Shown here one piece after another: positions 1-64,000 of a stretch of DNA of 64,000 nucleotides. The first letter of the stretch is position 1. The number at the start of each line of letters is the position of its first letter. The notes beneath the pieces were generated by a model, which saw only the letters and a program-made list of their open reading frames with translations, made no database searches and was not told the origin of the DNA. The position numbers were made by a program, and so were the translations under genes. Source of the stretch: Halichondria panicea (Eukaryota > Porifera > Demospongiae > Suberitida > Halichondriidae); assembly GCF_963675165.1 (NCBI RefSeq), contig NC_087386.1, positions 6,206,066 through 6,270,065 on the forward strand, given 5' to 3'.

Positions 1-19
1 TGTTTATTTTTATACACAG

Positions 20-81
20 ATCAAGAGTACTTTGCAACAGCTTCTTACGATAGAACATTCAAGTTGTGGGAGAAAGAATAA
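20..81 (+). CDS. PRPF4: 3' terminal exon of a WD40-repeat protein, probably U4/U6 snRNP Prp4
   Basis: Only the last exon is inside the window. A pyrimidine-rich acceptor ends at 19, and the exon then reads QEYFATASYDRTFKLWEKE and a TAA stop at 79-81. SYDRTFKLW followed by three or four residues is the end of a final WD40 blade and resembles the C-terminus of PRPF4, the WD40 subunit of the spliceosomal U4/U6 snRNP. The rest of the gene lies upstream of the window, so the assignment rests on about 20 residues. Other WD40 proteins end similarly. It converges with the CARD gene that ends at 319. Confidence 0.55.
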
Positions 82-318
82 CAACTTATCGTTATCTTTG
101 TATGTGTTTCTGGTATTACCCGTTTTCTTTGTTGACTACGAATCACGGATATTCTCTCATAACTGTTGACAAGAGAATGAGACTATTATTTACACACGAT
201 GTTGATACATGAATTGACAGGTTTAAAAAAACAGGTGTTCAGAATTTGTACTTTATATTCTGAAGAGGAAATTAAAAAGTGATTTTGATGAAAATAATGA
301 AATTATAATATAAATAAA

Positions 319-1303
319 TTAATTCCCTTGTTGGCCGCAAGGAAGATCATGATGATAAGGTTCGACCATGCTGTGATGTTGATTCATAAAACAATGCTGG
401 GGGTATTGTAAATGGTGAGTTGACAAAACTGGAGTTGGTTGATGGTACTGAAACATTGGTTGTACTTGTGGTGACTGGTATTGACTGCATTCGTTGTGAG
501 GGATCTGTTGAATATAATGTTCATTTTCCTGTGCTGTGTAGTTTGTATAGTAGTAAGCTGGGTGGTAGGTCGCTTCTGGTTCCTGACAGGGCATGGGCGA
601 GCGAGCCTGGTGGAGAGATTTAAAGTCTGGAGGATTTGAACTCGATGCTAAATGTAGTGAAGGTCGTTTAAATTGAACGTTGAATTGTTTTTGTAGTTCT
701 GCCTCTTTTCGTTGTTGCTCGGCTGCTTTTAGTTGACCTTCTCCTGTGGGAACAATAAAACAAAATCATGACAAAACGATCATATACAGTCTAGATTCTA
801 ACTTAGATAGACATTATAATTATTATTATGGCCTTGACGGTAGGCGTAGAATTGTGTTTTGAGAGCTATCATATTATGGGCATTCTTTTATCACGAAAGA
901 AACCTCTCATTACAAAAATTTATGGTATTTGCTTTACTAACTTACTGTATAACAAGAAATTGTGCTTGAATAAAGCCAGAGTGTCTCCTAAAGCAGTGAG
1001 TAAGTGCAACTGTGTTTGGTCTTCTAATAGAGCTTTGCAGAGAATGTCATATCCACTGGGTCCCTTGGTGACTAGTATGTCCAACAAAACCTCTGCACCC
1101 TCACACGTTGATCTGCTACACGATGACTTGATCGAATCACATTCTCTTGCATTGAGCACAAACTCTTGTCTAAAGACAGTTAGAAACAGCCTTGGGTCCA
1201 GGCTTTGGACCAAAGTGGACCGCATCTGTGTTAGTACAAGTCTCTTTACTCTAGTCATGTCCTCCTCACACATAGAAACGTTGGTTAGGTTTGATGGAGT
1301 CAT
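319..1303 (-). CDS. CARD-domain protein with a Gln/Tyr/His/Pro-rich tail (260 aa)
   Basis: Two exons on the minus strand, 1303-946 and 743-319, joined by a GTAAGT...CAG intron; phases match and total 783 nt (260 aa). Residues about 12-105 have the caspase-recruitment pattern: helix starts such as LVQSLDPRLFLTVFRQEF, then a Cys-rich CEGAEVLLDIL and VTKGPSGYDILCKALLED. The second exon begins with a charged, probably helical segment (QLKAAEQQRKEAELQKQF) and ends in a low-complexity tail rich in Gln, Tyr, His and Pro. CARDs mediate homotypic assembly in apoptosis and innate immunity. The protein has no second recognisable domain, so it could be an adaptor or regulator; the partner is unknown. It is divergent from RABGEF1, with a 214-bp shared promoter region. 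Confidence 0.75.
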
Positions 1304-1517
1304 CTCTTCTCTTTTGTAGTTAAGTTATTATGACAATTAGTGGTTGACTGTTGCTTTTTAGCTTTATATGATCAAAGTAAACCGTGTGTGCTGAGCCCCT
1401 CCCATATGGCATACAGGAAATACTGGTGACGACAGATTTGTCATAGTTTCTAATATTTGTGACGTCGGAGATGAAACATTAAAATTTTAATTCGGTTAAT
1501 TACAACTGACTGTAACC
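1304..1517. promoter_or_regulatory. Divergent promoter region between the CARD gene and RABGEF1
   Basis: This 214-bp interval separates two genes that start in opposite directions, so it must hold both promoters and 5' UTRs. No TATA box or other confident element could be placed. Confidence 0.5.
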
Positions 1518-2519
1518 ATGGACAGGCCAAGTGAAGACAAGTTGTCTCGTCGCTTAACTAACCCAGAACTGCGCTGCAAGAATAAGTAAGCCGGAAAAAT
1601 AAATCATTATGCTCCATTACATTATGATAATTGTGTAGTATGCATCACACCACATGTAGAAGGGTTAATTATGGCTTTATCATTCTGACATGTTCTGATG
1701 TGGTTTTCGTAGATGTGGTTTCTATGGGAACCCGATATACATGGGCTACTGCTCGAAGTGCCACAAGGAGCTTGTTCGTGATGGGGTGAAAGGTCGTGGT
1801 ACTGTGGCTTCACCTCCCGAGAAGCCTCAAGGATCTACAAATGAACGTAAACAAATATTTTGTGGTATGCTTTTCCTCTTTTCCTCTTCATAGGAATTGC
1901 TATTTCTTGTCCCCTGGCCCTATTTGTGTTCCATCGTTTCCTCTGTTGACTGCTAGGTTTATAACCAACGAAAGTGAACACACACACACACACGCACACA
2001 CACACACACACACTAGGCAAGTCTGGCCCGACATTGGGAAACTTTCTTCGATTCGCTACAAAAAAGAAAGTACAAACAACGGCCAAGAAGACAGGGTAAG
2101 ACTATTGTGTACGTGTATATAGCCTTGTTAGACTTTAATGGAGTTAGACTCCCATACACGTACTGTATACAGTATAAGTAACAGTAAACCCATTCCTGTT
2201 CCACTGTTACAGTAGAATCTCATGTAGATAACTATAATTATGTTGTCATCACATTAACTATGATTGCCTCTGCTGCAGCCATGGTCGTTTCTTTGGTTCT
2301 CCTCTGAGGCCGTCTTCCTCTGGTCAGTGGTCAGGTGTGGCAGAGAGCATCAGAGAACCACCACCTGGCAAAAAAGGTCAATACCTAAGTGCGTGTGCAT
2401 TGTCTGTGACAACAGTTCTATATACAATAATAATGTATATGCATGAAGACAGTATCTACACACACCACACACACACACATCCACCATACCACACACACAC
2501 ACACACACATCCACCATAC

Positions 2520-2550
<31 letters not shown>

Positions 2551-5500
2551 ACCCACACACACTCACACACACACACACACACACACACCCACACCACACA
2601 CAGGTAAGAAGCCAGCCTCATCTTCCCGTGTCCTTGAGCCTTTCAACGAATTTCTAAAGACTCTAAAAAAACCAGCTGCACAAGACATTGTTGACCACCT
2701 AAAAAGGTACTTTCTGCGTATATAATTATGTAAACCTCTGTATAATTATAGTTCCTGTAGCTAGACTGGGATTTTAAAATGTCTTCAACTTCAAGCATGA
2801 TCACTGAATAAAAATGCTTCATTTTCCATGTTCTTGTAATAATGTGGTACTTTTTTGTGTGTTTTACCACTAACATTTTGTTTGCTATTGATTATGTCGA
2901 CATCATTTTGTTTTCAGTTTTCACAAGCATATATCGGATAGAGCCACGGCTACTGTGGAGGAGAAGAGCGAAGCTGTTCAAGAGTTCTATATGGTAAGCA
3001 CGTATGGAGTGCTGGGATGTGTCCACACTGGTCGGTGGTGGTGGTTGGTACTAACCACCTCTTAGGCCGATGTTAGGCTGTATAAATGTGTGTTTTGAAT
3101 TGAGTAATTGAGTTGAAAAAAGCCACCCACTCGAGAAATGTCTGGGCATATCCCTGAGAGTGAACCCCTATAAGTATAGTGATGCAAACTACTATGAAAT
3201 AAGGGACACCTTTTAGAATCAGGCAACTCAACCTAACCTATATATAGAAGCATGTAGCACCGAGGGCTTATAAAGAGAAGAGGGCATGCAAATCAGGGCT
3301 ATTCTGGGCAATTTTGGTTGTTCTAATTATACAGCGGATACTATAACATTATTTTGTTCTAGATATCTGGACAAATGGAAATGTTCTAGTTTTAGAGTTG
3401 TGCAATTAGATAGCTCTGCCCATATACATTAATGGTGGCTTTCCGGCTGTTGATTTACATACCACCGTCACGTACGATAGTGCTGTTTCCACAAATTAAC
3501 ACAATGGTATCTGGTGGATTTGAATCACAATAATATAACAATGTATCAGAAGTATACTGTTCCAATGTGTGAGAATTCACCTCTGCATCATTTTAGTCCA
3601 TTGTATATTGTACATGAATTAATTATTATTATATCTTAGTTCCTTAATAGTTTTTTAGTTTCCTTAATGCACTATTTGAACTATTTGAACTAACTAAAGC
3701 AGCTATCAATTTACAATACAAGCCATGAACAGCAGTGGCGGATGTAGGGGAGCTTCAGTAGTCAAATTTGTGTTTATCAATAACTTATGCAAACTAACCA
3801 GACAAAACCCCTTTCTTCTTTATTTCTCGGATCTGCCACTGAACAGGCTACACATTTTTATCATTTTTGCAGTATTGACCAGTAATATTAATTTTTCACG
3901 TACGATAGTGCTTTTTCCACAAATTAACACAATGGTATCTGGTGGATTTGAATCACAATATATAACAATGTATCAGAAGTATACTGTTCCGATGTGTGAG
4001 AATTCACCTCTGCATCATTTTAGTCCATTGTATATGTACATGAATTAATTATTATTATATCTTAGTTCCTTAATAGTTTTTTAGTTTCCTTAATGTACTA
4101 TTTGTACTATTTGCACTATTTGAACTAACTAAAGCAGCTATCAATTTACAATATAAGCCATGAACAGCAGTGGCGGATGTAGGGGAGCTTCAGTAGTCAA
4201 ATTTGTTTAATGTTTATCAATAACTTATACAAACTAACCAGACAAAACCCCTTTCTTCTTTATTTCCTGGATCTGCCACTGAACAAGCTACAAATTTTTA
4301 TCATTTTTGCAGTATCGACCAGTAATATTAATTTTAGCAACTGCATGTATGATTATTGTATGTGGCAATGTCTCTACCACGTGTGTATTGGTGTATATAG
4401 GACATGGCAGAGAGACTGCAGACACACACTCTGTTCCGTAACATGACAGAGGAGCAACAGGGAGAGATGTTGGATGGGATTGAGAAACACCTCATGACCA
4501 ACATATACCACGAGTGAGTGTCACATGATCAGGGATGTGCCCTCAAGTGGTGTCACATGACCAGGGACGTGCCCTCAAGGGGTGTCACATGACCAGGGAC
4601 GTGCCCTCAAGTGGTGTCACATGACCAGGGATGTGCCCTCAGGTGGTGTCACATGACCAGGGATGTGCCCTCAGGTGGTGTCACATGACCAGGGATGTGC
4701 CCTCAAGTGGTGTCACATGACCAGGGACGTGCCCTCAAGGGGTGTCACATGACCAGGGACGTGCCCTCAAGTGGTGGCTATTTTTAATCCTCAATCTCAC
4801 AAATTTACCTTTTTTGTGTACGTGTAGTGAGCTCATAGGAGGTGGTTATGTGGTGGTTAGTGTCAGCCACCACTGACCAGTGTGGGCACATCCCTGCATG
4901 ACTGTTGTATGACTCTGTCTAGCAGTATAGTTAGTGTCCGCGTGTTCCTCATTTTGTTCCTATTGGCTCTTCGTCTCTAATATCCTATCACATGACTCTG
5001 ATTAGCGTGTCAAAGATCGTAATTGTACATGCATTGATTAGCCTCGATTCCAGGCCACCCTCGAAACTCGAAACTCTATTCTCCCTCCCTGTGGCCTGGT
5101 ATTAATAGAGGCTAGCATTGACAGTACTGTACATTTAGTCCTACTTATTGCTTTGTGTATATGTACCCTAGCTATCACATGACCTTGCAGTGTGTACAGC
5201 CCAGCGTCTTGTGACGATGAGATGAAGGATCTGTTGTTCCAGAGGCGTATTCGCATGCTCAACTGGCTGGAGACAAAACATCTGGACATACCTCTCAAAC
5301 TAGACCACCCTGGGGTACAGGAGCTGATCACCAAGGGACAGCAGGGTACGCTCAGTTCAGTGTCCGTAAGCTATAAGCTAGGATTGTTAATTAAGATATA
5401 ATAATAACTATATGGGTGGCTTTTTAAGCCCTCGGGATTTGGGACACTATAACACATAGATACCGAATTTATTTGTAAGTACTGTGTGTACATCATGACA

Positions 5501-7264
5501 TAATAATTATTGTAATAAAGTCTGGCCTTAATACTCTAGTGCTGAAGTGCTCTTGTATCACCATAACATAAATATCAAAGTAATACCTCAACTCTCATGC
5601 TTACCCCCCCCCCCCCCATAGAGCTGTGGGCCATGGATGATAAGAAGGCTCCCCAGGACAAGCTCAACTGTATCTCCAAGTGTTGTATGACTCTGCTCTC
5701 TGCTCTGAGACTGAGTCAGGAGGGACCAGCCAGTGCTGATGAGTTCCTCCCCTCACTCATATTCATGATCATCTACACCAGTCCTCAACACTTCCACTCG
5801 AATATAAAGTACGTACTGTGTGTGTGTATGTGTGCATTTCTCAACCGCCTTTTGTATATGTATACAATCATGTTACAGTAGCTATAATACATTTCATAGA
5901 ATGTTTTGCGAGCATCAAATATTTGCGAATTTTGCGATGGTTGATCAATTCGCAACAATAAAATCCTACACGATCTTTGCCAGAACGCAATAGTTAGATC
6001 TCAAAGGGGTAAATTTTCTGCTGATTTGGCTCATTCGCAAAGGTTGTTCACCCGCAAAATATTCTAGTAATACAGTATACATGTCCATGCTTGTACCTGT
6101 ATTGTATGTACTAACGTTTTTAACGTGATTGCGTGATAATGCAACCTAGTTGCTCAATTTTGTCGTTAAGATAATTGTTTTGATTGTCCTATAGAAACGC
6201 TCACTGTATGTATGTATATGTGTGTGTGTGTGTTACCCCCCACCTCTTCTCATACCCCCCACAGCTACATAACTCGATTCAGTAACCCAGTCAGGATCAT
6301 GAGTGGAGAGACTGGCTACTTCTTCACTAACCTGGTTAGTAACTAAGGGTAGTAGTTGTCCCTAGGCCTCAAAATTGAAAGAGCTACTGATGTATCTAAA
6401 AAATAGTTTGATTTCTAAAAATAGAGAGTTCCCATTATAGAAGAGTATGATGTATACCTGTGTACCGTATATTTTTTTATTGAGCTACAATATAGAACAG
6501 TTGCACATGAAGCACATTCCCTGCTCTCCAGTGTGGAGCAGTCTCCTTCATAGAGAACGTGAGAGCTGAGAACCTGTGCACTGTGAAGGATGGAGTGACG
6601 GTATGTATGACTGAGGAGGAGTACAACACTAAGATGGGCTATGTGGACGGTAAATCAGACGTTGACCTACTCCTGGCCGAGGGGTGGGAGGAGGTAGAGG
6701 AGGACAATGAGCACAAACAAATACTAGAGGTACATCATCACATGATCACATGATCACATGTACTAGGACATAATTATATAGCCTCTGAGTTAGTTTGAGA
6801 AGAGCTTGTCAAAGTTTTATTTTGTAAGAATGATTTATGTGCATTTTTGCATCAAGAAAACAGTTTTGGTTTATGTATACACAGCTAGGAAGTTATTTAA
6901 TAATTCATGCATACTCGGTATACCCCCCTCCCACACACACACACACACACACATATTCATCCGCCCACTACACACACACACACATTCACCTGCCCACCAC
7001 ACACACACACAGTCACGTGCACCTGCCCACCACACACACACACATTCACCCGCCCACACCACACACACACAGTCGTGTAGTGAGGGTATGGATGAGCTGA
7101 CAGGGCGACTGACAGAGCTGCTCAAGGAACTGGACCAGCTAGGCTCTCAAATGATGGAGTTTAGAAATGGACTGAAGGAGCAGGTTGATTCCATCCTCAC
7201 CGCCCCCCACAGTCCCTCACCTCCCACTGAAAACCTCATAGACTTCACTATTAAACATACTTAA
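1518..7264 (+). CDS. RABGEF1: Rab5 guanine-nucleotide exchange factor Rabex-5 (496 aa)
   Basis: Twelve exons: 1518-1585, 1713-1864, 2017-2095, 2279-2376, 2604-2706, 2918-2993, 4401-4513, 5191-5345, 5622-5808, 6265-6334, 6532-6729, 7073-7264; sum 1491 nt. Rabex-5 activates Rab5 on early endosomes and binds ubiquitin. Residues about 19-40 form an A20-type zinc finger (C20, C24, C36, C39, with GFYGNP between the pairs) that straddles the first intron. A helical-bundle region follows, then the VPS9 catalytic domain (exons 8-11), including the hallmark segments ASADEFLP and GETGYFFTNL, which carry the family's catalytic Asp and Tyr. The last exon encodes a coiled coil (MDELTGRLTELLKELDQL). Length and domain order match vertebrate RABGEF1 (about 490 aa). 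Several introns end in CA repeats used as acceptors (2016, 2603, 7072). Confidence 0.95.
3468..4340. repeat. Tandem duplication, about 433-bp unit, two copies in RABGEF1 intron 6
   Basis: The segment around 3469-3720 recurs at about 3900-4155, and the stretch beginning AAGCCATGAACAGCAG occurs at about 3719 and 4156. Copies are nearly identical with a few substitutions and small indels, so the duplication is young. It contains no convincing coding sequence. Confidence 0.85.
4519..4776. repeat. 32-bp minisatellite, about 8 copies, in RABGEF1 intron 7
   Basis: The unit starts TGTCACATGACCAGGG and continues to CCCTCAAGTGG. The array begins five bases after the splice donor at 4514. Units differ at a T/C, an A/G and an AGTGG/AGGGG position. 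It runs directly into a dispersed repeat (about 4770-4895) related to sequences near 3010-3080 and 19553-19680. Confidence 0.9.
5898..6078. repeat. Dispersed repeat of the GCGAATT family (first of five copies)
   Basis: About 180 bp with the recurring pieces GATCAATTCGCAACAATAAA, CAGAACGCAATAG and CGCAAAATATTCTAGTA. Related copies lie at about 14463-14640, 18682-18890, 20700-20797 and 44606-44785, all intronic or intergenic. The ends are partly complementary, which suggests a small non-autonomous inverted-repeat element. Confidence 0.7.
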
Positions 7265-7549
7265 GAAGCTCTTAGACTTGCTGTTCAGTGTGTGTTTTGA
7301 TTTTTACAACTTCAGATGATTAATTACTGTAACATGATTGTAATGCTACACATGTACAAGCCATGCTGTTTCATATAATTATATCACATGATTCGATATA
7401 TAGCAAATTAATTCACAGAAAAATAACTTGGATGTGGCATGTTTGAGAGAGATAATAACATGCGTAAAAATAATGTTGTTTGAGTCACAAAAATATATCT
7501 TAATGCCAATCACCTACATTAGATGCAAACACCACACAGTACGTGTTCC
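7265..7549. other. Convergent intergenic region, no gene seen
   Basis: AT-rich sequence between the stop of RABGEF1 and the stop of the MetX-like gene on the other strand. It presumably holds both 3' UTRs and polyadenylation signals. No ORF or repeat stands out. Confidence 0.6.
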
Positions 7550-10500
7550 TCAGTGGACCTCTGACTCCAGGTAACCCTGCATGTATATAATGATAGGAAC
7601 AATTAAAACAAGAATAAAAATTAATAGTATATAAACACTGTGACTGTATTTACTGGCTTCCTGTACAGGCCAAGCAATAACATAGAATTGAAAAGAATTT
7701 TCGTCAATAAACAGAAATGTGCTACTAACAGGCCTGGGCGTGGACCCTTGGAATGGTTACCATGGAGACTAAAGGTCATACCTTCATTGCCGCCCCCACA
7801 TTGTTGACGTCCAGTAGGAAAGTGTCATGCCCATATATGGAGGTCAACTCGTAATACGTCACACTGTTGTTCCCTGCAAGACAAAGGATATAAGATAAAC
7901 ACGCACACACACACACGATGTACCCCCCCCCTGTAGAGTCAAAACTGAACTCTTGAGTTTCTAATTTCAATTGCTACTTCTTTCCAACAATTATACTAAA
8001 CTTCAAAATTAGCCGATTTTTTCCCTATACCTATGATTGTATAATAGCCCACAATTTTTGTCGAAATCAGCCCTGAAAAATATTAACTTTCAATTATATA
8101 TAATATATAATAATTATTATGAAGAAAATGCTTGGTCTAGAAATTGTATACAATCCAAACTTAAGTTATGGCCGTCCTAAAGTCACTGGCTGACTAAAAA
8201 AAATGAAAGCACCGCAGGTGCTGATGCCTCGGTGGAGATGCCAAAGCTACATAACATAAAGCTGCTTTTATTCATGCATGCAAACTCAAAGAGTGGGTAA
8301 TGATCGACCATGATTGTTGTTAAAAACGATCGATGCCAAAACTTCAAGTCTAAAATTATTAATGGCTGCCGTCTGCAGAGCCTTGCAGGTCTCTTCTCAC
8401 TCTTGCAGCTACCAATAGCTAGCGTTCTAGTGCAGAGCTAACTACTAAGTAGAGTAGCAACACTCAGTAAACAAGTTTGGCTACGTGCTCTTCTCAAAAG
8501 GCTGCAATGGCATTCCAAGTAAGCAAAACTAAGCATAACTTGAGAACGAAGATTATTTTGCAAATCCACGAATTAAAATCCAAGTAAACATGACTAGAAG
8601 CCTATAGAAACTCTTACTTACACTTGATTCATCCTTGAGCAGCTGTAGCAGTCTACACACACACACAGACACACAAACGGTATACCTCGCTTGCGCATGC
8701 GCACCGAGGCATAATTAAAAAAGGTAATGATTATGACATACCAGCTTCCTTGAGCAAGGTTGCCATTTGTCGTTGCTGCTCTACTGGAAACAGTACATCA
8801 GAGTTGACCCCTAGTACAAGGACAGGGGCTCGTACTCTAGCCACACCCTCTAACAACGACGAGTGCCCCGCCCCCATGTCAAACATGTCCATCGCCTTGG
8901 AGATGTACAAGATGGAATTAGGGTCATAGGCTTCACAAAACTTTTCTCCCTGTAAAAAAAACAAAACAAAAATGGGATCACTATGATTTGTGCTGATCCT
9001 ACACACCATACACACAGGTAGGTATATACGTGAGTGATGGTGTAAGGAATGGAAGGGAGGCTTCTATGTGCGAACCTCAGATTTCCCAAGTATTTAGTAG
9101 CCATCGCTGATCTAATCACACTAATTGCATCCCCAACATGTTTTGGTAATCAGACGTTCCCCAACACAAGTTATGGACAATCAAAATTAGCTTCAAAAAC
9201 AGCCCTGATTTATAAGACAATTGGCCCCAAAATCCAAAATAAAACTTATCTACATAATTATTGTAGCACTATTGAAGCCATATGTGGGAGCCTATAGCAA
9301 CCACGCCCACTCACTTGGTTCTCCAGGTAGGTCTCCACGAGGAAGTCTGGACAGAAATCAGGAGCTGAGTCAGGACTTGCTCTCTGATGTCCAAACCTCT
9401 CCAACCACTCAGGTCCACTACGATAAGTGATGGTGCCCACCTCCCTGCAAACATGGACAGTATAAAAGATTAATTAAATAAATAATGGTCAAGAACTTCT
9501 AAGCTTTCAGCTCGAGTGGAACTTCCATTCATCATACATTTTGACATTGGATCTGAAACAGTACTGGCTGTTGAGAAAATGTTCAACTACAACCCCTCTC
9601 CGTTTAATCAATGGATTGGGTACTCTTTCAGCTGCCAATAACTTGAACTTTGTGGGTTTCAATATCAACTGAAAGCTTAGAAAGAGACCTTTCATCACAG
9701 TTTATATTTGAGAGATCAAAGTACTTCAATTTTGTCACATGGATTATAGCCCTGGTCCAAGGCTGTAATAAAGAGGTGACCTGCAAGCTAACACTGGTAG
9801 ATTGATTTTAATTTAGGGCCCATTAACCTAGCTGTATTATAGAGGGTTTCATTAATGTAAGTTGAATAATTATACAGTAACTCACCTAGCATGCTGCATA
9901 CCGACCCTGGGGAAGCTATTGCCATAGTAACGACCTTGGTTCCAGTCTGGGTCGGACATGAGGATACGTCGCTGCACGTAACGCAGGGCGATGGAAGAGG
10001 GATGTGTCCGAACACACGCCGATATGGTGACAACACTGCACAATAATAACAAAACAACGGATAAGAATAAAATGCCATCACATGTAATTGTTTCTAGAGT
10101 ATGTTTTTACTGTAAGGCATATAAAATCATTCTAACATTTTCCCAAAAGTCAATAATAACATAGATATACGTGGTTATCAGTAGCCCCACCCCCTAGGGA
10201 GGGACCCCCACTGAACCCCACCCCCTGACTTACCGTCCAACTCGCTGTGGGAAGAGTGCAGCGGCCATGAGGCTCTGCATACCTCCCAGGGACGGACCCA
10301 CTGAGGCGTGCAGTCTCTCCACTTTTAGGTGATCTAATAAAAGGAATTGACAGTGTACCATATCCTCCACCGATAATATAGGAAACGTCATAGCGTACTC
10401 TGACCCCGTGAGGGGGTTGACGGAGCTGGGGCCGCTGGTGCCATAGCAACCACCCAGATTGTTTGAGCAGATAATGAAGAATTTGTTTGTGTCCAATGCT

Positions 10501-11612
10501 TTGCCAGGTCCAATGAACTTTTCCCACCAACCGGGACCGGGGTTGTCCTGTGGAGTGGGCATGTGTATGTGTGTGTAGGGGAGGGTACCACAGAATCTGG
10601 TTATTAGCACACATGCTTATAAATGGAACTAATGAGGTGCTTATAAAAAGTGGCGATTAGTACTTGTACAGCTAGTCCATTAGTGATTGCTGTGAAAGTT
10701 GTGATGGTGTGATGGTTGTGCCGCCCACCTGATTGCTCCTAGCGTGTGCAGAAGCCGACAGCCCAGTGTGGACGAGGATAGCATTGGATCGGTCTTCATT
10801 GAGCTCCCCCCATGTCTCATACGCCACATTCAGAGATGGAATGACTCCGCCATGTTTGAAGGTGAAGTTATCTTTGTGTGTGAAAAGACTGTGTCCATCA
10901 ATATTCTCTCCGTATGCTCCCTTCAATCCGATTGGTCCATTCTTTTCCTTCAGCCTGCGTGTGTGTGGGGGGGGGCGTACTAGTAATCCAGGGAATGCAT
11001 GTACACCTCATTGAGTGCTCAATATACCGTATAAATTCTTACACACAATAATTATATACCGTATAGCGGGTAATTTTCGGGGGACAAAATATTCATGGTT
11101 CAGCAATATTGAAACATTTCGTGGGCAATATTTTCGTGGTTGGAGCTTGCACTGCAGGTAAAGGTAGGCAAGGTCGCTTCATTCGTGGGTAAAATATTCG
11201 TGGTCAGACCTCCAACCACGAAAACCACGAATAGTTTTGCCCCACGAAAATTACACGCTATACGGTACTCCACATCACAGATTCTCAAGAATGATAGTAT
11301 CCGTGGTGCTCCCAGTTACTGAAGCTATACACGTACTTATCATTTATTGTACTCATCTAGTCTGCAAGTGGAGTACCACTCAAATATAAGCACCACTAGG
11401 ACATTTCGCTAACGACAATTTTTATATGGTACTAAATTAATAGCGTAAATTGGTTGATGGACAGCAACGTACTTGGTGTAGCATGGCAACGGCTCCTCAC
11501 GTCGTCCAATAAACAATGGCTGCTGTTGTTCTGACAAAGATCCAGTAGTACTGAGCAGTCTCACCATCCTTCGCATTATTGAGGGGACAAGTAACTTCCT
11601 CGATATGCTCAT
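7550..11612 (-). CDS. Homoserine/serine O-acyltransferase-like alpha/beta hydrolase (MetX/Met2 family, 428 aa)
   Basis: Eight exons on the minus strand: 11612-11473, 10954-10729, 10547-10234, 10035-9886, 9444-9315, 8949-8742, 7873-7782, 7576-7550; sum 1287 nt, phases consistent. The family transfers an acetyl or succinyl group to the hydroxyl of homoserine or serine, feeding methionine or cysteine synthesis. The fold is clear: [12 protein letters not shown] near the N-terminus, [15 protein letters not shown], the nucleophile elbow VGPSLGGMQ (Ser about 208), [12 protein letters not shown], the acid in [12 protein letters not shown] (Asp about 371) and the base in [10 protein letters not shown] (His about 405). 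The first exon is rich in Arg and Ser and lacks acidic residues at its start, so it could be a mitochondrial presequence. Vertebrates lack this gene; substrate and acyl donor cannot be decided from sequence. It is divergent from ORC5. Confidence 0.9.
8205..8715. repeat. Dispersed inverted-repeat element with TGCCTCGGTG / CACCGAGGCA ends
   Basis: This intronic block of about 500 bp starts near TGATGCCTCGGTGG and ends near GCGCACCGAGGCA. A second copy at about 45370-46155 shares most of its length and contains a huge CA tract. The complementary ends and the absence of an ORF fit a non-autonomous DNA element. Confidence 0.75.
11057..11267. mobile_element. MITE-like palindromic element, TACCGTATAGCG family
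   Basis: It begins TACCGTATAGCGGGTAATTT and ends with the reverse complement motif AATTACACGCTATACGGTA. The interior is also largely self-complementary (CCACGAA / TTCGTGG). It lies in intron 1 of the MetX-like gene. Siblings are at 14866-15063, 20031-20244, 35166-35403 and 44394-44565. Confidence 0.8.
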
Positions 11613-11966
11613 CTCTGTCTGTAGCTGTCAGAGGATGCAGTTAATGGAAATACAGTCAGCTCACAGAAACTTAATACCTAGAGGCTATTTCTGTAGACTT
11701 GGAGATGGATCCACCGCAGTATTGTATTGGCCAGTAGTAGTGAGTAGCTAGCTGTATACAGCAATGCAGAAAATTTACTTCTATAAATGAGTTTTGGTAA
11801 TGGTCGTCACACAAATTTCCTATGTTCTTCAGCCACCCACGTGGCAGAACACACAGAGCACACGCCCCCGCAATTCCCCTTTAGTCTCGCAAGCCAGACG
11901 TTTTTTTGTGTCTGGCTTGCGAGGCTAATCCCCTTCCTCGACCTTCTGCTGAAAAGATATGAATAA
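11613..11966. promoter_or_regulatory. Divergent promoter region of the MetX-like gene and ORC5, with a strong hairpin
   Basis: 354 bp between two start codons facing away from each other. Positions 11882-11927 form an almost perfect stem (18 bp, one mismatch) around a T-rich loop, starting TAGTCTCGCAAGCCAGAC. The stem ends TAG.CTCG are shared with a MITE family elsewhere in the window, so the hairpin may be an inserted element. Confidence 0.5.
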
Positions 11967-14900
11967 ATGTCTGCAGTGCGTAGAAACACACGTAGCAAGT
12001 CCTCCAGTTCCAAGGCAGAGATAACCACAGACACAGATTCGAGTCCAAGTAAGAAAAAAACACCCAGTAAACGAAAACCATCAGATGTACGTCGTTTCAC
12101 GTTCACATCTCCTCAAAAAATGGACACCTCACTGTCGGAGGTCAAAGTTCAATCATCGATGTCGGTGGATGATTTCGTAGTTGGGTGTGGAGAAGGGGTG
12201 TGGTCTAGCTACAAGGAGCTCTGTCAGCGGTTACCAGGGAGACAGTCGCAAGTGGAACTACTCCTAACATTGTGCGGAGAGGTACGATAATTATTATCAT
12301 TTATTATTTTAAGGAATATTTTTAATTATACTTACAGCCCTCGTCTCCTACACCCTCCCCCCTCTATCTCTATGGCAACACTGGAACGGGAAAGACCCTG
12401 ACAATTAAGACTGTATTAGATATCCTGAAAGCTCCACACGTGTTAGTCAACTGCGTCGAGTGTTACAACTCTAAAGTTCTCTTTAGTACGATTCTCAACA
12501 GGGCAGTGGGTGTGGTTAATGGGATGGAGCCAGTGGGCAAGTGTGACAGCCTGTATGGATTTGTGCAGGAGCTGAAACGACTGGCCAGTGAACTGTCTCA
12601 GCAGACGCTGTACATTGTGAGTCATAGCTGGTCATGATGAGTCATAGCTAGGTTACGATAATGGTATATTTGTACGCATCATCACCTCTGATGTATGCCA
12701 GTATGCATACCTCCCGTGCAGGTGCTTGTTATTATAATAATAGTTTTAGCGGCCACACATGAATCGAAGAAAGGCCAACTGCAATATATAGGTCAGGTCC
12801 TAAATGAACTTTCATGAATAAAACAACCTCTCAACAAAGGCCACCTTTGTCAGTGTATAGCAGCCAAAACTTGAAATGTTACACAATGTATAGGGATTCC
12901 ACTGCATCGCTATCTCACTCACGTTCACTACTGCATGCCCTTCAAGATGTTAACATAATTCTATAACTCGCTAAGTTGGTTATGTATAATTATATATACT
13001 AGTCCAATACGTGTCACACATGGTTTCCAGCGCTATCTTGCTTGTGTGCAGGTGCTGGATAAAGCAGAGAGACTGAGGTCACTGGAGGTCACCGTCCTGT
13101 CCGCCCTGCTCAGACTTAGGGAGATAGTGAGTATATCTATTGTGAATTGTAATGTATGCTTTGTAAGAACCTGCGCAAGCACGTAGCTGTGACAGTCTAA
13201 CGATGTGTTTAGATCTGTGATTGCCTTCTGATCGAATTGCTTGAAGACCTATTAATTAATTATGGCCTTATAGGCTTTAGTTGGTGAGTTTTCCAAAATA
13301 GGCCTGTTTTGATAGCTAACTTTGAGTAACTATTGGAATGAGTTTCATTGTGTTAATCGCTTGCGTGGGTAGCATAGCATCCATAACTTGTGTTGCAATG
13401 ACCATGGAGCTATAGCCCATGGTAGTTTAAAAAATTGATAATTTGAACATACCAAACTGAAATACAGCATTCAGAAAACCACAAAATCATTGAAATTGAG
13501 TCACCAGAACTAAAGTTACGGGCACTAAAAAAATTACATTTTGGCGGTTTAATAATGTACATACGTGCATTTGTTTTACTATACAGGCCAGGCCGGTGCT
13601 CTTATAACATCTCATTCCATGATTATAGCTAAGACTAATGCGTGATCTCAGACGGTTTAAAGAGCAAAAAAATCCCTTGAAACATTTTATAATAATCCAC
13701 GAATGTGTGTTGCTTTTGTTACTATAACGTCATGTGATTGTCATATGCAGAGTGGGTGTGAGGTGTGCGTTGTCATGGTGAGTATCCTCCCATACGAGAA
13801 GCTAACCACAGACTCGTGTCCAAGTCAACTGCTCTCAGTGCACTTCCCCGACTACTCACGAGGTCAGCTGAGCCCCTCGGTAATGGGACGCCCTCTATAC
13901 TTTGTGTAGTCCCCCAGTAATTACTTTGATACTGTCTTATTGCTGTAATGAAATGCATTTTGTAGCTGTTTAGATGATACACTTCCAGGATTTTGTGCAC
14001 AAGTGGGTGAAATGTGGTTTCAAATATTAAACGGATCATCGACACGATAAAAATAGGAAATTTACTTGCTCCAAGCAGGTGAAAAATAACCCCGCACTGA
14101 AATAAATCCTGGCTATTGTAGTGAATAAGTCACTGAATAGAATGAACTAACTAACTATGGATGTTACAATAATATACTCAGCTAGTGTGTCCCTCTCTTT
14201 GTGCATGTTCCCAGCATACTGTTACCATACATGCAGTAATCAGAGCCAGCTGCTGTACTGCTGACATTTCTGAGGGTTAGTCGTGAATACACCCAATTAA
14301 TCAGTCGGGTCACTAGTGGGTGATATATGCATTCCATGGATGGCTTGTCCATTGTGTTTATCTGACAGCTTCCTGGTAGTGATCAGTGAACTGTGACTGA
14401 ATATTCGCCTGGAGGGCACACTAATCTAAAATCAAGACATTGAGCTATGTACAACCGTTTTGTTAGAATGTTTTGAAAGTATCACAAGTTTTGCAAAAAT
14501 AAAATCGCAATAACCTATGACACACGATCCTTGCCAGAACGCAATAGATAATTATTATCGCAAAGGATCAAATTTTCTACTGATATAGCTCGTTTGCAAA
14601 GGTTTTTCACCAGCACAATATTCTAGTACTACGGTATATCCATGTACACCTGTAACAGTAGACAGCTCTCCTAGCTATTGAGTTATCCCAGTCACTACCT
14701 AATGTGTGGGGGAGTATCTTGTTCAGCTACATGTATATAGACGTGTCTCATTAGAATAATGACTACATTAGGATGATTGTTATCATAATATCATTAAAAT
14801 GCATTCAAATAGTTTCTACGTGAGGTACTGCACATTAAGTTGAATGGGCATGAGGCTCGACATAACTGTATAGCAGGTATTATCTCGAGGGTATAAATGT

Positions 14901-17900
14901 TTGTAGTTTTCGTTGATCAAGCATCTACCGCGAAGATTTATACCCACGAATTTAATATCGCATGCATGCATGCTGCAGAAAGGTTGCTATTCCGCGAAAA
15001 CCTTTCTGACGGCATTCCGCGAAAGTTTATACCCTTTGAAATAATTATACCCGCTATACGGTATACTGTACTTAAAGTATTATACACACATTCTTGATCT
15101 GTGTGCGTATATCTATTTCTAGTTCATGTACATATTTTTATCCTTTGAGCAACTCTTCTTCAACCGTCCTAACTGCTGGTATAATTGCCCCAGCTGCTGA
15201 CAGTCATCGCTACAATAATATTTATATTGACTATTAATTACTAGAACGTCTTTGAACGCCCATCACTTTAGTTCCATTGGTCCAACGGTAATTGATGTGT
15301 TAAAATCAAAAGTCTATTTTAGGCCTGTTTTTGATAGAAATTATGGTCCGTCTTCAAATTGATATTTGAGCATACCATCTGAACAGGCTCGTTTTAAACT
15401 TCCATAAAATCATAAAATCGTTGTATTTGGACCACCAGAACTCTAGTTACAGAGTCAAGTATAGTAATTATATAATGAAGGGGATTCCCCTAATACCCCC
15501 CCCCCCCAATAGATGAGACACTGGCGATCATGGCGCTGGATCGCAACCCTCAAGATAGCCCCGAGTTCTTTGCAACTTTCTCCAACCATATTTGGAACGT
15601 GTTCCATATTGTATGCAGAGACTTGGCAGAACTTCGCCACCTGGTGAGTTTCTTCCTCCACATGTATAGAAACTACTAATTGTTTTTCTCGTAACTTCTG
15701 AATAGAAACAGTACCTCTTACGAGCTAGGTTGCATGTTCATTTCTAGGAAGTTGTATATGTCATACAAATTTTAGATTCCTTTGCTTCTGATCTATATAG
15801 GGAGCTACATACGTAACCTAGGTAGCAACTGGTGTGGGGATGAGACTAGGCAGCAACATGTTGTGATGTTATGCATACAGAGTGCTGTACGTGTTATATC
15901 CCAAGTACAGTGAGCCACTGGTGTGGGGATGAGACTAGTTATAATGTTGTGTGTTCCATGCATACAGAGTGCAGTGTTATATCCCAAGTACAGTGAGCCA
16001 GTCAACAGTGGGGAAAGTAAGCTTTCATGTGTGTGAATCTTATGGTAATAGTAGCATGCTGTGTAGCAGTAATAATGAGTGGGTGTAGGGATGAGACTAT
16101 AGTCATGAGTAGGTGTGGGGATGAGACTATATAGTCATGAGTGGGTGTGGGGATGAGACTATATAGTCATAATTTCATTGTTGTTGGTTGGTTGCCAACT
16201 TCTGCAACTTGTGTTTAGATCAAAGAGCTTGAGTATCCAAGCACATCCCTCACACTTCACACACGCTCCTATTACACACTCACACCCTCACACTTCACAC
16301 ACCCACCCACACACTTCACACACACACACCAGTCAACAGTCGGGAGACAAGACGACTGTGGAAGCACATAGAGCCATTCTTCAAGGACGTGATGAGCAGG
16401 ATATATCTGAGGGAGCTCTCCACACAGCAGGGCGAGCGAGCGCTGGCCACACCCACCGAAGGCTCCGGGAGCGTGACCGATTACCTGGAGCTACCCTACT
16501 ACTCCAAGTACCTCCTTTTCTCCTCTTTTCTAGCCTCCTATAACCCGGCTCGTGCGGACAGAAAATTCTTCTCAAAGGTATTAATATTATAAGTGTGCAT
16601 TCACGCATTTTTGGAGTAAATTCTCAGCCAGAAGTATTTTTTAATATTATTATAAGCAAGAATTTTACTCGTGGATAGCAAATTGGCTGTGAATATGTGA
16701 AACATTTTTCCAGGCCTGATTCTAATGGGTGTGTATGTCTCCTAGTTACTATCCTTGACATCATCTTAAAGCTTGTTGTTTGTATTGTCTGGCGCCCATT
16801 GAAGCTAGAGTGGGTTATAATAGTTAAAAATTGCTTGCTTTGTAGTTGTTATGGCCGTGTTTGTCTGAGTCGTAGTCTTGACTGAATGGAGAGTATTAGG
16901 TCAGTCTTCACGCTCCACTGCCCCTCCCACATCCAATATTGACCTGTCCCTCACGCTAGAGTGCCCACAGCTGTGGCTGGTGTAGTCAGACTATAGGCTA
17001 TTGAGTGTCTCTCTTGTTTACTGCTCTAGTAGTTATGCACTTGTTGTACTTCTGTTTTGAGTTCACTTCATTAATTTCCTATGCATACATACGTACATTT
17101 GAACGATAGCGAGTTAGTCAACAATTATATCATACGCTTATAATTTAAACGACATACAACGGTACACATGTATGTCTAAGGTGTATTTCACACCCTAATA
17201 GTCATGTGAATGATCACATGAGCATGTTCATTAGCTGTATAGTTTAAGTGAGAAAATGCCCTCTCCTTTGCAAGTGTATAAGTACAGTGGTGTTTAACTT
17301 CTAATAGCGGACACCTTTAGGGAACAAGGTTTTGGCCGTCCATTTTATATATAGTATATACATGCAGTGATCTAGCCCTACGTACGTAGAAATGTATTTC
17401 TACTGTGCATAGTGAACCAATCACGACATACCAGGACCTGTATGATAACTGGCTTGTTGTGTGTTTGGCCTTTGATGTAGTGTGTTATGTCGATTATGGT
17501 TGCCGACCACCCTTCCCTAACGAAATACCAATGCCAGTTAGCGAAGATTCTAGCCAAAGCTACCAAAAAAGCCAAAAAAGAGCAGCCATTGATATGTCAG
17601 CCATTGTGTACGTGAGAATGCACCAACTGCTAATTACAGCGTCCTCTCTTGCCAAGGGTGGGTGGTAGTCAAAGGAACGTGTTTGTGTGTGCTGTAATTA
17701 CAACCTGGCAGCTGGTGTGAGCTAGGTGCCCTGAGGCAATGGCAACCCACGTCACTGTCTCCGTTATTGGATTCAGTTTCAGTGAAGTACATACGTATAT
17801 GCATTGACTCTAATTATACATCATTAAAGCCACCATACACCAGGCAACTTTCTGGCAATCTGTTGTCTACAACGCAACTTTTTTTTTTTTTCAAAGTTCT

Positions 17901-20900
17901 TACTGTAGTGACTGAGACCTTCAGTTCACTGGCTGGGACTCTAGCTGGCGTGGAAAGGTCTGAATGCCACTTTTTACTTAGTTTGAATGGTCATAGATAA
18001 AGGAGAGGGATTCAGAAGTCAAAATGTCTAGAAAGTATCTGTGTTGCCAGGCCAAGCCTGTTAAAAGCAATGCCCCTTGCTGCATGGTGGTAGGCATCAC
18101 TTGTAAATGACAAAATAAAATTGTCAATTGTTGTTAAGTTGCTAAATCAAGGGCTCTTGTTTCTATGCTAGAACTAGTCTAACTAAGTAGTGTACTGTGG
18201 TCTCAAGTATTGTATGAAACAGCAAGCTAAGCAGCAGAATTCTTAGGTAGTCATATCAATGTGAACACTTAGTGCCAGTGTACGTGTATGATTATCACCA
18301 TAGTCACACCACACATGTTCTCACATTAGCACTCCTACCTACATGTATGTACTTCATCTGATAATGATGTCAACGTTGTAATTGTACGCACACACACACA
18401 GACCAAACAACCCAAGACTCGGAAGTCCCATCGACCAGCTACTAAGGAAAAGGTAGTTTTGTGTGATTGGATAAGTATGTGCGTCTATTCATAACAATCA
18501 TCTCAACCATTTGCTCATTGTCTAGTACCCGGGAAGAGCCCGGTAGTCACACATGGGTGGTACACAGTCGGCATTTTTTAATTAATTATTGATGATGGTA
18601 TGATAAGTGCCATATCACCGTGTGAAAATGTTACAGCCTTCTTCCTTAGTGGATGTACCACTTAGTCTGACTATAGTACTGCAATGTTTGGTGAGCATCA
18701 ACCCTATGCGAACTTTGCGGGGGTTAATTAATAAAACAAGAGCACACAGATCTACATACATACGTGTGTGTACAGTACTTGTATGACATCACAATCCTTG
18801 CCAGATCGCATCATGAATTGTCAAAGTTCTGCTGACTTTTGGCTTATTCAATCGCAAAGGGTTTTCATTCACAAAATATTAAGTATACGTATAATTATGT
18901 ATGTACGTGCCATATATAGTAACACATGTTAGTACAGTCCTGTGTTGCCCCTCCCAGCCGAACCACCAGCTGTTGGGGCCCAAACCATTCCCTCTCGATC
19001 GCCTCATGGCAATATTCTACAGCATTCTGGAGGAAGACGTCCCACCAGCTGCTCATCTGTACTCACAGGTACGCAGGCCTCCAGAAATGAACGCCCTCTA
19101 TTATAATGTGTGCTGTAACGGCAGGTTGTCTAGATAATAGAAATTAGCTTAAATTTGACATTTGTACTTGTGTATCGATCGTAAACTTCAGAAAGTTTGT
19201 GCTATTGTAAGGACCAGTATAATTGTGTCTGATATTATAATGATGCTGTACAACGTATGAATTACATATCCACCTCTTAACGATGGTCAGCTGTACACGT
19301 ATATTGTACAAGCTAGCTGCTACGCTGCGTGCGTGGTCGGTTATTGTTGTACTCATTCCTGTCAATTTGCCAGCTATGTTAACGAGTGATTGCATGAGGC
19401 TCCCATTGTCTCAGTCCCCATTATCTCGATAGTAGTATCCTACACCGCACAGCTAGCGTACACATGTTTTAATGGGTATCACTTACGAAAATATCTTAAT
19501 TTGGGCTGAGAATGTTGTGCTAAAAAAACAAAGCCTCAGCCAGGCCAGGGATGTACCCAGGATTTTCTAAGTGGTGGATATTTTCAACCACAGACATTTG
19601 CCTTTTTACATTTACAGCCTAACATCGGCCTAAGAGGTGGTTAGTACCAACCACCACCATCGACCAGGTGGGCATGTCCATACATACAGGTTTTGGCCCT
19701 AGCAACCAAGAGCCTCTCTGGGAAAGCCTGCTATTCTTCTAACTTCTGGCACTTGTAATTATTCACATGGATGATGACTGAGCAGCTAACGATGATAATA
19801 GTCATGTGACTGAGTGTTGTCACACATCACACACAGTTTGCAGTGTATTGATTCTTAATTTGCACTAATTATCCAGTGATAACCTCTTCTCCCTAGTGGG
19901 GTAGTCAGGTTACAGAATGTGCTGAATGTGCATTTTCAACTCTCTTACACAAACAAACCGAATTAAGCAATTATAAATAAATTAGTATAATACGTATTGT
20001 TTTATTTAATACAACTCACACACGTTTATATACCGTATAGCGGGTAATTTTCGTGGGGCAAAATATTCATGGTTTTCGTGGTTTAACACTGGACCACGAA
20101 TATTTTACCCACGAATGAAGCGATCGACCTTGCCTACCTTTACCTGCAGTGTAAGCAGCAACCACGAAAATATTACCCACGAAATGTCTCAATATTGCTG
20201 AACCACGAATATTTTGATCCCCGAAACTTACCCGCTATACGGTACATGTATAGCGTACTAACTGTACAGGCACAGCTATAACAGATGGTGAAGGATAGTA
20301 CGTACATTGGAACATGCATTCCAGAGCTAAACTTTTAATTGTTAGCAGTTGCCCCTGTGTCTGTAACCACTTGTCGTGGTCGATGACGCATACACTTGTA
20401 CTTCCATATGTTGAACCTCGCTTGGCCACAATTGGAGGAAATGAACAGTATTTCCTACACTGTAGAGTACACGGTTGTTCGTTGTACAGGTCTGTATTTT
20501 TTCTAGAAAGGAAATTTTAGTGACAAAGGAACTGTATGTCCTTTAATAAAGAAAGTTGCCAGTACTTAGTGTCTCTTATTCAGGAGAGTACTACTTTATT
20601 GGAGGTTTCCCCCTGTTCAGGATGTGTCCATTAGTGTGATCATTAAATAGCTAGTGCGTCTGCTGATAATAATACATATCAGATACTGTATTACATATAA
20701 TGCAAACTTTGCGGAGGGTTGATCACTTTGCAGAAATAAATTAGTACTGGCAAGTCAATTTTTCTGCTGATATGTTTTTCACCAGCAAAATATTTTAGTA
20801 GTAGTGGAGGGGGGAGGGGTCAGTAGCGATGGGGAGGGGGGGTCAGTAGCGATGGGGAGGGGGGTCAGTAGCGATGGGGAGGGATGTTATGGCACACACT

Positions 20901-23046
20901 ATAATTATTGTAAGTGCACACTGTCAAGTTGATGAGAAGTAATCTTCATTGTATCTTTGTGTAATGATGCATGTACGTGTCAGTGTCGATTGTATGTACA
21001 GTTTTTGTCATTTCTTAGAGACTATAGCCTTCAATTGACCACTACATAACCTGGATGTGTATATGTACTTCACCCAACCACACACACACACATGATTACC
21101 TTGTTGTCACGTTGTCCTCCCCTTGTGTTTGCAGGTGGCCTCTCTCGTCACACTGCAGCTGCTAGCTCAGATCAGCACTGGCGACCCACTGGACTCACCC
21201 AAATACAAGGTAGGGGAGTGCAGGGAGCCACCTACCTATATTATACAAATTCTTATAACCCTCACTTTGAAATAGAATTATTTCTAAGAAGCACTCTAAT
21301 GTCCTCAAGCGTGTAGACTAGTGTACAGAGCCTATGATGTGTGTGTGTGTGTGTGGGGGGGGTGTGTGTGTGTGTGTACACTGTAGCTAGTGGTTGACTT
21401 ATATAGTTTGCATTTCATTGAGGTGAAAGGTTGTAGACAGAAAAGGAGTGTTTATAATCATGAACAAAGTAGTTGCTGTAATCTGATTAATAGTCTCCTC
21501 ATTCTTACATAACAGACCATGAGCAGGTATGTTGTTCGATCAATTAATATTTGCCCCTAAATTTCATATGGTCTGGTTGATAACATTACTGTAGTCTGAT
21601 ATCCCATCTCATTGGTCGCTTAAACTACATTAATTGTACATGTACGTATGTGCTGTAACTAAGAGATGATTAGTTGCTTAAAGCAACAGTCGTAATCTAC
21701 GTAGATTTGGCAGAGAGATTGTTTGTGTTCTTCTTGCCAACTGGAAATACCATACGTACCATTATTCTTAAGTGGGCTGTTTACAAGTCTGCTATTATGA
21801 AGTGTGTCTATTAATGGTCACCCTCTATAATACAGCCAGACCCTGAAGTCTCCATAGCATGTGTTTGGACCTGTGTTAGCAGGCCACCCTCTATAATACA
21901 GCCAGGTTAATGGGGCCCAAAGTCTCCACAGCATGTTTGTTTAGCAGGTCACCTCTTTACTACAACCATTAGCTGCTGGGTCTGCCCCAAGTGTGACTAC
22001 TATAGACAGTTAGGCTTCACCATGTATACACAATGGTGCCACTAAGTATCACAAAATATATATTGCTACAATAACTGCTTCTGGAATCAACTGCCCAGTG
22101 TTTCCCCTATAGTGATACAAGAAGGAAAGCAGCCTTATAGCTCCCTCCTTGACTATAGCCTATCTCAGTATCATGCTCACTCCTATCCTCGACTTCAGGC
22201 CGCACTCTTTGTTGAGGCCTTGTGAAGGAGGCTAGCTCCCTCCTTGAGTACTGTCTATAGCCTATCTGTATATCGATCAGTATCATGCTCACTCCTATCC
22301 TCGACTTCAGGCCACACTCTTTGTTGAGGCCTTGTGAAGGAGGCTAGCTCCCTCCTTGAGTAGTGTCTAGCCTGTCTGTATTAGTATCATGTTTTATCGG
22401 CTCCAACCTGATTGGAGAGTGGGGGTGTGGTAATGTCAGCTGAAAAGTGTGGAGACAAATGACTGGGTATATAATTAAGTTGCCCTCAATTTGTATAATT
22501 TTTTAATTATGCTTTTATCCATACAGTGCTTGTTGACTCTGGATCATATTCGGCTGGTAGCCAGGTGAGTAGTCCAAGAGATAGTTCATTCATCAACTAA
22601 TAATAGACATTCCGTATTTAACTTCTAAACAAAAGATGTAAACATTAACATTAACAGTCTGCTATAGTTAGAACTTGGCGTTTCATTGAGCAAAAAGTAT
22701 GTTTGGGTGAGATGTCCATTTGGGAAATGAGGAGACGAATATGGCACCCAATAAATGGATCACCAGAGTCTGGTAGTCATGGGCCCATAGTGCACAGTTG
22801 CTGGGTATGGGTGTGCTGTGTCTGTTGTAGGCAGGCAGACAATAACACTGTGATTGAATCTGTTCCTAGTTTGTAACCACTGTGATGACTGCCAAAAGTG
22901 CATGCCTTATTCAGTAAAGCCTGCCTACTGACTCTCTCTGTGTGTGTGAAAGTATGATTGAATCACGATTATAATGAATTGTTTTCTTGTTTTCCTGCAG
23001 GAGTGTTGGATTTGATATTGTGCAGTATCTGTATGACTTCAACTGA
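11967..23046 (+). CDS. ORC5: Origin recognition complex subunit 5 (508 aa)
   Basis: Twelve exons: 11967-12281, 12338-12616, 13052-13126, 13751-13862, 15513-15643, 15968-16016, 16333-16577, 18402-18452, 18958-19068, 21135-21209, 22527-22564, 23001-23046; sum 1527 nt. ORC5 is an AAA+-like subunit of the complex that marks replication origins. Walker A is GNTGTGKT (about 118-125) and the Walker B-like strand is [10 protein letters not shown]. Later family blocks are [57 protein letters not shown], and the C-terminal [10 protein letters not shown]. The N-terminal about 70 residues are an extra basic, Ser/Lys-rich extension, probably disordered. A Lys-rich ORF at 17539 was excluded because it breaks phase. 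Confidence 0.96.
14463..14640. repeat. Dispersed GCGAATT-family repeat in ORC5 intron 4
   Basis: It shares ACACGATCCTTGCCAGAACG and CAATATTCTAGTA with the copies at 5898 and 44606. No coding potential. Confidence 0.6.
14866..15063. mobile_element. MITE-like TACCGTATAGCG-family element in ORC5 intron 4
   Basis: The left end TGTATAGCAGGTATTATC is diverged; the right end reads TATACCCGCTATACGGTA. The internal arms (CGCGAA / TTCGCG) are self-complementary. Confidence 0.65.
15242..15455. repeat. Dispersed palindromic repeat in ORC5 intron 4
   Basis: It starts TCTTTGAACGCCCATCAC and ends GGACCACCAGAACTCTAG, with the ends roughly complementary. A closely related copy is at 27723-28022 in SWT1, and a diverged one is near 13270-13540. 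Confidence 0.65.
15860..16165. repeat. Tandem duplications around ORC5 exon 6
   Basis: A copy of exon 6 with its acceptor and flanks lies about 90 bp upstream (CATACAG then GTTATATCCCAAGTACAG). It has a 4-bp insertion and an in-frame stop, so the copy at 15968 is the real exon. Downstream, 16078-16165 holds three 31-bp units reading GGTGTGGGGATGAGACTATA. Confidence 0.8.
18682..18890. repeat. Dispersed GCGAATT-family repeat in ORC5 intron 8
   Basis: It shares the CCTTGCCAGA...CGCA and CACAAAATATTAAGTATA segments with the copy at 5898, and is interrupted by unrelated bases. Confidence 0.5.
20031..20244. mobile_element. MITE-like TACCGTATAGCG-family element in ORC5 intron 9
   Basis: Clean copy: left end TACCGTATAGCGGGTAATTT, right end TTACCCGCTATACGGTA, with long internal complementary arms. 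It is closest to the copy at 11057. Confidence 0.85.
20796..20884. repeat. Short G-rich minisatellite, about 25-bp unit, three copies
   Basis: Repeats of GGTCAGTAGCGATGGGGAGG in ORC5 intron 9. The runs of G could form a quadruplex on the coding strand. Confidence 0.75.
22130..22390. repeat. Tandem duplication of about 120 bp in ORC5 intron 10
   Basis: The block from CTCCCTCCTTGA through TGAGGCCTTGTGAAGGAGG occurs twice and begins a third time. It contains a diverged version of the CTCGATTCCAGGCC element end seen elsewhere in the window. Confidence 0.75.
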
Positions 23047-23267
23047 TTGCTTACTGGCACACTTGTGTGTGTGTTTGTATGTGTTGTGTTGTGTTGACAT
23101 CTAATCACTGTGTGATTTATAATAATTGCATACCTTAATTATACCTCAACGCCCACACATTTAACTGCTAATATTTAACCAGCTCGAGCACTGCATGTCA
23201 TCATTATCAGTATACAAGCTAGCTAGCTCTAACACATTGACACAGCTACAGTGCAACAAAGCCAACT

Positions 23268-24411
23268 ATGCTCGCCACACTCATGCCCAGAAATGGCCTC
23301 GGCTCAGCCATTAAGAGACGAAACAGCAAGAACTATGACACTGCTAAGAGAAGAGATTCCTTCTCTGTATTCTCATCCTACTCTCTACCTAGCTCCCCCG
23401 ACTCACTGCGACGATTCTCAAGCTATGATACTCTGCTCCAAGCACTGGGATCACAGCAGCCACAGCCACAGAAGCAACAGACACTACAGCCAGAGTCTAG
23501 GCTCAAGGGAAGAAGAGGTAGCATCTCTAGACTGATAAGAAGGACCACCTCCATGAGTCGAAGAGATTCAGATGAGAGTAAGAACAGGAGAGCAAGAGGG
23601 AGTGTTTCTTGTGACCCTCTGGATATTGAGCTGGCTAGGATAAGAGAGCAACTGGTGAGTGCATGGTCTTAGGCTGTATAGTTTGAGTGCTGTAGTTCTC
23701 CAAGTGTGCAGCCCAACCATAGATCTATATAGGAGACATGCATGCAAACTGCATTAACTCCACTATAATAGCTAGCTCCTAGGGACGTACATGCATGTCC
23801 TGATCTGTACACTGTAGCAACGTACTTCACTTATAATATTAATGTCATTTGTGTGCAACTTTTATAGTGTTTCTCCTTCCATTACACAGGCTCAAATGAA
23901 GACACAGGACTTGGACATGTCTCAACGAGTAGAGAACTTGTCTAACTCAGTACAAGCACTATGGGGAAATAAGCAGTTGCCCCAGCCACAAATTACACAG
24001 TCTTCCTCTGTGTGTTGTCTTAGAGCCATCAGAGAAAGCAGATTGGAAACAGAAGTGCTCAAAGAAATCAGTGAAAGCTCAGATTCAGAAGAAGAAGATG
24101 ATCAAAGTTTTGAGGATTACATTCGATCCACTCTCCCACTAATTGGTGACAGAAGAGTATCTAATGCGAACAGCAGTACAGCAGAAGCACCTGTTGTACC
24201 AGCATGTACCGTGGAGATTGTTATCGACTGTGTTGCCGATGATGGCTCAACGCAGCATCACTGCTTATTGAACAGTTCACCGCATGATGTCAACACTCAA
24301 AACGCTCAAGGCTATTCGATACTGAATGAACAAACTAACCACCAAGAATGGATGAAATCTGAACCTTTAATTACAACGCACCAAGCAAGTACTCTTACAA
24401 CTGTTCACTGA
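23268..24411 (+). CDS. Unrecognised Ser/Arg-rich protein with an acidic patch (302 aa)
   Basis: Two exons, 23268-23654 and 23890-24411 (909 nt, phase 0 junction). The family was not recognised. The N-terminal third is basic and Ser-rich with many RRxS-type sites (KRRNS, KRRDS, LRRFSS, RRTTSMSRRDS), typical of basophilic kinase substrates. IELARIREQLAQMKTQDL spans the splice junction and could form a short coiled coil. An acidic cluster follows (SDSEEEDDQ), and the C-terminus is Asn/Thr/His-rich and probably disordered. No signal peptide or membrane segment is seen. It starts 221 bp after the ORC5 stop in the same direction. A cytoplasmic phosphoprotein or scaffold is a guess only. Confidence 0.75.
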
Positions 24412-25019
24412 TGTAATGTGTTGTGTCATGGTATTCAATGTCTCAATCCTTGTCTGTTTCTACTGATCACTTTCTGCGCTAATATTCTCAAATTTTTATC
24501 ATTTATACGATCCACTGTTTTCGGTGGTAACTCATAATAATTAATAATTATCATGTGTCAATGTGGTTTTAATCCACAATAATAATTTTGCTCTGAACAG
24601 CATGCGTAAATATTATGAACGATCCAGCTGTTCATTCCACAGCCAATTTGTTGCGTCAACTTTCCCTACATTAGAAACAATACTTAAAAGGCAAAGATTG
24701 TACATCACCATGGATACCGTCTGTTAGGAAACATGCATAATCAACTGAAAACATTCCTAACGACAATTGATCTAACTCCGATATATATAATGATAATCAT
24801 GAATGAACAACATGTATAATTATACAGTGTACAAATGAATGATTTAATAGGGAGTAATAATAACAAAAAACAGATAATAATGAGATGATCGACAAAATGA
24901 ATGAGCAAACGATGAGATAAATATTGACAGGAAATCATAGAATGTGAGGGGATGCTTACAAAACACTAACCTACAAAATAATAACCCTAACAAGTATACA
25001 ATTAAGTGACAGCACTGCG
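24412..25019. other. Convergent intergenic region, nothing recognised
   Basis: About 600 bp of AT-rich sequence between the stop codons of the Ser/Arg-rich gene and SWT1. The one ORF across it (a 65-codon minus-strand frame) has no family features and unusual composition. Confidence 0.6.
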
Positions 25020-27457
25020 CTATAGTCCTAATTCCCGTGGTAACTGCTCGAGTGCTCCGACCCTGGCACTGAAACCACCCAGTGCTTGGATGAGCATCTG
25101 TTGCACTTTGCTACCGTCCATTTGTACGCAGTGTGTGAAGCCTTGCAAGGTTAGGGGACTGTGTATGCCCATTGTCTGTGTGTAGGGGGGTAAGGGGTGT
25201 GGTCATGATGTAAATGGGTGTGGTCTTACTGTGTTGAGGAAGGTATCAAATGAGATGAGCATTTGAGTGATGTCTTCGCGAGTGGTTGTCTGGCAGACGA
25301 GGAGGCTGTGTGGGCGTGTGGGTGTGTGTGTGGGTGTGAGTGTAATGTACGTAAGACCAGCACACACTAGTATAGGCTGCATCAGATTATAGACAATGTA
25401 TGAACAACTATAAATACTAGTACATGTAACAAAGGGGGAGGAGTTACTTGTTAATGGCGGTGGTGGTGCTCTTGAGAATGACGAGCAGTTGAGACAGGAA
25501 TATGCTCGCTTCTTGTTTGTCAGACAGTGACTGAGGATTGTTGTTGATGGCGTAGAAGATCCGACCACTGCTGGAAATGAGAACGCACAAAAGTTAATAT
25601 AGCAGAGAGAGATGAACATTTTGTTGCAAGTAAATTGGTCAAACAGATAATTAGCCTTAATTGATGGAATGACATGCAGCTGGTGTGTGGTTGTTACGGG
25701 TAAGGGCTTCAACCTATATATAGACGGCAGATAATGTCATGCATGAGTGGTTGCCTGGAATGGACTAGCGACATTTTGACTGTACGACTTATCGTGATGT
25801 CTACTCATGCATCACAAACATGTTTAATCATCAATCAACCAAAGTTCAACTGGTACACATACAAAAAGAAAAATATGACTGTTGAGATTAAAGTTATGGC
25901 CACTTAAACTTCATCACACCCATCCACACACGCCCCCTCCACCACTTACACACAGCACTGTTTAGAGAAGGCCTTAATGACCTCCCACACCCCCTCCACC
26001 ACTCACACACAGTACTGTTTAGAGAAGGCCTTAATGACCTCACACACGCCCCCTCAACCACCCACTCACCAGCACTGTTCGGAAATGGCCTTAATGATCC
26101 CGATGACCCATTCCAGTTGCTCCAGGGGAGTGGGCGGTTGAGCACCAACCAGACGCAGGAGATCATCACACGACGGCCGCAATAGCTTAGTGATGAGTGG
26201 GAGGGGCTGACCTAGCGGGCTAGTAGGAGAAGTGGGCGTGGTACTCAAACTGCCTCCAGAGGAAGTACGCTATAAAATAAGCACACATAAGTGAAATAAA
26301 ACATACGAACAGGCCGACTATAGCTATGCACTGTTACATGTCTGTTACATCCAGTGTATGAAAGATCACTTGACTTACTTGAAACAACCCTAGTCTGTTG
26401 GGAGTTGTCACATGACTAGTCACATGACGTCTCTGTGTGGTCGCCAGCCCCTACAAACACCCAGCATTACAATAGCTAGTGTGTAGCACCATACATTCAG
26501 CGAGACCTTACCCGTGCTTTGAGTAGCGATATCCTCTCAGATACGGATGCCAGCTGAGCTATGGACTGAGGCAGTACACCATCATACCTGTGAGGGTACG
26601 AGTAAAGAGATGCTCATGTCAGCACATTATATCTTGAATCAGCAAAATTGAATATTTAAACGATCAAAAAACAATCTGTGAAGAATACTCATACACTGAG
26701 CTGCATAAAGAAACCAACCTCCCCCAAACCAAAATCTGAAAATCCCCACAATAATTATATGTTCATGTTTACACACATTTACTACACATAATTAGAGAGT
26801 GCGATAAAATAACCTCTCTCCATATACGATCATGTTGTGTACAACGGTCCTAATAATTTATGTACAACACGCTACGGCCTTGGGTTCAGAGTTTAAGAGT
26901 TAATAATGACAGTAGACATTTAATAAACGTCCATTAGACCTTGCACCCCCACTCACCCCGATACATTGGCGAAGGCTCTGAGTAGCGCTGTGGCCTTGGA
27001 GGTGAAGTCATCCAGCACTCCGACGGTTGGCACCATCCGGTCCCTGCTCTTCACGTGCTGCAATAGACCTGCCACACACGAGAACTGGATACCAGGTGGC
27101 AGCGGGTCTCGGAACACTGCTATCCAATGCCTACACACACACACACAGTAATAAACCAGGTGGCAGCGGGTCTCGGAACACTGCTATCCAATGCCTACAC
27201 ACACACACAGTAATAAGCCAGGTGGCAGCGGGTCTCGGAACACTGATATCCAATGCCTACACACACACTAATAAACCGTAGCTTTGAATTGTTACATACA
27301 GTGCAGATTGAACAATGATAGCAGTAAGTACACGATGTACATGCACTGCATAGTATGCAGCTCTAGAGTAACGTGTGTTCCTTACTTGTCAATCAGCGTG
27401 ACGGTGTCTTGGAGTTTCCATGGAGGCTTGATTCTAAGAATGTCCTGCCTGTGTGTG

Positions 27458-27505
<48 letters not shown>

Positions 27506-28994
27506 AGGGGTTACAATAGTGAATAAAAAATACTTTCTTGTAGATGTAAGCAAGCGCATGCTCACCACAGATCTGCCCCGTACGCTTTAACGAACTCCTC
27601 CCGGATGGCAGCTGACAGTGCAGTCCCCATCACACGCTCTGCCTCACACAGTAGGTCCTCCACCTGCACAACATGCAGATTATCATCCAGTGAAATGGCA
27701 ACGGTACATCTGGTAGCATTAAATAGAGCATCTTTGAACGGCCATAACTTTAGTTCTGATGGTCTAATAACGTTGATTTTCTGAAAGCTTAGAGAGAGGC
27801 TTTTCAGATGATGTGTTAAAATCAAAAGTCTATTTTCGGCCTGTTTTTGACAAAATACCGTATAACTTCCTGTTTTCAGGAAAAGACCATGGGCTATAGT
27901 GTTTTCAGTATAGCCCCTTCCAAATTTGGGATTGAGGATACCATCTGAACAGGCTTCTTCTAAGCTTTCAGAAAATCAGAAAAACGTTGAATTTGGACCA
28001 CCAGAACTCTAGTTACAGAGCTAATTCTAAATGAAGGATACCTACATGTACATGTACATGCACGCACATGTACATGTACACGCACGTGTACATGTACATG
28101 TACATGCATGCATGCATTCTTCCAAACAACATAATTTCAATTTGAAAAATATGCTAAGAGGATTGGTTATATCATCCAGTGAAATGGCAACGGTACATGT
28201 GGTAGCATTAAATCTTTGAACGGCTATAACTTTAGTTCCGATGGTCTAATAAAATGGTATAAATAGAGCAATGGTTGTGCCTATACTCACCTCTGCTCTG
28301 GTGACGGGAACTGCTGCCGGAGGAGGAGTGGCAGACACTTGGTGTGCTCCAATTAGAGCAGGTGGTGGGTTGTAGTGGGCGTGTCCACCATGGGACTGTC
28401 CCTGAGACGACACAACAGGTGCTAGGTCGCCGCCCTTGAAGAGAGTTCGAAGGTCATTTAGTAGTGTCTTCCTATTGAGAGCCTTGACTTGATTCACCAT
28501 TGCCTTACTACACAGTTGAACGTCGTTACTAAATAGGACCACCACCCCTCCGTGAACTTTGACCTTCTCCTGGTACAAGAGGCAGCAGTGTAGAATACGA
28601 TCATCATTGTTGCTAATAGCAATGTTATTGAGCTCAGTATGGACCTGCATTGAGAAAAAATGTGACATAAAAAAATAATTAAAAATTTTGTTAGCACACC
28701 TCCTCCATAGTTTGACCTCTGATCCTGGGATGTTCGGCGGAGAAGCTGTCATTCAAGAAGCGTATCGCGTCCCTTGCTTTGCCAGCTAGTCGTGAGCTAC
28801 TACGTGTCTTGAGAGCATCGAGCTCTTGCATCACTACCCAGGGAACCACTAGGACTGGGCGACCCACGTTCTTGATGGCATAGTCCTTGAGCTCACGTAG
28901 GAAGCCGAGGTGAGAGATGAGAATGTTGGTGTCCAGTACAAGGTACAGCTTCTACAGTGTGTGTGTGTGTGTGTGTGTGCGTGGTGTGTGCGTG

Positions 28995-29037
<43 letters not shown>

Positions 29038-29048
29038 GTGTGTGCGTG

Positions 29049-29091
<43 letters not shown>

Positions 29092-31268
29092 GTGTGTGCG
29101 TGTTGTGTGTGTGTGTGTGTTGTGTGAGGGTATACAAGAAGTTGTGTGTGCGTGTGGGGGGGGTTGTCTAATAGAAAGTGGCAGTAATAAAAATCTTTGA
29201 GCAGCAATGTATGTTCAAAATAACAACACACACTCGATCACTAAGGCTTGCAATTATGCAGCATAGAACATAGCAACCATAATCACTATTTCACCAACGT
29301 AAATGTACGCCCTCACAGTGTTGGTGAGAGAGAAGGGAGCCTTCTGTGTGACACTCCCCACTGAGGTAGCCAGGGGGAGGTCGTTCCTGGTCGTGTGGAT
29401 CTCACTGATAAGAGCCATCTGTTCCTCTTCCGACATGTCTACGTCCATATCGATGACATCATCATCATCACCCCAGCGCTCCTCAACCTCCATAGCCTCC
29501 TCCTCACCAGCCCATAAATCTGTAAAGTCATTAAAGAATAATGAAACGCTTAATAGTAATTCAAAGGATGACCAACAAATTTGGAACTTTCTCCACACAA
29601 AGCTCTCAACATGCAAAAACAACAACTGCACGCAGAGCAAAACAATTAGATGGCCAAATATCATTATAATTGTGACAGGCTCTGGGAAAACCAGACTATT
29701 GGAGCAGACTAAAATATGTGTGATTAATGTACCAAATAATAGAGCAGAGCATTGCCTACACAATGATATGCTTAGTGTTCACATACCTAGTTTCATACCC
29801 GAGTCATGCGCGTTGGAAACTCGAAGCCGTAAAATGTAGTATCGAGAAAAACGACTCTCAAAGATTGCTTAATTAGGAAAAATAAGGTAATAGCGAAACT
29901 TTGGACGAAGCGTTTTGATGGAAAGAGTTGGATTTAGAGCATCAGATTTTACAGAGAGGTAGTAGAAGGACTGTAGATACTTATACATCAATAACATTTT
30001 ATTTGAGATTTTATACTGTAGGCATAAATTTAGCTGTAGCTCAATACTAAATTCTGCTCCAATAGTCTGGTTTTCCCAGAGCCTGTCACATATAATAGCG
30101 TAAGCCTATTGCTCTTAGTATTAGGGAAAGTAGCTAAAAATGTCGGCCATTTTTGATTCTACAAATTTTGCGTAGAACAGTAAAAGGGTAAGTTGGGTCG
30201 TCGCCCGTACGAAGTTTCACAGAAACCGGGCGACGCCCCAACTTGATTATATGTACTTGACAGGAGTATGATGTATTCAAAACTTAGGGAAATTACTAAC
30301 TGATTTGTAAAGAAAGGAAGAAAAATTCCCCAAGAGGGAATCGAACCCACGCCTTATCTATAATCTAATCTACCACCCTAACCACTACGCCCCACCTATT
30401 CTGTCCCAAAGCTACATAGTCATCACATCCACCCAGAACTATTGTGAACTCATAGCTAGCTGGCTACCTGGACTGACGGTCTCCATGCAGTTGTTGCTGT
30501 TAGTCTGCAGGTGTACTCTCCCACTAGTCCCAGTCCCAGCATTGCTCCTCCCTGAGCTGCTCTTGGGCTGGAGGGACTGGCTGATTCGCAGCACAGGAAC
30601 AGTCGTGCTGTTACTCACTAACCCCTGAGGGCAAAAAGATGCAATTCATAATTATAAGCAGAAAATTAGCAGTTTTCACCATGCATTACAGAAACAGTTT
30701 AATGGGGGATGGTAAAGATGCAAACCCCTGTGTGCAAAATGAGCACAATATTTATATGCACAAAATTAGCAGCTAGCCTTACATCAGTTTTCACCATACA
30801 TGTACATAAGCAGGGGAATAGGTAACAATGTAATGAAAGGTGTAGTGTAAAGATGTGCAAAATTGGTGATGATGAAGCGGTTATTATGTGTGTACACCAA
30901 GCTATTAGCAATGTTGTTATCATGCTGCATGCAATGTCCCTCACTTTAGAGCCTAGTCCAGCATGACTGGTGGTGACCCTAGTGTGGGGGAGGGACTGAG
31001 AGGACCGCGGGATGGCTGCACTTTGAGTCACTTTCACTTTTACATTCTCATCTCTCTTCGACACCTGCAACGGATGAGGGGATATGATATGAATAAGAGC
31101 AAAATTATATAACAAGCCGTTTACTTTCGCTTTGGAGGTTTGTGGCAACTTCCACTTGCTCTCCTTAGTGGCCTTGTTGAAGTAGTAGAAGACTCCAGGC
31201 CTGGAGTGGGACGCGACCTTCATCCAATCATTGTGAGTTTCTTCCATCTGCAGCTGTACTGTACACAT
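25020..31268 (-). CDS. SWT1: SWT1-type RNA endonuclease, WW plus PIN domain (755 aa)
   Basis: Fifteen exons on the minus strand: 31268-31125, 31064-30945, 30624-30468, 29519-29317, 28951-28700, 28644-28291, 27663-27566, 27448-27386, 27130-26957, 26587-26512, 26450-26379, 26269-26070, 25570-25448, 25305-25230, 25175-25020; sum 2268 nt. Swt1 is a nuclear mRNA quality-control endonuclease. Residues 13-42 form a WW domain (W15, FYYFNK, W39, P42). The PIN nuclease occupies about 209-360: LYLVLDTNILISHL with the first acidic residue, VVMQELDAL, NNDDRILHCC and VLFSNDVQLC. The C-terminal half is the helical region typical of the family. The start could also be the Met at residue 8. Two splice junctions are flanked by tandem copies of themselves (exons 9 and 12). 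Confidence 0.93.
25918..26075. repeat. About 62-bp tandem triplication of the SWT1 exon 12 / intron junction
   Basis: In the sense (minus) direction each unit carries the end of exon 12 (CATTAAGGCC...CAGT.CTG) and the start of its intron. The true junction is at 26070. The two extra copies downstream have decayed, but one contains a strong GTAAGT donor-like hexamer. Confidence 0.85.
27092..27275. repeat. About 60-bp tandem triplication of the SWT1 exon 9 acceptor
   Basis: Each unit holds, in the sense direction, a (TG)n tract ending in TAG followed by GCATTGGATAGCAGTGTTCC and GAGACCCGCTGCCACCTG. Only the innermost copy (27130) continues into the full exon. The other two end after about 40 exonic bases in CTGGTTTATTA or CTGGCTTATTA. 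Confidence 0.9.
27723..28252. repeat. Dispersed palindromic repeat, palindromic ACATGT tract and partial duplication in SWT1 intron 6
   Basis: 27723-28022 is a copy of the element at 15242. 28040-28115 is a run of ATGTACATGTACATGCACGC type, itself palindromic. 28155-28252 repeats the sequence of 27680-27771 (CATCCAGTGAAATGGCAACG), so the interior is flanked by a direct duplication. Confidence 0.75.
29672..30089. mobile_element. Inverted-repeat element with perfect 37-bp ends in SWT1 intron 3
   Basis: Positions 29672-29708 (GTGACAGGCTCTGGGAAAAC to GGAGCAGA) are exactly reverse-complemented at 30053-30089. The 344-bp interior is AT-rich and has no ORF of note. This is a MITE-type structure; no target duplication could be assigned with confidence. 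Confidence 0.85.
30189..30243. repeat. Hairpin with a GC-rich stem in SWT1 intron 3
   Basis: AAGTTGGGTCGTCGCCCG at the left pairs with CGGGCGACGCCCCAACTT at the right around a loop of about 19 bases. Confidence 0.75.
30322..30393 (-). tRNA. tRNA-like sequence, probably a pseudogene or SINE head
   Basis: On the minus strand there is an A-box-like TAGTGGTTAGGGTGG and, about 40 bases later, a B box GGTTCGATTCC inside a plausible T arm. A T-run follows. The acceptor stem does not pair properly and the anticodon arm is unclear, so a functional tRNA is unlikely. Confidence 0.4.
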
Positions 31269-31388
31269 GTAAACAAATTGCCTACAGAGAACAACTTTTA
31301 GTGACCACGTGGACCCAAAACAAAGTCAACCACCACGTGGGTTTGTTTATGTGGGCTCTTAATAGAATGAACTTTGACCTCCAAAGAA
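31269..31388. promoter_or_regulatory. 120-bp bidirectional promoter of SWT1 and TM2D2 with two E-boxes
   Basis: The two start codons are only 120 bp apart and face away from each other. Two identical palindromes CCACGTGG (31305-31312 and 31333-31340, 28 bp apart) are perfect CACGTG E-boxes, the site of bHLH factors such as USF, Myc or MITF. Confidence 0.65.
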
Positions 31389-32520
31389 ATGGCCAAGCTA
31401 GAATCAGTCCTCGTTTCTTGTCTGCTGTTACTCAAGTGTGTGTTGTGTGGAGCGCTCAATCTGACTGGGAGTGATACATGCTCTAATGTGGTCATGGGTG
31501 ACGGCTATGATCCTACGTCTCCTAACATTCTCTGCTGTTTAGTGTAAGAAACCCACCGTCTGTGTTACTGCACTATACTATACTATGTATACACCAGAGC
31601 TGCTATCATTATATAGTGTGTGTGCTCTTATGTGCAGGCCGGAGCAGTTTTACTTATGTGAAAACCCTCAACTTATAGAGAACGATACCAACACAACAGG
31701 CACTTGTAGCCGGGTACGTGCTTGAGTGTATATACAATAACACAGCCAGTACTATATTTGGAGGATAGATAACGTCTACACTAGTGTAGGCTGGGACACT
31801 ATGAGCAAGCCCTAGTGTGTATAGTATATGGCATTATCAAAGGGGTTTACTGTCATCTATCATCAATCATCTAAGATTATTCTTGCCCCGTGTGCAGTTT
31901 GGAGGAGAGTTCTATGAGGATGTGGAGACCACCTCCGTCAGCTGCTCTGTGTTGGATGGGGTACAATGCTATGGTAACCGAACCTTCTTCAAGGACAATA
32001 TACCCTGTCTCAGGTAAACGCAATGGGTGTCAATTATGAGTTAGAACAACTTGCAAAGATTCACAGTCATGTAGTGTAATCGACCAATTCTTTACCTTAT
32101 ATATTATACTTGGGGCAATAACTATTTAAACTTACTTGCATAACAGGTATGATCAACATGTGTTCAATGTCATCGTCCCCTCGTACAAATAGGAAGAGCA
32201 TTTCATTTCCACATCATTCCCTCACTTGTTGACATTTCTTTTTAATCACGTAACAAACTTGTTCACTGTGGGGAGATGTTCACAGTTCTCTTCCCCTCCC
32301 CTGCAGATATGGAGGCCATTACTTCCCCACGATCATGCTCTACTCTGTGTTCCTTGGTTTCCTCGGGGTGGACCGCTTCTGCCTCGGCTACACTTGTTTG
32401 GGTGTGGCCAAGCTGCTCACGCTGGGAGCCATTGGTATATGGTGGGTAGTGGACGTGTTCCTACTACTGACAGGAGTTATAGTGCCTGAAGGGAACTACA
32501 CTTGGGAACAAGTTTATTGA
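31389..32520 (+). CDS. TM2D2: TM2 domain-containing protein 2 (186 aa)
   Basis: Four exons: 31389-31543, 31638-31713, 31898-32013, 32307-32520 (561 nt). Residues 1-22 are a hydrophobic signal peptide ([16 protein letters not shown]). The luminal or extracellular part has paired cysteines and NxT/NxS sites. The C-terminus carries the TM2 domain: two membrane helices ([16 protein letters not shown] and [20 protein letters not shown]) joined by the conserved DRF loop (GVDRFCLG). Sequence before the domain ([16 protein letters not shown]) is specific to the TM2D2 subgroup. The family has been linked to Notch signalling in flies. Confidence 0.94.
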
Positions 32521-32830
32521 ATAGAGTTAATTTGTGTGTGTTTTCATGTATTATATACAATTCTGTTGTTTTTACTCTTTTTGTGAATAATTAATACTCA
32601 GTTTGCGCGGTAAGGGCTCTGCCAATGAATCATGGAGCAACATACATGTGCCCAAGCCCTTACCTGTTACCATAATTTGTATACCAATGTATATACTATA
32701 ATATGCACTCTTGAATTAATCATTTGAGTGATTGTCGAGGTCACGCCGCGGATTAAAAAAAATCTATGATCGTCAACGTTAAAAGTGTAATTTGAGTGTC
32801 TGTTGACGATTTCAGAGTTAAGTTTCTATT
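32521..32830. other. Intergenic region between TM2D2 and ACBD6
   Basis: 310 bp that must contain the TM2D2 3' end and the ACBD6 promoter. Nothing specific was recognised. Confidence 0.5.
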
Positions 32831-34297
32831 ATGGCTGATGGGGTTGCTGAGAGGTTTCAGCGTGCTGCTGAGCGGATGAGACAGAATGGGAGCCTCAAAC
32901 TATCCAATGAGGACAAACTCGAGTTATACAGTCTCTTCAAACAGGTGGGTTTTCAACAAAATGAGCTTGTGTTGGTACAGTTATCACATGATTGTACAAG
33001 ACACTCATGACACTCCACCTGTTTTGCTTCCATGAATACAGGCTAATGAAGGAGACTGCTGTAACCAGAGACCAGATGGATGGTTCGACTTCACTGGGAA
33101 AGCAAAATGGTAATCATACAGGGTTTTTAGCTCGGAGGAGGAAATGTTTAATTCAGAAGGGTCAGGGAAACCTCCCCCGATTGTTTTTATGTGCTTCAAA
33201 CATGCTAATTTTTCTAGGGGGGACTTTGGTGTGGAGGGAAATGCCAGGGCCCCCCTCTGTGTGAAACCCTGATCATGTGACATGAGAAATTCTTTTTGTT
33301 ACTGTAGGGACTGCTGGAATACGCTACTTGGAATGAGTAAAAGTGATGCAATGACTAAATACATTAGTGCTGTCTCTAGACTGGATCCGGAATGGGAGAC
33401 ATCGCCATTAGAGTCTGATTCCCAGATCTCAGACAGAGGTGATGGCTCTGTGGGTCATGCAGTGAGCACTCTGGCTGGGTGCGACACAGAGGAGGCACTA
33501 ACTGACGACAAGAAGACAATGTTCGACTGGTGTAAGGAGGGGAACGAAAAGAAATTACGATCTCTACTCTCTGACACCAATGTCAATCAAACTGACCAAG
33601 AGGTGATTAGAATTATATGCCAAAATAATCGTTGTAATATGTAAAATATGCTTAAAAGACTGTAGAAAATTGCTGTCTAATTTCCTTAAACTAACTTTAA
33701 GATCGTAAATTCCAACTTTGAAATTAATACTAATTATACAATCTTATAATAATATTATAATAGAGGTGTTGATACAGGGGATGGGTCTTCTTCATTGGGC
33801 CTGTGACCGTGGCAACCTGAACATGGTGAAACTACTTGTGAAGAGGGGAGCAGATGTTAATATTGAGGACACAGACAATCAGACACCTCTTCATTATGGT
33901 GAGAGATGGAGTATTCCTTTACAGAGGGTGCTTGTGTGTTAATACATGTTGAAGCTAGCTGTCTGTTTGTAGATCTTTGTTTGAGTCCAATGCTCCCTCT
34001 ACTGAATAGTGAGGAAGTCAGTTTGGCTGAGTATCTATGGTAACCTGTGAGATCTTTTTGTATTTATTAATGATGGTGATCAAGGAAAATCACTATTCTT
34101 TGTGTAGTTATTGTATTGCTTGATTTTCGTGATTGATTTTTGATTGTACTTGCTCTACAGCTGTGTCATGTGATCATCATGCTGTCATCTCTTATCTACT
34201 GCAAGTGGCCAAAGCAAGAACAGACATTGCAGATTGTGATGGCAACCTACCTCAAGATGTGACTGAGAATCAAGCAACTAGACAACTTTTTAATTAG
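32831..34297 (+). CDS. ACBD6: Acyl-CoA-binding domain protein 6 (244 aa)
   Basis: Five exons: 32831-32944, 33042-33109, 33308-33602, 33778-33898, 34161-34297 (735 nt). The N-terminal part is an acyl-CoA-binding domain (LSNEDKLELYSLFKQANEGD, WFDFTGKAKWD, AMTKYISAVSRLDPEW). The C-terminal part has two ankyrin repeats (GLLHWACDRGNLNMVKLLV and TPLHYAVSCDHHAVISYLL). This order is diagnostic of ACBD6, which binds long-chain acyl-CoA and supports protein acylation. The gene looks intact. Its exons 3, 4 and 5 were copied into the rearranged region downstream (39078, 61545, 42626, 61940). Confidence 0.94.
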
Positions 34298-34508
34298 TTT
34301 TGTTATTAATTTTGCACATTTCCCATGCACTTATTTGACCCCATTTTTACATGATGAAAGAGAATGTAACTGTATGGTGAAATGCATGGCAATGGTTGAG
34401 AAACAGTAGACACAAAAATTATAAGACAAAACGATGTAGTGTAAAGCAATCTACGTATCTATCAGAGGCTGGCTGCCATGGCAACAGTACAGTTAATAAG
34501 GTACAGAG

Positions 34509-37505
34509 TCAGTGTAGTAGTTCACACACTTGAGTGTGTCCATTCCTACTAGCCACATCATAGGCAGTACGTCCGTCCTGTACAGTGGATATGTGAGCAG
34601 TTAGTGATGAAGGGAAATAAGGAATTAATCACAAAACCACTGGATTTAATGTTGCCATGGTTATGAACAAAATAATGCTACAGTATCGATGATTACAATC
34701 ATGCAGCGTGACTCACATTCGTCTTTTTGTTAACGTCAGCCTTGGCCTCCAACAACATTCTAACAACTCCACAGTGACCGTGTAGACTGGCAATGTGCAA
34801 TGCCGTCCCACCCTTCTCAACCTGTACAGACCAAATAATTATTAATACAGACAAGCAGTAAATCTCACGGTTTGTTGAATGTCCACTTGAGCCTTTGCAG
34901 CAATCAATAATTCCACTGCCCTCACATGACCATTCTGAGCAGCTACAAACAACGCAGTGGATCCATCCTGTACAGAGTCAAGATAGTGTGAGCAGGTGAA
35001 CCATCCACTCATCACAGACCCACTCATTATACAATATCACATGACTATCTACACTAATGTCAGGGGATACACTAGCCTCGATCCCAGGCCACACTTCCTC
35101 TGAGAGACAGATACCGGTTAACACAGGATAACAACGTGTATGCTCAGTAAAACAATGATGTCACATACCGTATAGCGCGAAATTTTCGAGGCACTTATAT
35201 TTCTGGAATGGCCTCTAAAACCATTTCGTTGCATAATGTTCGTGGAATGACTGCTTACCGGAAGACACGCCTTTTAATCTTTGCACGTTATAGCAGATAA
35301 TTCTAATTAAAGAACAATTTTCGTGGACTTAATTTTCGTGTAGGATCGCTAACCCACAAATTCGCGAAAATTAAGCCCCTCGAAAATTTTGCGCTATAGG
35401 GTATAGAAAGTTCAATTCAAGGTTTCTAGCCCATCTGATAGCATTCTGATAGCTACCCTTATCCTGTTATGTTAACAAAAGACTCATAACCTGCAACAGT
35501 GTGGATGACAATCGTCTGAACGGAGTGAAGGCTGACAATAGCCTATATGGACAGGCCACGCCCATCTAATACTAACTTCGATGAAAGTCTACTATACTAC
35601 TGCTACTGAAAGAAAATAGCTGTACAACAAGCCTATAGCTCTGTCTCTAGCTAGCTAGCTATATATAGCTCTGTGTAGGACTTTCAAATTGTATTCTTGG
35701 TCAGGATATTAAAATAGGGATTTACAGGAATAATATCCATGCGCAAACAGTCAGTAGCAGGCCTTATCATGGCTGAGGTTCAGTGACGGAAACAGTTAGA
35801 TCTAGGTCTACCGTTGAACCTTAGTCAAAGTTATTGTGCATTACATTGGAATGCAATTAAAAGAGAGATCACGAGATGCGTGTCGTACCTCGGTACACCA
35901 ACTACCAGTGCTCTCTACACAAACATGACTAGCTCTGGTGTCTAATGGACCAGGTCAACAGAACATGGGGAGGCTCTGTGGCTAGTGGCCTCTGAGATGT
36001 GTGTACAGTTACTTACTCTCACCTCTTTGGGTACATCAACATTGGCCCCAGCATCGATTAGGAGCTCCATACATTTCTGGTGACCATTGAAACTGGCTGT
36101 CCAAAGAGGAGTCTCTCCCGACTGTACATAGGAGGAAAACAATGTAAACAGCATGTTGTGGGAAATGGTTTGTACAACAAAACCAACCTTGTGCTGAATG
36201 TTGACTGTAGCCTTGGCTGCTAAGAGGACCCTCACTATCTCATCATGTCCATTCCTACTGGCCCAGTGAAGAGCAGTTACACCATCCTGTAGAGACAATA
36301 TCATCAACCAACGGACATAATGGCACTGTAGACAGTATTCCCCTCACCTTGTCTGCCTGGTTGGGATCAGCCCCACACTCCAGTAGCTCCAGAACCACAC
36401 CCACATTACCAGTCTTACAAGCCTCCAAAAATTCCTGGGAGAAAATACACTCTCAGTAAACACACCCAAAAAATGGAATGACACAAATTGTATGTACATG
36501 TTATATACTGTTCAAGATTCTATAGCCACCCACACAGAAGTACCAGCATACAGTCGACACTAACACTATATAAGCTGACAATGCACATTTGATACCTCCA
36601 CCCACTCACTCACGTACCATCCTGGGGTGCTGTAGACACAGCTTTCTGAGTGAGATAATCACTTCGTCAACTGATGGTCTCTGTTGAGGTCGGTCATGGA
36701 GGCAGCTAACAACAAGAGGATAAAGAGCGTGTTTCTGCCCCATTTTGTCACCATGGACAGCAGTGCTTCGACGCATGAGCTCCACCTGTCCCCAGAAAGA
36801 GTTGATATAGTTGTAAAGACTTTGAGGAACGTCGTTGACTTTAGGGAAATCACCGATAACAGTGTGAATGATGAGATGACCGAATGAGAAGATGTCCAGC
36901 TTGGTAGTGTAGGTTGGCTCTTCTCCATGACACTCGGGAGGCATATAGGTTGGATTTCCCGGGACACTTGTCAGAACATGAGTCAATCTGTCCAGGTCCA
37001 CATACCTGGAGACACCCAGGTCTCCGATCTTGGCAGTGAGGTCCTCAGTGAGCAGGATGTTGGGAGCAGTGAGGTCACGATGGATGAGGGGAGGGGTCAG
37101 AGAGTGGAGATAGTGAAGCCCCTTGGATACATCATACAGGATACGGATTCTAGTGGCGATATTCGTGTCTCGATGGGTTTCAACAAAATTAGCCAAGTCA
37201 GAATAAAGCCTCTCCATTATTAAACTGATGTCGCTCTTATCGCGGCCGTAATGGACGCCAACAAAGTTGACTATGTTGGGATGATCCAGACAGCTCAGAA
37301 TACGACATTCATTGCAGAAATTTGTTAAAATCCTCTCTTGATCTTGTAGGAGCAATATGGAGTGGATCTTTTTAGCAATGCAGTGTCTTCCATTCACCGT
37401 CACTCTAAAGACACAGCCATAAGCCCCATGACCAGCTTTGTTCTCCTTTAGATCCAATCCTTCCACCTGGACCACCAGAGCATCAAGATCACTTCTTGTA
37501 GCCAT
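34509..37505 (-). CDS. Ankyrin-repeat protein kinase, copy 1 (481 aa)
   Basis: Seven exons on the minus strand: 37505-36618, 36434-36348, 36286-36188, 36121-36023, 34967-34869, 34821-34717, 34577-34509; sum 1446 nt. Residues 20-285 are a tyrosine-kinase-like domain: G-loop GHGAYGCV, IAKK, HRDLTAPN (catalytic Asp about 144), DLG in place of DFG (162-164), GNPTYMPPE, and the C-lobe RPQQRPSVDEV. Five central ankyrin repeats follow, plus a leading one (29 aa) and a partial last one (22 aa). Each repeat is one phase-0 exon, usually 99 bp. The domain order resembles RIPK4/ANKK1, but orthology is not claimed. The kinase is encoded in one uninterrupted exon, unlike copies 2 and 3. The start was chosen because copy 2 begins at the same Met. 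It is divergent from the FATP fragment. Confidence 0.9.
35166..35403. mobile_element. MITE-like TACCGTATAGCG-family element in the kinase copy 1 intron
   Basis: Left end TACCGTATAGCGCGAAATTT, right end AAATTTTGCGCTATAGGGTA. It is a subfamily with GCGCGAA rather than GCGGGTAA. Confidence 0.75.
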
Positions 37506-37688
37506 TTTGAAGTTTTGCAGAAAAAGGGGAGTATTTCGTTGTGTTCGTTGGTCATATGACACATACTCCTACTGCGCATGCCCAAATAATTGGTATTCAG
37601 TAACCGCGGTGTATTTCAGAGGCTTAATGATCTTTACCAAATCAGACACATAAATAAATTCAAGGACTTGCATGATGTGTCTTGGACC
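37506..37688. promoter_or_regulatory. Divergent region between kinase copy 1 and the FATP fragment
   Basis: 183 bp, nearly identical to 52126-52318 in the second unit, so the promoter was duplicated with the genes. It contains CTACTGCGCATGCCC, a palindromic GCGCATGC core. Confidence 0.45.
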
Positions 37689-39077
37689 ATGGCGAATGGA
37701 GAATCTAAAGACCTACTGTATAGGCAACACAGTTCATGGTAAGTGTGAGTACCCTCCCACCCTACAATAGATACCTCCATCAGCTGGCTAAGATATCATT
37801 CTCACTACTCTCATGTGTCTGGATCTGAGAGGTGTCAGATCTTCTAAGTCACGTACCTTTCAACGGCCATCTAGCTAGCTAGCTGCATATATCTGTGGAT
37901 TTTATCATTTCAGTCTGTTATTATTGTGTACAGAATTGCACCTTATTATCTCAGCTACCCCACCACTAGATACCTCACACACACACACCTCGAGTATCAG
38001 AGTGTACTAATCCCGTCTCTCTCTCTCACAGTTTGTTTCGTTCTCCTACTTTCTTTGTGATTGCCGGAGGAGTGACTGACAGTGACTGTGTGTACTCTGT
38101 CCTGCCCCTCTACCATTCCCACGGCCTCGCACACGGTGGAGGGCCTATGATCTACACAGGAGCCACTCTCGTCATTAGGAAAAAGTTCTCTGCCAAACAC
38201 TTTTGGACCGATAGTGCAAAGTACAACTGCACTGTGAGTTGGCTAATTGACTGGGGCTGACCCACTTACATTAATGTCTTAGATAGACAGTACGTGTTGT
38301 TATGCTTTCAGCTATTCTTGCCTTTGCTTTCACTACACAACTTGAGCTATGTATCACTGTGTATGGGTGACATCACTTCATTTATATCCACTGACTCCCC
38401 CACTGTGCAGATGGTGTGCACGATTGGGGAGTTGAATCGCTACGTGATGACCGAACCCCCTCAACCCACTGACACACAACACAAAGTACGTCTAATCATC
38501 ACTGCAGGACTCAGAAAAGCGCTGTGGCTGGAATTCCAGAAACAATTTGAAGTGGATCACATTATCGAGTTTTATGGCTCTACTGAGGGCAACTTTGGTA
38601 TCATCAACATTGACAACAAGCCAGGATCTGTTGGAGCTCTCCCACTGTTTGTACCGTCCCTTCAAAACGTCACTATCCTGAAGCTTCATCCGGAGACTGG
38701 CGATTACCTAAGAGATGAGAATGGTTTCTGTGTCGAGTGTGATATGAGCGAACCTGGTGAAACTGTTTGTGAAGTCTCTCCCTTCTACGGATATCGAAAC
38801 AAAGAAAACTCGGCAAAAAAAATTCTTAGGAATTGTTTCAAAGCAGGAGATGCTTTTTTCAGAACTGGAGACATTATGCGCATTGACGAGGAAGGTTGGG
38901 TGTATTTTTGTGATCGATCTGGGGACATGTTTCGTTGGAAGGGGGAGAACGTATCCACGGCAGAGGTTGAGACTCGTATTGCTACTGTGTTGAAGTTGAC
39001 AGATGTGGTGGTGTACACGGTGTTGAGGTTCCTGGTAACGAGGGGCGTGCTGGAATGGCTGCCATTGTGGGGACTCT
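37689..39077 (+). pseudogene. 5'-truncated fatty acid transport protein (SLC27A/FATP) fragment, unit 1
   Basis: In-phase pieces: 37689-37738 (a short start exon, MANGESKDLLYRQHSS), 38032-38233 and 38411 to about 39018. The two large exons encode the C-terminal half of a very-long-chain acyl-CoA synthetase/transporter: VYSVLPLYHSHG, TLVIRKKFSA, EFYGSTEGNFG and RSGDMFRWKGENVSTAEVE. The N-terminal membrane region and the AMP-binding P-loop (TSGTTGLPK) are missing. Near 39018 two extra bases shift the frame before VEVPGNEGRAGMAA, and the tail then joins ACBD6 sequence and stops. The start exon joins in phase, so a short product of about 200 residues is possible, but the lost P-loop argues against enzyme activity. 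Confidence 0.8.
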
Positions 39078-39228
39078 GGTCATGCAGGGGAGCACTCTGG
39101 CTGGATGAGACACAGAGGAGGCACTAACTGACGACAAGAAGACAATGTTCGACTGGTGTAAGGAGGGGAATGAAAAGAAAGTACAATCTCTACTCTCTGA
39201 CACCAATGTCAATCAAACTGACCAAGAG
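39078..39228 (+). pseudogene. ACBD6 exon 3 fragment fused to the FATP tail
   Basis: It closely matches 33462-33602 (DTEEALTDDKKTMFDWCKEG and the rest up to the donor GAG/GTGAGT). The two sources share GTCATGCAG at the junction, a likely microhomology. No other ACBD6 exon follows here. Confidence 0.85.
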
Positions 39229-39478
39229 GTGAGTAGACAGGTTAATAATGTTATAATATAGTTGTGTTGACCTAACCCCCTGGCTGTATCCGAATCTTGA
39301 CCCCTTCGAGGAGCATGACGAGAGGTTCGTCCATGTTGCCCAGCTGAGACAGGAAGGTCTGGAGGCGGCCAGGCGTTCAGGGGCAGACTACCTCTTTGTG
39401 AGTTATCAGTGTGGTCATCTCTAGCCTCGTTCCCGGCCCATCTATTGTAACGACCTAGCTAGGCTCTCTCTAGACGTA

Positions 39479-40166
39479 CAGTGCATCCAGCTTAGAGAGT
39501 AGATTACCACAAATTTGTGAGTAGCTGTACTTAAATGTAAATATCTTTTGATCGGAACATTTCTAAGAAATGGTGTTGATACCAATGTGTAGGTGAATGA
39601 CCATGAAAACAGTAATCTTGTACAGCTAAGGTCCTAGACTTCATCACATAATTGTTCAATGGTTTAGGTATCCTGACTATCCCTTTATGGGTGTTACATT
39701 ATGTTCATAGTGTTTATAATTCATGATTTACTGGTTTTCAGGTACACTTTTGGTTAGAGTAATAACTTCTGACAAATTAATAGCTTAGCTTTCAAATTTC
39801 TGTAGTAAGTTAACAGATAAATGGGCTACATTTTGATACCAAGAACATCCTATATCCCATTGTTGAGATAACACTGAAAAGCTACATAATTACTATTTTC
39901 TACTGTTTTGATGACATCAGCAGCTGCAAACCACAAACCAATGCCCTTTATCAACCACTATAACAATTTGTTGTTGTTCTATTAATCACCACAAACCCAC
40001 CACCTTATGTTTCCATGGAAACATTTTTGAGTGTTGTAGCTTGGTCATTTACCTACACATTAGTATCAGCACAATTTCTTAGAAAGGTTCCAATCAAAAG
40101 AGATTTACATTTAAGTACAGCTACTCACAAATTTGTGGTAATCTACTCTCTAAGCTGGATGCACTG
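39479..40166. mobile_element. Foldback element with about 125-bp imperfect inverted ends
   Basis: Left end CAGTGCATCCAGCTTAGAGA, right end TCTCTAAGCTGGATGCACTG. Complementarity extends for about 125 bp through TTTGTGAGTAGCTGTACTTA. The same element sits at the same intronic place in unit 2 (about 53275-53949), so it predates the duplication. No ORF. Confidence 0.85.
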
Positions 40167-40178
40167 TGCCATTATGAT

Positions 40179-40340
40179 ACAGTGAAACCTGTCTATAGTG
40201 GTCACCCTGTAAGCAGGTCACCCTCTATAATACAGCCAGGTTAATGGGGCCCAAAGCCTCCATAGCATGTGTTTGGACCTGTGTTAGCAGGCCACCTCTT
40301 TATTTCAACCCCTGTTAGTCTGCCCAAGACAGTAGTAGAT
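40179..40340. repeat. Dispersed ACAGTGAAACCTGTCTATAG repeat
   Basis: Also present at about 53963-54125, 21820-21970 and 60772-60860 (CACCCTCTATAATACAGCCA is the common core). It is probably a fragment of a mobile element; no coding capacity. Confidence 0.65.
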
Positions 40341-40770
40341 ACAGTTTTAGTTATTGCAATTTTGGTATCCACAGTATCTAGCTCAGATTAACTATACAAT
40401 TGTTGTTTATCCAGCGGCTAGACTGTGACAACTTTCTGGTGAACAACAGGACACTACGGATTCTGATGGATCAGCAAAGATAAGTCAGTGCATGTACAGT
40501 CCATAGGGAGGGATAACTTGTCTATATGTACGAGGCTTGCACTGAATACATTATTTGCTGACCTGTGCACTTTATTATGGTACAGGTATGTACATGTAGA
40601 ACAAGTTTGAATTGTCCCCTTCCCTCCACTGTAGATCTGCCTATGCACATTCTGAACACTGAGGTGTTGGGGTTCATGGTCAAACCAGAGGACTATGAGA
40701 GCCTGGACCACGAAAACCTTGGTAAGCCTCTCCCCCTTAAGGCTGCGGTGTCATCTGCTCTTTGTTAGTA

Positions 40771-41069
40771 CAGTAGAACCTCGATTATCCGGCCCTCCAT
40801 TATCCGGAACCTCGATTATCCGGCTTGGCAGTTTTCTTGTTATCAGATCAGAAAATGGGGGTGTCCCTCAAACGCGCATGCGCGTTGTAGCTGTTACCAT
40901 GGAGACATGCCTGCTTATCTTTTGCGCATGCGCAGACAACCATGTGGCACTGTTGTTTATCAATAAAGTGGGTGGATCAAGGCGTGGTTTATCTATTCGA
41001 TTATCCGGCGTATTCACTTATCCGGCCTGCTTCTGGAACCAAGGTGTCCGGATAATCGAGGTTCTACTG
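40771..41069. mobile_element. Tigger/pogo-like MITE flanked by TA
   Basis: The ends are CAGTAGAACCTCGATTATCC and its complement GGATAATCGAGGTTCTACTG, flanked by TA on both sides (40769-40770 and 41070-41071). This end sequence is characteristic of pogo/Tigger-type Tc1-mariner transposons. The corresponding place in unit 2 (near 54570) has no insertion, so the event followed the duplication. Confidence 0.88.
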
Positions 41070-41213
41070 TATAGCCAGTAGCCATCTCAGTGTGTGCTGA
41101 TGTAGCTCCATTGTTGCTGTGAACAATGTGTGTGGGCGGGTATAATTAGTGCAGGTCATAATAGAGGGGCTCTTTTAATAGTGTTCCCACAACATCCTTG
41201 ACTGTGTATCCAT

Positions 41214-42436
41214 TAGTGTGTGTGTTGTCTCCCCCCACACGGTGGACCACCCCCCTATACTGCATTAGTGTGTGTATTGTCTCCCCCCACACGGTGGACC
41301 ACCCTGCACTAGTGTGCGTGTTGTCTCCCCCCACACAGTGGACCACCCCCCTATACTGCATTAGTGTGTGTATTGTCTCCCCACACGGTGTGTGTGTTGT
41401 CTCCCCACACGGTGGACCACCCCCCTATACTGCATTAGTGTGTGTATTGTCTCCCCACACGGTGTGTGTGTTGTCTCCCCACACGGTGGACCACCCCCCT
41501 ATACTGCATTAGTGTGTGTATTGTCTCCCCCCACACAGTGGACCACCCCCCTATACTGCATTAGTGTGTCCCCCCACACAGTGGACCACCCCCTATACTG
41601 CATTAGTGTGTGTATTGTCTCCCCCCACACAGTGGACCACCCCCCTATACTGCATTAGTGTGCGTATTGTCTCCCCCCACACAGTGCACCACCCCCCTAT
41701 ACTGCATTAGTGTGCGTATTGTCTCCCCCACACAGTGGACCACCCCCCTATACTGCATTAGTGTGCGTATTGTCTCCCCCCACACAGTGGACCACCCCCC
41801 TATACTGCATTAGTGTGTGTATTGTCTCCCCCCAAACAGTGGACGACCCCCCTATACTGCATTAGTGTGCATATTGTTTCCCCCCACATAGTGGACCACC
41901 CCCCTATACTGCATTAGTGTGTGTGTTGTCTCCCCCCCACACCGTGGACCACCCCCCTATACTGTATTAGTGTGTGTATTGTCTCCCCCCACACAGTGGA
42001 CCACCCCCCTATACTGCATTAGTGTGTGTGTTGTCTCCCCCCACACAGTGGACCACCCCCTATACTGCACTAGTGTGTGTATTGTCTCCCCCCACACAGT
42101 GGACCACCCCCCTATACTGCATTAGTGTGTGTGTTGTCTCCCCCCACACGGTGGACCACCCCCCTATACTGCATTAGTGTGTGTGTTGTCTCCCCCCACA
42201 CAGTGGACCGCCCCCCTATACTGCATTAGTGTGTGTGTTGTCTCCCCCCACACAGTGGACCACCCCCCTATACTGCATTAGTGTGTGTGTTGTCTCCCCC
42301 CACACAGTGGACCGCCCCCCTATACTGCATTAGTGTGTGTGTTGTCTCCCCCCACACAGTGGACCACCCCCCTATACTGCATTAGTGTGTGTATTGTCTC
42401 CCCTCACACAGTGGACCACCCCCTATACTGCATTAG
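41214..42436 (+). repeat. 52-bp splice-acceptor minisatellite, short array (about 24 units)
   Basis: The unit is TAGTGTGTGTGTTGTC, then a C-run, then CACAGTGGACCACC and CCCCTATACTGCAT. It is the same unit as the large array at 54715. Several units, mostly in the left half, read CACGGTGG, which destroys the AG, and some are internally shortened. The right edge joins ACBD6 intron 4 sequence at TAGTCAGTTTGGCTGAG. Confidence 0.95.
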
Positions 42437-42716
42437 TCAGTTTGGCTGAGTATCTATGGTAACCTTGGAGATCTTTTTGTATTTGCATTAATGATGGTGA
42501 TCAAGGAAACATATTATACCCTATAGCTGTAGAAGTTGAGCTGGTTATTAGATTTATTCGCGGTAATAATTATTGTCTTTTTTTGAATTCCTTATAATTA
42601 TATTCGTGATTGTATTTCCTCTACAGCTGTGTCATGTGATCATCATGCTGTCATCTCTTATCTACTACAAGTGGGATTCCTATCTCAAGATGTGATTGAG
42701 AATCAAGCACCTATAT
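42433..42716 (+). pseudogene. ACBD6 intron 4 / exon 5 fragment, unit 1
   Basis: Matches 34014-34290: intron sequence, then the acceptor and exon 5 (from 42626, AVSCDHHAVISYLLQV), with an internal deletion and changed end. Confidence 0.85.
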
Positions 42717-42980
42717 AATTATATAGCCTCGATTCCAGGCCGCACCTTTAGACAAACAATTCAATCTAGTTTCAGGTTATTAATTTTGCACATTTCCCAT
42801 TATTGACCAATTAACTTTCAAGTTTTACATGATCAGAATGTAACTTGGTGAAATACATGAGAAACCGTATATAGAAAAAATTTAATTATAAGACAAAATG
42901 ATGTAGTGTATAAATTTGCAATCAACGTATCTATCAGAGGCTAGCTGCCATGGTAACAGTACAGTTAATAAGGTACAGAG

Positions 42981-52125
<9,145 letters not shown>

Positions 52126-52318
52126 TTTGGACTTTTGCAGAAAAAGGTGAGTATCTCTTTGTGTTCATTGGTCATATGACACATACTCCTACTGCGCATG
52201 CCCATATAATTGGTATTCAGTAACCGCGGTGTATTTCAGAGGCTTAATGATCTTTACCAAATCAGACACATAAATACAATAATGTAAATTCAAGGACTTG
52301 CATGATGAGTCTTGGACC

Positions 52319-53085
52319 ATGGCGAATGGAGAATCTAAAGACCTACTGTATAGGCAACACAGTTCATGGTAAGTGTGAGTACCCTCCCACCCTACAATAG
52401 ATACCTCCATCAGCTGGCTAAGATATCATTCTCACTACTCTCATGTGTCTGGATCTCAGAGGCGTCAGATCTTCTAAGTCACCTACCTTTCAACGGCCAT
52501 CTAGCTAGCTAGCTGCATATATCTGTGGATTTTATCATTTCAGTCTGTTATTATTGTGTACAGAATTGTACCTTATTATCTCAGCTACCCCACCACTAGA
52601 TACCTCACACACACACACCTTGAGTATCAGAGTGTACTAATCCCGTCCCTCTCTCTCACAGATTGTTTCGTTCTCCTACTTTCTTTGTGATTGCCGGAGG
52701 AGTGACTGACAGTGACTGTGTGTAATCTGTCCTGCCCCTCTACCATTCCCACGGCCTCGCACACGGTGGAGGGCCTATGAACTACATAGGAGCCACTCTC
52801 GTCATTAGGAAAAAGTTCTCTGCCAAACACATTTTGGACCGATAGTGCAAAGTACAAATGCACTGTGAGTTGGCTAATTGACTGGGGCTAGCTGACCCAC
52901 TTACATTAATGTCTTAGATAGACAGTACGTGTTGTTATGCTTTCAGCTATTCTTGCCTTTGCTTTCACTACACAACTTGAGCTATGTATCACTGTGTACG
53001 GGTGACATCACTTCATTTATATCCACTTACTCCCCCACTGTGCAGATGGTGTGCACGATTGGGGAGTTGAATCGCTATGTGTTGG
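52319..53085 (+). pseudogene. FATP fragment, unit 2 (broken)
   Basis: Copy of the unit 1 fragment: start exon at 52319, exon at 52662 and the first bases of the third exon at 53046. It carries an in-frame TAA at 52723 (a Tyr codon in unit 1), a one-base insertion near 52830, and a TGA formed at the first splice junction. It ends after TIGELNRYV, where it joins COLGALT sequence. Confidence 0.9.
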
Positions 53086-53095
53086 TCCAACCCCC

Positions 53096-54523
53096 TGGCT
53101 GTATCCGAACCTTAACCCCTTCGAGGAGCATGACGAGAGGTTCGTCCATGTTGCCCAGCTGAGACAGGAAGGTCTGGAGGCGGCCAGGCGTTCAGGGGCA
53201 GACTACCTCTTTGTGAGTTATCAGTGTCGCCATCTCTAGCCTCGTTCCTGGCCCATCTATTGTAACGACCTATAGTGCATCCAGCTTAGAGAGTAGATTA
53301 CCACAAATTTGTGAGTAGCTGTACTTAAATGTAAATATCTTTTGATCGGAACATTTCTAAGAAATGGTGTTGATACCAATGTGTAGGTGAATGACCATGA
53401 AAACAGTAATCTTGTACAGCTAAGGTCCTAGACTTCATCACATAATTGTTCAATGGTTTAGGTATCCTGACTATCCCTTTATGGGTGTTACATTATGTTC
53501 ATAGTGTTTATAATTCATGATTTACTGGTTTTCAGGTACACTTTTGGTTAGAGTAATAACTTCTGACAAATTAATAGCTTAGCTTTCAAATTTCTGTAGT
53601 AAGATAACAGATAAATGGGCTACATTTTGATACCAAGAACATCCTATATCCCATTGTTGAGATAACACTGAAAAGCTACATAATTACTATTTTCTACTGT
53701 TTTGATGACATCAGCAGCTGCAAACCTTTATCAACCACTATAACAATTTGTTGTTGTTCTATTAATCACCACAAACCCACCACCTTATGTTTCCATGAAA
53801 ACATTTTTGAGTATGTTGTAGCTTGGTCATTCACCTACACATTAGTATCAGCACAATTTCTTAGAAAGGTTCCAATCAAAAGAGATTTACATTTAAGTAC
53901 AGCTACTCACAAATTTGTGGTAATCTACTCTCTAAGCTGGATGCAGTGTGCCATTATGATACAGTGAAACCTGTCTATAGTGGTCACCCTGTAAGCAGGT
54001 CACCCTCTATAATACAGCCAGGTTAATGAGGCCCAAAGTCTCCATAGCATGTGTTTGGACCTGTGTTAGCAGGCCATCTCTTTATTTCAACCACTGTTAG
54101 TCTGCCCAAGACAGTAGTAGATACAGTTTTAGTTATTGCAATTTTGGTATCCACAGTATCTAGCTCAGATTAACTATACAATTGTTGTTTATCCAGCGGC
54201 TAGACTGTGACAACTTTCTGGTGAACAACAGGACACTAGGGATTCTGATGGATCAGCAAAGGTAAGTCAGTGCGTGTACAGTCCATAGGGAGGGGATAAC
54301 TTGTCTATATGTACGAGGCTTGCACTGAATACATTATTTGCTGACCTATGCACTTTATTATGGTACACGTATGTACATGTAGAACAAGTTTGAATTGTCC
54401 CCTTCCCTCCACTGTAGATCTGCCTATGCACATTCTGAACACCGAGGTGTTTGGGTTCAGAGGACTATGAGAGCCTGGACCTCGCTGCTCAGGACTTCCT
54501 CAACTTTAAGTTGGAGAACCTTG
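53096..54523 (+). pseudogene. Procollagen galactosyltransferase, upstream exon pieces, unit 2
   Basis: Pieces 53096-53212, 54197-54261 (donor intact here, GTAAGT) and 54418-54523. The third piece keeps the segment lost in unit 1 (AAQDFLNFKLENL) but has an 11-bp deletion that shifts its frame. Phase shows that exons are missing between the second and third pieces. The third piece ends in phase 1, which matches the exon at 60016 across the minisatellite, so the array lies in what was one COLGALT intron. Confidence 0.85.
53275..53949. mobile_element. Foldback element, unit 2 copy
   Basis: Same element as 39479-40166, nearly identical, with a short internal deletion near 53728. Confidence 0.8.
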
Positions 54524-54714
54524 GTAAGTCCTTCCCCCTTAAGGCTGCGGTGTCATCTGCTCTTTGTTAGTGTAGCCAGTAGCCATCTCAGTGTGTGCTG
54601 ATGTAGCTCCATTGTTGCTGTGAACAATGTGTGTGGGCGGGTATAATTAGTGCAGGTCATAATAGAGGGGCTCTTTTAATAGTGTTCCCACAACATCCTT
54701 GACTGTGTATCCAT

Positions 54715-57700
54715 TAGTGTGTGTGTTGTCTCCCCCCACACAGTGGACCACCCCCCTATACTGCACTAGTGTGTGTGTTGTCTCCCCCCACACAGTGGAC
54801 CACCCCCCTATACTGCACTAGTGTGTGTGTTGTCTCCCCCCACACAGTGGATCACCCCCCTATACTGCATTAGTGTGTGTGTTGTCTCCCCCCACACAGT
54901 GGACCACCCCCCTATACTGCACTAGTGTGTGTGTTGTCTCCCCCCACACAGTGGACCACCCCCCTATACTGCACTAGTGTGTGTGTTGTCTCCCCCCACA
55001 CAGTGGACCACCCCCCTATACTGCATTAGTGTGCGTGTTGTCTCCCCCCACACAGTGGACCACCCCCCTATACTGCACTAGTGTGTGTGTTGTCTCCCCC
55101 CACACAGTGGACCACCCCCCTATACTGCATTAGTGTGTGTGTTGTCTCCCCCCACACAGTGGACCACCCCCTATACTGCACTAGTGTGTGTGTTGTCTCC
55201 CCCCACACATTGGACCACCCCCCTATACTGCATTAGTGTGTGTGTTGTCTCCCCCCACACAGTGGACCACCCCCTATACTGCACTAGTGTGTGTGTTGTC
55301 TCCCCCCACACAGTGGACCACCCCCCTATACTGCACTAGTGTGTGTGTTGTCTCCCCCCACACAGTGGATCACCCCCCTATACTGCATTAGTGTGTGTGT
55401 TGTCTCCCCCCACACAGTGGACCACCCCCCTATACTGCACTAGTGTGTGTGTTGTCTCCCCCCACACAGTGGACCACCCCCCTATACTGCATTAGTGTGT
55501 GTGTTGTCTCCCCCACACAGTGGACCACCCCCCTATACTGCATTAGTGTGTGTTGTCTCCCCCCACACAGTGGACCACCCCCTATACTGCACTAGTGTGT
55601 GTGTTGTCTCCCCCCACACATTGGACCACCCCCCTATACTGCATTAGTGTGTGTGTTGTCTCCCCCCACACAGTGGACCACCCCCCTATACTGCATTAGT
55701 GTGTGTCCCCCACACAGTGGACCACCCCCCTATACTGCACTAGTGTGTGTGTTGTCTCCCCCCACACAGTGGACCACCCCCTATACTGCACTAGTGTGTG
55801 TGTTGTCTCCCCCCACACATTGGACCACCCCCCTATACTGCATTAGTGTGTGTGTTGTCTCCCCCCACACAGTGGACCACCCCCCTATACTGCACTAGTG
55901 TGTGTGTTGTCTCCCCCCACACAGTGGACCACCCCCCTATACTGCACTAGTGTGTGTATTGTCTCCCCCCACACAGTGGACCACCTCCCTATACTGCATT
56001 AGTGTGTGTGTTGTCTCCCCCCACACAGTGGACCACCCCCCTATACTGCATTAGTGTGTGTGTTGTATCCCCCCACACAGTGGACCACCCCCCTATACTG
56101 CATTAGTGTGTGTATTGTCTCCCCCCACACAGTGGACCACCCCCCTATACTGCACTAGTGTGTGTATTGTCTCCCCCCACACAGTGGACCACCCCCCTAT
56201 ACTGCACTAGTGTGTGTATTGTCTCCCCCCACACAGTGGACCACCTCCCTATACTGCACTAGTGTGTGTATTGTCTCCCCCCACACAGTGGACCACCCCC
56301 CTATACTGCATTAGTGTGTGTGTTGTCTCCCCCCACACAGTGGACCACCCCCCTATACTGCATTAGTGTGTGTGTTGTCTCCCCCCACACAGTGGACCAC
56401 CCCCCTATACTGCATTAGTGTGCGTGTTGTCTCCCCCCACACAGTGGACCACCCCCCTATACTGCATTAGTGTGCGTGTTGTCTCCCCCCACACAGTGGA
56501 CCACCCCCCTATACTGCATTAGTGTGCGTGTTGTCTCCCTCCACACAGTGGACCACCCCCCTATACTGCATTAGTGTGCGTGTTGTCTCCCCCCACACAG
56601 TGGACCACCCCCCTATACTGCATTAGTGTGCGTGTTGTCTCCCCCCACACAGTGGACCACCCCCCTATACTGCATTAGTGTGCGTGTTGTCTCCCCCCAC
56701 ACAGTGGACCACCCCCTATACTGCATTAGTGTGTGTGTTGTCTCCCCCCACACAGTAGACCACCCCCCTATACTACATTAGTGTGCGTGTTGTCTCCCCC
56801 CACACAGTGGACCACCCCCCTATACTGCATTAGTGTGCGTGTTGTCTCCCCCCACACAGTGGACCACCCCCCTATACTGCACTAGTGTGTGTATTGTCTC
56901 CCCCCACACAGTGGACCACCCCCCTATACTGCACTAGTGTGTGTATTGTCTCCCCCCACACAGTGGACCACCCCCCTATACTGCACTAGTGTGTGTGTTG
57001 TCTCCCCCCACACAGTGGACCACCCCCCTATACTGCACTAGTGTGTGTATTGTCTCCCCCCACACAGTGGACCACCTCCCTATACTGCATTAGTGTGTGT
57101 GTTGTCTCCCCCACACAGTGGACCACCCCCCTATACTGCATTAGTGTGTGTATTGTCTCCCCCCACACAGTGGACCACCCCCCTATACTGCATTAGTGTG
57201 TGTATTGTCTCCCCCCACACAGTGGACCACCCCCCTATACTGCATTAGTGTGCGTGTTGTCTCCCCCCACACAGTGGACCACCCCCTATACTGCATTAGT
57301 GTGTGTGTTGTCTCCCCCCACACAGTAGACCACCCCCCTATACTACATTAGTGTGCGTGTTGTCTCCCCCCACACAGTGGACCACCCCCCTATACTGCAT
57401 TAGTGTGCGTGTTGTCTCCCCCCACACAGTGGACCACCCCCCTATACTGCACTAGTGTGTGTATTGTCTCCCCCCACACAGTGGACCACCCCCCTATACT
57501 GCACTAGTGTGTGTATTGTCTCCCCCCACACAGTGGACCACCCCCCTATACTGCACTAGTGTGTGTATTGTCTCCCCCCACACAGTGGACCACCCCCCTA
57601 TACTGCATTAGTGTGCGTGTTGTCTCCCCCCACACAGTGGACCACCCCCCTATACTGCACTAGTGTGCGTGTTGTCTCCCCCCACACAGTGGACCACCCC

Positions 57701-60040
57701 CCTATACTGCATTAGTGTGCGTGTTGTCTCCCCCCACACAGTGGACCACCCCCCCTATACTGCATTAGTGTGCGTGTTGTCTCCCCCCACACAGTGGACC
57801 ACCCCCCTATACTGCACTAGTGTGTGTGTTGTCTCCCCCCACACAGTGGACCACCCCCCTATACTGCACTAGTGTGTGTGTTGTCTCCCCCCACACAGTG
57901 GACCACCCCCCTATACTGCATTAGTGTGTGTGTTGTCTCCCCCACACAGTGGACCACCTCCCTATACTGCACTAGTGTGTGTGTTGTCTCCCCCCACACA
58001 GTGGACCACCCCCCTATACCGCACTAGTGTGTGTATTGTCTCCCCCCACACAGTGGACCACCCCCCTATACTGCATTAGTGTGTGTATTGTCTCCCCCCA
58101 CACAGTGGACCACCCCCCTATACTGCATTAGTGTGTGTATTGTCTCCCCCCACACAGTGGACCACCCCCCTATACTGCATTAGTGTGTGTATTGTCTCCC
58201 CCCACACAGTGGACCACCCCCCTATACTGCACTAGTGTGTGTGTTGTCTCCCCCCACACAGTGGACCACCCCCCTATACTGCACTAGTGTGTGTATTGTC
58301 TCCCCCCACACAGTGGACCACCTCCCTATACTGCATTAGTGTGTGTGTTGTCTCCCCCACACAGTGGACCACCCCCCTATACTGCATTAGTGTGTGTATT
58401 GTCTCCCCCCACACAGTGGACCACCCCCCTATACTGCATTAGTGTGTGTATTGTCTCCCCCCACACAGTGGACCACCCCCCTATACTGCATTAGTGTGTG
58501 TATTGTCTCCCCCCACACAGTGGACCACCCCCCTATACTGCATTAGTGTGCGTGTTGTCTCCCCCCACACAGTGGACCACCCCCCTATACTGCACTAGTG
58601 TGTGTGTTGTCTCCCCCCACACAGTGGACCACCCCCCTATACTGCACTAGTGTGTGTATTGTCTCCCCCCACACAGTGGACCACCCCCCTATACTGCATT
58701 AGTGTGTGTGTTGTCTCCCCCCACACAGTGGACCACCCCCCTATACTGCATTAGTGTGCGTGTTGTCTCCCCCCACACAGTGGACCACCCCCCTATACTG
58801 CATTAGTGTGTGTGTTGTCTCCCCCCACACAGTGGACCACCCCCCTATACTGCATTAGTGTGTGTTGTCTCCCCCACACAGTGGACCACCCCCCTATACT
58901 GCATTAGTGTGTGTGTTGTCTCCCCCCACACAGTGGACCACCCCCCTATACTGCATTAGTGTGTGTTGTCTCCCCCCACACAGTGGACCACCCCCTATAC
59001 TGCACTAGTGTGTGTGTTGTCTCCCCCCACACATTGGACCACCCCCCTATACTGCATTAGTGTGTGTGTTGTCTCCCCCCACACAGTGGACCACCCCCCT
59101 ATACTGCATTAGTGTGTGTGTTGTCTCCCCCCACACAGTGGACCACCCCCCTATACTGCATTAGTGTGTGTTGTCTCCCCCACACAGTGGACCACCCCCC
59201 CTATACTGCATTAGTGTGTGTGTTGTCTCCCCCCACACAGTGGACCACCCCCCTATACTGCATTAGTGTGTGTATTGTCTCCCCCCACACGGTGGACCAC
59301 CCCCCTATACTGCATTAGTGTGTGTGTTGTCTCCCCCCACACAGTGGACCACCCCCCTATACTGCATTAGTGTGTGTATTGTCTCCCCCCACACGGTGGA
59401 CCACCCCCCTATACTGCATTAGTGTGTGTTGTCTTCCCCCACACAGTGGACCACCCCCCTATACTGCATTAGTGTGTGTTGTCTCCCCCACACAGTGGAC
59501 CACCCCCCCTATACTGCATTAGTGTGTGTATTGTCTCCCCCCACACAGTGGACCACCCCCCTATACTGCATTAGTGTGCGTGTTGTCTCCCCCCACACAG
59601 TGGACCACCCCCCTATACTGCATTAGTGTGTGTGTTGTCTCCCCCCACACAGTGGACCACCCCCCTATACTGCATTAGTGTGTGTATTGTCTCCCCCCAC
59701 ACAGTGGACCACCCCCTATACTGCATTAGTGTGCGTGTTGTCTCCCCCCACACAGTGGACCACCCCCCTATACTGCACTAGTGTGTGTATTGTCTCCCCC
59801 CACACAGTGGACCACCCCCCTATACTGCATTAGTGTGCGTGTTGTCTCCCCCCACACAGTGGACCACCCCCCTATACTGCATTAGTGTGCGTGTTGTCTC
59901 CCCCCACACAGTGGACCACCCCCCTATACTGCATTAGTGTGCGTGTTGTCTCCCTCCACACAGTGGACCACCCCCCTATACTGCATTAGTGCGCGTATTG
60001 TCTCCCCCCACACAGTGGACCACCCCCCTATACTGTACAG
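54715..60040 (+). repeat. 52-bp splice-acceptor minisatellite, large array (about 100 units)
   Basis: Each unit is a T/G-rich run, TTGTCTCCCCCCACACAG, then TGGACCACCCCCCTATACTG and a short linker (CATTAG or CACTAG). The last unit runs without a break into the COLGALT exon at 60016, whose first codons are the same TGGACCACC... (VDHPPILY). The unit is therefore that exon's branch/pyrimidine region, its AG and its first 20 coding bases. Variants are GTGTGTTG, GTGTATTG, GCGTGTTG and occasional CACATTGG. Larger blocks are duplicated within the array: the marker CACAGTAGACC occurs near 56755 and 57325. Confidence 0.97.
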
Positions 60041-61289
60041 TCAGTACATCTCCAGACCACCCCCTGTCAAGAACAACTTGGGGTTGGACGCGGTAAGCTG
60101 TCTCTACTATTACAGTTATGTTGTATGTGTACGGAAATCATAAAAGTTCACTGATAATTTCCAAACAATATTTGGTAGGTGTTCATGATTGGGCTAGTAC
60201 GGAGGCCAGAAAGAAGGAACCGGATGATTTTAAGCCTGGCCGAGCTCAACTTCAACTACACCCTCTTTGATGCTGTCGATGGAAGGTGAGAGAAAATTAA
60301 TAATTATACATAGTATGGAGTAAGGTTTTAGATAGTGGCTTATCACGTCCAACCCCAAATTGTCATTGAGAGAGGGTAGTCTTGAGATGTACTGCATGGT
60401 GTAGAGTATAGGTTCAGTGTGTGTGAGGGGAGACATAACTGGCTGTACAATACAGAGGGATGGGGAAGGAGACAATACACACTAATTGATACACAAGGAT
60501 GTGGTGGGGAACTCATATTTAAAAGAACCTCTTTTGTTTATTTTATCCCGGCCAGTACAGACAGTTGAATCAGAGCTACCTGGACAGTATGGGCATCAAG
60601 TACCTACCTGGCTGGAAGGACCCTTGGAGAGAACGACCTATGACCTTTGGAGAGGTCGGCTGTTTCCTTAGTCACCACACGATATGGCAGCAGGTGAGTG
60701 GGCGTTAGTGGACACTTGTTGATGTGTACAGAAAGTATTGCAACCTGTTGCATTGTGGGCACTTGTAACTGTGTGAAACCTGTCTAATGTGGTCACCCTC
60801 TATAATAGTACAGCCAGGTTAATGTGCTCCTAAGTCTCCTGTGTGCGGACACAAACATTAGCTATTTGAGCAAACTAGACACTTTCATAAACTGCTTTAA
60901 CTGCTAATGAGGCGGTGGTTGAAAAATAATAAACTACTTGTCTTCGAAGGCGACGAAAAACACTGTTTTCTAATCGATCCAATCGTTGCTTTGTAGAATC
61001 CCCATAATGTTAAAGTCATTAAAATATAAAGTTGATTGCGTGTCCGTTATGTCAACGCACGGATGAATGCTCTACTGAGCATCTTGTTATAATAGCCACT
61101 GTTGGTCTGTCCAAGGGTGACCAGTATAGACAAGTCTTACTGTACCTCTCTTGCCCCCCAGATGATGACGGAGGGTCTGGATCAAATCCTGATTCTGGAG
61201 GATGATGTCGTGTTTGAGCCCTACTTCCGACATGACCTCACTAGAGTGCTGGAAGAGTCCAATCGGATCACACCAAACTGGGACCTCAT
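60016..61289 (+). CDS. Procollagen galactosyltransferase C-terminal catalytic exons (partial)
   Basis: Four exons with intact splice sites and consistent phase: 60016-60092, 60179-60285, 60561-60693, 61162-61289. They encode VDHPPILYSQYISRPP, AVFMIGLVRRPERRNRM with the AVDGR block, LPGWKDPWRERPMTFGEVGC with FLSHHTIWQQ, and LILEDDVVFEPYFR (the EDD metal-binding motif of the GT25 domain). This is the second glycosyltransferase half of COLGALT1/2. The gene stops after NWDLM: the next exon (family YVGRKR region) is absent and an ACBD6 fragment follows. Upstream pieces are out of frame, so a full enzyme is unlikely, but this part itself shows no lesion. Confidence 0.88.
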
Positions 61290-61539
61290 GTGAGAGCTCT
61301 GGAGATATACAGTCTATTATTATACGCAATGTCCGTATCTCGTTAGTCCAATCTTTGCTTACAAGTAGTTCAGTGCAACACCATAAATAAGGCACACCTT
61401 ATAATCAGCTGATAGTAGTCTAGAAGTAAGAAAATTGCTGTCTAATTTCCTTGAACTATAACCATGCTAGTTTGGATTGTCCGAACTTACAACAAATTAA
61501 CGCTAGATTGTTGTATATAGAGATGCATTTCATAATACA

Positions 61540-62060
61540 GGGGATGGTCTTCTTCACTGGGCCTGTGACCGTGGCAACCTGAACATAGTGAAAATGTTAG
61601 TATTAAGGACACAAGACAATCAGACACCTCTTCATTATGGTGAGAGATGGAGTATTCCTTTACAGAGGGTGCTAGCGCTTGTGTGTTAATACATGTTGAA
61701 GCTAGCTGTTTGTTTGTAGATCTTTGTTTGAGTCCAATGCTCCCTCTACTGAATAGTGAGGGAAGTCAGTTTGGCTGTGTATCTATGGTAACCTGTGAGA
61801 TCTTGTATTTGCATTAATGATGGTGATCAAAGAAACATACCCTATAGCTATAGAAGTTGAGCTGGTTGATGAATTAGATTTAAATTATTCGTGGTAATAA
61901 TTATTTTCTCTTTTTGATTATTGTATATTTCCTCTACAGCTGTGTCATGTGATCATCATGCTGTCATCTCTTATCTACTGCAAGTGGAGACATTGCAGAT
62001 TCGTATAGCTACCTCAAGATGTGATTGAGAATCAAACACTTATAGCTATAGCTAGCAGAC
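61540..62060 (+). pseudogene. ACBD6 exon 4-5 fragment, unit 2
   Basis: Exon 4 from about 61545 (LHWACDRGNLN) lacks about 30 bases and is frameshifted. Exon 5 from 61940 (AVSCDHHAVISYLLQV) is also shortened. The intron between them matches 33899-34160. Confidence 0.85.
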
Positions 62061-62329
62061 AAACTTTTTAATCGAACAATCTATTAATTTTGCACATTAG
62101 TTAGATCTAGGTCTAAACTATACTACCCTTGAGCCTTAGTCAAAGTTATTGTGCATTACATTGTGGAATGCAATTAAAAGAGAGATCACGAGATGCGTGT
62201 CGTACCTCGGTACACCAACTACCAGTGCTCTCTACACAAACATGACTAGCTCTGGTGTCTAATGGACCAGGTCAACAGAACATGGGGAGGCTCTGTGGCT
62301 AGTGGCCTCTGAGATGTGTGTATAGTAGC

Positions 62330-62840
62330 CTCGATTCCAGGCCGCATTAAAATACTGCCTGGTACCTTCAGAATATGGGTAATCGTACTACGAACGTAAA
62401 ACCTTAGTACCCGTAATTTAGTTCCTTTACTAAGAATATGTTTCGTAATATTTTATCTCCATACTGAGTTTCGTGAAGCTGTATCTATTGCTTAGAAGGC
62501 TTGAACACTAGTTTGGAGGCTCTCATCTACGTCTACGATGGTCCTACAGTAGGTTTATCTTCGCAAGTAGCAGTCAAGAAGCACCATACACTTCCCATAG
62601 CCTGTACAGATCTAAGCTAAGACATCCTGACCATACAGACGTCATAGAGGTGGATGAGAGCCTCTTCTAGCTTCAGACTAGTGTGAAAGCCTTTTGGAAC
62701 AACGCAATAGAGAGCTAAGCTGATGTACATAGATAGAAAGAAAGAAAAGAAGGGATTCCCCAGATTCTGGAGATCACATGCTCACTATCACCATGCAATA
62801 AGTACCAGGCCATACTTTAATCGGCCTGGAATCGAGGCTA
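62330..62840. mobile_element. MITE with TAGCCTCGATTCCAGGCC ends, kinase copy 3
   Basis: Perfect 18-bp ends, TAGCCTCGATTCCAGGCC at about 62325 and its complement ending at 62840, with TGTGTATA on both flanks. Collinear with the element at 49980. Confidence 0.87.
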
Positions 62841-62865
62841 TGTGTATATAGCTACTTACACTCAC

Positions 62866-64000
62866 CTCTCTGGGTACATCAACATTGGCCCCAGCATCGA
62901 TTAGGAGCTCCATACATTTCTGGTGACCATTAAAACTGGCTGCGTAAAGAGGGGTCTCTCCCCACTGTACATAGGAGGAAAACAATGTAAACAGCATGTT
63001 GTGGGAAATGTGTTTGTACAACAAAACCAACCTTGTTCTGAGTGTTGACTGTAGCCTTGGCTGCTAAGAGGACCCCCACTATCTCATCATGTCCATTCCT
63101 ACTGGCCCAGTAAAGAGCAGGCGAACCATCCTGTAGAGACAATATCATCAACCAACGGATATATTGGCACTGTAGACAGTATTCCCCTCACCTTGTCTGC
63201 CTGATTGGGATCAGCCCCACACTCCAGTAGCTCCAGAACCACACCCACATCACCCGTCTTACAAGCCTCCAAAAATTCCTGGGAGAAAATACACTCTCAG
63301 TAAACACACCCAAAAGATGGAATGACACAAATTGTATGTACATGTTATATACTGTTCAAGATTCTATAGCCACCCACACAGAAGTACCAGCATACAGTCG
63401 ACACTAACACTATATAAGCTGACAATACACATTTGATACCTCCACCCACTCACTCACGTACCATCCTGGGGTGCTGTAGACACAGCTTTCTGAGTGAGAC
63501 AATCACTTCGTCAACTGATGGTCTCTGTTGAGGTCGGTCATGGAGGCAGCTAACAACAAGAGGATAAAGAGCGTGTTTCTGCCCCATTTTGTCACCATGG
63601 ACAGCAGTGCTTCGACGCATGAGCTCCTCTTTTCCTCGGATAGACTTGAAATAGTTTCGAATACTATGAGGTACGTTCTTGACTTTAGGGAAATCACCGG
63701 TAACAGTGTGAATGATGAGATGACCGAATGAGAAGATGTCCAGCTTGGTAGTGTAAGTGGGTGGCTCCACATGACACTCGGGAGGCATGTAGGTTGGATT
63801 TCCTGGGACGTTTGTCAGAACATGAGTCAATCTCTCCAGATCAACATACCTGTAAATGAACATTAGGTTTTACATTTCTGCCTTTGTTTTCCCATATTAC
63901 TCATTTTTGTTTCTAACTCATTAAAACAAACATTTTCCTTTGTTGCAAAAACAACAACATACCTGGAGACACCCAGGTCTCCGATCTTGGCAGTGAGGTC
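62866..64000 (-). CDS. Ankyrin-repeat protein kinase, copy 3 (partial, N-terminus beyond the window)
   Basis: Minus strand exons: 64000-63963 (partial; ends in GVSR), 63849-63462 (kinase C-lobe), 63278-63192 (29-codon repeat), 63130-63032 and 62964-62866 (99 bp each). It has the same intron as copy 2 within the activation segment. Only two full repeat exons are found, and no terminal exon with a stop appears before the ACBD6 fragment at 62060, so either the 3' end is lost or the last exon is unrecognised. The gene may be a truncated copy. Confidence 0.8.

Follow-up and report, generated by a model that had tools for sequence, protein, structure and literature searches.

Why would an intron end in about a hundred copies of its own acceptor, and what becomes of a gene that carries them? 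The window analyzed here comprises 64,000 nucleotides of the sponge Halichondria panicea (RefSeq GCF_963675165.1, contig NC_087386.1, positions 6,206,066 to 6,270,065 of the forward strand; C10 below). Positions 54712–60035 of its plus strand form a single tandem array with a period of 52, 103.0 copies, 96% matches and a score of 9606 in TRF. Each 52-bp unit joins 32 nt of intron end, CATTAGTGTGTGTGTTGTCTCCCCCCACACAG, to 20 nt of exon start, TGGACCACCCCCCTATACTG, the latter belonging to exon 7 of a COLGALT gene. Counted one by one, the junctions also number 103, and the AG before the exon part is intact in 97 of them. The last unit runs unbroken into a 77-nt exon at 60016–60092 (plus strand); its exon part doubles as the first 20 nt of that exon, after which comes the donor GTAAGC. 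The same unit recurs in a second array at 41211–42437 (plus strand; 24.1 copies by TRF), with 21 recognized junctions, an AG in 15 of these, and no exon 7 after it. The score of the main array, together with 1085 exact matches to the 18-mer core of the unit in the 131-Mb genome against 0 for a reversed-pattern control, rules out chance or a simple repeat. The junction minisatellite at 54712–60035 is thus confirmed as real.

The repeated junction is one that a gene uses. The exon 5′ of the array, at 54418–54523, ends in phase 1 with GTAAGT next to it, and its join to the exon part of the unit reads G|TG GAC, or VD. The exon 7 peptide and the next exon align to human COLGALT1 at ‘HPPAEPSRFIS’. 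The two best protein matches are NCBI-named COLGALT-like models of Halichondria panicea. The initial annotation had described a genuine in-phase intron–exon junction repeated about 100 times, the last unit continuing seamlessly into the COLGALT exon at 60016, and both statements hold. An orthologue that began this exon otherwise than with VDHPP was to count against it; the residues in other animals are not strictly these, yet they can be aligned at this position. With seven non-Halichondria COLGALT proteins compared, the residues at the exon part of the unit are VDHPP in P0004 and VNHPP in P0003, and the same position reads VNHYP in Amphimedon, VNYPP in Geodia, VFHPL in Ephydatia, VDHKD in Sycon and LNAGD in Corticium. 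These residues vary but are coding in the other COLGALT proteins, and hence the unit derives from the gene: it is amplified sequence of the COLGALT intron 6/exon 7 acceptor junction. An inserted foreign satellite is ruled out by the alignment of the exon part with coding sequence and by a locus at C10:4578k, where the unit stands single on flank motifs similar to those of the window array. An array-encoded protein was also sought with a 100-aa translation of the array, and none of the 171 candidates (eligible proteins of ~55–175 aa) matched at E ≤ 0.001.

The search of the genome for the unit, which the initial annotation had proposed, reveals a family of loci. The AG-less form of the unit has 178 exact matches; among the matches listed, all places of the 18-mer core and of the AG-less form lie on C10, as do 10 of 10 matches of a rarer unit variant. 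Matches to the array flanks, at 18 places for the left and 20 for the right, are likewise all on C10, between 4.58 and 6.41 Mb. Paired by hand, they give 14 loci with both flanks, 4 with the left only and 6 with the right only, and the unit-bearing COLGALT-derived loci on C10 come to 23 or 24, including the two of the window and one with a single unit. The left-only locus at 6388k and the right-only locus at 6398k may be the two ends of a single array. Unit matches without flanks occur, among the matches listed, near 5.835, 5.863, 5.892, 6.277 and 6.336 Mb, the last of which may be part of the locus at 6342k.

Across these loci the unit number forms a series. There is 1 unit at 4578k, 3 at 5670k and 8 at 5571k; the second window array has its 21 junctions, and the long arrays that were traversed hold 41, 43, 44, 89 and 103 recognized junctions. 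Six further arrays with both flanks span ~2.3 to 5.0 kb, as judged from their coordinates. At right-only loci the distance to exon 6 allows at most 15, 65, 94, 117 and 133 units, and 189 if 6388k and 6398k are a single array; these right-only bounds, the shortest excepted, refer to loci of which only ~1.5 kb of sequence each was covered.

A comparison of the COLGALT copies shows where the long arrays reside. The copy at C10:5670k, which carries 3 units, has a single open frame over 11 exons with GT–AG introns, and sequence resembling the last exons follows downstream of its exon 11. Its product carries PF01755 (112.4 bits) and has homologues named procollagen galactosyltransferase; GT25 domain and homology together identify this gene as COLGALT, the window copies being partial. 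PF01755 has 13 matches in the genome, all on C10. Searches of the genome with single exons gave 1 match for exon 11, 19 for exon 8 and 30 for exon 6 (all lower bounds), and 5670k is the sole copy found with exon 11. In the window, all on the plus strand, the copy at 53–61 kb retains the second half of exon 2 (53096–53212), exon 3 (54197–54261), exon 6 with a frameshift, as it lacks 11 nt relative to the intact gene (54418–54523), and, beyond the array and exon 7, exon 8 (60179–60285), exon 9 (60561–60693) and exon 10 (61162–61289); exons 1, 4 and 5 were not found and exon 11 is absent. Of the copy at 39–42 kb there remain half of exon 2, exon 3 and a portion of exon 6, its array being the last element, so that both window copies are broken. 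Fatty-acid transport/acyl-CoA ligase-like exons, recognized by eye, lie directly upstream of the truncated copies, at 38261–39127 and 52896–53162, and the gene model P0002 begins with non-COLGALT sequence.

The other traversed long arrays sit in comparable surroundings. Exon 11 is lacking at 5687k, which also has gaps in exons 5 and 9, and at 5802k, which has a gap in exon 10; the copy at 5902k is without exons 1, 2, 4, 5, 10 and 11, and that at 6410k is without exons 4, 5 and 11 and has a partial exon 6, with the proviso that some ends of these four copies fall outside the piece analyzed. All six fully traversed copies with more than 20 units are therefore broken or missing exons. The single-unit copy at C10:4578k is itself a remnant that keeps exons 7 and 8 and a portion of exon 9, in which a stop occurs.

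Could the arrays have built the cluster? On this account, unequal exchange between neighboring arrays drove the segmental duplication of COLGALT on C10, and the presence of arrays in most duplicates found is in keeping with it, as are the loci with one flank (4 left only, 6 right only), which are expected if duplication breakpoints fall inside arrays. Against it stand the copy at C10:5054k, which has exons 1–3 and 8–10 but no exons 4–7 and no array, and the other duplicated genes that lie between COLGALT copies. We regard this account as unlikely. As to orientation, the COLGALT copies at 5.67–5.92 Mb of C10 are almost all on the minus strand and those at 6.25–6.41 Mb on the plus strand, like two opposed clusters.

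How the arrays themselves grow can be read from near-identical copies. Between the copies at 5747k and 5882k, the left flanks agree at all 1500 positions compared and the right flanks differ at 3 of 1524, yet the flank-to-flank span is 4998 nt in one and 4322 nt in the other; this difference in span, 676 nt, equals 13 × 52. Within arrays, runs of identical units reappear: runs of 5 in the window array, at lags of 10 and 23, and runs of 5 to 9 in the 5687k array, at lags of 22 and 25. The 13-unit difference and the recurring runs fit block duplication or unequal exchange. Mean unit differences over five arrays are 2.03–3.45 within and 2.27–3.32 between arrays, boundary units not being separated; as the distances within are not clearly below those between, local homogenization appears weak. 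Distances to the 5670k copy (~0.45–0.59 on the left, with 10 of the 17 copies other than that of winA included; at least 0.19 on the right) were not used, the flanks being non-homologous along their length. Long near-identical repeats are a known hazard of assembly, and one amphioxus case of this kind was mis-assembled in the draft genome, according to PMC3087553. Against an artefact that inflated the number of copies or loci, arrays of different length have variant units of their own; the window array, for one, holds 27 distinct units in the 101 that were parsed. We give this account the least credence of all.

We consider it probable that this is a ‘mirage’-type minisatellite, grown by unequal exchange or block duplication in COLGALT segmental duplicates, the long arrays being mainly a non-regulatory by-product. 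The COLGALT intron 6/exon 7 acceptor junction would have been the seed unit inside the segmental-duplicate family of Halichondria panicea, and unequal exchange or block duplication would have multiplied it in duplicates released from selection; in a copy that is transcribed, splicing would go to the last junction. The 3-unit state at 5670k could be a contraction rather than the starting state, and the single-unit remnant at 4578k could be a collapsed former array.

The consequences for splicing can be followed junction by junction. When exon 6 is joined to each junction of the window array, translation ends at a stop for 102 of the 103 and does so within ten codons for 91, typically as VDHPPILH-stop via the TAG in CATTAG or CACTAG; the last junction alone reads through exon 7. 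The stop after each upstream junction arises because a TAG lies inside the unit, and it speaks against the repeat-containing isoforms that had been envisaged for this locus. The 3-unit gene at 5670k behaves alike, its two upstream junctions stopping within ten codons and the third reading on. Two of 44 junctions read through in the c5802 array, and in the 6410k array the last junction also reads through, but the frame no longer fits at the end of the exon. Choice of the last acceptor gives an exon of 77 nt and choice of the penultimate one an exon of 129 nt. From exon definition, the last one or few acceptors would be expected to win. The last junction would be chosen because no other forms, with the donor that follows, an exon as short as 77 nt, upstream slips running into a stop. 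The NCBI-named models P0001 and P0002, which at the exons tested match the 5802k and 6383k copies, respectively, agree with this, exon 6 being joined to the last junction in each of them. Any transcribed copy would presumably use the last acceptor.

Might the arrays nevertheless have a function? They could form a bank of stop-coupled acceptors that lowers COLGALT output, either by acting as a tunable poison or by binding U2AF-like factors like a sponge. The intact AG in 97 of 103 junctions and the stops that follow 102 of them, for 91 within ten codons, would suit such a role, and the intact gene also carries two stop-coupled extra acceptors. The stops, however, are a simple consequence of the TAG in the unit, and the traversed long arrays sit in the broken copies described above. 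Variation is greatest at positions 14, 11 and 3 in the 331 of 354 parsed units that were aligned (23 were excluded by length); the A of the AG ranks sixth of 52 with changes in 26 units, the G is changed in 4, and the AG-less form recurs at its 178 places in the genome. These counts give no sign of selection for the acceptor, a weak argument since exchange spreads variants. We judge a function of this kind very improbable. Its sharper version, in which the arrays are a length-tunable poison device whose unit number sets the loss of COLGALT pre-mRNA, strikes us as more improbable still; if true, fast changes in length would make dosage vary heritably throughout a family of loci. The sequences offer nothing that would favor the splicing sponge or silencer suggested in the initial annotation, and under the by-product reading that we prefer, the long arrays probably have no job.

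Two further, unrelated genes of this genome carry smaller repeats of splice sites. In the window, the minus-strand SWT1 gene (model P0121, transcriptional protein SWT1-like) holds a 62-bp acceptor-junction repeat of 3 copies at 27091–27268 and a 57-bp donor-junction repeat of 2.9 copies (TRF) at 25925–26097, the extra copies of which by eye are without a consensus donor. Its two upstream acceptors reach a stop and the third yields the annotated HWIAVFRDPLPPGIQF, the model joining to the last junction of the repeat. KHWIAV of this protein is also present in Geodia SWT1, and the genome holds a single match to the exon sequence. With junction repeats on both the acceptor and the donor side of SWT1, the phenomenon is not confined to COLGALT. 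A 21-bp repeat in an intron of EIF3L on contig C17 (L057 7266–7341) sets four CAG acceptors in tandem; TGA directly follows the first three, and the last yields IYQFQS in a gap-free alignment to human-type EIF3L. Since this unit is without exon sequence, it is a splice-site repeat and not a strict mirage. It was the one acceptor-site repeat in a survey of three other contigs, which took 30 kb around DEAD-helicase matches, a sample too small for a rate. Two further repeats were observed: a 32-bp minisatellite of 8.2 copies at 4513–4776 of the window, which begins at an apparent donor after the peptide EKHLMTNIYHE, and a 30-bp repeat of 3.7 copies at L047 2745–2858, whose unit has a GTAAGT-like and a TTTCTTCGCAG-like motif.

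The initial annotation knew of no described system of this kind, and here it must be corrected. ‘Mirage’ minisatellites are described at exon–intron boundaries of the amphioxus genes Adh3 and the globins BflGb6 and BflGb9, where, as RT-PCR shows, they leave regular splicing undisturbed (PMC3087553). In the literature searched, with most subscription journals outside its scope, no account of a sponge case or of splice-acceptor minisatellites was found. CeRep25B of C. elegans (PMC4039745) and MSY2 at DDX3Y (PMC3039753), on the parts of those papers at hand, are not of this kind. Closer are the variable internal tandem repeats at exon–intron boundaries of human duplicated genes, which, according to PMC2812944, share with the sponge case minisatellite length variation at such boundaries in recent paralogues; their mean unit is 30 bp repeated four times, and novel introns with transcript support are reported for them, none of which is seen in the sponge. 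The Rogers model, as cited in PMC3087553, explains intron gain by duplicated AGGT proto-splice sites and likewise has splice-site sequence duplicated inside a gene. AGGT is absent from the consensus of the 52-bp unit, and the sponge array has made no new intron.

It is with the amphioxus mirages of PMC3087553 that the sponge array compares most fully. Both are tandem repeats over an authentic intron–exon boundary, on the acceptor or donor side, adjoining an authentic exon; both have splice signals in many units, units of comparable length (10–160 bp in amphioxus; 52, 57 and 62 bp in the sponge) and copy numbers that vary between near-identical copies, the sponge comparison being between duplicated loci. 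Mirages are further characterized by unstable length and by concerted evolution within a cluster, boundary units excepted; on these points the sponge shows the 13-unit difference between near-identical duplicates and overlapping unit distances within and between arrays. Regular splicing is documented by RT-PCR in amphioxus, and the sponge gene models would fit it. The length series of 1, 3, 8 and ~40 to 103 units on related flanks provides a natural test of how the spliceosome chooses among near-equal acceptors, and also bears on the growth of junction repeats under relaxed selection. In the features tested, the sponge array fits the definition of a mirage, and it differs in phylum, in size and in its spread through a gene family: it has 103 units, against 6 and 3 in two haplotypes of amphioxus BflGb6, and occurs at the 23 or 24 duplicated loci, with long arrays in broken copies. 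A curiosity of lancelets is thereby extended to a sponge, at more than ten times the size of the amphioxus globin case, and the sponge array is an extreme case of a rare oddity named earlier in those animals.
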